Part shown: piece after piece, positions 1-64,000 of the stretch | How the letters are laid out: every line of letters starts with the position of its first letter | Numbering within the stretch: position 1 is the first letter of the stretch | Source: an uncultured Desulfobacter sp. | GTDB taxonomy: Bacteria > Desulfobacterota > Desulfobacteria > Desulfobacterales > Desulfobacteraceae | Length of the DNA: 64,000 nt | Reading direction: 5' to 3' | Assembly (NCBI RefSeq): GCF_963665355.1 | Contig: NZ_OY762229.1 | Span: forward strand, 1,178,001 to 1,242,000 | The notes under the pieces: generated by a model | Seen by the model: only the letters and a program-made list of their open reading frames with translations | Databases searched by the model: none | Told to the model about the DNA's origin: nothing | Program-made: the position numbers and the translations under genes

Positions 1-735
1 GTTTTCACCAGGGCTTGCCTCTCGTTTCATGCCAAAAGAGCTGCCCTGGGATGACAGGGTGATGTTCATGACTGTATCTGCTATCCGGGGTACGTCGAAA
101 AATATTGCATCAAGGCTGATCGCCGCTTCAAAAACCAGGGTATGGTGGCCTTCATCTGCCAGGCCAAGGGCGATGCCTGTGGCCCGGGCCTCGTTCATGG
201 ACATGATCACGGGTCCCGAAGAGAAGGGATAGGTGACCGTCACAGCGTCAGGCAGCCTGACATCCGGCATGGGCGCTGGTGGGTTATCCTGGGCTGTGGC
301 AGACGGATCCGGTGTCCCGGGATTCTTGGCACCCTCTTGATCCGGACCGGAATCTGATTGGCTGCGGAGTCTTAATGGTGTATGGCCTTTGAGCCGGATT
401 AGAAAAGGCTTGGCATCTTTTTCGGTTGTCTTAATGGACAGGATTAAACCGCCCTGGCTAAGCTGCCGGGCTGTTCCGGGATTTTTGACTTGAACCAGCA
501 GACAAATCTGTTCGGCATTGTTGCTGACCCACATTTTTGTGCCTGTATCGGTATTTTTGTACTGCGGGGAAAATTCGGGCCAGTCTGCTTTACTGCCGTC
601 TGCATTGATATTCAGGCTTTGCCATTTCCCTATGACTTTTTCCGGCGGGGTAGGTTTTGGTGAACCTGCACAACCTATAATGAAAAGCACGGCAGCAATT
701 GCTGTTATTTTTTTAAGGAAATTTTTTTTATCCAT
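1..735 (-). CDS. Lipoprotein, CBM9/DOMON-like, 3' end outside window
   Basis: An open frame runs leftwards from an ATG at 735 and leaves the window with no stop, so only the N-terminal 245 or so codons are seen. It begins with a basic N-terminus, a hydrophobic stretch and a lipobox ending I-I-G-C-A-G, so the mature protein should be a lipid-anchored envelope protein, with a Pro/Lys-rich linker next. The following region (W-P-E-F-S-P-Q-Y, then alternating beta-like segments and a proline-rich insert) resembles the carbohydrate-binding/DOMON-like beta sandwiches, but this fold call is weak. The gene lies 32 bp downstream of the dihydrouridine synthase gene on the same strand, so the two may be cotranscribed. 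Ligand and role cannot be told from the sequence. Confidence 0.7.
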   Translation of the reverse strand, partial: MDKKNFLKKITAIAAVLFIIGCAGSPKPTPPEKVIGKWQSLNINADGSKADWPEFSPQYKNTDTGTKMWVSNNAEQICLLVQVKNPGTARQLSQGGLILSIKTTEKDAKPFLIRLKGHTPLRLRSQSDSGPDQEGAKNPGTPDPSATAQDNPPAPMPDVRLPDAVTVTYPFSSGPVIMSMNEARATGIALGLADEGHHTLVFEAAISLDAIFFDVPRIADTVMNITLSSQGSSFGMKREASPGEN

Positions 736-767
736 ACACACTTGGGTATACTCCTTGTGACTTACGT

Positions 768-1835
768 TCAAATAAACAGATTGATATTGGGCAGAAGTAA
801 TGTCTGGGGCGGAGGGTCCATAAGCTGGCGAATGTTGTCACAAAGCTCGTTCATGTTTTCAGCCCGTATCAGTGATTTCAAAATAGAGTTGGAAAATTTG
901 AAATTGGCACAGAAATACGGAGCAAATTTTTTAAACATCTTAAGGGCAAAATGATCTTCGTAATGGGTACTCAACAGTCTTGCCATGTCCAGAGCGGTTT
1001 CCATATAAATGGATGGTTCCGGTCTAAACCCTTTTGTCCACCGGGCAAAAATCCAGGGCTGGGCCACGGCCATCCTGCCGATGGAAAGCCCCTGACACCC
1101 GGTTTCCCGGATCATTCTGATCCCATGTTCGGGTGCAAACAGGTTCCCGTTGCCAAAAACGGGAATGGCGACAGCGTTTTGCACTTTGCCGATCAGTTCC
1201 CATTTTGGTCTTCGGCTTCTTCTGTCCGGAGCCACCCGGGGATGAAAGGTTAAGGCATCTGCCCCGGCATTTTCGAAGGCCCGGGCCATGGTCACAGGAA
1301 AGTTCTGATCATCCCGCCAGCCGGTTCTGAATTTTACAAAAACCGGACATGACACCGACTTTCGGACGGCAGACACAATGTCAACGGCCTTATCAGGTGT
1401 TTTTAAAAGAGCTGCCCCGCACCCTTTTTTACAGATTGCTGCAACAGAACATCCGAAATTTAAGTCCACGCCGAAAAACCCTTCGGCTTCAACGCGTTGG
1501 GCCGCCCGGGCCATGATCTCCGGTTCTGCCCCAAAAATCTGGCATACTGTGTGGTCAAGTTCCTCGGGCCGCCAGGAAAACACATGGGACATTTTAGGAT
1601 TTTCATGGGGAACGGCTTTGGCCGAGCACATTCCCGTGAACAATAGGCCGAATCCTGAGAACCCTGTCACAAGCTGCCTGAACGCAATGTGCCCCAGTCC
1701 TGCCATGGGGGCGAGAACCATCCTGTTGGAAATGGTCCTGCTGCCTATGACAAGGGGCTTAAGCAGGTATTGGGCCAGGTCTGCTGTCGTATTGACGTTA
1801 GGCTCTGCTGTTTTATCAAAATTCAATTGTGTCAT
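768..1835 (-). CDS. dus: tRNA-dihydrouridine synthase family protein
   Basis: A 355-residue FMN enzyme of the Dus family, which reduces uridine to dihydrouridine in tRNA with NADPH. Visible motifs are the FMN-binding N-terminal strand V-L-A-P-M-A-G (about 40-46), the catalytic-cysteine motif D-L-N-F-G-C (Cys129), V-K-F-R-T-G-W, the H-P-R segment, and the C-terminal G-N-G-N and I-G-R-M-A-V-A-Q-P-W-I-F phosphate-binding motifs. Family members usually read N-x-G-C-P and H-G-R; here C-S and H-P-R are found, so it is a divergent DusB-like member and the target uridine cannot be assigned. There is an N-terminal extension of about 25 residues before the core. No clear ribosome binding site precedes the ATG. 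Confidence 0.85.
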   Translation of the reverse strand: MTQLNFDKTAEPNVNTTADLAQYLLKPLVIGSRTISNRMVLAPMAGLGHIAFRQLVTGFSGFGLLFTGMCSAKAVPHENPKMSHVFSWRPEELDHTVCQIFGAEPEIMARAAQRVEAEGFFGVDLNFGCSVAAICKKGCGAALLKTPDKAVDIVSAVRKSVSCPVFVKFRTGWRDDQNFPVTMARAFENAGADALTFHPRVAPDRRSRRPKWELIGKVQNAVAIPVFGNGNLFAPEHGIRMIRETGCQGLSIGRMAVAQPWIFARWTKGFRPEPSIYMETALDMARLLSTHYEDHFALKMFKKFAPYFCANFKFSNSILKSLIRAENMNELCDNIRQLMDPPPQTLLLPNINLFI

Positions 1836-1958
1836 TAAAACCCGCTGTTTAGATCCATTGGCTTCTCATGTGGTCTGCACCTCCTTGATTGTCGTTCAAG
1901 GTATGTTGTATCAATCATGGACTGTTCAAGCAAAGCGCTGTCCATAATGAATTTACCC

Positions 1959-1987
1959 TGGACAAGGTCTGGGAGCTATATTATTTT
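1959..1987 (+). promoter_or_regulatory. Candidate sigma-70 promoter for the Fur-FeoA gene
   Basis: TGGACA at 1959-1964 and TATTTT at 1982-1987 are separated by 17 bp and lie about 105 bp upstream of the Fur-FeoA-FeoA start. No Fur box was recognised nearby. Called by eye only. Confidence 0.35.
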
Positions 1988-2093
1988 ATAAATTTTTACG
2001 GAAGAGTTAAAGAGCTTTTTGTTTGGAGCTGCAAGGCATAGTCCGGGTATGGTCCGGGGCGTGGCATGGCTGTGTTAGGAGGGTTTAAAAAAA

Positions 2094-3065
2094 ATGCCGG
2101 AAAGGCATCAGCAGGAAAAAGAGCAGTTCCGTCGCCTTTTTGGCCGGCGGGGGCTTGATCGCTTTGAGGAGCGGTTTCAGATACTGGAATCTTTTCTGAA
2201 GTTGGAAAGCCATGTAAGTCTCGCCCAGATTGCCGATCAGGTCAGGCAGGATGGCCTGCGTGTGGATGGCGACTTTTTGCGGCAGTGCATGGAGCAGCTT
2301 TGCCGGTTCGGATTTGCCAGCCAGGTGGTGTTTGACCAGGATGATACCATGTTATATGAGCACCGCCACCTTGGGGTGCATCATGATCATATGGTCTGCA
2401 CCAAATGCGGTGAAATTCTTGAGTTCAATGATGATGCCTTGGAAAATCTTCAGGAAAAACTGGCCGCTGAATATGGCTTTTTTATGCTCCAACACAAAAT
2501 GGAGATTTATGGCCTTTGCGGGCAGTGCATGGCCCAACGGGATGATCTGATCCCCCTGTCCAGGGCACGAATCGGAGAAAAGGTTGAGATCGTCAATGTG
2601 GCTGCCGGCAGGAATATGCAGATACGGTTTGCTTCCATGGGACTTCGTACGGGCATTACTGTTGAAATTATTTCCAGTGCCATAGGTGGTCAGATTGTCA
2701 TTGCATCGGATTTCAACCGGTTGATTCTTTGTGCGGGAATGGCTTCCAAAATATGGGTTCGTCCCGAAAAAGGACCCGCAGGGGGATCCAATGACGAAGC
2801 AAAGAATGAAGACCTGCCGTTTGTCAATAAGTCTTTGCCGTTAGTCCGTATACCACCTGGAAAACAGGGCAGTATTACCCGGGTAAACGGCGGACACTTT
2901 CCCCGGCGGCGGCTGGGGAAAATGGGGTTTCAGCAGGGGGTTCTTGTCCGGGTAACCGGCAGCAGTCCCTCTTCAGATTCCATTGAAGTTATGGTACGGG
3001 GGCAACACCTTTCTCTATCACAAAAAGATGCCTCGAGAATTTTGGTGGAAAACATTACGTCGTAA
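2094..3065 (+). CDS. Fur-family regulator fused to two FeoA domains
   Basis: A 323-residue three-part fusion. Residues 1-150 are a Fur-type metalloregulator: a winged-helix part (about 20-90), a H-x-H-H-D-H-rich metal region (95-99) and two Cys pairs, C102-x-x-C105 and C142-x-x-C145, that should bind structural zinc. Residues about 154-223 and 250-320 are each a FeoA (SH3-like) domain, with the typical I-R-F-A-S-M-G-L and R-R-L-G-K-M-G-F signatures. FeoA normally binds the FeoB ferrous-iron transporter, so this protein probably joins iron sensing to Feo control, but no feoB is in the window. An AGGAGG ribosome binding site 10 bp before the ATG fixes the start. It could be a DNA-binding regulator with FeoA as a second metal or partner sensor. 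Confidence 0.85.
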   Translation: MPERHQQEKEQFRRLFGRRGLDRFEERFQILESFLKLESHVSLAQIADQVRQDGLRVDGDFLRQCMEQLCRFGFASQVVFDQDDTMLYEHRHLGVHHDHMVCTKCGEILEFNDDALENLQEKLAAEYGFFMLQHKMEIYGLCGQCMAQRDDLIPLSRARIGEKVEIVNVAAGRNMQIRFASMGLRTGITVEIISSAIGGQIVIASDFNRLILCAGMASKIWVRPEKGPAGGSNDEAKNEDLPFVNKSLPLVRIPPGKQGSITRVNGGHFPRRRLGKMGFQQGVLVRVTGSSPSSDSIEVMVRGQHLSLSQKDASRILVENITS

Positions 3066-3265
3066 ATTTGGGTTAACCGCCTTCAGGATAAGGCAAAAAC
3101 CAAGATTTATGTTCTGGGATCCACATGAGTCCTTCGAATCTGACATTAAGCCTTGGGCGAGGGACATACGGTAGTTCCGGGATGTCACAAGACCTTGCAT
3201 GCCAAGGTGCTTTTCTGTTATACCGGGTACGATATAATTGAAACTGGAAGTGACCGGAGATATTT

Positions 3266-3721
3266 ATGGATCGTATAAGAAGGGGATGTATTCTATTCAT
3301 TTCAACTTGTTGTCTTTTTATTGCTCTTGATGCCAGCATTGTTTTAGCCTCGGAACGGCTATCGGTAAAAACTGTAGTTGCCAATTTGAGAAACGGGGCT
3401 GGAACCAAATATAAGGTGCTGTGGCAGGTAGAGAAATATCACCCTTTTCTTGTGATCAATAAAAAACAGGATTGGTACGAGGTAAAGGATTTTGAGGGCG
3501 ATACGGCCTGGATTCATAGAACCCTGCTGGGAAATACGGATACGGTAATTTCCATAAAATCACAATGTAATGTTCGTACAAAACCGGATACATCAAGTGA
3601 CATTATACTAAGAGTTGAACGCGGTGTCCCGTTTAAGGTGCTTGCCCACCAAGGGGACTGGATTAAGATTGAACATGCTGACGGCGAAGTCGGCTGGATA
3701 TTTAAAAATTTGGTGTGGTAA
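3266..3721 (+). CDS. Exported protein with two bacterial SH3 domains
   Basis: 151 residues. A signal peptide (about 1-28, ending V-L-A-S) is followed by two SH3b repeats: about 32-85 (V-A-N-L-R-N-G-A-G-T-K-Y ... W-Y-E-V) and about 92-151 (C-N-V-R-T-K-P-D-T ... W-I-K-I ... G-W-I-F). The R-x-G/K-P-x-T-x-Y/S repeats are typical of SH3_3 domains that bind peptidoglycan or peptides in the periplasm. No enzymatic domain is present, so it is likely an envelope adaptor. It has a GGAG ribosome binding site and lies 35 bp before the TPR gene, probably in the same transcript. Confidence 0.8.
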   Translation: MDRIRRGCILFISTCCLFIALDASIVLASERLSVKTVVANLRNGAGTKYKVLWQVEKYHPFLVINKKQDWYEVKDFEGDTAWIHRTLLGNTDTVISIKSQCNVRTKPDTSSDIILRVERGVPFKVLAHQGDWIKIEHADGEVGWIFKNLVW

Positions 3722-3756
3722 CCAGGTAATCAATAATTTTAATAAGGTAACACTTC

Positions 3757-4452
3757 ATGGCAAATCAAGGTGTATCAAATGAGCGGAAAAGAGAACTGGA
3801 ACAGATGGATCCTTTCCAGGAAGCTCTTGCCAAATCAATTAAATGGGCTAAAGCCCACAAAAAACAGTTGATGATTTCGATCGGTGCTCTGGTTGGGGTG
3901 GTGGTTGTGTTTTCTGCAATTATGTTTAGTTTTAAACAGTCTGAAATCAAGGCCTCTGAACTTGCTGCAACAGCCTATGAAAAATATGAAAAACAATTTT
4001 CCTTAAACCAGGATGCCCGGAAAGGATATGATGCAGTCAAAGGTGATTTTCAAACGCTCCTTAGTGAATATCCCAACACAAGTGCCGGGCGCATGGCATT
4101 GATCAATTTCGGAAAAATATGTTTTGAGGCCAAGGCGTATGATCAGGCCTTTGATCTCTACTCTCGGGCTCTGCCTGTACTGGGGGATAAGACAGGCGTG
4201 AAAAATTTTTTGCTTTGTACCCTGGGAACTATCTGTGAATTGAAAAATGATCCGGAACAGGGAAAGTCCTATTATATTCGTGTGGAAGAGAGCTCATCCA
4301 ATCTTCTAAAAGATGATGCCCGGTTTGCACTGGCCCTGATTTATGAGAGTCTCAATGATTCAGATGCCAGTCGTAGAATGTATGAAAAAATTGCCGAAAG
4401 CCAGGGTTCGTCCATGTATAAAGACATAGCCCAGGCCCAAATATCTAAATAG
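3757..4452 (+). CDS. Membrane-anchored tetratricopeptide-repeat protein
   Basis: 231 residues with a cytoplasmic N-terminus of about 35 residues, one transmembrane helix (about 38-60, I-S-I-G-A-L-V-G-V-V-V-V-F-S-A) and an extracytoplasmic helical region. TPR-like helix pairs are visible at about 105-220 (Y-P-N-T-S-A-G-R-M-A, A-K-A-Y-D-Q-A-F-D-L-Y-S-R-A-L, Y-E-S-L-N-D-S-D-A-S-R-R-M-Y). The layout is like the YfgM/TPR_21 family, which helps with folding or complex assembly at the inner membrane; that match is by architecture only. It is the last gene before the terminator at 4476-4508. Confidence 0.75.
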   Translation: MANQGVSNERKRELEQMDPFQEALAKSIKWAKAHKKQLMISIGALVGVVVVFSAIMFSFKQSEIKASELAATAYEKYEKQFSLNQDARKGYDAVKGDFQTLLSEYPNTSAGRMALINFGKICFEAKAYDQAFDLYSRALPVLGDKTGVKNFLLCTLGTICELKNDPEQGKSYYIRVEESSSNLLKDDARFALALIYESLNDSDASRRMYEKIAESQGSSMYKDIAQAQISK

Positions 4453-4475
4453 CGTTTTACACAATGATACAAACT

Positions 4476-4508
4476 AAAAAAGGCTGCCTGGGCGGGGCAG
4501 CCTTTTTT
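4476..4508 (+). terminator. Rho-independent terminator
   Basis: An 8-bp stem AGGCTGCC/GGCAGCCT (4481-4488 and 4496-4503) with a 7-nt loop is followed by a T run and preceded by an A run, 24 bp after the TPR gene stop. It can work in both directions. Confidence 0.9.
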
Positions 4509-4683
4509 AGAAAAGGAAAAAAAGATGAAAAAACTAACCGTGGTTAGTGAAAATTATTAAATGCAAAATGCTCGCCACTTCAGTGTAAATCCATCGATAA
4601 TTTTCTAATTTACTTAAATTTAAAGATAAATTTTAAGAGATTCCCTCTAATGAGATAACGGCTTATGTCGCGATGATACGCTG

Positions 4684-4780
4684 AAGTTCAAAATTTTGAA
4701 CTTTTAATGTTTCATTTTTTGAAAAGAGGATGTCATTCCCAAATAATGATCTTTTCCAGGGTTCAAAATTTTGAACCCTG
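4684..4780. repeat. Pair of perfect palindromes with core GTTCAAAATTTTGAAC
   Basis: Two perfect inverted repeats, 20 bp (4684-4703) and 24 bp (4757-4780), share the 16-bp core GTTCAAAATTTTGAAC. Their centres are 75 bp apart. They lie between convergent genes, downstream of the terminator at 4476-4508 and about 30 bp from the stop codon of the sigma-54 regulator gene. They could be operators, RNA hairpins ending the minus-strand transcript, or mobile-repeat units. The rest of 4453-4811 holds no gene. Confidence 0.75.
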
Positions 4781-4811
4781 TTTGGCCCCCGGTTTGATAT
4801 CAGCTGTCATT

Positions 4812-6191
4812 TTAATTTAATTCCTTATCCAGATTAAATTTTTTCAATTTCTGATTTAATCCGCTTTTTCCGATACCAAGAATTTGTGCCGCTTTGGTCT
4901 GGACATTGCCCGCCATTTTCATTGCCCGCAGGATCATTCTTTTTTCGACAGCGGCAAGAGTTTCCGAAAGCCCTACACCATCAGGGATGCCGTCAAGCTG
5001 AAGTGTGCCGGATGTCGGATTCCGGATCTGGGCCGGCAGGTCTGACACCGTGATTATACTGCCCGGAGCCAGGATAACAGCCCGCTCAATGACATTTTCC
5101 AGCTCTCTGACATTGCCCTTCCACTCATAATCACACAGTCGCTGGACCGCTTCTTTATCAATATTTGTAACAACCCCGGCAGCCTCCGGACCCTGGGTAT
5201 ATTTTTCAATAAAATGATTGATCAACAAAGGAATGTCCTCCAACCGGTCTCGCAGGGGAGGGATGTTGGCTTTGACAACGTTGAGGCGATAGTACAGATC
5301 TTCCCTGAAATTTCCTTTTTTAACTTCATTTTCCAGGATTTTATTGGTGGCAGCAATGAGCCTGAAGTCCACAGGCAGGCTTACGGTTCCGCCAACCCGC
5401 TCCACGGTACGTTCCTGTAAGACCCGCAACAGTTTCACCTGAAGCGGCATGGTCAACTCTCCGATTTCATCCAGGAAAAGGGTGCCTTTATCCGCCAATT
5501 CAAATCGGCCTTTTTTTAACCCTGCCGCTCCGGTAAACGCCCCTTTTTCATGTCCGAAAAGTTCGCTTTCCATAAGAGATTCGGCAAAAGCAGAACAGTT
5601 CACTGCAACCAGGGAATGATCCTTACGCATGCTGTTGTAGTGAATCGATTTGGCCACAAGCTCCTTTCCGGTGCCGCTTTCACCTTCAATAAGCACCGAG
5701 GCACTAGTCGGGGCGACTTTTTTAATTATTTCGTACAGCGCCTGCATGGGTTTGCTTTTTCCAATGATGTTGTCAAACTGGTACCGGGACTGAATTGCAT
5801 CCTTAAGGCGCGTGTTCTCCCGGACAATTTTGGAGATGGACAGGGCTTTGGCAATGTGGGCAATGAGCGCTTCATTTTCAAAAGGTTTTACAATATAGGT
5901 GTAAGCGCCTTTGTGCATGGCCTCCACAGCCATTTCCACGCTGCCGAATGCCGTCATGATGATCACCGGTAGATCCGGTTTTCTCTGTTTGGCCTTTTCC
6001 AGAAGGTCAATACCAGACATGCCCGGCATTTTGACATCGGATAAGACCAGGTCAATGGGCTGGGTATTTATAATATCCAGGGCCTCCATCCCGCTTGATG
6101 CGGTGAATGGTGTATATCCTTCTTCGGATAGAACTTCCCCAATAATCATCGGGTAATGTTTTTCGTCATCCACAATCAATATATTTTCCAT
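4812..6191 (-). CDS. Sigma-54-dependent response regulator (NtrC family)
   Basis: 459 residues in the standard order: receiver domain (acidic pair D8/D9, phospho-acceptor D52 in S-D-V-K-M-P-G), AAA+ sigma-54 interaction domain (Walker A G-E-S-G-T-G-K-E, complete GAFTGA loop, Walker B G-T-L-F-L-D-E-I-G) and a C-terminal Fis-type helix-turn-helix (T-K-A-A-Q-I-L-G-I-G). It should activate sigma-54 promoters when phosphorylated by the histidine kinase encoded just upstream (18 bp gap). GGGAG lies 5 bp before the ATG. It is divergent from pilM, so control of pili (PilR-like) is possible, but the partner kinase does not look like PilS and the targets are unknown. Confidence 0.93.
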   Translation of the reverse strand: MENILIVDDEKHYPMIIGEVLSEEGYTPFTASSGMEALDIINTQPIDLVLSDVKMPGMSGIDLLEKAKQRKPDLPVIIMTAFGSVEMAVEAMHKGAYTYIVKPFENEALIAHIAKALSISKIVRENTRLKDAIQSRYQFDNIIGKSKPMQALYEIIKKVAPTSASVLIEGESGTGKELVAKSIHYNSMRKDHSLVAVNCSAFAESLMESELFGHEKGAFTGAAGLKKGRFELADKGTLFLDEIGELTMPLQVKLLRVLQERTVERVGGTVSLPVDFRLIAATNKILENEVKKGNFREDLYYRLNVVKANIPPLRDRLEDIPLLINHFIEKYTQGPEAAGVVTNIDKEAVQRLCDYEWKGNVRELENVIERAVILAPGSIITVSDLPAQIRNPTSGTLQLDGIPDGVGLSETLAAVEKRMILRAMKMAGNVQTKAAQILGIGKSGLNQKLKKFNLDKELN

Positions 6192-6209
6192 TATAACTCC
6201 CGGATATTT

Positions 6210-7643
6210 TTACGGCGCTGAGGGCAGGCGTATCTCCACGCAAGCCCCGCAGGGTTCGGCATTGGTTATACGAATCTGACCCTGGTGTGCCTGAATGATG
6301 TTTTTTATAATACCAAGACCTAAACCGGTCCCCATTTCTTTGGTTGTGAAAAAGGGGGTCCATATTTTTTTCAGCAGATCTTCGTCGATGCCCGGGCCTG
6401 TGTCCGTGAAACTGGTATAAACAAACCCGGGCTCTTGCCATGTGGCAATGGTGATGCATCCATCTTTATGGTCCATGGCCTGAAATGCATTGAGAAAAAT
6501 ATTTAAAAATGCCTGGTAGAGCATGGCAGGGTCACCAAGAATATCCGGCAAGTTATCCTGGTACTTCCGGATGATCCTGTCCACTTGATGTTCGCTGGAA
6601 GATGATAGGAAAGTGATATTTTTTTCTAGGATATCTTCCAGGCGGCAGGGCCTTAAATCTGCAATTTTAGGTTTTGCAAAATCAAGGAAATCTGTGATGA
6701 TGCGCTCCAGGCGAGTGGATTCTTCCACAATAATTCCAGGAATATTGCTGGACGGGTCCAGTTTAGCCATCTTTTTTTGCATCAGCTGAGCAGAGCTTTT
6801 TATGATGCCTAACGGGTTGCGAATTTCGTGTGACACACCGGCAGTCATTTCACCGATTGCGGACAGGTGCTCGGCCCTGCGCAGTTTTTCTTCAAGCTTG
6901 AGCCGCTCTTCAGCTCTTTGCTTAATAATATTTTCTCCATGTTTCACCACAAACCTTAGAACAAGAAAAAGAAGCCCCATGATAATGGCGCAACTGACGA
7001 CAATCAATCCCTGGAGTTTAAATACCTGTTGGTATTCATCCGATACATCCCTGATAATCTCGACAACACCGATTACCATTTTGTCTTTGTCCCGGGTAAG
7101 TTGAACTTCCTGGGTTAAGGGGGCAAAGGTAACAATTTTTGTCTCTTTGGGAAACCAGAAAGTGAGTTCAATCCAGTTTCCCTGTTGAACCAGCTTGGAG
7201 GAGACTTCGTTTTTCATGGCTTTTTCATAGTGAACACCACCGGCATTTTTCTGGCCGACCCTTGTCTTATCCAGGCTGTAGGCGATAACATTGTCCGTTG
7301 CATAAATATTAACCATTTCCACATGAAAACTATGCAGAGTACTTTTGACAACTGTGTCAAGAAGCTGATATTGGCCTTGGTTTCGCAGTTTTATTTCGCC
7401 CTGTTTAAAAACCACGGGCCAGACAAATCTCAGAAATATCTGGTGATTGAGGTTTTCCACGAGAAGCCGGTTATACTCTCTGCTTTTTTCAAGTAGGATT
7501 TTTCTTACCCAGTGGGCATTCAAAGCGGCTATAACAATGGTGGCCGAAAGCATAACAACAAGGCTTGAAACAGTGAAGGCTTTAACTAGGACAAAAGGCC
7601 GGGTGCCCGAATTTTCACTCTCTTTGTGTTGATTTTTTTTCAC
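6210..7643 (-). CDS. Membrane sensor histidine kinase
   Basis: 477 residues. A first transmembrane helix (about 25-47), a periplasmic sensor region of about 180 residues, and a second helix (about 228-248) are followed by a short coiled coil, a HisKA domain with H-box S-H-E-I-R-N-P-L (about 274-281) and an HATPase domain with D-T-G-P-G-I and G-T-G-L-G-L-G-I. It should autophosphorylate and signal to the sigma-54 regulator encoded 18 bp downstream. The sensor region matches no domain that I can name. The start is a GTG at 7643; an overlapping ATG at 7645 is followed at once by an out-of-frame stop. The ribosome binding site is weak. Confidence 0.9.
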
Positions 7644-7874
7644 ATTAACCCATCTTTTTATATCTATATTGTGAAAAAAAATTCATATTTCGTTTGGCTT
7701 TTAATTTGACAAATACTTTTTTTATTTGCTATTCAACTTGTTAAACAGTTTGATTCCGCTTGACTTTATGTGTATTACATATCAAATATATAGTCATAAT
7801 AGTCTTGGATATCAATACATAATTATTTGCGCTCTTCAGCTCAGGCCCTTTGCGATAGCCACAATTGAGGATAG

Positions 7875-8933
7875 ATGCGTATGAAATTCGGAAAAAAAAA
7901 TCATCTTGTAGGTTTGGATATTGGCGCTGCTTTTGTTAAGGTGGCCGAACTAAAGACGACAAAGAAAGGTCGTCAGCTTCATAAATTCGGCATCGCAAAA
8001 GTTCCGGAAGGCATGGTTGAGGACGGTCGGATTGCCGATATGGAGGGGTTGGCCGAAATTATTCGTTCATTGTTTAAAGCCCAGAATATCAAGGAAAAAA
8101 ATGTAGCTCTTTCCACCGGCGGCCACTCCGTTGTCATCAAGACCATCAGTACATCAAAGGTGGCTGATGACGCACTGCATAAAAATATCCGGGCAGAAGC
8201 CGAACAATATATCCCCTACGATATAGATGACGTCAATATCGATTACCAGATTTTAGGAGACAGCGAGTACTCTTCAGAGCAGATGAATGTGCTTCTTGTC
8301 GCGGTGAAGCAGGATCTGGTGGACGAATATGTCGAACTGATCCATATGGCGGGCCTTAATCCCGTTATTATTGATGTGGATACGTTTGCCCTTCAGAATA
8401 TTTACGAAACTCTTCCTGATGTTGATCATGGATGCATAACCCTGCTGCTTGATGTGGGGGCTTCCAAGACAAGTGTGAATATACTTCAAAACAAGAACTC
8501 CATGATGATGCGCGACATGACCAACGGATGCTATCAGTTGGTTTCTGTTATCAGTGAACGGCTTGGGCTTGACCGGGAAAAGGCATTGCAGATTGTCATG
8601 GGCGAGATAGATTCTCCGGAATCTGCACAGGAGCTGGAGGCAGTTTATGAAATGGTTGTGGGCAACTGGTGTGCAGATATCTGTCAGGTTGTTTATACTT
8701 TCGAGTCAGGCCCCGGTAATGCCGGGGTGGAAAAGATTATTGTCAGCGGTGGAGGCGGCTTCATTGACCTGCTGGCCGAAAAATTAACTGCAGAGCTGAA
8801 AGTAACGGTATCAAAGATTAATCCCTTTGCCGGCCTGATCAGCGACTCCAAAGAACTTGGCGATCTGGAAGCGTACCAGCTTCTGGCCCCCATTGCACTG
8901 GGGCTTGCCTCCAGACGGGTGAATGATAAATGA
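7875..8933 (+). CDS. pilM: Type IV pilus assembly protein PilM
   Basis: 352 residues of the actin-like ATPase fold. PilM sits on the cytoplasmic face of the inner membrane and binds the PilN N-terminus, linking the PilNOP platform to the motor ATPases. Visible are the phosphate-1 motif L-V-G-L-D-I-G (11-17), the A-E-Q-Y-I-P-Y-D segment typical of PilM, the second phosphate motif L-L-L-D-V-G-A-S-K-T and the adenosine motif I-V-S-G-G-G-G. It is the first gene of pilMNOPQ. An alternative in-frame ATG is two codons later. Its stop overlaps the pilN start (ATGA). Confidence 0.95.
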   Translation: MRMKFGKKNHLVGLDIGAAFVKVAELKTTKKGRQLHKFGIAKVPEGMVEDGRIADMEGLAEIIRSLFKAQNIKEKNVALSTGGHSVVIKTISTSKVADDALHKNIRAEAEQYIPYDIDDVNIDYQILGDSEYSSEQMNVLLVAVKQDLVDEYVELIHMAGLNPVIIDVDTFALQNIYETLPDVDHGCITLLLDVGASKTSVNILQNKNSMMMRDMTNGCYQLVSVISERLGLDREKALQIVMGEIDSPESAQELEAVYEMVVGNWCADICQVVYTFESGPGNAGVEKIIVSGGGGFIDLLAEKLTAELKVTVSKINPFAGLISDSKELGDLEAYQLLAPIALGLASRRVNDK

Positions 8934-9532
8934 TACGAATCAATCTGTTGCCGTTTAGGCTTGCCAGGAAAAAAGAAAATATCCGCCGCCAGGTATCCAT
9001 TTTTTTCCTTTCCATTGCGTTGATTATTTTGGCACTGGCTTGGGTGTTCGTGAGGCTGAACAGTGAAGTGTCTCGTACACAGAATGAGGCAGCCCAGGTA
9101 AAAACAGAAAGTCTCAAGTATAAGAAAGTGGCAGATAAGGTTACCCAGATAGAGAAAAATTTAAAGACTCTGGAAGATAAACTGTCCATTGTCGAGAACT
9201 TAAAAAAAAGAAAGAATGAGCAGCAGATTTTACTGGAACAGCTGGCGCAACTGATTGTAGAAACAAAAATGTGGCTCTCCAGTGTGGCTGCAGATAGCCG
9301 GACCGTTTCTTTGAAAGGGGTTGCCTTTGATAACCCCACCATTGCCATGTTTATGAGAAACCTTGAAAGTTCCCATATGTTCGAAACCGTGGACCTAAAG
9401 CTGTCAAGGACAAAGGAATTTGATAATACTATCCGGTTAAAGGAGTTTGAAATATATTGCACAAAGAGACTAACCCAACCGGAATCCTACACGACGAATA
9501 AGGATGGGACGTCCCCAAAAGGGAAAAAATAA
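8930..9532 (+). CDS. pilN: Type IV pilus assembly protein PilN
   Basis: 200 residues. A short cytoplasmic tail begins M-I-R-I-N-L-L-P, the PilM-binding motif of PilN, followed by one transmembrane helix (about 24-43), a periplasmic coiled coil (about 45-105) and a small alpha/beta domain. PilN pairs with PilO in the inner-membrane alignment complex. It overlaps pilM by 4 bp and pilO by 1 bp (TAATG), so translation is probably coupled. Confidence 0.93.
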   Translation: MIRINLLPFRLARKKENIRRQVSIFFLSIALIILALAWVFVRLNSEVSRTQNEAAQVKTESLKYKKVADKVTQIEKNLKTLEDKLSIVENLKKRKNEQQILLEQLAQLIVETKMWLSSVAADSRTVSLKGVAFDNPTIAMFMRNLESSHMFETVDLKLSRTKEFDNTIRLKEFEIYCTKRLTQPESYTTNKDGTSPKGKK

Positions 9533-10203
9533 TGGCCGGAAAAAAAGAAAATAGCACTGTGAAAAAAAAAGGACAGATGGACGTCCTGTTTGAAAAAATA
9601 GGCGCCTTGACAAAACTCCAACGTATTTTGATCAGTCTGGGCACACTATGTTTGATTGGTGCCGGGTTCTATTTTTTTCTGCTTGCCCCAAAGCTTGATG
9701 CTCTTACCGCAGCAAGAAACGATTTGCAAAATCATAAAAATCTTTTGTCAAAGTACAGAAGTAAAGCCAACACCCTTGCAAAGGTGGAAGCCCAGATGGC
9801 AAAAGTCCAGGAGCAATTTAACATTGCCATGACTGCCTTGCCGGATAAAAGAGAACTGCCTTCGTTGCTGGATGAAATATCCAAGGCAGGGATGGATGCC
9901 GGGCTTGAAGTCCAGTCATTTGCGCCCCAAAACATGGTGGAAAACCATTCCTACACAGAAATTCCATTGGCTATGACGGTGGCAGGCCGTTACCACCAGA
10001 TTGCCGAGTTCTTTTACCGGGTTGCAGGACTTAATCGTATTGTCAATATATCCACCATTGATATGAACCGGATTTCCGGAAAAGAGCAAGTTAACAGAAA
10101 TAATATCCAGATGAAATGTGTAGCCGTTACCTACATGTTTGTTGAACCCCCAAAAAATGGAACTGCAGACAATAAGAATAAAAAGAAACACCAAAAGGGT
10201 TAG
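9532..10203 (+). CDS. pilO: Type IV pilus assembly protein PilO
   Basis: 223 residues with a charged cytoplasmic start, one transmembrane helix (about 38-56), a periplasmic coiled coil (about 60-105) and a ferredoxin-like C-terminal domain (about 110-200, with the L-P-D-K-R-E-L-P-S-L-L-D segment typical of PilO). It forms the PilN-PilO heterodimer that contacts PilP. The C-terminus is Lys-rich. It lies 12 bp before pilP. Confidence 0.93.
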   Translation: MAGKKENSTVKKKGQMDVLFEKIGALTKLQRILISLGTLCLIGAGFYFFLLAPKLDALTAARNDLQNHKNLLSKYRSKANTLAKVEAQMAKVQEQFNIAMTALPDKRELPSLLDEISKAGMDAGLEVQSFAPQNMVENHSYTEIPLAMTVAGRYHQIAEFFYRVAGLNRIVNISTIDMNRISGKEQVNRNNIQMKCVAVTYMFVEPPKNGTADNKNKKKHQKG

Positions 10204-10215
10204 AAGGCACCGGAT

Positions 10216-10890
10216 ATGGTAAAATTAACTAAAGTATGTTGGGTGGCCTGCGTGGGTGTCTCATTACTGTTTGTATCAGCCTGTGAGGAGCAGCCCCCTG
10301 CGCCAAGGCTGAAAAGACCTGCCGAAATCGTTTCCAAGTCCATTTCCAAACCCAAGATGCCGGTAACGCAAGCACCTGCCCCCAGGAATGCAGAAGTAAC
10401 ACAGACGCCGGTATCTGAGTTGAAGCCAGCCCTGGATCCCGTAAAAGTCAGCCAGGCAGGAGAGGACATAGCTGGGTCAGTCGGCCTGGAGAAAACTGGT
10501 ATTTTCACCCCTATGGCAAAGTATGACAGCAAGGATCGGGTGGATCCGTTTATCCCTTTGATAGCTGAAAAAGATACGTCTGCAGGATCGGGTTTTCCTG
10601 ATAATTTAAAACCCGATAGACCGTTGACGCCTTTGGAAACACTGGAATTAAGCCAGGTTAAGCTGGTGGCGGTAGTTGAAATGCAGGGCAGGACCATTGC
10701 CATGGTGGAAGATGCCGGCGGTAAAGGCTATGAGGTCACTGTTGGTACGTATATCGGGCCAAAAGGAGGAAGGGTTGCATCCATCACAATGGAAGGCATA
10801 AAAATTGAAGAAAAAGTAAAAGACTACCAGGGAAAAATTAGCAAGCGGTATGAAGAGATTAAATTTCATAAAAGCGAAAATGGGGAATAA
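10216..10890 (+). CDS. pilP: Type IV pilus assembly lipoprotein PilP
   Basis: 224 residues. A lipoprotein signal peptide ends in the lipobox V-S-A-C. It is followed by a long Pro/Lys-rich disordered linker and, near residues 105-215, the compact PilP beta domain (D-P-F-I-P-L, L-S-Q-V-K-L-V-A-V-V, V-G-T-Y-I-G-P-K-G-G). PilP bridges the inner-membrane PilNO complex to the PilQ secretin. The linker is long for the family. Confidence 0.92.
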   Translation: MVKLTKVCWVACVGVSLLFVSACEEQPPAPRLKRPAEIVSKSISKPKMPVTQAPAPRNAEVTQTPVSELKPALDPVKVSQAGEDIAGSVGLEKTGIFTPMAKYDSKDRVDPFIPLIAEKDTSAGSGFPDNLKPDRPLTPLETLELSQVKLVAVVEMQGRTIAMVEDAGGKGYEVTVGTYIGPKGGRVASITMEGIKIEEKVKDYQGKISKRYEEIKFHKSENGE

Positions 10891-10894
10891 GATT

Positions 10895-13216
10895 ATGGTT
10901 ACGTATCGGTCTGCTATCAGACATTATGGGACTGGTTTTATCATATCGGTTTTGCTGGTTTTCTTTACGTCAGGGTGCGTAACCCAAAAGACCGTAGCGC
11001 CCGAAAGTACAGTGAAAAAACAGAAAAACAAGGAGTTACAGTCAAATTCTTCGTCTTTGCCTAAAACAATTGACAAAATATGGGTCAATCCCAAAGCTGA
11101 TGCGTTTGAGGTATGGATCCAGGGCTCCGGGGCTTTGAACGATTATACGTCCATTAAGCAGCCTTTCCCCTTTGCCGTGAGCGTCTATCTGACCAATGCC
11201 CGCCTTGCCCCCGCCGTGGATGCCGGATCTTTTTCCGACCCCCGTGTCAGCAGTGTGAACGTGGGATTTATTGATGATGCCCAGACAACAGTCAAGGTGG
11301 AGATCCTGCTTAAAGCAGACCTGCCCTACATTGTGGAGGAAAAACCGGACCGTTTGGGTATCATTCTTAAAGGCAGTCCGTCTGCTGTTGATCAGACGGA
11401 CGGGGCCGGACCTGTTACGGATGAATCCGGACAGGATCTGGACGATGCTGAAGTGCTGCCCGAAGATGTTCCCATTCCCAAAACCACAGCCCATCTGACC
11501 CACATTGAATTTGATAACAATACGCTTGGTCAGTCTGACATTCAGATTCAAACGGATCACCCGGTTCGATACGAAACCATTCAGAACAGCAAGGATTCCC
11601 TGGGGCTGATATTGTATAACACAATGGTGCCCCTGCGCCATCAGCGGCCCCTTGTGACCCGTTATTTTAATTCTGCAGTGGTTCAAGTCATGCCCCGGCC
11701 AAATCCAGCAAATCCAAATGATGCGCTGGTGGATATCAAGATCCGGGAAACCGTGCCGTTCCAGGTGGTTCAAACCACCCGGGGCATTCATATGACTTTT
11801 GAAGCATCCACCGTCTCCCCGCCTGAATTTGATAAAGCCAAAGTGAGTCTGAACGCCGACCAAAAGACCCATGACATATTGCAAAAGCAGGATGTGCAAA
11901 AACAGGACCAGGGGCAGCCGGAAATCCAAGGAAATAAGACTGTTATGGATCAGGATCCTTTATTGAATCCTTCCAGTATTCGATACACCGGTGAAAAAAT
12001 CAAACTGGATTTTTATGAAACAGATATTAAAAATGTTTTCAGGATATTGAAAAGTGTGGGCGGCGTCAACTTTGCCATTGATAAGGATGTGGAAGGCAAA
12101 GTGACATTAAGCTTGGAGGATCCCGTACCCTGGGACCAGATACTTGATCTTGTGTTAAAAATGAACAGTCTTGATAAAAAAATGGAGGGCAATGTGATCC
12201 GCATTGCCACCGCACAAACCCTTGCCAGGGAGGAAAACGAACGTCAGGATGCCATTGCTGCACGGCAAAAATCCGAAGATCAGAAAAAGGCCTTAGAACC
12301 CCTTGTCACCGAATATATTCCGGTCAATTATTCAGATGCAAAGGCTGATATTGAACCCCATGTATCACAGATCCTGACCCCGAGCCGGGGCAAGATTTCA
12401 GTGGATACCCGTACCAATATGCTGATCATTACCGATACCCAGGCCAAGGTCACCCAGGCCAATGAGCTGATCTACCGCCTGGACAAGGTAACGCCCCAAA
12501 TCATGATTGAAGCCAAGGTGGTTGAGGTCACCAAGGAGTTTTCCAGGAAGTTCGGGATCAACTGGAACCTGTCCAATGCGTCGAGTGTGACATCGGGATT
12601 TGTCGATGATTACTCTGTTTCTGTTAACGCAGCAACAAAAGTGGGTATTTCCGGGGACTTCTCCTTTTTCGGGCTGTTCGGATCTTCTGTCAGCGCATTG
12701 AACGCCAAGCTCGAATCATCCGAGGCGCAAGGAGACGTCAGGATCGTATCCGCCCCAAGAATTCTGACCCTGGACAATAAAAAGGCCATGATCAAGCAGG
12801 GCCAGCAATATGCTTATTACGAGCGTGATGATTCAGGCGGGTCTTCTGTGGCGTTTAAAGACATTGACCTGCTGCTGGAAGTAACCCCCCATGTTACCCC
12901 GGATAACCGAATTTCCATGACCGTGCGGTTGACTAAAAACGATGTTGGTCCCGAGAATTCTCTGGGTGTCCCGTCTCTGGTGACCAATGAGGCGGAAACA
13001 GAGCTTCTGGTCAATAATAATGATACGGTTGTTATCGGTGGTGTTATTAAGACGAATCAGTCCCAGGACAGCGATGGCATTCCTTTTCTGGCCGGAATTC
13101 CGGGATTAGGCTATCTTTTTGGTTCAAAATCCAAAACTGACGATCGAAATGAATTGCTTATTTTCCTGACCCCCTCCATTGTCCAGCTTGAGCAGAAAAA
13201 GCATACTGTTCAATAG
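10895..13216 (+). CDS. pilQ: Type IV pilus secretin PilQ
   Basis: The outer-membrane secretin through which the pilus passes. I place the start at 10895, after GGGGAA and just past the pilP stop; an in-frame ATG at 10850 would overlap pilP by 41 bp. This gives 773 residues. The order is signal peptide with a lipobox-like T-S-G-C, two AMIN domains (about 40-150 and 200-310) for peptidoglycan attachment, a secretin/TonB short N-terminal domain (about 370-440, I-K-L-D-F-Y-E-T-D-I-K-N-V-F), an N1 domain, then the secretin beta-barrel (about 530-765), closing with the conserved V-P-x-L-x-x-I-P-G-L-G-Y-L-F type motif. A lipidated PilQ would not need a separate pilotin, but lipidation is inferred from the lipobox alone. 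Confidence 0.95.
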   Translation: MVTYRSAIRHYGTGFIISVLLVFFTSGCVTQKTVAPESTVKKQKNKELQSNSSSLPKTIDKIWVNPKADAFEVWIQGSGALNDYTSIKQPFPFAVSVYLTNARLAPAVDAGSFSDPRVSSVNVGFIDDAQTTVKVEILLKADLPYIVEEKPDRLGIILKGSPSAVDQTDGAGPVTDESGQDLDDAEVLPEDVPIPKTTAHLTHIEFDNNTLGQSDIQIQTDHPVRYETIQNSKDSLGLILYNTMVPLRHQRPLVTRYFNSAVVQVMPRPNPANPNDALVDIKIRETVPFQVVQTTRGIHMTFEASTVSPPEFDKAKVSLNADQKTHDILQKQDVQKQDQGQPEIQGNKTVMDQDPLLNPSSIRYTGEKIKLDFYETDIKNVFRILKSVGGVNFAIDKDVEGKVTLSLEDPVPWDQILDLVLKMNSLDKKMEGNVIRIATAQTLAREENERQDAIAARQKSEDQKKALEPLVTEYIPVNYSDAKADIEPHVSQILTPSRGKISVDTRTNMLIITDTQAKVTQANELIYRLDKVTPQIMIEAKVVEVTKEFSRKFGINWNLSNASSVTSGFVDDYSVSVNAATKVGISGDFSFFGLFGSSVSALNAKLESSEAQGDVRIVSAPRILTLDNKKAMIKQGQQYAYYERDDSGGSSVAFKDIDLLLEVTPHVTPDNRISMTVRLTKNDVGPENSLGVPSLVTNEAETELLVNNNDTVVIGGVIKTNQSQDSDGIPFLAGIPGLGYLFGSKSKTDDRNELLIFLTPSIVQLEQKKHTVQ

Positions 13217-13240
13217 CAGCTTTTACAACGTTTAAAAGAG

Positions 13241-14197
13241 ATGTTTTTCCAAGCGGGCATAACCGTATTTAACGCCATTTTTCAACTGCTTTTGATCTCC
13301 CTGACTGCAGGTATCTGCGTCAGGCAGCACTGGGTGTCCAGGGACCAGATTAAATCTTTATCCGCAGTAACAATAAATGTCTTTCTGCCCTGTCTGATCA
13401 TGGCCAAAACCCTGACGCAGTTTCATCCCCAGGCTATGCCCGACTGGTGGCTTCTGCCTCTGGCCGGTGTGGCCTTAGTGCTGCCCGGACTTTTTTTCAG
13501 CGCGCTTTTGTTCAGATTCAAACCGGATAAAAAACATTTCATGGCCATGTCCGGCATGCAGAACGCACTTTTTATTGTTCTTCCCATTGGTCATCTTCTG
13601 TTTCCAGAACAGTTTAATCTTTTTGCTCTGTATTGCTTTCTTCTGGTGATGGGCGTCACGCCGGTCATGTGGAGTCTGGGTAAAGTAATGCTCGCCCCGG
13701 ATACACACGACGGATTTCACTTGAAAAGCCTTATGACCCCGCCCCTGGTTGCGATTGTTATATCTGTCGGTCTGGTTTTTGAGGGCCTGTCCCCATTGGT
13801 GCCACATACGGTTATTGCCTCCATGACTCTTCTTGGCGAGGCGGCCATCCCTTTGGCCATTTTTATTCTCGGGGGCACCCTCGGGGCAATTTCAATCGGG
13901 GATATTCCTGATCTTAAAGATATTTTCATCGTTTTTATTGTAAAATTCGTTCTTGTTCCGGGATGTGTTTTTACATTGCTCCGTTTTACAAAGGACCTGC
14001 TGTCCTCCTCTCTTATCTGCAGCATGCTCATGGTCCAGGCCGCCTCTCCCCCGGCGACAAACCTGGTTCTCATCGCTGAAAACTATGGAGGAGACACCCG
14101 GGCCATCTCCTCCATGATGCTGATACAATACCTTATCGCCATTGTAGTAATGCCGGTATGGATTGCACTCTGGCAGTATAGTGCGTGTCTGGATTAA
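13241..14197 (+). CDS. AEC-family transporter (auxin efflux carrier type)
   Basis: 318 residues, almost entirely hydrophobic, with about ten transmembrane helices in two five-helix halves. The N-terminal half has N-x-F-L-P-C-L-I and the C-terminal half P-L-A-I-F-I-L-G-G-T-L-G and A-A-S-P-P-A-T-N, signatures of the auxin efflux carrier/malate permease (MdcF-like) family. Members move organic anions such as malate or malonate; the substrate here is unknown. It lies 24 bp after pilQ, so read-through from the pilus operon is possible although the function is unrelated. Confidence 0.85.
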   Translation: MFFQAGITVFNAIFQLLLISLTAGICVRQHWVSRDQIKSLSAVTINVFLPCLIMAKTLTQFHPQAMPDWWLLPLAGVALVLPGLFFSALLFRFKPDKKHFMAMSGMQNALFIVLPIGHLLFPEQFNLFALYCFLLVMGVTPVMWSLGKVMLAPDTHDGFHLKSLMTPPLVAIVISVGLVFEGLSPLVPHTVIASMTLLGEAAIPLAIFILGGTLGAISIGDIPDLKDIFIVFIVKFVLVPGCVFTLLRFTKDLLSSSLICSMLMVQAASPPATNLVLIAENYGGDTRAISSMMLIQYLIAIVVMPVWIALWQYSACLD

Positions 14198-14257
14198 ACC
14201 TATGATAAAATAGCTCTTGACCACCTTTTTCATGTGTGAGATATAAAAGCAACTTAA

Positions 14258-14286
14258 TAAGCAATAAATCACTAATTTATTGCTTA
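14258..14286. other. Hairpin between the AEC and PFOR genes
   Basis: A perfect 12-bp stem, TAAGCAATAAAT (14258-14269) and ATTTATTGCTTA (14275-14286), with a 5-nt loop. There is no T run after it, so it is not a typical intrinsic terminator. It lies 60 bp after the AEC gene and 143 bp before the PFOR start. Confidence 0.6.
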
Positions 14287-14426
14287 GAGCAGATTTTAGT
14301 ATGAAATGGTTTAATTTATAACGCCGATCTTCGGCATTGTTTACAAGCTGATTGTTTTGTTATATTGTTCAACGGATTCTATATGTTGGGAATAAATCTT
14401 ATTCGCATTACCATTCAATGAGGTGA

Positions 14427-17948
<3,522 letters not shown>

Positions 17949-17975
17949 AATTCAGCCATAAAAACCGTATGGTTC

Positions 17976-18013
17976 AGGGGCGAGGGCATTTAACATGCGT
18001 TTCGCCCCTTTTT
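17976..18013 (+). terminator. Rho-independent terminator after PFOR gene
   Basis: AGGGGCGA (17976-17983) pairs with TCGCCCCT (18002-18009), followed by a T run. The loop is 18 nt. It lies 27 bp after the PFOR stop. Confidence 0.85.
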
Positions 18014-18149
18014 ATTTGGTATTTTGCCGGTTTGCAGAATTGCACTACGACTTGAAAAAAAATGGGTTTCAGTATACCACTGAACGAACTTTTAACTTCA
18101 CTATCATTGAACATTCAGCCAAGCCCCCATTGGACCGGAGTAAAAGCAC

Positions 18150-19856
18150 ATGAAAAAGTTTCTATCACTTGCCATCACAGTATTGATTTTGTTTCCCTGT
18201 ATCGCGGTCGGTCAGGAAAGCCAGGCCATCGGCCAGACCCAGGCGGGAGATTCTATCCAGACCGAACAAACAAGTGATGACTCGTCGGCATTGAAGGCTG
18301 AACATAATACCCTTGAAATTCTCAAGTCTATTGTAAAAAGCAAGACAACGCTAAAACAGCGCATGGATGAAAAAAAAAAGGCCATGGCCAAGGCCGGCTC
18401 CCAAACTGAAAAACAATATCTCACCCAGGAGCTTGCTGATCTGGATAAGCAAATGGCAGATGCTGTGACCGATTTTGAAATGACTGCTACAGGTGTTGAA
18501 ATAGGTCTTTTTATGTCCAAGAAAAAAGATCGGTTTGACTGGAAAGATGAGCTGCTATCCCTGGCTGAGCCCGGAATTATGGAACTTAAGCGGCTTACAG
18601 TCAAGGCCAGGCATAAGTCAAAACTCAATGATGAACTGTCCAATTACCAGGATTTACTTCCCGTGGCAACCAAGGCCGTAAACCGCATTGAATCATTGAT
18701 CAGCCAGGCAGATGACCGGTCACTGGCAGCCGCTCTTAAAAATCTTTTGCCTGAGTACAAAGGTCTTGAAAACCAGATAAAAAACAAAGTGAACCTGATC
18801 CAGCTTAAACTTGATGAAATTGAGCGGGAAGAGACATCGGTCCTTGACAGCACCCAGAACACCGTCAAAGAATTTTTCAGAACCAGGGGCTTGTATCTGT
18901 TTCTGGCTATTCTGGCCTGCATCGGTGTGGTGTTTTTAATCAGATTCCTTTACCAGACCCTGATTCGACTTGTTCCCGGATACAAACTGGAGTACCGTCC
19001 CTTTCACATACGAGTGTTTGAGCTGGTGTACCGGAGCATGACGATAGTACTGTCGGTAATGGCGGTCATTACAGTATTTTATTTTGTAGAAGACTGGGTC
19101 CTGCTCTCCTTGGCCATTATCGTTATTATGGGAGGGATATGGGCAGCTAAAAACACTTTACCCATGTACATGGAGCAAAGCCGGCTGATCATTAACATAG
19201 GACCGGTCAGGGAGGGAGAACGCATGATGTATCAGGGTGTCCCCTGGCTGGTTAAACACATTAACATTTACAGTCTGCTGGAAAATCCTGATTTGGGAAT
19301 TACACTGAGGATCCCCATCTCGGAACTTATTGGCAAAACATCCAGAAAATTTGATTCCCATGAACCCTGGTTTCCTTGCCGGAAAAACGACTGGGTGATC
19401 CTTTCCGACGAAACCCGGGGCTGCGTGACCCATTTGAGCCATGAAACCGTGGAACTGGTCATGAGAGGAGGCGCAAAAAAGACCTATCAGACTGGAGACT
19501 TCCTGGCCATGGCACCTTTGAATCTTTCTGTCAATTTCAGACTTAAGGTACCCTTCGGTATTAGTTACGGACACCAGCAGGATGCCACCACAGCTATTCC
19601 TGAACTTTTATCCGCCTATATCCAAAAGAATATTGAAAAGGAAGGGTATGCTGAAGATCTGTTGAACCTGCGGGTGGAATTTGCCGAGGCCGGGGCTTCA
19701 TCCCTGGATCTTGTGGTCATCACTGACTTTAAAGGCAACCAGGCTCCATTATACAACCGTTTGAAACGAAGCGTACAAAGATGGTGTGTCGACGCGGCTT
19801 CTCAATATAACTGGGATATTCCATTTCCCCAAATTACGGTTCACCAGGGGGCTTGA
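18150..19856 (+). CDS. MscS-like mechanosensitive channel with periplasmic coiled coil
   Basis: 568 residues. A signal peptide (about 1-21) leads into a helical, coiled-coil periplasmic region (about 45-240), then three hydrophobic helices (about 250-270, 290-315, 318-336) and a cytoplasmic C-terminal part. The segment near 415-465 (R-G-C-V-T-H-L-S-H-E-T-V-E-L, then F-L-A-M-A-P-L-N-L) has the MscS beta-domain pattern and V-P-F-G-I-S-Y-G the start of the alpha/beta domain. Such channels release solutes during osmotic downshock. The long periplasmic part is like that of larger MscK/YnaI-type members but shorter than MscK. GGAG lies about 12 bp before the ATG. Confidence 0.78.
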   Translation: MKKFLSLAITVLILFPCIAVGQESQAIGQTQAGDSIQTEQTSDDSSALKAEHNTLEILKSIVKSKTTLKQRMDEKKKAMAKAGSQTEKQYLTQELADLDKQMADAVTDFEMTATGVEIGLFMSKKKDRFDWKDELLSLAEPGIMELKRLTVKARHKSKLNDELSNYQDLLPVATKAVNRIESLISQADDRSLAAALKNLLPEYKGLENQIKNKVNLIQLKLDEIEREETSVLDSTQNTVKEFFRTRGLYLFLAILACIGVVFLIRFLYQTLIRLVPGYKLEYRPFHIRVFELVYRSMTIVLSVMAVITVFYFVEDWVLLSLAIIVIMGGIWAAKNTLPMYMEQSRLIINIGPVREGERMMYQGVPWLVKHINIYSLLENPDLGITLRIPISELIGKTSRKFDSHEPWFPCRKNDWVILSDETRGCVTHLSHETVELVMRGGAKKTYQTGDFLAMAPLNLSVNFRLKVPFGISYGHQQDATTAIPELLSAYIQKNIEKEGYAEDLLNLRVEFAEAGASSLDLVVITDFKGNQAPLYNRLKRSVQRWCVDAASQYNWDIPFPQITVHQGA

Positions 19857-19903
19857 TCAAAAAGAGAAACATGGCACGGCATGAAGGCCTGGGGGAAATA
19901 GTT

Positions 19904-20374
19904 CTAAGTTCCCCCAGGCTCAAACTCCCGAATCATGGCGGATATCTTGTCCACATGTATTGTCTCTTCAACGATAATTTCTTGCAGTCCTGCCTTGACC
20001 GATTCTGATTCCACAAAGGCCTCCAGAAATTCGTAGAACAGAATCGTATCTTTTTCAAACATTATGAACGTTTGAAGCATCTGCACGGGTGAGGAGATTT
20101 CTGAAAAATCCAAGTCGCTTAAGGACAGGCTGCCGTCCCCCATCATCTCTTTAATAACACCGGGAAGCATAACGCCAAGGTCCAGACTGTTTGGAGAAAG
20201 GCTGGCTTTCTGTTTTTCAAACCAGGACTTGTGACGGTTTTCTTCATCGGCCATCCACTGGATAAGACTTGCAATATCCGAGCTGCCGGCCTGTCCAAGT
20301 GCCCCAAGATAGACAGCTCGGCCGTTTTCTTCCATTTTAATGGCAATATCGAACAAATCATTGAGGGTAAACAT
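19904..20374 (-). CDS. Rubrerythrin-like ferritin-fold protein
   Basis: 156 residues when started at the ATG at 20374, which has GGGAGA before it; a longer open frame upstream lacks a ribosome binding site. It is an all-helical ferritin-like protein. Metal-ligand-type residues are E-E-N-G in helix 1, A-D-E-E-N-R-H in helix 2, F-E-K-D-T-I-L-F-Y-E-F in helix 3 and V-E-E-T-I-H in helix 4, the E/E-x-x-H pattern of a di-iron site. There is no rubredoxin domain. A role in peroxide or iron handling is likely but inferred. It is divergent from the small gene at 20535. Confidence 0.8.
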   Translation of the reverse strand: MFTLNDLFDIAIKMEENGRAVYLGALGQAGSSDIASLIQWMADEENRHKSWFEKQKASLSPNSLDLGVMLPGVIKEMMGDGSLSLSDLDFSEISSPVQMLQTFIMFEKDTILFYEFLEAFVESESVKAGLQEIIVEETIHVDKISAMIREFEPGGT

Positions 20375-20534
20375 AATATCTCTCCCAATTTTAATGTGTT
20401 GATCATATAATACCAACCAATAAATGAAAAACATAAAAAATTGATTCCTATCCGAACGTTCATTATTTCGGAAATCGATTTTGTACGTCTTTTGAAAAAA
20501 ATGTTTCTGTTCGGGGAAAAGGAGAATAGAATTT

Positions 20535-20882
20535 ATGAGCAAATATATGCAATTGACGGTCGATGTACGTTCGTCCTACGCACAAGGATTAAAAGCGGCA
20601 TATCCTAAATTAGCCGGAAACCTCATTTATGGCAACGTCATCAAAGAATATGATGATCCGACTCTTTATAAGCTTGTGGCAACATTTGACAAATTGCTTT
20701 ACGCCTTGGATGGAAACCCTAACGTAAAAAAAATCTTACTCAAACAGAAAGACCGGCTAAAAGCCCTGTATAATGAAGTTGAGGACCATATCGCTGACAG
20801 AAATCTTTCCGAAGCGGATAAAGCCTTATATAAAATAGAAGATATTTTTGAAGATATAGAATATGACTTGGCCAGTCTTTGA
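20535..20882 (+). CDS. Small helical protein of unknown function
   Basis: 115 residues with no signal peptide or membrane helix. It is predicted mostly helical, with an acidic, Lys-rich C-terminal half (K-Q-K-D-R-L-K-A-L-Y-N-E-V-E-D ... E-D-I-F-E-D-I-E-Y-D-L). I do not recognise a family. An AAGGAG ribosome binding site and codon use like its neighbours support it as real. It is divergent from the ferritin-like gene across a 160-bp shared upstream region, so the two may be co-regulated. The sequence just after its stop is an IS remnant. Confidence 0.7.
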   Translation: MSKYMQLTVDVRSSYAQGLKAAYPKLAGNLIYGNVIKEYDDPTLYKLVATFDKLLYALDGNPNVKKILLKQKDRLKALYNEVEDHIADRNLSEADKALYKIEDIFEDIEYDLASL

Positions 20883-20888
20883 TGCAGA

Positions 20889-21060
20889 GACTATTTATGC
20901 TAAGGCATTGAGCAACGACGCAACATTACGAAAGGCCATGCCGAGGGCTCGGCTATTGGGTTCAATAAGGTCAAAAAAGGGTCTCGAAGTTATGATCCAC
21001 TATTCTGTACCATTGCCCAGACAGGTCAGACCTTCGCGCTATTTTGCACGCTTATCCTCC
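20889..21060 (+). pseudogene. Remnant of an IS1380-type transposase
   Basis: In the frame reading GCC GAG GGC at about 20940, the translation runs [19 protein letters not shown] and [12 protein letters not shown] before stopping at about 21062. This strongly resembles the central part of IS1380-family DDE transposases (DDE group 1). No start, no N-terminal part and no C-terminal catalytic part remain. The next 160 bp to the terminator at 21226 hold no reading frame I can assign and may be more decayed element. The family call is from memory of the motif. Confidence 0.6.
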
Positions 21061-21225
21061 CATGACGCCGAATCAGATTCGCTTAGGCTATGTACTGCTC
21101 ACTTCCTATTACGTCCTTCAGACCCTGCCGTTACCAGCAACTCTTGCAATTCGGATTGTCTTCCCCGTGGTCGGGTGATGCCTGTTACCGCAGCTCGGTT
21201 TACCCGCCATGCAGGGCAAACAAAA

Positions 21226-21267
21226 AGCCGATCCACCCCAATGGGGGTGAGATCGGCTCTCTTTTTT
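21226..21267. terminator. Bidirectional terminator ending the pyruvate carboxylase gene
   Basis: AGCCGATC (21226-21233) and GATCGGCT (21251-21258) form an outer stem, extended by CACCCC/GGGGTG around a 4-nt loop, with one bulged A. A T run follows on the plus strand and another (TTTTTG) on the minus strand. It lies 38 bp beyond the pyc stop and closes the IS remnant side too. Confidence 0.88.
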
Positions 21268-21295
21268 CTTTATACCAAGGCAAAAAATATAGCGG

Positions 21296-24200
21296 TTATT
21301 CTTCTTTCCGCTTAATGACAACTAGGAGATCTTTTGCATCAACTTGTGTTCCCACGGATGTGACGATTCGTTCAACAATACCGGATACGTCAGAAAGAAC
21401 ATTGGTCTGCATCTTCATTGCTTCGATGGTAACCAGAACATCCCCGCGTTCAATTTCCTGGTTTTCAGTAACGCAAACCGCGGAGATCAGTCCCGGCATC
21501 GGCGATCCAACTTCGCCAAGAACAGCTGGGTTGGCTTTTTCCCGTGGAGCTCTTTCCGGAGCCTTGGAGCGGTCAGGAACTTTAACGATCCGGGACTGCC
21601 CGTTTAGTTCAAAAAAGACCTCTCTTTTTCCTTCGTCATCAGCCTTGCCCCTTGCCATGAAACGAATAATAAGTGTTTTTCCGGATCCGATATCAACAGA
21701 AAGCTCCTCTTCCCGTTTCATTCCATAGAAGAAATTAAGGGTTGGAAGAACACTGACATTTCCATAGGTCCTGCGATGTTTAGTGTAATCAATGAATACA
21801 TCCGGATACATCAAATAGGAAGCAAGTTCGCAATCAGAAATTTTTCTTTCGGCCAGTTTTTCGGCTTCGGCGCGCTCTGCGTCCATGTCAGCAGGGGTAA
21901 GCAGTTGTCCGGGACGAACCGTAATGGGTTCTTCACCTTTTAATATCTTTTTCTGAAGCTGCTTTGGAAATCCTCCGGGAGGTTGCCCCATCATGCCCTT
22001 AAAAAAGGTAACCACGGATTCCGGAAAAGAGACTTCTTTGTTCGGATCCAAAACATCTTCTTTGGTAATACCACTGGTAATCATGGACAAAGCCATATCT
22101 CCGACAACTTTGGAGCTTGGTGTTACTTTTACAATATCACCGAACATCTCGTTTACATCTCTATACACCTTTGCCACTTCAGGCCATCTTTCTTCAATGC
22201 CCAGTGCTCTGGCCTGCTGGCGCAGGTTGGTGTATTGTCCGCCAGGCATTTCATGCAGGTAAACTTCACTGGTTCCACTGTGGAATTCACTTTCAAAACC
22301 AATATACATCTGCCTTACTTTTTCCCAGTAGTTGGAAATAATGGCCAAGGATTCTGAATTCATGCCGGTATCACGCGGCGTATTCTTAAGTGCGGCAACG
22401 ATGGAACCCAGGTTGGGATGTGAGGTCAGCCCGCTCATGGAATCCATTGCACAATCAATGGCGTCAACGCCTGCGTCTGCTGCCGACAGCAATGTTGCTG
22501 CGGCAATGCCGCTGGTGTCATGGCTGTGAAGGTGTATCGGCAGACCAATTTCATTCTTTAGGGCTTCAATCAGCACTTTTGCTGCCGCCGGCTTTAACAA
22601 TCCTGCCATATCCTTGATCGCCAGGATATGGGCACCTGCTTTTTCCAGCTCCTTTGCCATATCCACATAGTATTTCAGGCTATATTTTGTTCTGTTGGGA
22701 TCCAGTATATCACCGGTATAACAGATGGAGGCCTCACAAATTTTATTGTTTTCCAAAACCGAATCCATGGCCAATCTCATGTTTTCGACCCAGTTCAGGG
22801 AGTCAAAAACACGGAAAAGATCCATGCCGTTTTCAGCAGCCTGTTTGACAAAGTACTTGATAACATTGTCAGGATAATTGGTGTATCCCACACCATTGGA
22901 AGCCCTTAACAACATCTGAGTCAAAAGGTTGGGCATGGCCTTACGCAATCCCTGGAGCCGTTCCCAAGGACACTCTTTGGAAAACCGCATGGCAACATCA
23001 AAAGTTGCACCGCCCCAGCACTCTACGGAAAACAGATCCGGCAAAAGAGCGGCATACGCCGGTGCAATCTTCAGAAGGTCGAAGCTTCTCACTCTGGTGG
23101 CCAGCAGAGATTGATGCGCATCACGCATGGTCTTGTCGGTAATGAGCAGTTTTTTCTGGTCTTTCATCCAGCTTGCAACGGCCTTAGGGCCTTCGCTGTC
23201 CAGCAGTTGTTTAAGTCCGGGCTGGGCCTGCTGTACAGAATATTTGGGTACAGTGGGTTGATGCACATATGATGCCGGAACGGTACGGTTTTTGACGTCC
23301 TCATTGCCGTTAACAATTACATCGCCAAGGAATGAAAGAAGTCTGCTTGCCCGGTCACGCCTTTTGGTAAAAGAGAAGAGCTCTTTGGTCTCATCAATGA
23401 ACTTGGTGGTGTATTCAGCATTTACGAAGGTTGGATGATTAACCAGGTTTTGTAAAAACTGCAGGTTTGTGGCAACGCCCAAAATCCTGAATTCCGTCAG
23501 GGCACGATTCATTTTCAAACGTGCCTCTTCGGAATTGGCACCCCATGCGGTTACTTTTGTCAAAAGGGAATCAAAATAGCGGGTAACGATTGCCCCGGAA
23601 TACGCGGTTCCGGCATCCAGACGAATGCCGAAGCCTGCTGCCGTCCGATAGGCTGTGATTCTTCCGTAATCGGGAATAAAGTTATTTTCGGGATCTTCGG
23701 TTGTAATACGGCATTGAATGGCATGGCCGCTCAGTCTGACATTCTCCTGGGTGGGGATCAGGCTTTCAGGGGATCCGATGGTCATTCCCTGGGCAATTCT
23801 TAATTGCGCCTTGACAATGTCAATTCCGGTTACTTCCTCTGTTACCGTATGTTCTACCTGGATTCTGGGGTTGACTTCCATGAAGTAGAACTTTTCACTG
23901 TCCATATCCATCAGGAACTCAACGGTTCCGGCACTTTCATATCCTACTGTCTTGGCAATGGCCAGACCTGCCTGGCACAATTCCTGGCGCTTTTCCTCTG
24001 AAAGGAATGTGGATGGCGCCCTTTCAACAACCTTTTGATTTCTTCTTTGAACTGAGCAGTCCCGTTCGTAAAGATGAATAATATTGCCCTGGGAATCCCC
24101 CAGAATTTGAACCTCGAGGTGTCTGGCTTTTCTTACTAGTTTTTCAAAATAAACTTCATCACTTCCGAACGCAGCGCTGGATTCCTTTCGGGCAGCATCA

Positions 24201-24763
24201 ACCTGGGCCAAAAGTTCTTTGGTGCTTTCCACCGCCCGCATGCCTCTGCCGCCACCGCCCCAGCTGGCTTTCAGCATGATGGGGTAGCCGATCTCTTCCG
24301 CAATCTCAATGACTTTTTTATCATCATAAGGCAGTGGACCACTTGCCGGAACAACAGGTGCACCTGCTTCTACTGCCACTTTACGCGCTGAAACCTTATT
24401 CCCCAGTTTTCTCATAACTTCGGGGGATGGCCCGACAAATTTAATACCGGCCTGGGCACAAGCTTCGGCAAATTCGGGCTTTTCTGCAAGAAATCCATAT
24501 CCGGGGTGGATGGCATCTACATTATGTTCCTTTGCGAGCCGGACAATTCCTTCAATATCTAGATAGGCTTCAATAGGGCCTTTTCCTTCTCCAATCAAAT
24601 AACTTTCACCGGTTTTAAACCGGTGAAGTGCAAATCTGTCCTCTTGGGAGTAAATAGCAACAGTTTCCATTCCAAGCTCATGCGCAGCGCGTGTTACACG
24701 GATGGCTATTTCACTACGGTTGGCAATCAAGAGGCGCTTGATTTTTTTTCCTACAACTTCCAT
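21296..24763 (-). CDS. pyc: Pyruvate carboxylase
   Basis: 1155 residues, full length for the single-chain enzyme that makes oxaloacetate from pyruvate, bicarbonate and ATP. The biotin carboxylase domain is at about 5-455 (K-A-S-W-G-G-G-G-R-G-M ATP loop, E-V-N-P-R-I-Q-V-E-H-T). The carboxyltransferase barrel is at about 535-835 (R-D-A-H-Q-S-L-L-A-T-R, F-D-V-A-M-R-F, H-L-H-S-H-D-T-S-G for the metal site). An allosteric linker region follows, then a C-terminal biotinyl domain with E-A-M-K-M-Q-T, whose Lys carries biotin. It replenishes the TCA cycle used for complete oxidation. AAGGA lies 8 bp before the ATG; a sigma-70 promoter is visible at 24898-24926. It is a single-gene unit. Confidence 0.97.
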   Translation of the reverse strand: MEVVGKKIKRLLIANRSEIAIRVTRAAHELGMETVAIYSQEDRFALHRFKTGESYLIGEGKGPIEAYLDIEGIVRLAKEHNVDAIHPGYGFLAEKPEFAEACAQAGIKFVGPSPEVMRKLGNKVSARKVAVEAGAPVVPASGPLPYDDKKVIEIAEEIGYPIMLKASWGGGGRGMRAVESTKELLAQVDAARKESSAAFGSDEVYFEKLVRKARHLEVQILGDSQGNIIHLYERDCSVQRRNQKVVERAPSTFLSEEKRQELCQAGLAIAKTVGYESAGTVEFLMDMDSEKFYFMEVNPRIQVEHTVTEEVTGIDIVKAQLRIAQGMTIGSPESLIPTQENVRLSGHAIQCRITTEDPENNFIPDYGRITAYRTAAGFGIRLDAGTAYSGAIVTRYFDSLLTKVTAWGANSEEARLKMNRALTEFRILGVATNLQFLQNLVNHPTFVNAEYTTKFIDETKELFSFTKRRDRASRLLSFLGDVIVNGNEDVKNRTVPASYVHQPTVPKYSVQQAQPGLKQLLDSEGPKAVASWMKDQKKLLITDKTMRDAHQSLLATRVRSFDLLKIAPAYAALLPDLFSVECWGGATFDVAMRFSKECPWERLQGLRKAMPNLLTQMLLRASNGVGYTNYPDNVIKYFVKQAAENGMDLFRVFDSLNWVENMRLAMDSVLENNKICEASICYTGDILDPNRTKYSLKYYVDMAKELEKAGAHILAIKDMAGLLKPAAAKVLIEALKNEIGLPIHLHSHDTSGIAAATLLSAADAGVDAIDCAMDSMSGLTSHPNLGSIVAALKNTPRDTGMNSESLAIISNYWEKVRQMYIGFESEFHSGTSEVYLHEMPGGQYTNLRQQARALGIEERWPEVAKVYRDVNEMFGDIVKVTPSSKVVGDMALSMITSGITKEDVLDPNKEVSFPESVVTFFKGMMGQPPGGFPKQLQKKILKGEEPITVRPGQLLTPADMDAERAEAEKLAERKISDCELASYLMYPDVFIDYTKHRRTYGNVSVLPTLNFFYGMKREEELSVDIGSGKTLIIRFMARGKADDEGKREVFFELNGQSRIVKVPDRSKAPERAPREKANPAVLGEVGSPMPGLISAVCVTENQEIERGDVLVTIEAMKMQTNVLSDVSGIVERIVTSVGTQVDAKDLLVVIKRKEE

Positions 24764-24897
24764 TTTATATGTCCTTATTTTGAATGATAATACTCCTTGA
24801 ATCTGTTTGCACTACCGTCAAAAGATTCTTAAATTCCAAAATCGGTTAGAGGTCTTTCCACAGTCCTGATTTGCACCCGCCATGAAAAAGATTAAAA

Positions 24898-24926
24898 AAT
24901 CTAATAAAATAGGAAACGCTTGTCAA
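24898..24926 (-). promoter_or_regulatory. Sigma-70 promoter of pyc
   Basis: On the minus strand TTGACA (24921-24926) and TAGATT (24898-24903) are separated by exactly 17 bp. Transcription would begin near 24890, giving a leader of about 127 nt before pyc. The spacer contains the GTTTCCTA motif that is repeated just upstream. Confidence 0.7.
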
Positions 24927-24961
24927 TCTATATTTTAGGAAACACTTATCAATTTATTTTT
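24910..24961. repeat. Tandem 26-bp imperfect repeat over the pyc promoter
   Basis: Two adjacent 26-bp units (24910-24935 and 24936-24961) match at 22 of 26 positions; both begin TAGGAAAC and contain CAAT. The first overlaps the -35 box and spacer of the pyc promoter, so this is a good place for a regulator to bind, or a duplicated promoter. The remaining bases of the 24764-25188 gap show no gene. Confidence 0.65.
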
Positions 24962-25188
24962 TCCCTCTTCTGCCAGCAATATACGTGCAAAAAAGTAAAA
25001 AAAACAGAATGTTAATTAAATATAAAAGCGCATATATAGTCATTTTATCCACCTTGATTCAGATTCTCTCTCTCAGGTCGACGCTTTTTTATTGACCCTA
25101 CCACACGAATCAGGTAGTTCTCATAAAAAATAATGATAAAAAATTTAAAACCGATTATGTCTTCTTATGATTATTTTGTGGGATTATT

Positions 25189-26067
25189 ATGATTGACCGT
25201 ATTCATCTGTCCATATTAAACGAAATAGACCGTAAAGGAACCTTGACAGCTGCAGCCCAGGCACTTTGCCTGACCCAACCGGCTCTTACCCACACCATGA
25301 AAAAACTTGAATCCAGTATCGGCATCCGACTCTGGGAAAAAGATGGCCGAGGGCTGCGTCTGACCCGATCAGGTCAATATTTACTCGGGGTTTCCCGTAA
25401 AATATTGCCCCAGTTTGTCTTGGCCGAAAAGATGCTTGACCAGTTTGCCCAGGGCAAAAGAGGGATGCTGTGTATCGGAATGGAGTGCCATCCCTGCCAC
25501 CGCTGGTTTTCAACCATTGTTGCCGAATATCTTGCTCAGTGGGAGGACGTGGAGGTTGATATCAAACAGGAATTTCAATTTGACGGGATACAGGCATTGC
25601 TGGATTTTGAGATCGACCTTCTTATTACCCCGGATACCGTAGACACAAAAACCATTTCCTTTACGCCGGTCTTTGAATATGAACATGTGCTGGCTGTTCC
25701 CCGGAACCATTCTCTGGCCGAGAAAAGCCACATCATTGCAGAAGATCTGCTGGACCAAATACTGATCACCTACCCCGTCCCCGTAGAACGTCTTGATATT
25801 TTCACCCGGTGTCTCATTCCGGCTCAATGTCGCCCCCGGCAGCATAAGACCATTGAAACCACGGATATCATGCTCCAGATGGTGGCTTCGGGCAGAGGCG
25901 TCACAGCTCTTCCCCGCTGGCTTGTGGAAGACAGCCAAAAAAAATTTGGATTAAAGGCTGTTTCCATCGGTCCGGACGGCATCTGGAAAGAGATCAGTGT
26001 CGGAATTCGGGACCAGGACAGCACAACCGATTATATCCAGGGATTTATCCAGCTTGCCGGACAATGA
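25189..26067 (+). CDS. metR: LysR-family regulator, MetR-like
   Basis: 292 residues. An N-terminal winged helix-turn-helix (about 1-62: L-T-A-A-A-Q-A-L-C-L-T-Q-P-A-L-T-H) is followed by a LysR substrate-binding domain. The effector domain follows MetR closely: I-G-M-E-C-H-P-C-H-R-W-F at about 95-106, D-L-L-I-T-P-D, L-I-T-Y-P-V-P-V-E-R-L-D, and M-V-A-S-G-R-G-V-T-A-L-P-R-W. MetR senses homocysteine and controls methionine-synthesis genes. No met gene is next to it; it is divergent from pyc across 425 bp, so its target is open. The ribosome binding site is weak. Confidence 0.8.
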   Translation: MIDRIHLSILNEIDRKGTLTAAAQALCLTQPALTHTMKKLESSIGIRLWEKDGRGLRLTRSGQYLLGVSRKILPQFVLAEKMLDQFAQGKRGMLCIGMECHPCHRWFSTIVAEYLAQWEDVEVDIKQEFQFDGIQALLDFEIDLLITPDTVDTKTISFTPVFEYEHVLAVPRNHSLAEKSHIIAEDLLDQILITYPVPVERLDIFTRCLIPAQCRPRQHKTIETTDIMLQMVASGRGVTALPRWLVEDSQKKFGLKAVSIGPDGIWKEISVGIRDQDSTTDYIQGFIQLAGQ

Positions 26068-26123
26068 AAAAATCTGCTATAAAATCCCAAAATACAATTT
26101 ACCCAAACAGATAGGAATTTCAG

Positions 26124-27329
26124 TTGAACATACCCAAAAAGGCCATCCTCCAGAAAGGACGGGGCAAAACCCGGAAACTGGCCAAGCTTGAATATATTTA
26201 CGAGCGGGAATCCCGCTATTTTGCCCAGGTGGCCGAAAGCGTCAAAGACCTGGCCTTAAAAGAGATCCAGGACCTTGGGGGGAAAAATACACAAACCGTA
26301 TTCCGGGGCATCTGGTTTGAAGCGGACAAATCCACATTTTATAAGATCGTCTACATGTCCCGCCTGGTGTCACGGATACTTGTGCCCCTGGTTGAGTTTG
26401 ACTGCCAGGATAAAGATGCATTGTACAAGGGTGCCAGAACAATCCGATGGGAAGAATTTTTAACGACCAAAAAAACATTTTCCATCACAGCCAACGTGTC
26501 TGAATCACAGATAACCCATTCCAATTTTGCCGGACTCAGGGTCAAGGACGCCATTGCCGATTATTTCAGGGACAGGACAGACCGCAGGCCTTCCGTGGAC
26601 CCCGAGGCGCCCTGGATCATGATAAACGTCCATGTACATAGAGACAGGGCCACCATTTCCATTGACGCAGGTTCAGGACCTCTGCATAAAAGGGGGTACA
26701 GGGAAGCCAGGGTGTCCGCCCCCATGCAGGAAACAGTGGCCGCAGCCATTATCGCCCTGAGCGGATGGAACGGAAAAGAGCCGTTGCTGGATCCCATGTG
26801 CGGTTCCGGGACCCTTTTATGTGAAGCGCTGATGCACTACAGCCGGATTCCGGCCCAGATATTCCGTGAAGGGTTTGGCTTTGAGCGCCTGCCCGATTTT
26901 GACACCCGGGAATGGGAATCAGTGAAAACCGCTGCAAACCAAGCCATCCGTCCATTACCCAAAGGACTTATCCAAGGCAGCGATATTGATGACACTGCCG
27001 TTGAAGCCACAAAAATCAATCTCATGGGACTTCACTATGGCGCAGAAATTGAAGTGAGCCAGGCAGATTTCAGAGAGCGCAACCCGTTGGAAAATGCGGT
27101 CATCATTACAAACCCCCCTTACGGCATTCGCATGGGCAAAGATCTGGATATGAAATTATTTTACAAAGATCTGGGCCTTTTTTTAAAGGAACAGTGCAAA
27201 GGCGGTACGGCCTATATCTATTTCGGTGACCCTAGCTTTATCAAAAATGTACCCCTGGCCCCCTCCTGGAAAAAAAATCTGGAAATCGGAGGGTTGGATG
27301 GAAAGCTGGTAAAGTACCAGTTATACTGA
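26124..27329 (+). CDS. THUMP-domain RNA methyltransferase (RlmL/YpsC type)
   Basis: 401 residues. The N-terminal part (about 25-180) holds a ferredoxin-like and THUMP RNA-binding domain, the C-terminal half a class I SAM methyltransferase: L-D-P-M-C-G-S-G-T-L (SAM loop), G-S-D-I-D, and the catalytic N-P-P-Y-G motif for N2-guanine methylation. This is the domain order of the large-subunit rRNA m2G methyltransferases related to RlmL's N-terminal half and Bacillus YpsC. It starts with TTG at 26124 after AGGAAT. The first 20 residues are very basic. It follows the MetR-like gene by 56 bp. Confidence 0.88.
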   Translation: MNIPKKAILQKGRGKTRKLAKLEYIYERESRYFAQVAESVKDLALKEIQDLGGKNTQTVFRGIWFEADKSTFYKIVYMSRLVSRILVPLVEFDCQDKDALYKGARTIRWEEFLTTKKTFSITANVSESQITHSNFAGLRVKDAIADYFRDRTDRRPSVDPEAPWIMINVHVHRDRATISIDAGSGPLHKRGYREARVSAPMQETVAAAIIALSGWNGKEPLLDPMCGSGTLLCEALMHYSRIPAQIFREGFGFERLPDFDTREWESVKTAANQAIRPLPKGLIQGSDIDDTAVEATKINLMGLHYGAEIEVSQADFRERNPLENAVIITNPPYGIRMGKDLDMKLFYKDLGLFLKEQCKGGTAYIYFGDPSFIKNVPLAPSWKKNLEIGGLDGKLVKYQLY

Positions 27330-27472
27330 TTTTAAACTTTATAATTGAACACTGATCCCGAGCAGCTTTTCTGAAATCACAAACCAGGACAAAAAAAGAT
27401 GAAAAAATACAGATTCTGTAAATGAAAAGTCGCAAGGGCAAGAACTGCTAACCCGTCTTCCGGAAACAAGCC

Positions 27473-30400
27473 ATGAAAACAAAGGAAACAGGCGCGGGAG
27501 CACCTTCCATAAAAATTTATCATGAGCTCATGGCCTACAGGGTGGAGGATATCCTTTTGGTGTCCAGCCCCTATGATGCTTTTATCATGGAGGAAGAGGG
27601 TCGCCTTTCGAATCGAATCATCAATGAATACAAGGGGCTGAATCTGTCCCGGCCCCCGAAGCTGACCATTGCATTCTCGGTGACGCAAGCCTTTGAACAG
27701 CTTGAACGCAAAGCTTTTGACCTGATCCTTGCCATGCCCGGACTGGCCGGCATGGATCTGTGCGCCTTTGGCAGGCAGGTGAAAACGCAATACTCAGAAA
27801 TCCCCATTTACCTGCTGCTTCACAACAACTGCGACATCAATCAGTATGAAGTTGCTCACCAGGAAGGCGGTGTTGACCGGACCTATATCTGGGCAGGAAA
27901 TGCCGACCTGCTCATGGCCATTATAAAAAATTTTGAGGATGAAAAAAATGTGGCCTTAGATACACAGAATGCAAAGGTCAGAGTTATTATAGTGGTAGAG
28001 GATTCCCCCTATCATTACTCGTCATTACTGCCGCTTCTTTACAGACACATCGTCATTCAGACCCAGACGGTGATGAATGATTCCATTAATGAAGATCACA
28101 GACTTTTGAAAATGCGGGGCCGTCCCAAAATTCTTTTGGCCCATGATTATGAACATGCCATGACTCTGTTCGACAGGTACAGGTCCTATGTGCTCAGCGT
28201 ATTCACGGATATGCGCTACTCCGTAAACGGCCAGGCTGATCCCCAAGCCGGCTGCAAACTTTTAACCCGGATCAAATCGGAAATTCCAGACCTGCCCACC
28301 CTGATCCTGAGCACGGAGGAACAAAACAGAGGCATTGCAGCAGCCATAGACGCCCAGTTTATCAATAAAAATTCAAACAACCTCCATGATCAGATCAAAA
28401 GTTTTTTTGTCACACATCTTGGATTCGGGGCCTTTGTGTTCCGCATGCCGGACAGCAGTGAAATCGCACGCGCCTCCAATTTAAGACAGATTGAAAAGCT
28501 GCTGCCTGAGATCCCGGACGCATCCGTGCTCCATCATGCCAGGCACAATGATTTTTCCCGATGGCTGCTTGCCCGTGGCGAAATTGATTTTGCCCTAAGC
28601 CTTAAGCCATATACCATTGATGATTTCCCCGATGCATGGGAGATCAAGCAGTTTCTCATGGACCGTATTCACTCCCGGCGCAAAGGCTCCCGTCAGGGGC
28701 ATATCATTGAGTTTGACTCGGAAAAATTTGATTCTGACACCGATTTCATGAAAATCGGCACCGGCTCCCTGGGCGGCAAGGCAAGGGGAATTGCATTCAT
28801 GTCCCACCAGCTGGGCACGGACCCTTCTCTGGCCCAGAAGTTTCCGGAAATAGACATTACCATCCCCCAGACCGTTGTCATTGCCACGGATGAATTCAAG
28901 ATGTTTGTGGAAGAAAACAATCTGTCCCGGCTTCTGGAACAGGACGAAATTCTGGATGACGCCCAGATGGTAGAACGTTTTCTTAAAGCAGAACTGCCCC
29001 GGTCACTGAAAAAGGATTTAAGGGCATATATTCAAAATGTGAATTACCCCCTTGCCGTCAGATCTTCGTCCCTTTTTGAGGACGCCCATTACCAGCCCTT
29101 TGCCGGACTTTATAAAACCTATATGCTGCCCAATGTCCACACAGGCATTGAAAAACGTCTTGAACATCTGATTACCGCCGTAAAGCTGGTATATGCCTCA
29201 ACCTATCTGAAAGCCCCGAGATCCTATGCCCGGTCCACCATGCATAGAACCGAGGACGAAAAGATGGCGGTCGTGCTTCAGCAGATCACCGGTACCCGGC
29301 ACCAAAACTACTTTTACCCGTCTATATCAGGGGTGGCCCAGTCCTATAATTTCTATCCCATTGCCCATCTCAAAGCGGAAGAGGGCATATCCTACATTGC
29401 CCTGGGGCTTGGAAAAATTGTCATGGAGGGCGGCAAAACCCTTCGGTTCTGCCCGAAGTATCCACAGTTTCTGCCCCAGTTTTCCATGATCGATGATATT
29501 CTGGCAAACTCACAGAAATATTTTTACGCCCTGAAAATAGATGAATTTCCGACCCATGAAAAATTTTCCGATACAGGTGCAGATCCCTGCCTGGCAAAAC
29601 TGGACATTATGGAAGCCAAGGATCACCCGGCCGTCAGGATGTTTTGCTCCACCTTTAACTTACAGGATAACCGTATCCGGGACCGGTATTCCGAAAAGGG
29701 ATTTCCGGTGCTCACCTTTGCCAGTATTTTAAAATTCAGCTCCTTTCCCCTGGCAGATATCCTGGCCGAAGTTACGGCTCTGGGAGCCCGGTGGATGGGC
29801 ACATCCGTTGAAGTGGAATTCGCCTTTGACCTGCCCGTTGAAAGTATCCGGTCAAAACCGCAATTCTCCCTTCTGCAGATCCGGCCCATGGGCCGGTACA
29901 AGCAGAACCTTGGGGTAAAAATCCAGGAACAAGACATTAAAAACGCTTTCTGCCACTCCACCCTTTCCCTTGGCAACGGCGAATATGAGGATATTCAAGA
30001 TGTCGTTTATGTGGATCCCCAAACCTTTGAAGCGGATAAAATTCCTTTGATTCCTCGGGAAATCAACAAAATAAATGCCATGTTCAACCATACCGGAACA
30101 AAATATATACTCATCGGACCGGGGCGCTGGGGATCTTCGGACCGGTGGCTGGGCATTCCCGTGGTATGGAGCGATATTTCCAATGTAGGCGTTATAGTGG
30201 AGACCACCATCAAAAGCATTAAAGCGGATTTTTCCCAAGGGTCCCATTTTTTTCAAAACATCACCTCTCTGGGCATTTCCTATATAACAGTACAGGACAA
30301 GGGCAATGATTTTATTGATTATGATTTTCTCTCCAGCCGGGAGCCTGCTACGGCCACCAGGTATCTTAAACACATCCGGTTTGACAGACCTTTAAAAATC

Positions 30401-30493
30401 CTGGTGGACGGAACAACGTCCCAGGCCGTAATTATGCAAAGCATTGCCGAATCCGGGCCACAGACCACGGGCGACGTCCCTGTAATAAACTGA
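27473..30493 (+). CDS. Receiver-receiver-PEP synthase-like nucleotide-binding protein
   Basis: 1006 residues, no membrane helix. Residues about 20-150 resemble a receiver domain but lack the acidic pair (V-S-S-P-Y-D) and the phospho-Asp. About 165-330 is a second receiver with V-V-E-D-S, V-F-T-D-M-R-Y and I-N-K-N-S, so it could be phosphorylated. About 430-810 is the PEP synthase/pyruvate phosphate dikinase nucleotide-binding domain (S-L-G-G-K-A-R-G-I, A-V-R-S-S-S-L-F-E-D, F-A-G-L-Y-K-T, L-L-Q-I-R-P-M). The phosphohistidine swivel domain and the PEP-binding barrel are missing, so it cannot make PEP. The last 190 residues (G-P-G-R-W-G-S-S) are conserved-looking but unassigned. It lies 17 bp before the receiver-HDOD gene and is likely a signalling ATPase or ligand sensor. 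Confidence 0.8.
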   Translation: MKTKETGAGAPSIKIYHELMAYRVEDILLVSSPYDAFIMEEEGRLSNRIINEYKGLNLSRPPKLTIAFSVTQAFEQLERKAFDLILAMPGLAGMDLCAFGRQVKTQYSEIPIYLLLHNNCDINQYEVAHQEGGVDRTYIWAGNADLLMAIIKNFEDEKNVALDTQNAKVRVIIVVEDSPYHYSSLLPLLYRHIVIQTQTVMNDSINEDHRLLKMRGRPKILLAHDYEHAMTLFDRYRSYVLSVFTDMRYSVNGQADPQAGCKLLTRIKSEIPDLPTLILSTEEQNRGIAAAIDAQFINKNSNNLHDQIKSFFVTHLGFGAFVFRMPDSSEIARASNLRQIEKLLPEIPDASVLHHARHNDFSRWLLARGEIDFALSLKPYTIDDFPDAWEIKQFLMDRIHSRRKGSRQGHIIEFDSEKFDSDTDFMKIGTGSLGGKARGIAFMSHQLGTDPSLAQKFPEIDITIPQTVVIATDEFKMFVEENNLSRLLEQDEILDDAQMVERFLKAELPRSLKKDLRAYIQNVNYPLAVRSSSLFEDAHYQPFAGLYKTYMLPNVHTGIEKRLEHLITAVKLVYASTYLKAPRSYARSTMHRTEDEKMAVVLQQITGTRHQNYFYPSISGVAQSYNFYPIAHLKAEEGISYIALGLGKIVMEGGKTLRFCPKYPQFLPQFSMIDDILANSQKYFYALKIDEFPTHEKFSDTGADPCLAKLDIMEAKDHPAVRMFCSTFNLQDNRIRDRYSEKGFPVLTFASILKFSSFPLADILAEVTALGARWMGTSVEVEFAFDLPVESIRSKPQFSLLQIRPMGRYKQNLGVKIQEQDIKNAFCHSTLSLGNGEYEDIQDVVYVDPQTFEADKIPLIPREINKINAMFNHTGTKYILIGPGRWGSSDRWLGIPVVWSDISNVGVIVETTIKSIKADFSQGSHFFQNITSLGISYITVQDKGNDFIDYDFLSSREPATATRYLKHIRFDRPLKILVDGTTSQAVIMQSIAESGPQTTGDVPVIN

Positions 30494-30510
30494 CCATAAG
30501 GACCTAATAT

Positions 30511-31866
30511 ATGAAAATTCTCATTGTGGATGACGAAGATATCTCCAAAAACATTCTGCTCTCTAAAATGGCCCACATGGGAACCTGCGTGGCTGTAAAC
30601 AATGCCAAAGAGGCCCTGGAAGAACTTGACAAGGCAAAGACGGACAATCAGCCCTTTGATCTCATAACACTTGATGTGGCCATGCCCGGCATGGGCGGCC
30701 AGGAACTTCTTGAACATATCCGGAAAAATGAGATCAAGAACAAAATACCCAAAGACGATCGGGTAAAAATTCTTATGATAACATCCCGGATGAATGTGGG
30801 CACAATTAATGCCTGCATCAAACGAGGATGCAACGGATACCTTACAAAACCCGTGAGCCAGACCCAGTTGATTCAAAGTATTTCCCAAATGGGCTTTGAA
30901 CTTGAGCAGGCAGAAAACAGCGGCGAAAAAGAGTTGTCCTCCAGTTCAGGCGTGGCAGAGATTATTAAACGATTTTATTCGGGAAAAATCATACTGCCGG
31001 TGTTCCCGAGCATTGTCAAAGAAATTGAAGAGCTGATGGCCGGCAAAGACCCTTCCGTTGATGACCTGGCAAAAATTGTGGAAAAGGATCTGGTCATCTC
31101 AGGCAAGCTCATCACCGTTGCCAACTCTTCCCTATACAAAGGGCTGGACGATGTAAACAGCCTTAATGGCGCGTTGGTTAGGCTTGGGCTTAAACACACC
31201 CTGGCCGCATGTTCGGCCCTTGCGACAAGAAACCTTTTTGATTCAGACAATGAAGCGTTGAAAATCGAAATGGACAAGCTGTGGGTTCACTCCTTTGCCG
31301 TGGCATCCCTGGCAAGGCGTCTGGCCGAGGAAAAAGGGTTTGACAACCTGGATACTGTTTTCCTGATGGGCCTGGTCCATGATATCGGCAAAATGCTTTT
31401 AATGAAGGCTTTTGTGGACGTGTATCCGGATGTCTCCATCAGTGATGAAAGCCTGCAGCTTGCCATTCACGAAATCCACACCACCTTTGGTGGCGTCCTG
31501 CTGAAAAAAATGCACTTTTCCAAACAAATCATAAAAATTGCCGAATTTCACCACTGGGACAAGTTTGAGGGTAATACGGACAAAGAGCTTCTTGTAATCA
31601 GTCTTGCCGATTCTCTGACCAGGCTGCTGGGATTCAGCGTTCTTTCAAAAAAGGATGAAGACAATACTCCTGAATTTGAAGAAGGCGATCTTGCCCTGGA
31701 AGTGGAAAATGATGAAGTTAAAAAATTTGAGCTGGACCACGATAAAATCATGGAAGAACTGTCCGGAGTGTCTGCCCTGAAAGTTCTGGACCTGGATCCT
31801 GAAAAGGTATTTTCAATCCTTGAGCAGATTCAGCCCATGATCAAGGAAAATTCCCGTGCGTTCTGA
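30511..31866 (+). CDS. Response regulator with HDOD output domain
   Basis: 451 residues. The receiver domain is at 1-125 (D7/D8 acidic pair, phospho-acceptor D55 in T-L-D-V-A-M-P-G, T-K-P at about 110). An HDOD domain follows at about 165-360 (L-P-V-F-P-S-I, V-A-N-S-S-L-Y, L-G-L-K-H, and a retained V-H-D-I-G-K and H-H-W). The acidic C-terminal tail (about 365-451) is unassigned. HDOD proteins are non-enzymatic adaptors in many signalling and motility circuits. With the gene 17 bp upstream it makes a two-gene signalling operon with no histidine kinase beside it. AAGGAC lies before the ATG. Confidence 0.9.
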   Translation: MKILIVDDEDISKNILLSKMAHMGTCVAVNNAKEALEELDKAKTDNQPFDLITLDVAMPGMGGQELLEHIRKNEIKNKIPKDDRVKILMITSRMNVGTINACIKRGCNGYLTKPVSQTQLIQSISQMGFELEQAENSGEKELSSSSGVAEIIKRFYSGKIILPVFPSIVKEIEELMAGKDPSVDDLAKIVEKDLVISGKLITVANSSLYKGLDDVNSLNGALVRLGLKHTLAACSALATRNLFDSDNEALKIEMDKLWVHSFAVASLARRLAEEKGFDNLDTVFLMGLVHDIGKMLLMKAFVDVYPDVSISDESLQLAIHEIHTTFGGVLLKKMHFSKQIIKIAEFHHWDKFEGNTDKELLVISLADSLTRLLGFSVLSKKDEDNTPEFEEGDLALEVENDEVKKFELDHDKIMEELSGVSALKVLDLDPEKVFSILEQIQPMIKENSRAF

Positions 31867-31917
31867 TACCCCTGCAACGGGCATCAGAGTTGCTATGAAA
31901 CCATAGCTCTATATCAC

Positions 31918-32060
31918 TTATACGGTCTGCTCCTTTTGCATGATATCTTTTCTCAAGCAGTCGTGTTTTAGCAGCATCTCAACCTGAAGGGACGACAAGG
32001 GGCGATGAAAAAAGAACCCCTGGGCTTCCGGACAATGCGTTGCCGTAAGGGATGAAAATT
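31918..32060 (-). pseudogene. C-terminal remnant of an EAL-domain gene
   Basis: Read leftwards, about 46 codons end at TAA 31918-31920 and give H-C-P-E-A-Q-G-F-F-F-H-R-P-L-S, the conserved end of EAL (c-di-GMP phosphodiesterase) domains (E-A-Q-G-Y-x-F-S-R-P-L). The similarity stops at the left end of the insertion element. The rest of the gene is not on the far side of the element, so this is a truncated fragment with no start. Confidence 0.8.
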
Positions 32061-33352
32061 AAATAACATAGACTCAATTACGTTTCAGCGGTTGTGCCCT
32101 GTAATTCCATTTTCCCAAATATTCATCAAAAATAATTCTCATATTCTCTTTGAAACCTTCTGAATATTTTCTTCCTATTTCATATGTCTTTTGCACAATA
32201 TGAGCTTTTACTTCCAATCCAGTTTGCGTTCTGGTCGTTTCAATCAACTCTTTCACAAAACTATAACCCATTAAAATAACACCTTTTAAAGCTCTTGTGA
32301 TATGTGGAAACACTTTGTGCTCCACGGGATTCCATTTAGATGTATAGGGAGGGTAATGAGCAACACGGATTTCTACTCCTATCCTATCCGAAAGTTTTTG
32401 AAGATCTTCTTTAAAAATATAGTGACGAAATGAGTTACTGCCGCCTCCATCAGCCAGCATAAGAATTGATGTGCAATTTGGGTATTGAAACTGACCATAA
32501 GATTCCCAACATAACTGCAATGAATCACAGGCAAACTCGCTTGTGTCTTTGCTGATGCCAATATTGACATAGGCCTTGTTGCATTTTATATCATAAACGA
32601 TGTGAGGAATTATTACCCATCAGCAAGATATGAAAAATCATGGTCATACACGTCTATCACCTGAGTACTATAAATATGACCATCCCGATATAAATTGCCT
32701 AAAAATTCTTTTTTTTTGTATCCACACTGATGATCGGATTGCCATCCATCAGATATTGTTCTCTTAATCTTGCGATATTTTCAAACTGCTCATTTCGGTC
32801 TTCAGAAGAGCCAATAGCAATCGTCTTGGCCGCTTTACGTTTGACAAAATTATGTTTTTTTAACAGCTTTTTAACGACGGTAACACTGTTGGAGATTCCG
32901 TCCTCTTTCATTTTTGCTGCAATTTTCTTATGGCTTAAATTCGTCCAACGAATTTTGCTATTCATGGGGTCACCAGCAATATGGTTATCTATCACTCTGA
33001 GAAATATTTCATCTATATTATCAGTGGTTTCTATAACCGATTTTTCCCCGGCCCCTATCTTTCGAATCATGTCATTTGGAACTGTTTCAGGATTTTCTAA
33101 CTCGTGTATACCTCTATATAAAGTCATCTTGCTGCAACCAAGGAGCTCCATGATATATGCTTTACCTCCTCGAGGTAATTTAAGAGCTTCAACTGCTGTA
33201 TATGCCGTTTTTCTTTCTCTGATAACCTGGAATAGGTCTCTTTTATGAACCTCTCTATTTCAGGAGGATACGGTGTTAATGGTTTAGGGCCAAATTTTTT
33301 ATTTTGATGCTTCACAGTGCCTCGTTTTTTGTATATTGAACGTCACTGTTAC
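32055..33352 (-). mobile_element. ISAzo13-family insertion sequence, decayed
   Basis: An element of about 1.3 kb carrying one frameshifted transposase. Possible imperfect ends are TAACATAGAC at the left (about 32063) and GTAACAGTGAC read inwards from the right (about 33352); both are followed by CAAT, but the match is short and exact boundaries are uncertain. Its left end cuts the EAL gene remnant. No target duplication was identified. Confidence 0.7.
32074..33315 (-). pseudogene. ISAzo13-type transposase with three frameshifts
   Basis: Joining frames gives a near full-length transposase of about 410 residues: an N-terminal helix-turn-helix part (M-E-L-L-G-C-S-K-M-T-L-Y-R-G-I), I-S-V-D-T-K-K-K-E with the first catalytic Asp, Y-D-H-D-F, the second catalytic motif L-A-D-G-G-G-S-N, and H-Y-P-P-Y-T-S-K-W-N-P-V-E-H with the catalytic Glu. 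These are signatures of the ISAzo13 family DDE domain. The frame shifts by -1 at about 33205-33215 (A5 run), at 32709-32717 (A9 run on the coding strand) and at about 32618-32625 (GGG). As it stands it is broken in four pieces unless frameshifting occurs. Confidence 0.85.
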
Positions 33353-33484
33353 CATCTCATATTATAGGGGAAATTCTGGTTACGAAGCAGATTATAAACA
33401 ACCCTTTGAAATATAGCTATAAGGGGCTTGCAAAAAATAGATTATTTTTCAACGCTGCAGGTGGGAGACTTTTCATTCAAACAC

Positions 33485-33530
33485 GAATAAAAAAAGCCCC
33501 CCCCGAAAGCATTTCGGGGGGGGCTTAAGA
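33485..33530 (-). terminator. Strong terminator of the isocitrate dehydrogenase gene
   Basis: A perfect 15-bp stem, 33494-33508 with 33512-33526, containing eight C opposite eight G and a 3-nt loop. On the minus strand it is followed by seven T. It lies 23 bp beyond the icd stop. Confidence 0.95.
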
Positions 33531-33549
33531 ACGTCAGATGATAAGCGGA

Positions 33550-36210
<2,661 letters not shown>

Positions 36211-37170
36211 ATGAAAATAGTTGTTCTTGATGGATATACCTTAAACCCGGGGGACCTGACCTGGGAAAAATTTTCAGAAATAGGTGATCTTGAAGTCTAC
36301 GACAGAACAAGCCAGAACCAGATCCTGGAGCGAACAACTGATGCCGATATTGTGTTGACAAATAAAACAGTGCTGACAGCCCAGACCATTGAGGCAATGA
36401 ACAAGGTAAAGTATATCGGGGTATTGGCAACGGGCGTGAATGTCGTCGATCTTGAATACACAAAAAAAGCTGGTATTACGGTTACTAATGTTCCCGGCTA
36501 TTCCGGTTCTTCGTCAGCCCAGATGGTTTTTTCCCTGATTCTGGAATTGACAAACAGGGTCGGACACCACAGTCGGACGGTAACTAACGGAAAATGGTCT
36601 GAATCTGAGGATTTCTGCTATTGGGATTATCCTTTGGTGGAATTGGAAGGCCTTACCTTAGGTATTGTGGGATATGGGGGTATCGGCAAAGAGGTCGCGC
36701 GAATCGGATTGGTTTTCGGAATGAATATTCTGATCTACAACCGCTCTGTCCCGCCTGATCTTCCCGAGGGCATCACCTATTCGGATCTGGACAACCTGAT
36801 CCGTAACAGCGATATCATATCCCTGCATTGTCCTCTGACGCCTCAGACAAAAGGAATGATCAACAAAGAAACCCTGGCCCAAATGAAAAAAACATCCTAT
36901 GTGATCAACACCTCCCGGGGACCGCTGATTGTGGAAAATGATCTGGCTGATTTTTTAAATGAAGGCCGTATTGCAGGAGCTGCAATGGATGTCCTTGACA
37001 AAGAACCACCGGACAAGGACTGCCCGTTGCTGACGGCCAAAAACTGTTACATTACGCCCCATATTGCCTGGGCAACCATATCATCAAGACAAAGATTGAT
37101 GTCCATTGCTGTTGAAAACATAAAAAGCTATCTGGCAGGAAAACCACAAAATACAGTTCCCAGAAAGTAA
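36211..37170 (+). CDS. D-2-hydroxyacid dehydrogenase (hydroxypyruvate reductase-like)
   Basis: 319 residues of the NAD-dependent D-isomer-specific 2-hydroxyacid dehydrogenase family. The nucleotide-binding loop is G-Y-G-G-I-G (about 151-156). The catalytic Arg is in N-T-S-R-G-P, the Glu in D-K-E-P-P and the His in T-P-H-I-A-W. The order and the D-x-L-D-K-E-P-P ending best fit glycerate dehydrogenase/hydroxypyruvate reductase, though 2-ketoacid specificity cannot be read from sequence. AAGGAAGG stands before the ATG. It is a single gene. Confidence 0.88.
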   Translation: MKIVVLDGYTLNPGDLTWEKFSEIGDLEVYDRTSQNQILERTTDADIVLTNKTVLTAQTIEAMNKVKYIGVLATGVNVVDLEYTKKAGITVTNVPGYSGSSSAQMVFSLILELTNRVGHHSRTVTNGKWSESEDFCYWDYPLVELEGLTLGIVGYGGIGKEVARIGLVFGMNILIYNRSVPPDLPEGITYSDLDNLIRNSDIISLHCPLTPQTKGMINKETLAQMKKTSYVINTSRGPLIVENDLADFLNEGRIAGAAMDVLDKEPPDKDCPLLTAKNCYITPHIAWATISSRQRLMSIAVENIKSYLAGKPQNTVPRK

Positions 37171-37218
37171 GGACCAGGGTCGTCGCATGCAATTAATAGT
37201 GAGAAAGCCGGTTCAACC

Positions 37219-38019
37219 CTAAGATATTTGTTGACGAATTTTTGCAATTTCAGCGGCCACAAGATCAAAATGCTGGCCCTGAAATTGCGGATGATGGGCG
37301 TCGGAACCCAGAATCAGGGGGATGTTTCTTTTCATGGCTTCACGGATGATCCAGTAGGACGGATAGGGAGCTGCAGCCGCATGGTGCAGGCCGTTGGTAT
37401 TGATTTCCATTTTCATACCTGCACCGGCAATGGTGTCCAGGGTATCGTGGATCAGCTCCCGGTACCAGTCCGATTTTTCGTCAAAATATTTATTGTCCAG
37501 ATTGTGTTTTTTGAGCACATCCAGGTGACCCACCGCATCAAACCATCCGGTTGAAGCAGCCTGACAAACCAACGCATAGTATTCCCGGCAAAAGGCCTGA
37601 AAATCATTCCGGAAAGCCCGGGTCAAAGTCTGCCTGAAATCATCCTCCCGGCCGTTGATCAGAAACACGCCCTGGTGTGTTGCGATTTGATGAACCGAAA
37701 TCAAAAGCATATCCCACCCCAGGTCCCTGACATTTTTTACCCACTGTTCGTGGCCCGGGATATATTCCATCTCCATGCCGGACAAGATGGTCAGATTTTG
37801 TTTGTGGGTACGGGCAGCTTTCTGTATTGCATCACGGTAGTTCCCGATCTGTTCCAGGTCCATGGCATAGCGGGTTTTAAAGGGCAGGGGCATGTGATCT
37901 GTGATGGCAATAGTTTCAAGCCCTTTTTCAATGGCGGATTTCGCCATCTGGTCTATGGTTGCACTGCCGTCGGAAAAAGTGGAATGCATGTGGCAGTCCA
38001 GCCGGGTGTTAATGATCAA
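37219..38019 (-). CDS. PHP-domain phosphoesterase (histidinol-phosphatase type)
   Basis: 266 residues of the PHP fold, which binds three metal ions. Metal ligands are visible in D-C-H-M-H-S-T-F-S-D-G (about 8-18), I-T-D-H-M, G-M-E-M-E-Y, S-V-H, G-H-L-D, E-I-N-T-N-G and L-G-S-D-A-H-H. The HisK-type histidinol phosphatases have this pattern, but no his genes are nearby, so the substrate is uncertain. The start is TTG at 38019, preceded by GGGAGG at 6 bp spacing; an out-of-frame ATG five bases upstream opens only a four-codon frame. Confidence 0.85.
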   Translation of the reverse strand: MIINTRLDCHMHSTFSDGSATIDQMAKSAIEKGLETIAITDHMPLPFKTRYAMDLEQIGNYRDAIQKAARTHKQNLTILSGMEMEYIPGHEQWVKNVRDLGWDMLLISVHQIATHQGVFLINGREDDFRQTLTRAFRNDFQAFCREYYALVCQAASTGWFDAVGHLDVLKKHNLDNKYFDEKSDWYRELIHDTLDTIAGAGMKMEINTNGLHHAAAAPYPSYWIIREAMKRNIPLILGSDAHHPQFQGQHFDLVAAEIAKIRQQIS

Positions 38020-38210
38020 ACATAGCCTCCCTGTGTAGCGTGGCCTAAATTTTATAAATATAACACGTCAAAATTAAAAGAGATGGTGCCATGGCAGATT
38101 ATTTTTTTCAAGACAACGATTTCAGGTTGACAGAAATTCAGTTTGTAAGTAAGTATTACTCACCTATTTTTCCTGCGTAAAAAATTTATAGACAATAGAG
38201 GCTGTTTTAT

Positions 38211-38804
38211 ATGACCAGTAAAGAAAAACCAGATCCCCCGGGGCGAATAAAAATAATGGCATCCTTTTCCGGACTGATGCGGGAAAAAGATTTCCACTCC
38301 ATTACCACGGCCCAGATTGCTAAAAATGCCGATGTTACCGAGGGTTTGATTTACAAATATTTCAAAGACAAAAAAGACCTTCTTTACCAGGTCCTTAATA
38401 CACATTTTCAAGATTTTCATAAAAAAATAATGGCCAGTGTGTCCAATGCCACATCCAGTATTGAAAAACTTGAACTTATTATCCTTGCCAGCCTTGAACA
38501 GTATCTGGAAAATCGCCTTCTATCCAAAATTCTGCTGCTTGAGGTCAGAAATTCCCCTGCTTTTTTCGAATCAGGCGCTTATAAAATGGTTACCCTTTAT
38601 GCGCGCACCATCCTTGAAATTATCAAGGAAGGCATCGCCTCGGGTGAAATCGCCGACCGTACTGACCCTTATCTTTTACGCAAAGTTATTATCGGGGCCA
38701 TTGAACATGCCTGCCTCGGGGAGGTTATTTTCGACAAGCCCCTGGACCTGGAAAAAACTGCAGCCGGTATTTCAGACATCATCTTCAACGGAGTGAAACA
38801 ATGA
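38211..38804 (+). CDS. TetR-family transcriptional regulator
   Basis: 197 residues. The N-terminal helix-turn-helix (about 15-55) reads I-T-T-A-Q-I-A-K-N-A-D-V-T-E-G-L-I-Y-K-Y-F and is followed by K-D-L-L-Y-Q-V, typical of TetR repressors; the helical C-terminal part should bind a ligand. Its stop overlaps the start of the acyl-CoA synthetase gene (ATGA), so it probably controls its own operon in response to an acyl-CoA or fatty acid, which is inferred from position. Confidence 0.92.
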   Translation: MTSKEKPDPPGRIKIMASFSGLMREKDFHSITTAQIAKNADVTEGLIYKYFKDKKDLLYQVLNTHFQDFHKKIMASVSNATSSIEKLELIILASLEQYLENRLLSKILLLEVRNSPAFFESGAYKMVTLYARTILEIIKEGIASGEIADRTDPYLLRKVIIGAIEHACLGEVIFDKPLDLEKTAAGISDIIFNGVKQ

Positions 38805-41008
38805 CCCAGCTCAAAGATATTGTAACAACCATTGACAATTACATTAAAACCGGAATCCAAAGCCTGAACGAAGATCTGGCCAAAGAAATTTTCAACAAAA
38901 TGGGGATGCCCGTGGTGCGGGAAATACGACGGCAATCCATTGAGGATATCCCTGGGGCGGCCCAAACTGTGGGGTACCCTGTGGTGCTCAAGGGTATTGC
39001 AAAACAGATGCTGCATAAAACCGAGGCCGGCATGGTGGAAGTGGGTATCACCAGTGAGGATCGTCTGAAAGAAGCAGCCCGGAAAATGATGTCCCGGGCC
39101 GGTGACGCCTTTGAAGCCTTCCTGGTCCAGCCCCAGATCCGGGGCCGAAGGGAGTTCACCGCAGGCATGTTCAAGGATCCCCAGTTTGGCCCGGTGATCA
39201 TGTTCGGGGTGGGCGGTGTACTTGCCGAAGCGCTGAAAGACATGGTTTTGCGCCTTGCTCCGCTGTGTGAATCTGACCTTGATGAGATGCTGGACAACCT
39301 GAAAGCCAAGGCCCTCCTAAGGCCCTTCAGGGGGGAAGCGGCTGTAAACCGTGAAGAACTGAAATCCGTACTCCGGGGCCTGTCTGACCTGGCCATGGCC
39401 TGTCCCGGAATCCGGGAAATTGATATCAACCCTTTGATTATAAGTCCGGACGGGTCACCTGTGGCGGTTGACGGACTGATGATTCTTGAAAAACCGGAGA
39501 ACACCGTCGCCCGTGTGCATCGAAAAATTGATTTCAAGGCCTTGCACGCCACGTTTCATCCCAAAACCATTGCCTTTGTGGGGGCCTCTGCTATCCCGGG
39601 CAAATGGGGTCATATGCTTCCCACAAACGCCTATGCCGGTGGATTCAAGGGCGAAATCTTTCTGGTTAATCCCAAGGGCGGCACGATTATGGGCCGCAAT
39701 GTTTACAAAACCCTTGACGACATAGAAGGCGATGTGGACCTGGCTGTGGTAACCGTGCCCGCAAACCGGGTGATAGACCTGATCCCAGCCCTGGAAAAAA
39801 AGAATGCCAAGGGCATGGTACTGATCACCAGCGGGTTCAGGGAAGTCGGTGAACATGGCAGGCAGCTTGAGGATGAGGTAATGGCTGCTGCAGCCAGTGC
39901 CGGTATTCTGGTCATCGGTCCCAACACCATGGGCATGTGCAATCCCCATGCATCACTTTACTTTTCCGGTGCCAACGCCTTTCCAAAGCCCGGCTCCACC
40001 GCCATTGTTTCCCAGTCCGGCAATCTGGGAACCCAGCTTTTAGCCTTTGCCGAGCAGCAGGGTATCGGCATCCGGGCGTTTGCAGGATCAGGCAATGAAG
40101 CCATGGTCACCATTGAAGACTTCATGCAGGCATTTGAAATTGATGACCTGACCCGTACGGTGATGCTGTATATCGAAAGCGTAAAAGACGGACGCAAATT
40201 TTTTGAATCTGCCACCCGACTTTCAAAAATCAAACCCGTTGTACTGCTCAAGGGGGGAAGAACCCGGGTGGGGGAAAAAGCTGCCTCAAGCCATACCGGA
40301 GCCATGGCTTCGGATGCAAGCGTGTTTAATGCGGCATGCACCCAGGCCGGCATAATCCAGGTGGAGCAGCCCATGGAACTGTTAGATATGTCTGCCGTTT
40401 TTTCATCTCTGCCCATGCCCAGGGGGGGGCATGTGGCCATCATGACCCTGGGCGGAGGATGGGGGGTTGTCACCACAGACCTGTGCACTGAATACGGGCT
40501 TGGGGTGCCCAAACTGTCCAAAAAAATCATTGAACGTCTTGACACATGCCTGCCGGACTTCTGGAGTCATGGCAACCCCGTGGATATTGTGGGAGAGGCA
40601 GACCCGGAAATTCCCAAAATATGCCTGGAGGAACTTTTAAAATGGGACGGATGTGATGCGGTCATTCACCTGGGAATCCACGGCAGACGCCTCCTGGTCA
40701 ATGGCATGGCAAGCGCTGTGCTGAAAGCAGATTCCGGCATAACAGAGGAAATGGCCTCCACATTTATGGCAGACGCTCTCAGGAAAGAGGAACAATATAC
40801 CCGATACACCGTTGAACTGACCCAGAAATACGGCAAACCTGTGGTCGGTGTCAGCCTTTTAACCGATGAATTGAGCCGTGCCCTTTACCGATATGACGAT
40901 CTGGATTATAAGGGGGTATTTTTCCCATCGCCGGAACGTGCCGTCAAGGCCCTGGCCGGAATGGTCCGGTATAGAAAATGGCTTGATACGACAGGAACCG
41001 GCAGATAA
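38801..41008 (+). CDS. ADP-forming acyl-CoA synthetase (acetate--CoA ligase type)
   Basis: 735 residues of the single-chain NDP-forming acyl-CoA synthetase family, which makes acid plus ATP from acyl-CoA, ADP and phosphate, or the reverse. The ATP-grasp (beta) part is first (about 10-235: [24 protein letters not shown]). The CoA-binding part follows (about 250-380: I-A-F-V-G-A-S) and then the ligase part with the phosphohistidine motif S-S-H-T-G-A (H498). This beta-then-alpha order is the reverse of many homologues. It is translationally coupled to the TetR gene, 22 bp before panB. The substrate acid is not known. Confidence 0.9.
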
Positions 41009-41030
41009 CAAAAAGAATCAGGAGAGACCC

Positions 41031-41822
41031 ATGAGCACAAAAGTTACCACATCCAGCCTGATGAAAATGAAAAAAGAGGGCAAAAGAATCACCGCCCTCA
41101 CCGCCTATGACTATCCCTTTGCCGCCATGGTGGATAGCGCCGGAATTGATCTCATCCTTGTGGGTGATTCCGTCGGCATGGCAGTCCAGGGCTGGGACAC
41201 CACCCTGCCCGTGACCATGGATGAGATGATTTATCATACAAAACTTGTGACCCGGGCATGTAAAAGAGCCCTGGTGGTGGGCGACATGCCTTTCATGTCC
41301 TACCAGAGCAGTCTGGAAAAGGCCGTTGAAAACGCAGGCCGGTTTTTAAAGGAAGCCGGTGCCACAGCTGTCAAACTTGAAGGCGGTGCAGATGTCTGTC
41401 CTGCCATATCAGCCATGGTAAGGTCTGGGATACCTGTTCAGGCCCACATCGGCCTGACACCCCAGTCCGTACATCAGATGGGTGGATTCAAAGTGCAGCG
41501 GGATGAAGAGCGCCTGCTCAAAGACGCAAAGGATGTTGAAACAGCCGGCGCATTTTCAGTGGTCCTTGAAGGCATTCCCTCCACCATTGCCAAAAAAATT
41601 ACCGAATCTTTGACTATTCCCACCATCGGCATTGGTGCAGGCCCCTCCTGTGACGGCCAGATTCTGGTGTTTCATGACATGCTGGGCATCAATGACGGTT
41701 TTATTCCCAAATTCGTGAAAAAGTATGTGGACATTGCAGCCCTGGCTTACCAGGGTCTTAATGAATATATTAAAGAGGTTCAGGAGGGAAGTTTTCCCGC
41801 CAAGGAGCATGAATATAAATAA
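41031..41822 (+). CDS. panB: 3-methyl-2-oxobutanoate hydroxymethyltransferase
   Basis: 263 residues, the family's usual length. PanB adds a hydroxymethyl group from methylenetetrahydrofolate to 2-oxoisovalerate to make ketopantoate, the first step to pantothenate and CoA. Motifs are [17 protein letters not shown] (metal Asp), [21 protein letters not shown] and I-G-I-G-A-G. The start at 41031 has GGAGAG 5 bp upstream; a longer frame upstream overlaps the synthetase gene and is rejected. It lies between an acyl-CoA synthetase and a DUF2520 dehydrogenase gene, 3 bp before the latter. Confidence 0.96.
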
Positions 41823-41825
41823 AAC

Positions 41826-42707
41826 ATGAATACTGCCAAACGTAAATTTTCCGTGATTGGATGCGGTCGGGTGGGCACCTGCCTGGCTGCATTCCTGTTC
41901 AAGAAAAAATACGAACCCGCAGGTTTTTTCAGCAGAAGCAGAACCTCGGCCCAGGCCGCTAAAGCTGCAGCCGGGTGCGGCATGGTGTTTGACACGGCGG
42001 CCCAGTGTGCCCGGGCCGCAGATATTGTTTTTATCACGACCCCTGACGGCTTTATAGAGCCTGTCTGCGAGGATCTTGCCCGGCAGAGCGCTCTGGGACC
42101 GAAAACCATGGTTTTTCATTTGTCTGGCGCCCACTCTTCGGAAATTCTTGCCCCGGCAAAACAGGCCGGGGCAGTTGTGGGCTCCATTCATCCCCTGCAG
42201 GCTTTTACCCCTTACGAACCGGGACAGGAAAATCCCTTTAAGGGGATAAATATTTCTGTTGAAGGAGATCCCGATGCCGTTGCCCAGGGTAAGGACATTG
42301 CTGCAGCCCTTGGTGCGCTGGCCTTTGCCATCCCGACGGAATCCAAAATTCTTTACCATGCATCGGCTGTGGTGGCATCCAACTACCTTGTGAGCCTGGT
42401 AAGATTTGCCCTGACCCTGTTAATGGAAACAGGACTCAGGGAAGATGCGGCATTTGAAATTTTATCGCCCCTGATCCAGGGCACCCTCTCCAATATAGGT
42501 TCAAAGGGCTGCACCCGTGCCCTTACAGGTCCTGTAGCCCGGGGGGATCATGAAACAGTATCCCGGCACCTCGCCGACATTGACCAAAAATTACCACAGT
42601 TTTCAACCCTGTACCGCCTGCTGGGTTCCCATACCCTGGATATTGCCAAGGACGGGGGAGGACTGCCTGAAGAGGCTAAGCAAATTTTATCCAGCCTTCT
42701 TAAATAG
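41826..42707 (+). CDS. Rossmann/DUF2520 dehydrogenase, possible ketopantoate reductase
   Basis: 293 residues. An N-terminal NAD(P)-binding Rossmann domain (V-I-G-C-G-R-V-G at about 11-18, V-F-I-T-T-P-D-G) is followed by a helical dimerisation domain (about 165-290), as in the Rossmann-like plus DUF2520 proteins of the 6-phosphogluconate/ketopantoate reductase superfamily. It begins 3 bp after panB, and no classical panE is seen, so reduction of ketopantoate to pantoate is a sensible proposal. This rests on neighbourhood only; proline-type or other ketoacid substrates are possible. Confidence 0.8.
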   Translation: MNTAKRKFSVIGCGRVGTCLAAFLFKKKYEPAGFFSRSRTSAQAAKAAAGCGMVFDTAAQCARAADIVFITTPDGFIEPVCEDLARQSALGPKTMVFHLSGAHSSEILAPAKQAGAVVGSIHPLQAFTPYEPGQENPFKGINISVEGDPDAVAQGKDIAAALGALAFAIPTESKILYHASAVVASNYLVSLVRFALTLLMETGLREDAAFEILSPLIQGTLSNIGSKGCTRALTGPVARGDHETVSRHLADIDQKLPQFSTLYRLLGSHTLDIAKDGGGLPEEAKQILSSLLK

Positions 42708-42737
42708 TGCCTATTGGGTAATTTTACGTTCAAACAC

Positions 42738-45722
42738 TCATATTTTATGAAGGGTCAGCGGCTGCCGCCCTTCTGCTTCCAACGCCTGATTCGCCTGATC
42801 CAGAAGAGGTTTTGAGGAAATCACGGAAATCCCCTTGTCAGCGTCATCCCGGAAAAAATACCGTGTGGCTGTTTCCATGACCTTTTGCTTGTCCATATCC
42901 AGCAGGGCATCCTTGAATCCTTTGCGGATCTCATCGGACAACTTGGTAATCCGGCGGTAAAAGGCTTTCATGGCTGAAGGTGCCGGTGTTTCAGGCTTGT
43001 CAATGTCTGAACAGACCTGAAGTATTGCCTCTTTTACGTCTGTCTGGGTGAACCGTCCCTGGGTGATAAAGTCACAGGCATCGGCATAAACATCCAGGGT
43101 TCGCTTGATATGGGGATCCCGGTAGGAGCCAAATGAAAAAATACCCTCTTCCATGTTATACAGGGCAAATCCGCCGTATGCCCCGCCTTTTTCCCTGATT
43201 TCACGGTGCAGATACAGGGAACGTAAAAGCTTGGCAATAACGGACAGAGCCGGTGCATCTTTATGGGAAATACGCACCGCTTTAAAAGACTGGCCCACAA
43301 AGGAGACGGCCGTATTGGTCATCCAGCCGTCATAGGGCCGCATGGTATCTATTTTAATCTTTGGCGTATAAAAGGCCTGGCTGCTGCCGTTGGGCAGGTT
43401 GTCGTAAATTTTTGAAATGCGTTTATCCGCCTGGATCATGGAATTGGCAGACCCGATAACAGCAGGCTTAAAATTGTCTTTTTTCATGACTGAACAAGCC
43501 ATGGCAGAAAAGTCCTTTTCCAGTTCAGCCAGGGCCTGGGCGCATGTTTTTTCATTATTTACCCTTCCGGCAAGATCTTTTATCAGGGAGTACTGGGCAA
43601 TGCCATGCCACAGTTCATTGATACCGGCAGCTGTTGACAGGTGCCGGGAAGACAGGGTAATGGCATACCTGTGTCCGGATGCAACAATGGAGGCTTCAAG
43701 ACCGGCCTGATATTGTAAAATGAGGCTTTTGAGACGGTCATGGTCTGAAAATCCGCTGGCATTGATATATTCATCCACCATGTCAAAGAGATGGTCAATA
43801 TTGCGGTCCAGGGCTTTTCCCTGCAGCGCCAGAAAAGAATGCCCCCCGCCTTGCTTATCAAAATGAGTGCCTGAAAAGGGAGACATGGAAATACCGCCGG
43901 TATAAAGATCCATACGTTCGGCCATCTGCACATAGGAAGATTTTTTTGTGCCGGCATTGGTAAAGACCCGTGCGAAAAACGGCACCATGGGGAAAATATC
44001 CGGTGAAATGTTGCCGGCACCTGCAGGGCAGGTAAAATAAAAAATACCCGACGTGGCCTTGTCAAAGGCGGTGGCCCGGGTGACGCCCGGGATGGCGTCA
44101 GGGTGTACGATTTCAATCTCAGGAGGCACGTCTTCAAGTTCCAGGGTGGGCAGAACATTTAAGTTTTCTTCTGTTTCCTGAAGCTTTTTCAGGGCTGCCG
44201 CATCCTCGTTTATCTGCGCCAGTTCGTCCTGGCTTAAGGATTTTAATTTTCTTTGAAGTTCCTGGCGTACATCCTCAGCCTGGCGGGCCTCAAGACCGTC
44301 ATCCGGTGCCAGGGTAAAGAGCAGTTTGTGGGGGTTATCCAGAAAATATTTGCGAATCCTGCCCTCCAGAAAAGGACCCTTGGCCAGCTCTTCCTGCAAT
44401 TTTTCCAGATCATCGTTAATATTGATGGCGGTTACGGGATCACCTTCATGGACCATGACCGAAGCAATACCCACAAGCAGTTTTATACCGTACGGGTATG
44501 GTGTGTTTGTGATCTCTTTTCTGGAAAATTCGATCTGGTGAATGGCAGAATCAATTAAATGTTGATCAATGCCATTTTTGACCAGGGTTTCAAGGGTGCT
44601 GAAAACAATTTTTTCCACTTTGGGGACAGCAGTCACTTCAATATCTTTAAGTCCGCAGACAAACATGGTGTCCCGGTTATCTGAATCAAACCCTGTATCA
44701 TCACACAGGGCAGACCCTAAACCACTGTCAATGAGCGCTTTTCTCAAAGGTGATGCTGAATTTCCAAGCAGAATCTGTTCAAGCACCGCCATCACCAACA
44801 TTTCAAAATGATCCGCGATATCAGGGGTCAGCCAGGCCACACACCCCTGATATTTGGAAGATATATTATCCGTATCCGTGTATGCATATGCCTGGGTCAT
44901 GGTTTTGGGGGCCTGCCACCGGGGTTGGGAAGGCACCCGGGTGTCCATGTCAAGAAAATCAAATCTGGAAAGAACCTTTTGTTCAATAAAGTTTAAGGTC
45001 TCCTCCAGGGGAAGATCGCCGTAAGTGTAGAAATAACTGTTGGACGGATGATAATATTCGGCGTGAAAATTTTTAAGTTCCTTGTGGGTCAGTTTTGGAA
45101 TGTCTGCGGGATCGCCCCCGGAATTATTGGCATAGGTGGTGTCCGGGTAAAGCCCTTTAAGCAGGGCCCGGGACATGACCTGGCCGGCAGAGGACATGGC
45201 ACCTTTCATTTCATTATACACCACCCCTTTATACACCAGTTCCGGTTCGCCGTTTTCCCCTGGTTCCAATTCAAGCCGGTGTCCTTCCTGTTTAAAGCTT
45301 AAATGGTCAATATCCGGAAAAAAAGCCGCGTCCAGATAAACATCCATCAGATTGTAATAATCTTTCTTATTCTGGGTGGAAAAAGGATACATGGTCCAGT
45401 CTGATGCGGTGAATGCATTCATGAAGGTGGACAAACTGCGCTTGAGCATGGAAAAGAAAGGATCACGCACCTTGTATTTTTCTGATCCGCACAGCACGGT
45501 ATGTTCAAGAATATGGGCCACCCCTGTGGAATCCGTGGGAACGGTTCTGAAAAAAACCCCAAAGGTGTTTTCCTTGTCGTCATTGGCAATGTGGATGTGG
45601 ACAGCTTTTGTTTTTTCGTGGGTCAGTTGGATAAGATGAGCGTTAATTGCGGGCAGGGCCGACACGCGTTGAATTTTATAGCCATTGATGGCCTGCCCGG
45701 GTGTAAATGCATTCTGATTCAT
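42738..45722 (-). CDS. M16C zinc metalloprotease (presequence protease-like)
   Basis: 994 residues from the ATG at 45722, which has AGGA 8 bp upstream; the in-frame TTG at 45737 lies before that site. It is of the PreP/insulinase M16C type, made of four homologous alpha/beta domains in two halves joined by a helical hairpin. The zinc motif H70-x-x-E-H74 (H-I-L-E-H) is intact and the downstream Glu is in Y-N-E-M-K-G. The second half is inactive, as normal. No signal peptide is seen, so it should degrade peptides in the cytoplasm. It is convergent with the DUF2520 gene, 30 bp away. Confidence 0.93.
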   Translation of the reverse strand: MNQNAFTPGQAINGYKIQRVSALPAINAHLIQLTHEKTKAVHIHIANDDKENTFGVFFRTVPTDSTGVAHILEHTVLCGSEKYKVRDPFFSMLKRSLSTFMNAFTASDWTMYPFSTQNKKDYYNLMDVYLDAAFFPDIDHLSFKQEGHRLELEPGENGEPELVYKGVVYNEMKGAMSSAGQVMSRALLKGLYPDTTYANNSGGDPADIPKLTHKELKNFHAEYYHPSNSYFYTYGDLPLEETLNFIEQKVLSRFDFLDMDTRVPSQPRWQAPKTMTQAYAYTDTDNISSKYQGCVAWLTPDIADHFEMLVMAVLEQILLGNSASPLRKALIDSGLGSALCDDTGFDSDNRDTMFVCGLKDIEVTAVPKVEKIVFSTLETLVKNGIDQHLIDSAIHQIEFSRKEITNTPYPYGIKLLVGIASVMVHEGDPVTAININDDLEKLQEELAKGPFLEGRIRKYFLDNPHKLLFTLAPDDGLEARQAEDVRQELQRKLKSLSQDELAQINEDAAALKKLQETEENLNVLPTLELEDVPPEIEIVHPDAIPGVTRATAFDKATSGIFYFTCPAGAGNISPDIFPMVPFFARVFTNAGTKKSSYVQMAERMDLYTGGISMSPFSGTHFDKQGGGHSFLALQGKALDRNIDHLFDMVDEYINASGFSDHDRLKSLILQYQAGLEASIVASGHRYAITLSSRHLSTAAGINELWHGIAQYSLIKDLAGRVNNEKTCAQALAELEKDFSAMACSVMKKDNFKPAVIGSANSMIQADKRISKIYDNLPNGSSQAFYTPKIKIDTMRPYDGWMTNTAVSFVGQSFKAVRISHKDAPALSVIAKLLRSLYLHREIREKGGAYGGFALYNMEEGIFSFGSYRDPHIKRTLDVYADACDFITQGRFTQTDVKEAILQVCSDIDKPETPAPSAMKAFYRRITKLSDEIRKGFKDALLDMDKQKVMETATRYFFRDDADKGISVISSKPLLDQANQALEAEGRQPLTLHKI

Positions 45723-45843
45723 ATATTTTCCTGTCAAAGGTTTCCTTTAACTGTTTTCGGGGCCTAGGCCATGTTTTGCATGGTTTTCATTGGATGGCGA
45801 ACTCAAGTCATACCGGGTTCATCTTAAAAAAATATTTTTTAAA

Positions 45844-46203
45844 TTAGATTCTTTTATAAATTCCCCGATTCACCCGCTGGATCTTTTCTATTTTATCCAG
45901 CCGGAAGATAATATTTCTCAATTTTTTATCGTCAAAACCTGTGGCCGCCTTAATGGTTTTAAAATTGGTGCCTTCCGGGTGGTTGCCAATGATACTCAAC
46001 ACAATGGAAGATGCACTCTTTTTTCTTGGTGTTCGATTCTTGCTTTTCTGCCTGCTCGACGGATGATTCTGATAAATCAATTGTTCTAGCTTGTCAAGCC
46101 TCTTGTGGAGATTAGCAATGTCTTCCTTAGTTGGAATATCCAGACGATGCAGAAGCATTTTAATAAAATTCTCCCAATTATCGCTGGCTTCTGTATGTTC
46201 CAT
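45844..46203 (-). CDS. Small coiled-coil plus winged-helix protein
   Basis: 119 residues. Residues about 10-45 form an amphipathic coiled coil (L-H-R-L-D-I-P-T-K-E-D-I-A-N-L-H-K-R-L-D-K-L-E), like the phasin or PhaE-type helices. A basic linker (about 48-64) follows, then a winged-helix-like domain (about 65-119, S-I-V-L-S-I-I-G ... F-K-T-I-K-A-A-T-G-F-D-D-K-K-L-R-N-I-I-F-R-L ... I-Q-R-V-N-R-G-I-Y-K). It may be a small DNA-binding oligomer, but I do not recognise a named family. AAGGAGG 8 bp before the ATG is the best ribosome binding site in the area. Confidence 0.75.
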   Translation of the reverse strand: MEHTEASDNWENFIKMLLHRLDIPTKEDIANLHKRLDKLEQLIYQNHPSSRQKSKNRTPRKKSASSIVLSIIGNHPEGTNFKTIKAATGFDDKKLRNIIFRLDKIEKIQRVNRGIYKRI

Positions 46204-46581
46204 TTGTCAATCCTCCTTGAAACTGACGTTATACGGTGCTTTGAAAAAAGACCGGTAGATGCTGTTCATCTCCTAGTTGTTAATTATTAATGTTGTAGTA
46301 AATTTTAGTACAAGGTTAGTTTATGCCTCAAACCGCTTTTTTAACAAGATATTATAAAAATTACTTCTTAACTCTAATAAAGTCAAGAAGTCCATATTTA
46401 AATTAGTAAAAAAGTATCTGGTGACAGTAACTAAATTTTATGGAAATTAATAAAAAACTGTGATTTACTGGTACTTGCTTTAAAAAGTAATTCTAAAAGA
46501 AAACCGCTTCTGTCAATCTTTTAACCTCTTTCAAGGCGAAAAATGTCTGACATATAGCGTTCTGAAATAAACAGCCAAAAA
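46204..46581. other. AT-rich intergenic region upstream of rsmA
   Basis: 378 bp between divergent genes. Rich in A and T, no reading frame, tRNA-like fold or strong promoter match was found. Confidence 0.5.
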
Positions 46582-47454
46582 ATGCAGAACAAAAAGGAGA
46601 GCATGACGCATCCTGGGGAGTTATTAAAGAGAAGCGGGTTATACGCCGGAAAGGAGTTGGGTCAGAACTTTTTATCCAACCCGGCTACAGCCCAGATGAT
46701 TGTGGATAGAACAGGGGTAGATAAACAGACCACCGTGCTTGAAATAGGACCGGGGTTAGGTGCACTCACCCTTCCTCTGGCAAAACGTTGCAAACATGTT
46801 GTGGCCGTTGAAAAAGACACCCGCATAATTCCTTTGCTTGAAGAAGAGCTGGCTGGTGAAGGAATCTGCAATGTTACGATTATCAATCAGAACATATTAA
46901 AGACAGATATTAAAGATATTGCAGGAACAGGTAAACTTGTGGTGGTGGGGAATCTGCCGTACAACATCTCATCCCAGATCCTTTTTCAGCTGATTACAAT
47001 CCGGCAGGTCGTGACATGTGCGTTTTTGATGTTTCAAAAGGAACTTGCCCAGCGCATTGTGTCATCTGCCGGTACCAAAGACTATTCAAGGCTTTCTGCG
47101 GTGGTCCAGTATGCATCAAAAATCAGCCGTGTTACAGATATCAGTCCCAATGCTTTTTTTCCCAGGCCGGAAGTGGACTCCACGGTCCTGCGCTTTGATT
47201 TCTTTGAAACCCAAGGCATGGAAGAAAAGGATGAAACACTGCTGTTCGACGTAATCAAAGCAGCATTTTCCAAACGACGAAAAACTCTTCACAATTCCAT
47301 GTCCGGCGGCGAAATGGGTTTAACAAAAAAAAGTGTGGGTATTGCCCTTGAAAACGCCGGTATTGACGCTTCCAGAAGAGCTGAAACGTTAAATATACAG
47401 GAGTTTATTGACCTGTCAAAAGCAGTGAACGAAATTATCATCCGTGAATTATGA
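46582..47454 (+). CDS. rsmA: 16S rRNA dimethyladenosine transferase RsmA (KsgA)
   Basis: 290 residues. It dimethylates two adjacent adenines near the 3' end of 16S rRNA in late 30S assembly. Motifs are L-G-Q-N-F-L (N-terminal), E-I-G-P-G-L-G-A-L-T (SAM loop), V-E-K-D, and the catalytic N-L-P-Y-N-I-S. The C-terminal helical domain has F-F-P-R-P-E-V-D-S and F-S-K-R-R-K-T-L. Translation may instead start at an in-frame ATG at 46603, which has AAGGAG directly before it; the first seven residues are not family-conserved. Its stop overlaps the HD-GYP gene start (ATGA). Confidence 0.96.
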   Translation: MQNKKESMTHPGELLKRSGLYAGKELGQNFLSNPATAQMIVDRTGVDKQTTVLEIGPGLGALTLPLAKRCKHVVAVEKDTRIIPLLEEELAGEGICNVTIINQNILKTDIKDIAGTGKLVVVGNLPYNISSQILFQLITIRQVVTCAFLMFQKELAQRIVSSAGTKDYSRLSAVVQYASKISRVTDISPNAFFPRPEVDSTVLRFDFFETQGMEEKDETLLFDVIKAAFSKRRKTLHNSMSGGEMGLTKKSVGIALENAGIDASRRAETLNIQEFIDLSKAVNEIIIREL

Positions 47455-48860
47455 TTCAATCAAGTATTTCCATAGATAAACTCATTGATATTGTCCGCCA
47501 GGGCGGCCGGGTCAAAACAGGGGTGGATGTGTATGACAGCAACGGCACCCTGCTTTTAGCCAAAGATGTGCTGGTGGATAAGACAAAGCCCCTGAAATTC
47601 CTTCGGAACAACGGTCTGAGGAAGGTGCCTGTGGCCAGCAACGGCGGAGTGTTTGACGCATCCGGCAATAAAATTAACATAGGATCTGACAATATACCAG
47701 AACCCTCTCCCCGGGATTTTTCCGATCCGAAACCGGCTAAAACCCAAAACGTGACTGAACGGCTCAAACAGATTCAGGAGCTGCGCAGATTTGCCGAATC
47801 CATGAGCAGCAAAGCCCAGGCCTGTATAAAAAATGCCGTAAACCAGATCCGGCACACTGAAGGTGAGTTCAATGTGGATGACGTATCAGAACAGGCGTCG
47901 GAACTTGCATCCTTTGCCGAACAAAAACACCACCCTTTAGCGTACGCGCCAAGGGAATTGTTTTTCTATGATGACTATTTTTACAGCCATGCCGCAAATG
48001 TCTGTGCCCTGGGCTCCCAGGTATTGCACCGATTTAACACTGCCTTTTCCAACGCAGTTGAAAAATCGCTTTGGTCGTCACCGGCCCAGGCCAAAAATAA
48101 ATCTGCCGGGATGTTTTCCTATTACTATCCCGAGGAGGTGGATGAAATGTGTTTTGGCCTGTTTATCTATGATCTGGGGAAATCCATGGTGCCCGAGGAA
48201 ATTTTAAACAAGCCGTCTGTCCTGACTGAGGATGAAACCCATCTGATACAGAAGCACACCAATGATTTCGGGTTTACAATCATTGAAAAAAACCATCTGG
48301 GCAGTACTGTTCTGAGCAACATGATCCGGTACCATCACGGGCCCATATATGAGGGAGAACCGGGGTGCTATCCCTTTGGTCTTGAGTGCAGGATGATGCC
48401 GCCCTATGTGAGAATATGCAAATTAATGGACATATATGACGCCATGATCTCCAAGCGCAGTTACCAGGATGCCATTAACCAGGTTACTGCCGTCACCAGC
48501 CTGTTCCGCAATTATGTTCACAAAGATCCCCTCTTGCAGTACATCCTCCATGCCTTTGTTAAAACCATAGGTCTATATCCGCCGGGCAGTATTGTTTTTC
48601 TTAAAAACGGACAGATGGCCTATGTCCTTGAAAGCGAAGGTCCCCTTGTTCTTCCTTTTACAAATAGCAGCCAAGCCCCATTAACATCCAGACCGGATCC
48701 TTATAACGCCGGAGAACAAACCGGAGTCCTTGCCATTGACAGTACCAGAAGCATCAGACACCCCAAAACTGTCTGGGACTGTCTGCCTGCATTTATCCGG
48801 GAGGTTGCCCTGCCCGAAGAGCAGGTAGCTGCGGCGGTTGCTGCGGTTTCTTTCATATAG
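47451..48860 (+). CDS. HD-GYP-like protein with altered metal site
   Basis: 469 residues. The N-terminal 80 or so residues form a small beta domain often found before HD-GYP domains. From about 170 to 370 it follows the HD-GYP c-di-GMP phosphodiesterase order: first His (H180), then F-I-Y-D-L-G-K where the family has H-D-I-G-K, V-P-E-E-I-L, H-T at the next helix, Y-H-H-G (H295/H296), G-C-Y-P-F-G where the family has G-x-G-Y-P, and D-I-Y-D-A-M. The metal-binding His of HD is Tyr240, and the GYP signature is changed, so activity may be lost or altered. The last 100 residues form an unassigned domain. It overlaps rsmA by 4 bp. Confidence 0.82.
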   Translation: MIQSSISIDKLIDIVRQGGRVKTGVDVYDSNGTLLLAKDVLVDKTKPLKFLRNNGLRKVPVASNGGVFDASGNKINIGSDNIPEPSPRDFSDPKPAKTQNVTERLKQIQELRRFAESMSSKAQACIKNAVNQIRHTEGEFNVDDVSEQASELASFAEQKHHPLAYAPRELFFYDDYFYSHAANVCALGSQVLHRFNTAFSNAVEKSLWSSPAQAKNKSAGMFSYYYPEEVDEMCFGLFIYDLGKSMVPEEILNKPSVLTEDETHLIQKHTNDFGFTIIEKNHLGSTVLSNMIRYHHGPIYEGEPGCYPFGLECRMMPPYVRICKLMDIYDAMISKRSYQDAINQVTAVTSLFRNYVHKDPLLQYILHAFVKTIGLYPPGSIVFLKNGQMAYVLESEGPLVLPFTNSSQAPLTSRPDPYNAGEQTGVLAIDSTRSIRHPKTVWDCLPAFIREVALPEEQVAAAVAAVSFI

Positions 48861-48965
48861 TACCTGAACGAAAAAACGTCGAATTTAAACGGCTCTATAC
48901 TATATGAAGGAAACCGAGCTCACAAATATTCCTGTTACAGATGGGCAACTCTGTGAATGTGCACA

Positions 48966-49910
48966 TTACGGTTTAAAAAGTGCTGAAACACTCTCTCCTG
49001 TATGGATATGTTTGATAGCCCTTGCAAAAAGCGGAGCCACGGACAGAGATTTAAGCTGGGGAAACTGTTTTTCTGCAGGGACATGCACCGTGTTAGTGAC
49101 CACGATTTCGGATATCTGAGACCGGCTTAAATTCTCCACAGCCCGCCCACAAAGCACCGGATGGGTCGCACCAACATAAACCGTAGCCGCGCCTGCCTGT
49201 TTCAAGGTCTCAACAGTACTCACCAGGGTTCCCCCTGTGGATATTTCATCGTCAAAAACAATGGCATCCAGATCCTTTACATTACCCACAACCAATCCCT
49301 GCTGAACATCGGAATCGCTTAACCGGCGTTTATCAATAATGGCAAGTGAGGTGTCCAGACGTTTGGCACACCGGCCAGCTCTTTTGGCCCCGCCCGCATC
49401 CGTGGCCACCACCACCACCTTTGACAGATCTAAAAATGCTGCAAAATAATCACAGATTGTGGTCATGGCTGTTAAATGATCCACGGGAATACTGAAAAAT
49501 CCATGTACGGCATCGGCGTGCAGATCCATGGTCAGAACCCGGTCTGCCCCGGCAGTTTTCAAAAGATCCGCCACCAGACGGGCAGCAATGGAAATTCTCG
49601 GGGCATCCTTTTTATCGGACCGGGCATATGAATAATAAGGGATGACTGCTGTAATCCGTTTGGCAGACGCACTGCGCAGGGCATCCAGGGTAATCATCAG
49701 CTCCATGAGGTGATCGCTTACCGGTGTGGTTAATGACTGAACCACAAAAACATCCTTTTCCCTGACACTTTCGTTAATTTGAACAAACAAATTATCGTTT
49801 GAAAATCGGGATGTTTCCATGGTGCTTAAAGAAATTCCGATATTTTTACAAATTTCCATTGCCAGATTCGGATTGGATCCACCTGAAAATATTTTTAAAT
49901 CGTTTGTCAT
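48966..49910 (-). CDS. prs: Ribose-phosphate pyrophosphokinase
   Basis: 314 residues, standard length. It makes PRPP from ribose 5-phosphate and ATP for nucleotide, His and Trp synthesis. Visible are F-S-G-G-S-N-P at the N-terminus, Y-Y-S-Y-A-R-S-D-K-K catalytic flexible loop, D-L-H-A-D-A metal site and the PRPP loop D-D-E-I-S-T-G-G-T-L. Several family-conserved positions differ (A-R-S-D-K-K for A-R-Q-D-R-K, D-A-G-G for D-A-G-G/P-D-x-G-G), so it belongs to a divergent group. AGGAAA lies 7 bp before the ATG. It is a single gene. Confidence 0.93.
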   Translation of the reverse strand: MTNDLKIFSGGSNPNLAMEICKNIGISLSTMETSRFSNDNLFVQINESVREKDVFVVQSLTTPVSDHLMELMITLDALRSASAKRITAVIPYYSYARSDKKDAPRISIAARLVADLLKTAGADRVLTMDLHADAVHGFFSIPVDHLTAMTTICDYFAAFLDLSKVVVVATDAGGAKRAGRCAKRLDTSLAIIDKRRLSDSDVQQGLVVGNVKDLDAIVFDDEISTGGTLVSTVETLKQAGAATVYVGATHPVLCGRAVENLSRSQISEIVVTNTVHVPAEKQFPQLKSLSVAPLFARAIKHIHTGESVSALFKP

Positions 49911-50135
49911 TTTAAATTTCCTGAAGGATGGTTTTCATTCGCATTTTTTAATACCAGGTTACCGTTTGAGAAACAACGGATGAATATATTAAGTATTATT
50001 TTAAAAAAGATAATAGTAATAATAAGTACCATCGAAATGTTTATAAGTATATTAACTTTCTGATATTATTTATTATTATAGGTTTTATCATGTTAATAGT
50101 TTTGAATAAAAACTTTTTAAAAATAGACAGTATTG

Positions 50136-50175
50136 AAAGCCTGTTTTTCATGGGTACATAACACAGGCTTTTTGA
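50136..50175. terminator. Hairpin downstream of the RdgC-like pair
   Basis: AAAGCCTGT (50136-50144) pairs with ACAGGCTTT (50163-50171), with an 18-nt loop, 16 bp after the stop at 50187. The T run is better on the plus strand than on the minus strand, so terminator strength for this operon is uncertain. The rest of 49911-50186 is AT-rich and empty. Confidence 0.55.
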
Positions 50176-50186
50176 ACATTTTTTTG

Positions 50187-50717
50187 TCAGGATTGAATCC
50201 ACTCCCTGATATCCTTTAAATCCAGCGTATTCCAGTCATCTGACACCCTTTTCTCAATAAATTTTAAAAACAGGGTGTCAATAACTTTGATAACCTTTAT
50301 GATTAAAAAGGTTTTTTCAATAATCAGACCCTCTATTTCATCTTCTGATGCGGATGTGTCAATGGTCGGGGTTTTTAACCCGGTGATATTAAAACTTTCA
50401 CCTTTGATGCTGAATTTATACTCCTCCTCGCCCATCCTGCAGATCAGGTTCATATCCGTCACCCATGCCCCTTTTTTAAGGGCTGTGGTCCCTTCTTCAA
50501 GTCCTGCCTGATCACCTTTAATGGTAATTTTTTCCTTTGATTTATCCCCAAGATTGTTTTCAAGACTGATGGAATTTCCAATCTCAAGGGTTACCGTATC
50601 TTTTGAATCTGAAAGAGTTGTAATATCTTGTTCCGTTTCAACGAGATACCAGATCCATGTCAAAAATTCGTTGCCCAGAAATCCGTATTTATTATAAGCG
50701 GTCGCAATATCCAGCAT
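50187..50717 (-). CDS. Partner of RdgC-like protein (C-terminal half)
   Basis: 176 residues, soluble, acidic. Its start (Y-G-F-L-G-N-E-F-L-T-W-I-W-Y) matches the L-G-x-E-F-L-x-W-L-W segment found in the C-terminal half of longer RdgC-like proteins, and the rest follows their beta-rich pattern ending in a helical tail. It overlaps the preceding gene by one base (TAATG), so the two are probably translated together and act as one two-chain protein. No independent function is known. The family link is recognised by pattern, not by search. Confidence 0.65.
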   Translation of the reverse strand: MLDIATAYNKYGFLGNEFLTWIWYLVETEQDITTLSDSKDTVTLEIGNSISLENNLGDKSKEKITIKGDQAGLEEGTTALKKGAWVTDMNLICRMGEEEYKFSIKGESFNITGLKTPTIDTSASEDEIEGLIIEKTFLIIKVIKVIDTLFLKFIEKRVSDDWNTLDLKDIREWIQS

Positions 50718-51337
50718 TATTGAACACCTTTCATATTTAACGGGGCCAATGCCAGCACCCGGTCTTTTTTATCACTTGAAAAACTGCCCAGTTTTTCCAC
50801 CAGAGTATAGGGAAATATCCTGATGGGTTTATGGTCAAAGGATTTGAAAAACAATGTTTCAAACAGTTCATTGGCCGCTTTCTGGGTGGAGAACAAGATA
50901 AGGTTTTTCTCTTCATAATCCCACAACACATCATATATGTTTGGGATAAAGGGTGTTTTGTGCATCAGGATATCCAGAACCATCTCCTTTATTTCAGTTT
51001 TTTCATTTTTTGAAATAAAGGGTCTGCCACTCTCCTTTTTTTTCTTTTCCATCTCAATGGCCATATGTTTCTGGACCAGTTTAGACGGTATTGATTTTTT
51101 ATCAATGCGCAGGGAAAAGGCAAAATAGGTGCCGAATATAAATGAAGCTGATTCAAAATCCGGATTGTACGGTGTTTCAAGGGGGGTCCATCCGGCGCAG
51201 ATTTCGTCGTATTCGTTTTCAATTTCAGGGATGGCGTTTTCAATCAGTCCCTGGCGGACACCTTCTGCAGCACCATCATGAAACGCACCGTCAATATAAT
51301 ACCGGCTGATGGAATGGGTGGAAGAGATCAATCCCAT
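50717..51337 (-). CDS. RdgC-like recombination-associated protein
   Basis: 206 residues from the ATG at 51337, which has AGGAG 6 bp before it; the open frame extends further upstream without a ribosome binding site. The middle reads L-R-I-D-K-K-S-I-P-S-K-L-V and A-I-E-M-E-K-K-K-K, K-T-E-I-K-E-M-V-L-D, then V-L-W-D-Y-E and A-A-N-E-L-F-E-T-L-F, the pattern of RdgC, a ring-forming DNA-binding protein that restrains RecA. E. coli RdgC has about 300 residues; here the C-terminal part is in the next gene. The role is inferred from this resemblance. Confidence 0.7.
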   Translation of the reverse strand: MGLISSTHSISRYYIDGAFHDGAAEGVRQGLIENAIPEIENEYDEICAGWTPLETPYNPDFESASFIFGTYFAFSLRIDKKSIPSKLVQKHMAIEMEKKKKESGRPFISKNEKTEIKEMVLDILMHKTPFIPNIYDVLWDYEEKNLILFSTQKAANELFETLFFKSFDHKPIRIFPYTLVEKLGSFSSDKKDRVLALAPLNMKGVQ

Positions 51338-51556
51338 GGTAACTCCTCTTAATAATATAAAGTCTGTGAAGTGTTTAATAACAGCCATGGGCTGACCTGA
51401 CATATCAGCTGCCAGGTTCAGCCCACAACAAAGTTTGAAAGATCTTGGCGATTTACCCAGTCTTTCATATAAATTACGAAGAATAAGGCTAAAAAGGCAA
51501 GTCAAATGGAGGGTTATTTTTTTGCATATCCTTATTACATATCCATTGAAAATTAA

Positions 51557-51601
51557 AACCCGGCCAAGACTTGGGGCATCTTTAAAGTCTAAAGCCGGGG
51601 A
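51557..51601 (-). terminator. Terminator of the DUF1573 gene
   Basis: On the minus strand CCCGGC (51594-51599) and GCCGGG (51559-51564) enclose an inner AGACTT/AAGTCT stem and are followed by TTTTAATTTT. It lies 15 bp after the DUF1573 stop. Confidence 0.8.
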
Positions 51602-51615
51602 AAAAAAGGAAAAAA

Positions 51616-52002
51616 TTATTTCACGACTCCTTGGATCTGCAGCGTGACACTCTCTTTTCCAGGCACATCGGTTCGTATGATCAATTTGCGTTTGAATGAT
51701 CTTCCGCCATACCCCGAGGTGTCGGCCTTAACATGTATGGTGCCTGTTTTTCCCGGAGCAACGGCTGATGGATAATCGGCAACTGTGCAGCCGCACGAGG
51801 TCGCCACCCGCTGGATGGATAGGACATCATCCCCAGGATTACTGATGATAAAGTCATGGGTGACTTCTGTTCCATCGGTTACACTGCCAAAGAAAAACAC
51901 AGGTTCTTCCACAACAATATCTGAGCCGGCATATGATGTGCCTGCTACAGCCATCCACATAATACCGATGGCAAAAATAATTTTGATTGATAATTTTTTC
52001 AT
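51616..52002 (-). CDS. DUF1573 exported protein
   Basis: 128 residues. A signal peptide (about 1-25, ending T-S-Y-A-G) is followed by one DUF1573 immunoglobulin-like domain: F-F-F-G-S-V-T-D-G-T-E-V-T-H-D-F, I-S-N-P-G-D-D-V-L, and the typical T-S-C-G-C-T cysteine pair, which may form a disulfide or bind metal. Function of the family is not known; it is exported. AAGGAG lies 6 bp before the ATG. It lies downstream of the second acyl-CoA synthetase gene by 62 bp on the same strand, perhaps cotranscribed. Confidence 0.9.
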   Translation of the reverse strand: MKKLSIKIIFAIGIMWMAVAGTSYAGSDIVVEEPVFFFGSVTDGTEVTHDFIISNPGDDVLSIQRVATSCGCTVADYPSAVAPGKTGTIHVKADTSGYGGRSFKRKLIIRTDVPGKESVTLQIQGVVK

Positions 52003-52064
52003 AAAATCTCCTTAAGTGTATAATAAAATTGTGTGGCCGTTAATCAGTGTCCGGCTTTTGATCA

Positions 52065-54221
52065 TCAATCAAGAAAATTCATCTTATATTTTTTCCATAT
52101 ATCCAGGGCAATGCACAAGGGTTTGATCATGGGCACGGTATAGGTATGCAGTTTTCTGTCCGCCATGAAAGTTCTGCACCGGTCCACATATTCACTGAAT
52201 CCCCTGGGAGATATAATCAATGGCTTGGTCAGTTCCTGTTTAAGCTCCACCAGACGTTCGGGCAGGTATTCGCTTAAAAGGGGCACCTGCAGGTAGATGG
52301 CAGCCAATATCACATCGGTATTAGGATCCTGGTCCACGATTCTAATGGCTTCAAGAAGCCTTTCATCCCGGCAGTTTCCGAAAAGATCAACAGGATTGCT
52401 TCCCACATTGCTCAGTATCTTGTCTTTTAACACCAGTTGATCAGGTTTCAAATCTTTTTCAATCAGTTCTTTGATTTTTTGTGTGGTTTCAGAGGTAAAC
52501 TCTGCCAGAGTCATTTTATTTTCTGTAACCTGATCCGCCAGAAGAATACCGGCCCCGCCCCCTATACTGACCACCGCAATCCGGTTGCCGTTTGTTTTGG
52601 GCTGACTGGTGAGGATAGACAGTATATTGACTATGATTTTAGGATCTTCCGTGAGCTCTTCGACCAGGTAAAAGCCGGCCTGGTCGCAGCAGGCCCTGAA
52701 TGCATCATGGGAACCGGCCAGGGAAGCGGTATGGGACAGTGCTGCCTTGGCTCCGCCCCCCATACCGCCTTTAATAATCACCACGGGTTTATTCTGTGCC
52801 ACCTTTTTTCCCACCTGCAGCAATTTAAGTCCATCAGATACGCCTTCCAGGTAGATGGCAATAATTTTAATTCTGGGGTCATCCCCCATGTGGGACAATA
52901 TTTCAGGCACCCCGCAGGTGGCCGCGTTGCCGATGGATACCCATTTCCCCAAATTCTGGCGGTCCGCACTCAGCATTTCAAGCAACTCAAGACCAATACC
53001 GCCGCTCTGGGATATAATCCCTACACAATTGGACGGGGTAACGGCAACAGATCGCTGTACGGGGATATAGTTGGTGTTCAGCCCTGAAAAATTGTCGATG
53101 ACCCCCATGCAGTTGGGGCCGATGAACGCCACTTTATAGATTTGACTCAGGGTTTGAAGTTTTTCTTTCAGATCCAGGCGGCCCATTTCTGCAAATCCGT
53201 CACTGAAAATGATGGCGCCTTTGCCCCCCAGTTTGCAGAATTGTTCAAAAATTAAAACCGTTATTTCGGCACTTACCGCAAAAACGCAGACATCTGGTAC
53301 TTCGGGAAGCGTGTCAAGACTTGGATAACAGGTCATTCCGTGAATGGTTTTAAGTGTCGGATGAACCGGATAGAGTCTTTTAATATTCATGCAGTTTTTA
53401 AGGATAATACCGCCCTGGGTGCCTGGCAGGGAAGCCCCGACAACGGCCACAGATTGGGCATTGAAAATGGCATTCACACTTTTTTGCTTCCAGTCGCTGA
53501 TCAATCTGCAGGACAGGGGTACAAAATCAGGATCCTTTATCAGGCGGGTATCCACAATTTCATATCCGTTTTCATAAACAATGACCGGGTTTAAATCCAG
53601 CTCACATATATCAGGATTTTCAGCCATCAGTTGGGATACCCTGATGGTCAGATCAATGATGGCGTTCCTGTCATACACCCGGCCCCTGAACCCGTCTAAA
53701 ACCTTACCGGCCCGGGTCTTTGTCAGCATACGTTCCACATCCTGGCGTGTGACTATGCCTATTCCCGGGGCCGCATCTGAAAACAGTTCCACATAAATGC
53801 CGCCCATACCCACCATGGTGATGGGACCAAACTCAGGGTCCTGTCTGGCCCCCACAAGAAGTTCAAACCCTTTTTCAACCATTTTTTGAACAATCAAACC
53901 CTCTTTATTTTTCCTGGAGAAACCGCCCATAAGTTTTTCAATGGCCTTGACTGCGAATGTCACTTCATCTGGTTTTTTCAGATTCAGCTGCACAGCCCCC
54001 TGGTCTGATTTATGGATGATTTTTTCACATACCGCTTTGATAACCACGGGGTAACCGATATCTTGCGCAGTTTTCAAAGCATCTTCAAGGCAGAAGACCT
54101 GTTTTCCGGAAGGGTGAATATCGTATTTTGACAGAAGCCTGGCACTTTGTTCAAAATCCAACGGATACTTTTTCACGGCACTGTATCTCCCTTTTGATAA
54201 GATCCAGTTTATTGATTTCAT
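52065..54221 (-). CDS. ADP-forming acyl-CoA synthetase, second copy
   Basis: 718 residues with the same order as the gene at 38801: ATP-grasp first (about 25-235, G-Y-P-V-V-I-K-A, V-Q-K-M-V, D-L-N-P-V-I-V), then CoA-binding (V-A-V-V-G-A-S), then the ligase part with phosphohistidine motif L-S-H-T-A-S-L-A-G (H497). The two proteins are clearly paralogous but far from identical, so they probably handle different acyl groups. There is no recognisable ribosome binding site before the ATG, so the exact start is less sure. It is divergent from the flavoprotein gene at 54293. Confidence 0.88.
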   Translation of the reverse strand: MKSINWILSKGRYSAVKKYPLDFEQSARLLSKYDIHPSGKQVFCLEDALKTAQDIGYPVVIKAVCEKIIHKSDQGAVQLNLKKPDEVTFAVKAIEKLMGGFSRKNKEGLIVQKMVEKGFELLVGARQDPEFGPITMVGMGGIYVELFSDAAPGIGIVTRQDVERMLTKTRAGKVLDGFRGRVYDRNAIIDLTIRVSQLMAENPDICELDLNPVIVYENGYEIVDTRLIKDPDFVPLSCRLISDWKQKSVNAIFNAQSVAVVGASLPGTQGGIILKNCMNIKRLYPVHPTLKTIHGMTCYPSLDTLPEVPDVCVFAVSAEITVLIFEQFCKLGGKGAIIFSDGFAEMGRLDLKEKLQTLSQIYKVAFIGPNCMGVIDNFSGLNTNYIPVQRSVAVTPSNCVGIISQSGGIGLELLEMLSADRQNLGKWVSIGNAATCGVPEILSHMGDDPRIKIIAIYLEGVSDGLKLLQVGKKVAQNKPVVIIKGGMGGGAKAALSHTASLAGSHDAFRACCDQAGFYLVEELTEDPKIIVNILSILTSQPKTNGNRIAVVSIGGGAGILLADQVTENKMTLAEFTSETTQKIKELIEKDLKPDQLVLKDKILSNVGSNPVDLFGNCRDERLLEAIRIVDQDPNTDVILAAIYLQVPLLSEYLPERLVELKQELTKPLIISPRGFSEYVDRCRTFMADRKLHTYTVPMIKPLCIALDIWKKYKMNFLD

Positions 54222-54292
54222 TTTAGAATGATACTATAACAGCTTAATTTAAAAAAATTTTTTTTATTAAAATTTGGCAGGTTTTTAAAGGT

Positions 54293-55432
54293 ATGAATGC
54301 TGATGTGATCATAATCGGGGCTGGCCCGGCAGGCGCATCCTGCGCTAAGAGGTTATCTGATGCCGGGGTTAAGGTTTTAATAATAGAAAGCAAAAAATTG
54401 CCCAGGGCCAAACCATGTGCAGAACTAATCTCTGCCCAGGCATTTAATTTTTTAAAACAGGAGTTCAAAACTGATCAGAATTCACCTCTTTTTACTTACC
54501 AGTCAAGTGATGTCGCTTTTTATGCCGGACAAAAACGGATAACAACCCTGAAGTCTTACTCAAACACCTTTTATGTTGACCGCAGAAATTTTGATAACTT
54601 TTTAATTGAGTCGGCTTTGGCATCCGGGGCCGAATTAATGGATGACAGTAAAGTGGTCAACTATGACCACGAACTGAAAAAGGTTTATCTACAGGGCGGA
54701 GAGCAGCTTCAAGCTAAATTTATAGTCGGTGCTGACGGTCCTTTAAGCATTGTCGGAAAAAACTTATATGGAAAAATAAAAAACCATAGGAAAAATACCG
54801 CCGTGGGCGTAGTTGCCAAAATTCCCAGGGAATCCGTAAAACTGATCATCCCTGATCCCGGGTACTGCACCAGACCCAACATCTACTTTTCGGTTATCAA
54901 CTGGGGATACGGCTGGGTTTTCCCAAATAAAGAGTATTTAAACATAGGCGTGGCAGGCTTGATTCAGCAAAATAAAAATATAAAAAAAAGTTTTGAACAT
55001 TTTTTTGAACAACTGCCTTTAAAAGTAAAAACCGCTGTTAACCCTGTTGGCCATATCGTCCCTTTTGGCAAAGAAGCCATCAGATTAGGCAAACAAGATA
55101 CATTATTGGCAGGTGATGCAGCGGGCCTGGTTGAGCCTGTCACCGGAGAGGGAATCTATTTTGCATTACAAAGTGGTCTATACGCCGCACAGACAATTTT
55201 AACAAAGCTGAAGTCGGATTGTATCATGGCCCATGATTACAAAAAACGATGCAGACCTATTCTAAGGGTACTTCGGCAGGCAAACTTTTTAAGGTGTTTG
55301 CTTTTTCATAAAAGGTGTCACCACAGCACCATAAAGCTGATTGGAAAACGCAAAAAATACGCCCAAAATTTTATGGACATCCTTTCCGGGGAAATTGACT
55401 ACATCGGATATTGTAAGAAAAGTCTTTTTTAA
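54293..55432 (+). CDS. Geranylgeranyl-reductase-family FAD oxidoreductase
   Basis: 379 residues. The N-terminal FAD-binding motif is V-I-I-I-G-A-G-P-A-G-A (about 4-14), then K-P-C-A-E, V-G-A-D-G and the second FAD motif L-A-G-D-A-A-G-L-V-E-P-V-T-G-E-G-I. This is the pattern of the geranylgeranyl reductase/Ggr family, which reduces isoprenoid double bonds; here the likely substrate would be menaquinone or another polyprenyl chain, which is inferred. AAAGG lies 5 bp before the ATG. The stop codon falls inside a 29-bp motif that also occurs at 33446. Confidence 0.87.
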   Translation: MNADVIIIGAGPAGASCAKRLSDAGVKVLIIESKKLPRAKPCAELISAQAFNFLKQEFKTDQNSPLFTYQSSDVAFYAGQKRITTLKSYSNTFYVDRRNFDNFLIESALASGAELMDDSKVVNYDHELKKVYLQGGEQLQAKFIVGADGPLSIVGKNLYGKIKNHRKNTAVGVVAKIPRESVKLIIPDPGYCTRPNIYFSVINWGYGWVFPNKEYLNIGVAGLIQQNKNIKKSFEHFFEQLPLKVKTAVNPVGHIVPFGKEAIRLGKQDTLLAGDAAGLVEPVTGEGIYFALQSGLYAAQTILTKLKSDCIMAHDYKKRCRPILRVLRQANFLRCLLFHKRCHHSTIKLIGKRKKYAQNFMDILSGEIDYIGYCKKSLF

Positions 55433-55464
55433 CGCCGCAGATGGGTGACTTTTTGTCCGACAAA

Positions 55465-56928
55465 TTACCTGAACCGGTCCGCTTCGATCTCGAACCGTTT
55501 CATGATTTGCTGAAGTGCCTGTCTTTCCAGTTTGCATTGTCGGGCAGCCTGGGTCACGTTGCCCTTTGTATCCAACAAAATTTTACCGACATAATGGTGA
55601 TTAAACTCCCTTAGTATCTGCTCTTTGGCCTCTTTATACGGTAAACTGGACAGGGCTGATATTTTGTCTTCCAATTCATCTTTCTGGGGACTTTGCGAGT
55701 CCGGCAGAAATTTTTGGTTTTCCTGTGCTTTGGAAATCAAAGGTATGTTAAAAGATGATGACTCAATATCTTTCGGGGTTATGGTATCGCTGTCACAATT
55801 GAGAATACCCTGAATCAGGACATTTTCCAGCTCCCGAACATTTCCGGGCCACGGCCGCTCCATCAGACACTCAATCGCCTCCGGGGACAAAGATAACCTG
55901 GTTTGATTAAGTTTTTTGCAGTGTTTGTCCATCAAATGCTCGGCTATAGCCGGGATGTCCGTGCGTCTGTCCCGTAAAGGAGGAAGTTCAATGGTAAAAA
56001 CGTTGAGCCGGTAAAAAAAATCCTCCCGAAATTCGCCGGCAGCAATTTTTTGGGCCAGATCGCGGTTGGTAGAAGCCACAATCCGGACATCCACATGAAC
56101 GGGACGTGTATCTCCCAAGGGCTTTATCTCTTTTTCCTGGAGCACCCGCAGCAGCTTTGTCTGGATGGTTGGGCCGATATCACCGATTTCATCAAGGAAA
56201 ATGGTACCTTTATCTGCCTCCTGAAAAAGCCCTTTTTTATTTTGAATTGCATGGGTAAAGGCCCCTTTTTTATATCCGAAAAGTTCGCTCTCTAAAATAT
56301 GTTCCGGCACGGTAGGGCAATTCACCGGAACAAAATTGTTTTTGTGTCTAGGGCTGAGCAAATGAAGGGATTGGGCGGTAAGATCTTTACCCGTACCGGA
56401 TTCTCCGGTGATCAGCACGGTGACATCACTTTGGGCCACTTTGGAAATACTTTCATAAACCCGTTGCATGGGCGGGCTGGTACCGATGAGTTTTCCAAAA
56501 GTGGCGGCATTTTCCCGGTTAAGGATCTTGTTTTCCTGGATGAGACGGGTTCGCTCCAGGGCTTTTTTGACACGAAATAAAATTTCGTCCTGCTCAAAAG
56601 GCTTGGCGATAAAATCATAGGCCCCTTTTTTAATCGCCTGAATAGCCGTTTCAATGCTGCCAAATGCCGTGATCATCATCACGGTAAGATCAGGATATCG
56701 GCGGGAAACTTGATTAAGTACCTCAAATCCGTCCATTCCAGGCATCCGGATATCACAAAGCATCAGATCCGTCCTATCTTTTTCAAGCACATCCAGTGCC
56801 TCATTTCCTGAGAATGCCATGCTGACCCGGCAGTCCAACTCCATCTCAAAAATTTTTTTTAAAAGACGGGTCATATCCTGTTCATCGTCCACTACAAGAA
56901 TATGGGGTTTCATTTTGTATTCCATCAT
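55465..56928 (-). CDS. Sigma-54 response regulator with GAFTHA loop
   Basis: 487 residues: receiver (acidic pair D14/D15, phospho-acceptor D59 in L-C-D-I-R-M-P-G-M-D-G), AAA+ domain (G-E-S-G-T-G-K-D Walker A, G-T-I-F-L-D-E-I-G Walker B) and a C-terminal Fis-type helix-turn-helix (V-T-Q-A-A-R-Q-C-K-L-E-R-Q-A-L-Q-Q). The loop that contacts sigma-54, normally G-A-F-T-G-A, reads G-A-F-T-H-A at 222-227, so its use of sigma-54 may be altered. Its start overlaps the kinase stop (ATGA), so it is surely the partner of that kinase. It is the last gene of the transporter operon. Confidence 0.93.
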   Translation of the reverse strand: MMEYKMKPHILVVDDEQDMTRLLKKIFEMELDCRVSMAFSGNEALDVLEKDRTDLMLCDIRMPGMDGFEVLNQVSRRYPDLTVMMITAFGSIETAIQAIKKGAYDFIAKPFEQDEILFRVKKALERTRLIQENKILNRENAATFGKLIGTSPPMQRVYESISKVAQSDVTVLITGESGTGKDLTAQSLHLLSPRHKNNFVPVNCPTVPEHILESELFGYKKGAFTHAIQNKKGLFQEADKGTIFLDEIGDIGPTIQTKLLRVLQEKEIKPLGDTRPVHVDVRIVASTNRDLAQKIAAGEFREDFFYRLNVFTIELPPLRDRRTDIPAIAEHLMDKHCKKLNQTRLSLSPEAIECLMERPWPGNVRELENVLIQGILNCDSDTITPKDIESSSFNIPLISKAQENQKFLPDSQSPQKDELEDKISALSSLPYKEAKEQILREFNHHYVGKILLDTKGNVTQAARQCKLERQALQQIMKRFEIEADRFR

Positions 56929-58451
56929 GTCGCCAGGGGAAGCGTAAGGGTAAAATGGGCCCCCTGATTTTCCTCACTTTTCACATCAATATGGCCGTTA
57001 TATTTTTTCACAATTCCATAACTGACCGACAGGCCAAGGCCCGTACCCTCTCCCACCGGTTTTGTCGTAAAAAAAGGGTCGAATATCCGGGCAAGATGTT
57101 CCCGGCTGATGCCCCGACCGTCATCTTTGACTTCCACCACCACCTTACCTTTGGAATTGATCTGTCCGAAAATCATGATATTTCCCTTTTTATCAACAGC
57201 ATGGCAGGCATTGATCACAAGATTGATGATCACCTGGCGAAATTCAAGCTCATTGCCCATCACAAAAAGAGGTGAGTCATCGGACAGGGTCAGGGTCATG
57301 TTGACGTTTCTGAAATCAGAGTGGTTGCAAAGAAAGTTCACTACGTTTTCAAGCACCTTACCCATGTCAATTCTGGATAATTCTGTCTGACCCCGTGCCG
57401 ATAAAGAGCTGCTTGCTTTTCTTGAAAAGGCCAGCATATCGGACACAACGGATTGACAGTTTTTCACCTGTTTTTCGATCACCTTTAAATCATCCAGAAT
57501 GTGATCATTTTTTCGAATAACTTTATCTTTAAGCATGAACTGGGTGTACCCTAAAATGACACCTAACGGATTGTTGATCTCATGGGCTACACCGGCAGAC
57601 AGTTCGCCTAAAGCCGCCAGTTTGTCTGCCTGAATAATCTGCTGCTCCATCTCTTTTTTTTCGTTGATATTTTTGATTATAAAGTGAAAGTGTTTCTGGC
57701 ATCCAAACGGGCCATAATCTATTCCACCGGTTATAATCACATACAGGTTGGTATTGTCAGACCGCATAAAATAGGTTTCTTCATTCAGGATATATTCGTG
57801 GGTCTGGATGAGGTCTGCAATGCGTTGCCACTCCTCATTGGATGCAAAAAGCTGATCCATTGAATATTCGTTGGATATCATCTCATCCTTTTTGTATCCG
57901 GTCAATTTTTCACCGGCCGGATTGATATCCAGAATTTTCCACTGACTGTCCGTCAACAGTATGGTGTCCAGAGACTGCTTAAAAATCCGGCTGAATTTGT
58001 GTTCGGATGCGGTGAGCATCTCGGTACGTTCCACCACTTTATTCTCCAGGGTCTGGTTGAGGTTGATCAGTTTGACATGAATCTCTTTGAGGGCTTCTTC
58101 TTTGGAGAGCATTTTCATGTTGATCTTCCAGTTCTGGTTAAAAAAAAGGGTGATGGAACCAACGATCATGAATGAAACCGTATTGATGGTACCGCTGTAA
58201 GCACTGATTGCCTGCCAGACTTCCGTCTGTCCGGTAAGAATCGAGAACTGCCTGAAAATATGCCCGAAAGCTCTGGACAGGGCAAAGATTGTGAGCCCTG
58301 AACACAACCAGGTGAGATAAAGGAAAATAACGTTATCCGGTGCTTTTGTATGCAGTTTTTTAGCGCTGTAAAGGGACATGGCCGCAAATAGAACCAGGCC
58401 CATGGATCCAAGCAAGTCCACGATCAGAATGGGAAAGTAAGGCAGGGTCAT
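56925..58451 (-). CDS. PAS-containing membrane histidine kinase
   Basis: 508 residues. About three N-terminal transmembrane helices (about 5-28, 42-62, 85-113) have only short loops. A coiled coil follows, then a PAS domain (about 150-260), HisKA with H-box A-H-E-I-N-N-P-L-G and HATPase (N-A-C-H-A-V, D-D-G-R-G-I, G-T-G-L-G-L-S). It has no large periplasmic sensor, so the membrane helices themselves, containing R-A-F-G-H and other polar residues, or the PAS domain sense the signal. It overlaps the genes on both sides by 4 bp. With the regulator it probably reports on the transporter encoded upstream. Confidence 0.92.
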   Translation of the reverse strand: MTLPYFPILIVDLLGSMGLVLFAAMSLYSAKKLHTKAPDNVIFLYLTWLCSGLTIFALSRAFGHIFRQFSILTGQTEVWQAISAYSGTINTVSFMIVGSITLFFNQNWKINMKMLSKEEALKEIHVKLINLNQTLENKVVERTEMLTASEHKFSRIFKQSLDTILLTDSQWKILDINPAGEKLTGYKKDEMISNEYSMDQLFASNEEWQRIADLIQTHEYILNEETYFMRSDNTNLYVIITGGIDYGPFGCQKHFHFIIKNINEKKEMEQQIIQADKLAALGELSAGVAHEINNPLGVILGYTQFMLKDKVIRKNDHILDDLKVIEKQVKNCQSVVSDMLAFSRKASSSLSARGQTELSRIDMGKVLENVVNFLCNHSDFRNVNMTLTLSDDSPLFVMGNELEFRQVIINLVINACHAVDKKGNIMIFGQINSKGKVVVEVKDDGRGISREHLARIFDPFFTTKPVGEGTGLGLSVSYGIVKKYNGHIDVKSEENQGAHFTLTLPLAT

Positions 58452-59023
58452 GATATCCCTTCCGTATCGTGGGGTCTCTTTTTTTCTTCGGCAGAAGTGG
58501 TGTCTGTTTTATAAGCTGTTCCTGTTTTCAAAAGCAATGCGGTTTCAGAAGGGTTCTGCCCTGATATATCATCGGATTTATGTGCAATCAGAAGAAGGGA
58601 AAGTCCCCGCCATAAAAAAAACATTCCCGGTAAACATAATAAATGATCCAGCCGCATGAAATAATACAGAAGAGCCGGTCGATGTGAGACGGAAAGGGTT
58701 TTAATATCGATTTGCCCCACAGAGAAAATTTGTGTTCGGATCAATCCTGATTGATTGTCCAGGAAATGGACAATAATTGCATCCAGATTCCACAAGACAA
58801 AGAAGAGAGCGGAATATTGGAATGCCCGCCATTCTTTTTTTTTATTTAACCCCCTTCTGTGGATGGTAATATAAAGGATGACCATGGAGATCAGAAAAAA
58901 AAAGTGGCCGACCTGGTGAACAAGAATTCCTTCGGTTTGACCGTGCATCTGGGTGGCAAGTACCGGACAGGGCAAACCCAATACCAATAGTACAAAAAAA
59001 GCTATAAGTCTTAAGTTTCTCAT
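58448..59023 (-). CDS. Membrane protein with histidines in its helices
   Basis: 191 residues with a signal-like first helix (about 5-23) and three more hydrophobic helices (about 37-55, 68-88, 118-147). H36 and H40 (G-I-L-V-H-Q-V-G-H), H86 (I-I-V-H-F-L-D) and H127 (R-L-D-H-L-L) lie in or at the ends of helices, as in membrane heme or metal sites. The last 45 residues are hydrophilic. I do not recognise a family. It lies 6 bp after the EMC3-like gene and overlaps the kinase gene, so it may be a membrane sensor subunit for it. Confidence 0.72.
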   Translation of the reverse strand: MRNLRLIAFFVLLVLGLPCPVLATQMHGQTEGILVHQVGHFFFLISMVILYITIHRRGLNKKKEWRAFQYSALFFVLWNLDAIIVHFLDNQSGLIRTQIFSVGQIDIKTLSVSHRPALLYYFMRLDHLLCLPGMFFLWRGLSLLLIAHKSDDISGQNPSETALLLKTGTAYKTDTTSAEEKKRPHDTEGIS

Positions 59024-59029
59024 GTCGTT

Positions 59030-59626
59030 TCATTGGGGTTCAAAATCATTGGCGGTATCTTTTTTTCTTTTTTTTATCAGAAAACCAACAAGGCCGAAAA
59101 GGATAAAACTTGCCGGTAGACAGAGGAGAAACCAGAGCAGGGTGCCGACTTGAAAAGCATCCGGGCTGCTGCCCAGGGTGAAAATCCACTGACTGCCAAA
59201 TCTGGTTTCAAGGCTTTCCCGGGTGTAGGTTCTTGATAGATAGGAGATAACAAGCAGGACCGGAAGAACCGTGGTGATCATGTTTTTCATCAGGCCTTCA
59301 AAAAAATAGTCGTAATAAACCTGGTTCAGCTTGGCCTGGTCAATATTTTTGGCCATGGCTTTACCTTTTTCCCTGTCTTCAGCCTCCATGGCCACCTGCC
59401 GCACTGACTGCCAGTGGAGAAATTCTTCTTTCAGATTTTTGAGTCGCCGGGTGCGATAGATTTTGGATAAAATTCTTGTGATACCGGCGGTGGCAAAGGC
59501 AAGGATGATTACCACCCAGGCCGGACCCAGGACCTCAACAGGAGCAAGAAGCTTATCCAGAGCAGCACAGACATTTTCAAGTCCGTACTGGATTTGCATC
59601 CAGACAATGTCTAAAAAGTCATCCAT
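59030..59626 (-). CDS. EMC3/DUF106-like membrane protein
   Basis: 198 residues: helix 1 (about 36-54, V-V-I-I-L-A-F-A-T-A-G-I), a charged cytoplasmic coiled-coil hairpin (about 57-105, R-L-K-N-L-K-E-E-F-L ... A-K-N-I-D-Q-A-K-L-N-Q-V), then helices 2 (about 114-132) and 3 (about 160-182) and a basic tail. This helix-hairpin-helix-helix order is that of the DUF106/EMC3/TMCO1 proteins, which belong with YidC/Oxa1 insertases. It is not the cell's YidC (too short, lacks its extra helices). It may help assemble the adjacent transporter; this is inferred from position. Confidence 0.6.
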   Translation of the reverse strand: MDDFLDIVWMQIQYGLENVCAALDKLLAPVEVLGPAWVVIILAFATAGITRILSKIYRTRRLKNLKEEFLHWQSVRQVAMEAEDREKGKAMAKNIDQAKLNQVYYDYFFEGLMKNMITTVLPVLLVISYLSRTYTRESLETRFGSQWIFTLGSSPDAFQVGTLLWFLLCLPASFILFGLVGFLIKKRKKDTANDFEPQ

Positions 59627-59664
59627 ACGGGCCTTTTTGATTAAGATTCGTGTTAACTTATGGG

Positions 59665-59700
59665 GTCCAGGGCCTGATTGTCAGATTATAGGCCCTGGAC
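59665..59700. other. Intercistronic hairpin between the TauE-like and EMC3-like genes
   Basis: A perfect 11-bp, GC-rich stem (59665-59675 with 59690-59700, GTCCAGGGCCT arm) and a 14-nt loop. No T run follows on the minus strand, so it is a likely RNA-processing or stability element that separates transporter from downstream expression, rather than a complete terminator. Confidence 0.6.
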
Positions 59701-59736
59701 AGAGGGGTTTCAAGGCGATTTGCCTTTGATTAGAAT

Positions 59737-61437
59737 TTAGATCCAGATTTCGATCTTAAAGAATCTGAAGAAAAGGAAAAACAGGGTGCAGGCCAGTACC
59801 ACCTTCAGTGTCATCTCCGAGAACATTTTCTGGGCCCGGGATCCGAGCATACCTCCGGCAAATCCGCCGACAATTATGGAAATGGCCAGGGTCATATCCG
59901 GCAGATAACCGGTAATCAGATACCCGATAAAAGAGCCGATACTGGAAAAACAGGTGCCGATCAGGGAGATGGGCACGGCCACATACATGGGCAACGCGCC
60001 GATGGATGTCATGGCCGGTACCAGCAGGAAGCCGCCACCCACGCCGAAGGACCGGGAAACCACGCCGATGAGTACGCCGATAATCCCGAAGAGCAGGGGA
60101 TTGATCCTGAACTCTTCACCCCAGAATTTGAATCGGTAGTCGGTCAACCCGGTTTTAATAGGTTCGATGGAACCCATTTCAGCGGCACGGCCTTCGGCCT
60201 TGGCCTTGGCGATTTCGGCATTAAACTTCTGGGTCATGGCCTTGATATTTTTACGTTTTCTCATGGCCTTCGGGCTCATCTCCATAAGGGTCTTGATCCC
60301 CATGAGAACAACCAGAACGGCCAGCCACTCCTGGTAGGCCTTCATGGGCAGAACGGCTGAAACGTATTTGCCCAGCCAGATAGATCCGATGAATATACCT
60401 ACGCCGAAGGAGATGCCCACGGGCCAGGCCACCCGTTTTTCCACCACGGCATACCGCCAGAAAGAGCCCAGGGGGGAGAACAGGGTCAGGGCCATGTTGG
60501 AAGGTTTAAGCACGTTGGCCGCGTTGATGCCCACAGGCCCCATGGTGTTGACCACCAGCGCCTGGAAAGCGGCCATGAGCAGGCCGCCGGCCGCACCGAT
60601 CATGGAGAAATAGGTACCCACCAGGATGGCGCCGATCAGTATCCAGATGGGGTTCATGTACCGGTAGCCCTTGGATAGCCAGAATCCGTTTTTCTCAATG
60701 GAGTAGGAGGTTGTTTTTTCGCCGTTGACATAGACATCAAACTTGGTGTCTGGAGGGGTGTGCCTGAAGGATTTAAAGCTGACGGTAAACTGTCCTGTGT
60801 TCTTATCCAGGTTGATCTTTGTCCCCTTGTCCCAGTAGTTTCCGCTGGATTCATCCGTAACCACGGTTTTGGAAAAGATCACCACCTTGCCCCTGCGGTT
60901 GCCCTCTTTGACAATGGTGTTGATGCCGTAATCGTCTTCATTGGCCCAGCGCAGAAAGTTCCACTGCTTGGCAGAGGTTATGGGACCCATCATGGTCCGG
61001 GCATCCGGATCCACATCTTCATAATTTTTTTTCAGGTAGAACATGGTGGTGGAGTAGATGCCGTTTCCCTTGCCCAGGATCACCGAAGGTCCGCCGAATT
61101 TCTTTTTGTCCACCTTGCCGAATTTTTCCGGTACGTTGGTCACCAGGTAATACATGGGAGGAATGGCCGTATCCATATCAAAATCCCCCTTGGCGGTGAT
61201 GCTTTTGAACTTTTTGGTCTCATGGACGCCGGTTGTATCCTTGGGGGCGAACATATCTGTCTGGGACAGGGTGAGGTAAAGGTCGGCACCGGGCTCGATC
61301 TGCCCCTTTATCTCCACCACATCTCCGGCTTTATATGATGCAGCCGATACACTTGCACTGGTTGCGGCCAGACACATTTGGGTTGATATAAACAACCCCA
61401 GCACCATGACAGCCAGATATGAACAGGTTTTTCTCAT
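59737..61437 (-). CDS. TauE/SafE-family transporter with large exported domain
   Basis: 566 residues. A signal peptide (about 1-24, ending C-L-A-A) is followed by an extracytoplasmic domain of about 240 residues (N-terminal beta-like part, then D-V-Y-V-N-G-E-K-T-T), then the membrane part of about eight helices in two repeats: I-G-A-A-G-G-L-L-M-A-A-F and S-F-G-V-G-G-G-F-L-L-V-P, the TauE/SafE (sulfite exporter) signature. A charged cytoplasmic loop (about 395-450) divides the halves. TauE-type proteins export sulfite or other organosulfur or small anions; the extra domain is uncommon for the family. AAGGAAGA precedes the ATG. Confidence 0.85.
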   Translation of the reverse strand: MRKTCSYLAVMVLGLFISTQMCLAATSASVSAASYKAGDVVEIKGQIEPGADLYLTLSQTDMFAPKDTTGVHETKKFKSITAKGDFDMDTAIPPMYYLVTNVPEKFGKVDKKKFGGPSVILGKGNGIYSTTMFYLKKNYEDVDPDARTMMGPITSAKQWNFLRWANEDDYGINTIVKEGNRRGKVVIFSKTVVTDESSGNYWDKGTKINLDKNTGQFTVSFKSFRHTPPDTKFDVYVNGEKTTSYSIEKNGFWLSKGYRYMNPIWILIGAILVGTYFSMIGAAGGLLMAAFQALVVNTMGPVGINAANVLKPSNMALTLFSPLGSFWRYAVVEKRVAWPVGISFGVGIFIGSIWLGKYVSAVLPMKAYQEWLAVLVVLMGIKTLMEMSPKAMRKRKNIKAMTQKFNAEIAKAKAEGRAAEMGSIEPIKTGLTDYRFKFWGEEFRINPLLFGIIGVLIGVVSRSFGVGGGFLLVPAMTSIGALPMYVAVPISLIGTCFSSIGSFIGYLITGYLPDMTLAISIIVGGFAGGMLGSRAQKMFSEMTLKVVLACTLFFLFFRFFKIEIWI

Positions 61438-61560
61438 TCTTCCTTCTCTCCTTGAAAAATCTTAGGTAATTTAGTCGCCCAAGGGGCGGTAATTTGAAGC
61501 TAAAGCCTGGTTGCCAGGCATGACGCCCAGGCTGTGTGCAAAACTCGACTCATCCGTATA

Positions 61561-61582
61561 GGTGCAAAAAAAATATTGCACC
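61561..61582. other. Hairpin between DUF169 and TauE-like genes
   Basis: GGTGCAA (61561-61567) pairs with TTGCACC (61576-61582). It lies 18 bp after the DUF169 stop and may end or attenuate that transcript. No long T run follows. Confidence 0.45.
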
Positions 61583-61600
61583 CCCGGCGGTTGTGATCTT

Positions 61601-62479
61601 TTATTTATTTTTCGGCGGCCTGAAATTTAAGAGCGGACAGAGTTTACAGATATCAAAGCCCGGATAGGTTTCACCTGTTCTGGGGAAGGATACGCCGCCG
61701 TCACGAACAATACGTTCCAGCATCCAGTGAACGGTGGGTTCCATCTGTTCATAGGGCATGATCCAGTTAACTTCCCCCTGTTCGGTCTTTCCGGCTGTAT
61801 AGCTGCTGCTGCACATCTGGGTCACGTTGAATTTGTCCATGACATAACATTGAACACAGCCATGGCAGATGGAAGAGTTCATGGTCATAATCATTTCAAA
61901 AGGATGGCTGTCAAAGGCCGCATTCCAGTCGTTGGCCATATGATATGACTGGAGGGGATCGCACATGCCGTGGATCAGGTCGGGTTTAAAGGGGGCCTTG
62001 TGAAGGGGGGCGGTTGCAAAGGCCAGGGGGGCCTGGGGAAGTCGTTTTTTTGTTTTGACAAATCGCTCGGCCTGGGCACTATCTTTGGTATACTTCAGGT
62101 GGCTTTTGATCTCCTCTTCATCCATCTCTTTCCACTTCATAACGTATTTTGCGTTACCGCATCCGACCTTCTTTTCCGTACCCAGCAGGATATCGCCCCT
62201 TTGCCGGCTTGCAGCCACATAAGCACAAAATGTAACGGCCGGACCGGATTCTTTATATTCGACATTGTTTTTAAAATCTTCCAGTTCATCTGCGTTAAAA
62301 AAATACTTCACCGCCACCGGATAATATTTCATCTTGAGAAAATTTCTCAAGGCAAATACGATTCCGGAATCACTGATTTTGCCGCCATTTTTGTCCGCAC
62401 TGGCCAGAATGGATTTTGCCAGAGCCACGTCGTCGAGACATTGATCGAAGTCCAATGAAAAAGAATCATTTGCTGTCAT
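61601..62479 (-). CDS. DUF169 cysteine-rich protein
   Basis: 292 residues, no signal peptide or membrane helix. It matches the DUF169 pattern: K-Y-Y-P-V-A-V-K-Y-F near the N-terminus, T-F-C-A-Y-V, V-G-C-G-N-A, a central C205-x-x-C208-x-x-C211 with C223, and a C278-x-x-C281 pair at the end. The clustered cysteines suggest metal or Fe-S binding, but the family has no established reaction. It is common in anaerobes next to redox and C1 genes. It lies 164 bp upstream of the TauE-like gene on the same strand, perhaps cotranscribed. Confidence 0.87.
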   Translation of the reverse strand: MTANDSFSLDFDQCLDDVALAKSILASADKNGGKISDSGIVFALRNFLKMKYYPVAVKYFFNADELEDFKNNVEYKESGPAVTFCAYVAASRQRGDILLGTEKKVGCGNAKYVMKWKEMDEEEIKSHLKYTKDSAQAERFVKTKKRLPQAPLAFATAPLHKAPFKPDLIHGMCDPLQSYHMANDWNAAFDSHPFEMIMTMNSSICHGCVQCYVMDKFNVTQMCSSSYTAGKTEQGEVNWIMPYEQMEPTVHWMLERIVRDGGVSFPRTGETYPGFDICKLCPLLNFRPPKNK

Positions 62480-62949
62480 AGTTTAATACTCCCATGAAGA
62501 CATCTGTCAATGGTCTGGTTTTCCATTGGCACGATGCTTTTGTATATTGTAAAAAGAATTCTAACGAATACCTGGATTTGTTGAATTGCCACAAGTATGC
62601 CAGGGTGATTAAAATAAGGATAAAACTTAATTATCTATTATATAATATATTGAATTTAAAATGATTACTTTTAATAAAAACTGAAAGGAAAGCGCGGTTT
62701 ACCCTGATACGCCAAGCCGTTTCAACTAATTTTCCAGCCCTGAAGTTGCAATAAAATTCAGGCAGTGCAATAAATTTATTGCATTATGCGCTGATCAACG
62801 GATAATACCCTCACCTTGCTGCTGAGGGGTGCGTACTTCTTTTTCAGGGGGATGTGTCGATTCTTACACCATTATGATCAATTGAGCCCGGAAGCTTTGT
62901 ATGGTGTCATTGCAGGTGGAAACCTTTTGCGCAGAAGACTGGTAGAGGG
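62480..62949. other. Intergenic region with a perfect palindrome
   Basis: 470 bp upstream of the DUF169 gene and downstream of the EAL gene. It holds the 18-bp palindrome TGCAATAAATTTATTGCA at 62766-62783 and a weak CCCTCA/TGAGGG stem at about 62809-62828. A 33-codon frame at 62852 is not convincing. No promoter was recognised. Confidence 0.55.
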
Positions 62950-64000
62950 TTAAGCTATCAGATCGCAGCACAATATGCAGTCTCCATCCAGACAGGTAAA
63001 CTTCATGGATAGGGTCACGCACATGTGCGCTCCTGTAATGGAGAGATAAGGCCGGGTGACCTGGAGTTGGTCTGGGTGGTAGATGGCGCGTCTGAGGTAA
63101 TGGCGGCGGAACCAGTCGGCACTGTTTGCATCTTCCAGAGGGCTAAACCGCTTGTCTTTCATGGCCTTATATATAGAAGACACCAGAGTTTGGCCGATCT
63201 GTATCCCATCAGTATCGATGAGATAGCAGCGGACAACTTCGAGAGTTGACAACATGTCTCTGCAGGCAGCCGACATCTCCCTCCCCGCTTTGAGCTTAGA
63301 TATGGCCATCTCAAACAGAGTACGGTGCTTTTCGATACGTTGCCTTGACTCTTTTTCGTTGCGATGAAATTCGCTTTTAAAATCGACCAGGAGATGGTCT
63401 AATCCGTTGAACTCCGGTGGCGGTTGTTTCAGATTGGTGAAAGGCCTGCCGAAAAAAAATCCCTGTACGAAATCCACATCACTTTCGATGGCTATCATGG
63501 CCTGATCCCTGGTTTCAACCCCCTCCATGAGCAATAGAGCGCCGGCCTGGTGGAGTAGTGTAACAATCCCGGGTAGAATTTGCCTGATTTGCGGATCGCG
63601 GATGGCCTTGACCATAAAAGAACGGTCCAGCTTGACAATATCCGGTCGCAGGGTCCAAATCCGGTCAAAATTGGAATGTCCGGCTCCGAAATCATCAATG
63701 GCGATCAGGCAGCCAAGTTCCTTGAAATAGGCAACGGTCTCCATGAGTTGATCGGTCTCGCTGGTGGGATGTTCCACTACCTCAATAACAATACGGTGGG
63801 GCGGGAAATCATGGAACTCCAACAACTCACTGAAATACGAACCGAATGTCTTTTTCCCACTACTGATAGTTATAGGGGAAAGGTTGAGGAATAACCAGTT
63901 AATGGAGTTGTTGATGATCCGATAGTTGTGGATGTGGATAAACCGACAGAGCCGGTCCAGCTGAATAGTCTCGGCGGCAGAGCGTTTTTGGTCAAAAAGG
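62950..64000 (-). CDS. EAL-domain c-di-GMP phosphodiesterase-like protein, 5' end outside window
   Basis: The open frame runs to the right end of the window, so the N-terminus (with the E-x-L signature) is not seen; about 350 residues are. The EAL domain continues with I-N-W-L-F-L-N-L-S-P, V-I-E-V-V-E-H-P (family usually E-x-T-E), I-A-I-D-D-F-G-A-G-H-S-N, V-K-L-D, G-V-E-T and F-V-Q-G-F-F-F-G-R-P. The last 140 residues resemble the sensor domain found after EAL in YkuI-type proteins (V-R-C-Y-L-I-D-T-D-G-I-Q-I-G ... R-P-Y-L-S-I). Metal-site Asp pair is present; with E-H replacing the usual second acidic/polar pair, activity is uncertain. Its stop is TAG? none seen inside; the frame ends at 62950. 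Confidence 0.8.
   Translation of the reverse strand, partial: LFDQKRSAAETIQLDRLCRFIHIHNYRIINNSINWLFLNLSPITISSGKKTFGSYFSELLEFHDFPPHRIVIEVVEHPTSETDQLMETVAYFKELGCLIAIDDFGAGHSNFDRIWTLRPDIVKLDRSFMVKAIRDPQIRQILPGIVTLLHQAGALLLMEGVETRDQAMIAIESDVDFVQGFFFGRPFTNLKQPPPEFNGLDHLLVDFKSEFHRNEKESRQRIEKHRTLFEMAISKLKAGREMSAACRDMLSTLEVVRCYLIDTDGIQIGQTLVSSIYKAMKDKRFSPLEDANSADWFRRHYLRRAIYHPDQLQVTRPYLSITGAHMCVTLSMKFTCLDGDCILCCDLIA

Follow-up and report, generated by a model that had tools for sequence, protein, structure and literature searches.

The window analysed here is a stretch of 64,000 nucleotides from the genome of an uncultured Desulfobacter sp. It contains six genes, all on the minus strand (positions 55465-62479; Table 1), that encode in order a DUF169 protein, a TauE-type transporter (TauE), an EMC3-like protein, a membrane protein with conserved histidines (HISM), a PAS kinase and an NtrC-type regulator. 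An earlier note, made from the sequence alone, had described this same-strand set and the tight packing of its last four genes. Open reading frame coordinates and Pfam domains confirmed the set, and the packing is exact: 6 bp separate the EMC3-like gene from HISM, and the HISM-kinase and kinase-regulator junctions each overlap by 4 bp. The gaps before these genes, calculated from the coordinates, are 163 bp (DUF169-TauE) and 110 bp (TauE-EMC3).

Table 1. Genes and candidate control elements of the locus (positions in the window)
Feature	Position	Strand	Domain matches
DUF169 protein, 292 aa; first gene of the unit here	61601..62479	-	PF02596, 2e-48
TSUP (TauE/SafE-type) transporter, 566 aa	59737..61437	-	PF01925 at 267-557, 1.5e-29
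EMC3/DUF106-like (EMC3/TMCO1-like) membrane protein, 198 aa	59030..59626	-	PF01956, 1.4e-6
HISM, membrane protein with conserved histidines; proposed to act as a sensor with the kinase	58448..59023	-	
PAS histidine kinase, short N-terminal membrane domain	56925..58451	-	HisKA, HATPase_c, PAS
NtrC-type sigma54 response regulator	55465..56928	-	Response_reg, Sigma54_activat
sigma54 (-24/-12) promoter-like site TGGCATACTTGTGGCA, upstream of DUF169	62587..62602	-	
Perfect 18-bp palindrome TGCAATAAATTTATTGCA; predicted enhancer site of the regulator	62766..62783	.	
Second palindrome copy, 3 mismatches, between DUF169 and TauE; hairpin also possible	61563..61580	.	

Proteins and predicted control sites

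TauE belongs to the TSUP family (PF01925, 103.8 bits; curated cut-off, 32.6). It has a hydrophobic start (residues 8-26) and an N-terminal exported domain of ~240 residues; a Pfam search with the region before PF01925 gave no significant family. Full-length relatives scored at least 638 bits, and the next TSUP matches, which are without the N-terminal domain, 156 bits. PF09608 was tried as the identity of the exported domain and was unsupported by profile comparison (17 columns, probability 1.6). In the window genome, a PF09608 protein adjoins a different TSUP gene (L143).

The EMC3-like protein matched PF01956 with 28.6 bits, barely above the cut-off of 27.1, and 17 of 29 relatives matched this profile at E 0.01 or better. 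Its best solved relative is MJ0480 (7e-6). Hydropathy shows three hydrophobic segments, the first two of which are separated by a long charged stretch.

No family was found for HISM in Pfam or NCBIfam. Among 48 HISM sequences, E31, G32, H36, Q37, H40, W65, W78, H86, Y121 and P132 were invariant, and H27 and H127 were conserved in at least 90%. H64, in the N-terminal region of the kinase, was present in all aligned relatives (61/61). The regulator has receiver and AAA domains above cut-off (Response_reg, 109.8 bits; Sigma54_activat, 228.7 bits) and a Fis-type helix-turn-helix below it (HTH_8, 16.0 bits; cut-off, 22). That is, by domain content it combines a receiver, a sigma54 AAA domain and a predicted, though weak, DNA-binding helix-turn-helix. 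Its loop is GAFTHA instead of GAFTGA. The loops of 58 relatives were GAFTNA (27), GAFTHA (20), GAFTGA (6), GAFTDA (2) and GAFTSA (2), with none found in 1. In D. vulgaris, 12 of 37 regulators are likewise reported to have substituted loops (PMC4641369), so this counts little against the assignment as a sigma54 regulator.

The sigma54-like site TGGCATACTTGTGGCA is not significant alone: a pattern written after the site had been seen matched 5 places in the window with at most one mismatch (6.08 expected). Sites of this type, and the palindrome, recur before the DUF169 genes, TauE operons and PhsA-like reductase genes of relatives; the palindrome also occurs before a PPDK-like gene. Of six distinct regions upstream of DUF169 genes, four have sigma54-like sites (0.01 expected). 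The palindrome was present upstream in only part of the regions (reductase, 7/29; TauE, 4/48; HISM, 0/25). With up to three mismatches it occurs at 2 places in the window (0.07 expected for a pattern derived from the site itself), and 62766-62783 is one of two exact TGCAAT-N6-ATTGCA places in the genome. The core GCAATATTTTTATTGC upstream of TauE is also found in two related loci (L007, L009).

A sigma70-like site (TTGAAA-17-TATAAT, 11 of 12 matches; 59713-59685) lies just before the EMC3-like gene, and therefore the genes from EMC3 to the regulator could have a promoter of their own. A search of the window for such sites at a lower threshold found 14, with 12.2 expected.

The window genome has 23 palindrome places with at most one mismatch. 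Two are the window sites, three with one identical 18-mer were excluded, and the other 18 were examined. At five of the 18, a sigma54-like site of at least 12.5 lies within 600 bases; by our reading each is within a reading frame or on the wrong side. We therefore rejected a wider regulon in this genome, and the regulator looks local.

Conservation and linked genes

TauE is directly upstream (within 600 bp) of the EMC3-like gene in 75 of 79 named loci (80 loci were surveyed). Among the 38 loci with enough flanking sequence, TauE was found in 37, the kinase in 36, HISM in 35 and the regulator in 34. In a sample of 345 genomes from the phylum, all 16 with the EMC3-like gene fell among the 19 with a long TauE, and dsrA was above cut-off in 18 of these 19, compared to 161 of the 345 overall. 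In the genus of the window, HISM was present in 11 of 13 genomes examined (of 19), and the identical 11 carry the EMC3-like gene or its Desulfovibrionaceae-type homologue. Judged by gene order and co-occurrence, TauE and the EMC3-like protein are a conserved two-gene core with which HISM, the kinase and the regulator travel.

The earlier note had named conserved co-occurrence as its test and homologues scattered at random as its refutation. The co-occurrence was strong and the set recurs across many genomes; together with dsrA this upholds a unit of transporter, EMC3-like protein and dedicated two-component system linked to dissimilatory sulfur metabolism. Recurrence also rules out a chance neighbourhood. 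DUF169, which the note had included, was found in 3 of 80 named loci and in 10 of 115 loci in a clustering that counts some genomes twice. It is thus ruled out as a core member and, by distribution and upstream sites, is a regulon member instead.

Parts of a PhsA-like molybdoreductase are encoded in 34 of the 38 well-flanked loci. The reductase scored 604 bits against the NCBIfam PhsA model, which does not reach the cut-off of 694 (next family, 270), and its best match in the PDB was 2vpw (375 bits; next, 185). In L013, L014, L017 and L099 the 4Fe-4S cysteines begin at about residue 9, too early for a signal to precede them; in relatives, the linked reductase looks cytoplasmic. A close PhsA-like enzyme was absent from the window genome (best match, 128 bits), so it is ruled out there as a necessary part. 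Of the 92 reductase-bearing genomes, 45 had none of the listed TSUP matches within 15 kb of the reductase.

The earlier note did not recognise the set as a described system. We found, however, that it has a homologous counterpart in the Desulfovibrio "nitrate cluster" (Dde_0597-0605 / DVU0251-0245; Korte et al. 2014, PMC4001038), whose published description already has DUF169, TauE, a kinase and a regulator. In the window genome, PPDK-like (1332 bits) and phosphatase (574 bits) genes lie ~8 kb upstream of DUF169 (L142), and the window and L142 together hold these two genes, DUF169, TauE, the EMC3-slot gene, the kinase and the regulator in one neighbourhood. Desulfovibrionaceae loci with a gene set of this type are L145, L146, L211, L213-L215, L217, L219, L220 and L229. 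Comparison of the EMC3 profile (A2) with that of the gene beside TauE in such loci (A8) gave E 2.6e-8, probability 95.2 and score 59.3 (controls, at most 22.2). This was clear with 21 sequences; an earlier two-sequence comparison gave E 0.0033 and probability 9.7. Pfam and PDB searches with the A8 family alone gave no support of their own. Going by the profile comparison, the A8 gene is a remote EMC3-like homologue, and DVU0250/Dde_0600 is, judged by position and length in related loci, putatively the same gene. The bridge loci L224, L225 and L227 have HISM, kinase and regulator with the other transporter pair.

Proposed function and alternatives

Isolated insertion mutants in DVU0251 (TauE), DVU0250, DVU0247 and DVU0246 are reported to grow equally with and without 100 mM nitrate, which the authors read as blocked entry; cluster mutants were also mildly sick on thiosulfate, an unpublished remark by the same authors (PMC4001038). 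In the same report, DVU0245 mutants were not resistant, the DVU0248 mutant had little or no advantage, and pooled DVU0250 mutants had a nitrate fitness of -5.82, the reverse of what was seen for the isolated mutant and for Dde_0600 (+2.88). Polar effects are possible in these mutants.

The reading that we prefer, with a probability of roughly 0.55, is that the genes specify an uptake unit under sigma54 control, the Desulfobacterales counterpart of the nitrate cluster, whose substrate is a small sulfur oxyanion and most likely thiosulfate or something closely analogous. We infer the substrate, the transport direction and the HISM ligand; import is favoured because the published mutants are nitrate-resistant and the reductase of relatives looks cytoplasmic. 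TauE would carry the anion inward to the cytoplasm, with the exported domain capturing it or gating its path, and the EMC3-like protein would be a dedicated assembly factor or subunit of the transporter. HISM and the membrane part of the kinase may sense redox state or the anion through their histidines, possibly with haem; the phosphorylated regulator would then bind the palindrome and activate the sigma54 promoter. Where a species has the PhsA-like enzyme, cytoplasmic reduction of the anion would draw on NAD(P)H; in the window species, DsrAB or another enzyme would carry out the reduction. Counted against uptake of this kind are the lack of a close PhsA-like enzyme in the window genome, the conflict in the data for the EMC3-slot mutants, and the position of the annotated G20 PhsAB (Dde_1076:Dde_1075) outside its nitrate cluster (PMC4215793). 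So too are the patchy occurrence of the palindrome and of listed TSUP matches near the reductase, and the absence of Pfam and PDB matches for A8 alone.

It is rather unlikely, in our view, that the unit imports another natural oxyanion (sulfate, tetrathionate, phosphite or the like), with nitrate and thiosulfate as side substrates. The missing window enzyme would fit this, as would the phosphonate-type binding protein that adjoins the pair in Desulfovibrionaceae loci (PF12974, L146; relatives in L145, L211, L213-L215, L217, L219, L220 and L229). However, the linked reductase of relatives is nearest to thiosulfate/polysulfide reductases, predicted promoter and palindrome sites are common to it and the transporter operon, and the mutants are reported, in the unpublished remark, to have a thiosulfate defect.

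We think it unlikely that the EMC3-like protein is an operon insertase for HISM or other membrane proteins and not a TauE partner. EMC3/YidC proteins are described as insertases elsewhere (PMC8887752, PMC8675477), and in one metagenome-assembled genome (L091) the EMC3-like protein and HISM form a single frame of 352 aa. Against this, TauE and EMC3 are still paired where HISM is not nearby (L006-L009), where it is on the other side (L075, L096, L106, L112, L115), and in Desulfovibrionaceae loci with no HISM match (L213-L215, L217, L219, L220, L229).

Quite improbable is the reading as a flux-sensing exporter that is switched on as its substrate, sulfite or a different sulfur anion, accumulates inside the cell. 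Thiosulfate reductase releases sulfite in the cytoplasm, and an exporter next to a PhsA-like enzyme could therefore make sense. The TSUP family is named for a proposed sulfite exporter (PMC5840216, PMC3949148), and its function is said not to be predictable from sequence (PMC5840216). But sulfite is the Dsr substrate in these organisms, so its export would waste an electron acceptor, and nitrate resistance is expected from loss of an importer, not of an exporter (reading of PMC4001038). Of the earlier note's overall reading, the conserved unit thus stands; its undescribed status, the exporter, the flux sensor and core membership of DUF169 are not supported.

The uptake unit would link the published, unexplained nitrate resistance of sulfate reducers, of interest for souring control, to a gene set that recurs across the Desulfobacterota, in sulfate-reducing bacteria and relatives. 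It gives a candidate protein family for the cluster's conserved hypothetical gene, predicts an accompanying reductase and regulon, and provides an EMC3-like protein from bacteria for which a single client is obvious. More tentatively, and at somewhat less than even odds, the EMC3-like protein may serve a single anion transporter as its obligate and dedicated partner or subunit; it would then represent a bacterial EMC3/YidC branch in which a general insertase became part of a transport machine. This would be the overlooked function of the "conserved hypothetical" gene of the isolated nitrate-resistant D. vulgaris mutant, and HISM, together with the kinase, would sense through membrane histidines (haem?) in place of a periplasmic binding protein. 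We found no description of the TauE and EMC3-like pair in the open-licence literature.

Comparison with known systems

Archaeal DUF106/YidC-like MJ0480 and eukaryotic EMC3/TMCO1 (Oxa1 superfamily) share with the window protein the profile match and, by hydropathy, the three segments and the charged stretch after the first. The window protein differs in being bacterial and linked to one transporter operon; an insertase role is putative. For the partner enzyme, present in relatives only, the PhsA/PsrA thiosulfate/polysulfide reductases are the best family and best solved structure. In contrast to these, the relatives' enzyme is below the curated PhsA cut-off, has no signal-sized N-terminus in the examples read, and lies with genes for a GltD-like flavoprotein and for a HoxU-like ferredoxin. 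The DVU0132-0133 operon, reported to be bound by DVU0110/DVUA0057 (PMC4641369), also places sigma54-type regulators over a TSUP permease in a sulfate reducer; the comparison covered the permease and its regulators.

The nitrate cluster has DUF169, TauE, the EMC3-slot gene, a kinase, a receiver, and PPDK-like and phosphatase genes in common with the window genome. In the window, however, TauE has an exported domain, the kinase has a short membrane domain, and the regulator is full NtrC-type and not a lone receiver. After the TauE pair and before the kinase, where the nitrate cluster has its PtxB-type binding protein, the window has HISM; we thus call the locus a variant and not a plain member. 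Given the remote EMC3-like homology in Desulfovibrionaceae loci, the window set appears to be the Desulfobacterales counterpart of the nitrate cluster, itself a putative leaky thiosulfate importer.

Gene content and conservation of the unit

From the window sequence and profile searches, we confirmed that the unit comprises six genes, of the families and with the packing given in the earlier note: DUF169, TauE (a TSUP transporter with an exported N-terminal domain), an EMC3-like protein, HISM (a His-rich membrane protein), a PAS kinase and an NtrC-type regulator. The TauE domain spans residues 267-557 of the transporter; the exported part matched no Pfam family significantly, and HISM had no family match. 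The EMC3 match of the single window protein is thin (28.6 bits, with a cut-off of 27.1), and the assignment becomes firmer once relatives are included: 17 of 29 EMC3-like relatives matched PF01956, and the best solved relative of the EMC3-like profile was archaeal MJ0480 (7e-6). HISM residues H36, H40 and H86 are invariant in 48 sequences, and kinase H64 is kept in 61 of 61 aligned relatives. Of 58 relatives, 47 carry GAFTHA or GAFTNA in the sigma54 loop of the regulator, and 6 carry GAFTGA.

Coordinates of features in the window, elsewhere in the window genome (C2) and in relatives
Feature	Location	Strand	Remark
Six-gene unit	window 55465-62479	-	
NtrC-type regulator	window 55465-56928	-	
Imperfect palindrome	window 61563-61580		before TauE
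Sigma54-like site	window 62587-62602		upstream of DUF169
Perfect palindrome	window 62766-62783		upstream of DUF169
Palindrome-like 18-mer	window 32472-32489		one of three identical copies (C2:1210472, 2794064, 5011799)
Second TSUP cluster (L143)	C2:4490000-4509000		
EMC3-like/HISM open frame	L091:9001-10059		352 aa; Desulfosarcina MAG
M127 example	L058:6799-7182		

Of 98 relatives, 34 carry the EMC3-like gene, as do 16 of the 345 genomes of a phylum-wide sample. The long TauE, clearly separated from other TSUP proteins (at least 638 bits versus 156 bits for the next match), occurs in 19 of the 345, including all 16. Two of the other three (L147 and L148) have a weak EMC3 match beside TauE; the third (L149) had no EMC3 match. 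Among the named loci (the best 80 of 115 relatives found), 79 have a clustered EMC3 gene, and in 75 of these its immediate upstream neighbour is TauE. In the 80th, the EMC3-like protein and HISM form one open frame, either a fusion or an assembly artefact. In the 38 well-flanked loci (flanks of 6 kb or more on the upstream side and 4.5 kb or more on the downstream side), TauE is present in 37, the kinase in 36, HISM in 35 and the regulator in 34. The order EMC3-HISM-kinase-regulator is consecutive in 39 of 54 loci having downstream room; elsewhere the order is altered and the genes remain close, and HISM-kinase-receiver sits upstream of TauE in L075, L096, L106, L112 and L115. Because the loci are related by descent, these locus counts are not independent events; a better argument comes from the changes in gene order and from the existence of two types of transporter (below).

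Five loci (L076, L085, L089, L093 and L094) encode a second TSUP protein of ~250 aa between EMC3 and HISM (PF01925, 3.3e-48, for that of L076). M127, a small membrane protein of ~127 aa, is encoded in 39 of the 80 named loci, often immediately before TauE. It has no Pfam family and is absent from the window unit.

A linked molybdoreductase and upstream sites

Clustering of neighbouring genes revealed a PhsA-like molybdoenzyme together with two ferredoxins, DmsB-like and HoxU-like, and a GltD-like flavoprotein. Of the 38 well-flanked loci, 34 encode at least one of the molybdoenzyme, the DmsB-like ferredoxin and the flavoprotein. The best NCBIfam model for the PhsA-like enzyme was thiosulfate reductase PhsA (604 bits, below the cut-off of 694; next model, 270), and the best solved relative was 2vpw (375 bits; next, 185). 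In the examples examined (such as L013, L014, L017 and L099), the 4Fe-4S cysteines begin at about residue 9, too early in the protein for an export signal to precede them. The enzyme was found at E 1e-150 or better in 92 of the 345 genomes; in at least 47 of the 92, among the matches listed, a TSUP match lies no more than 15 kb away. dsrA was above cut-off in 18 of 19 long-TauE genomes versus 161 of 345 overall. The window genome has no close PhsA-like enzyme (best match, 128 bits), and this is the chief finding that speaks against a simple thiosulfate explanation in the window species.

In the window, both a sigma54-like site and a perfect palindrome lie upstream of DUF169, and TauE is preceded by another, imperfect copy of the palindrome. 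We counted sigma54 sites in distinct upstream regions at a threshold of 13, with expectations from shuffles that preserved base composition only; the window site scores 12.5 and is outside these counts. Among 18 further palindrome places examined in the window genome, none had a well-placed sigma54 site. The palindrome-like 18-mer, present three times in the genome, is perhaps within a repeated element.

Upstream regions with sigma54 sites or the palindrome GCAAT-N6-ATTGC (at most 0.02 palindromes expected for each gene's upstream set)
Gene	Sigma54 sites	Expected	Palindrome
Reductase	18/29	0.12	7/29
M127 (leading gene of many TauE operons)	16/28	0.16	5/28
DUF169	4/6	0.01	2/6
TauE	4/48	0.25	4/48
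HISM	6/25	0.23	0/25
PPDK-like	0/7	0.05	3/7

What the sequences show is the set of genes, their homologies, the residues conserved in them and the upstream sites. In the mechanism that we favour, TauE would import a thiosulfate-class anion, the EMC3-like protein would serve it as a dedicated partner, HISM and the kinase would act in sensing, and the regulator would drive sigma54 activation. The EMC3-like partner is a component that a specialist would not expect. Because of the invariant HISM histidines and kinase H64, haem- or metal-based sensing is a testable guess at most.

Relation to the Desulfovibrio nitrate cluster

The annotated parts of the nitrate cluster are DUF169, TauE, a conserved hypothetical protein, a PtxB-like protein, a kinase, a receiver, a PPDK-like protein and a phosphatase (Korte et al. 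2014, PMC4001038). According to that account, isolated mutants in DVU0251 (TauE), DVU0250, DVU0247 and DVU0246 grew equally with and without 100 mM nitrate, growth of the isolated DVU0245 mutant was not alike in the two, and preliminary data showed little if any advantage for a DVU0248 mutant. In pools, the fitness of DVU0250 mutants was -5.82, contrary to the isolated mutant and to Dde_0600 (+2.88) (PMC4001038); we assign both genes to the EMC3 slot by position. The authors proposed that the cluster is a leaky thiosulfate transporter, with an unpublished remark that mutants were mildly sick on thiosulfate (PMC4001038). PhsAB of strain G20 is described as located elsewhere, with DsrAB suggested as another thiosulfate reductase (PMC4215793). 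Rex mutants are likewise reported to be nitrate resistant in Desulfovibrio (PMC4001038). A Rex-like repressor gene (PF06971) is immediately upstream of TauE in three deep-branching loci (L147, L149 and L152).

We found the nitrate-cluster gene set, whole or largely, in ten Desulfovibrionaceae loci (L145, L146, L211, L213-L215, L217, L219, L220 and L229). In the window genome (L142), PPDK-like and phosphatase genes are ~8 kb upstream of DUF169, just beyond the window edge. A second TSUP cluster in this genome has a kinase, a 313-aa TauE, a PF09608 protein, a PPDK-like gene and a receiver.

In these Desulfovibrionaceae loci, TauE is followed by a gene of family A8, represented here by 21 sequences. 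On its own, A8 had no PF01956 match and no solved relative. Profile comparison aligned A8 with the EMC3-like profile over 153 columns (E 2.6e-8, probability 95.2). The score was 59.3; as controls, shuffling the columns 30 times, reversing the alignment or using two membrane families with no relation to these gave at most 22.2. Three loci (L224, L225 and L227) are intermediate between the two forms: a short TauE and an A8-type gene occur there together with HISM, the kinase and the regulator. In the window genus, HISM is present in 11 of the 13 genomes examined (of 19), and the same 11 have an EMC3 or A8-type gene. Thus, HISM-kinase-regulator accompanies either transporter pair.

The gene set put forward in the earlier note is real, conserved and, with the reductase genes added by neighbour clustering, larger than described there. 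The note did not know it as a described system; the window unit is a variant of the published cluster and not a new kind of system. The nitrate-cluster-type loci of Desulfovibrionaceae employ a binding protein and a different kinase, whereas elsewhere HISM-kinase-regulator is found with either transporter pair.
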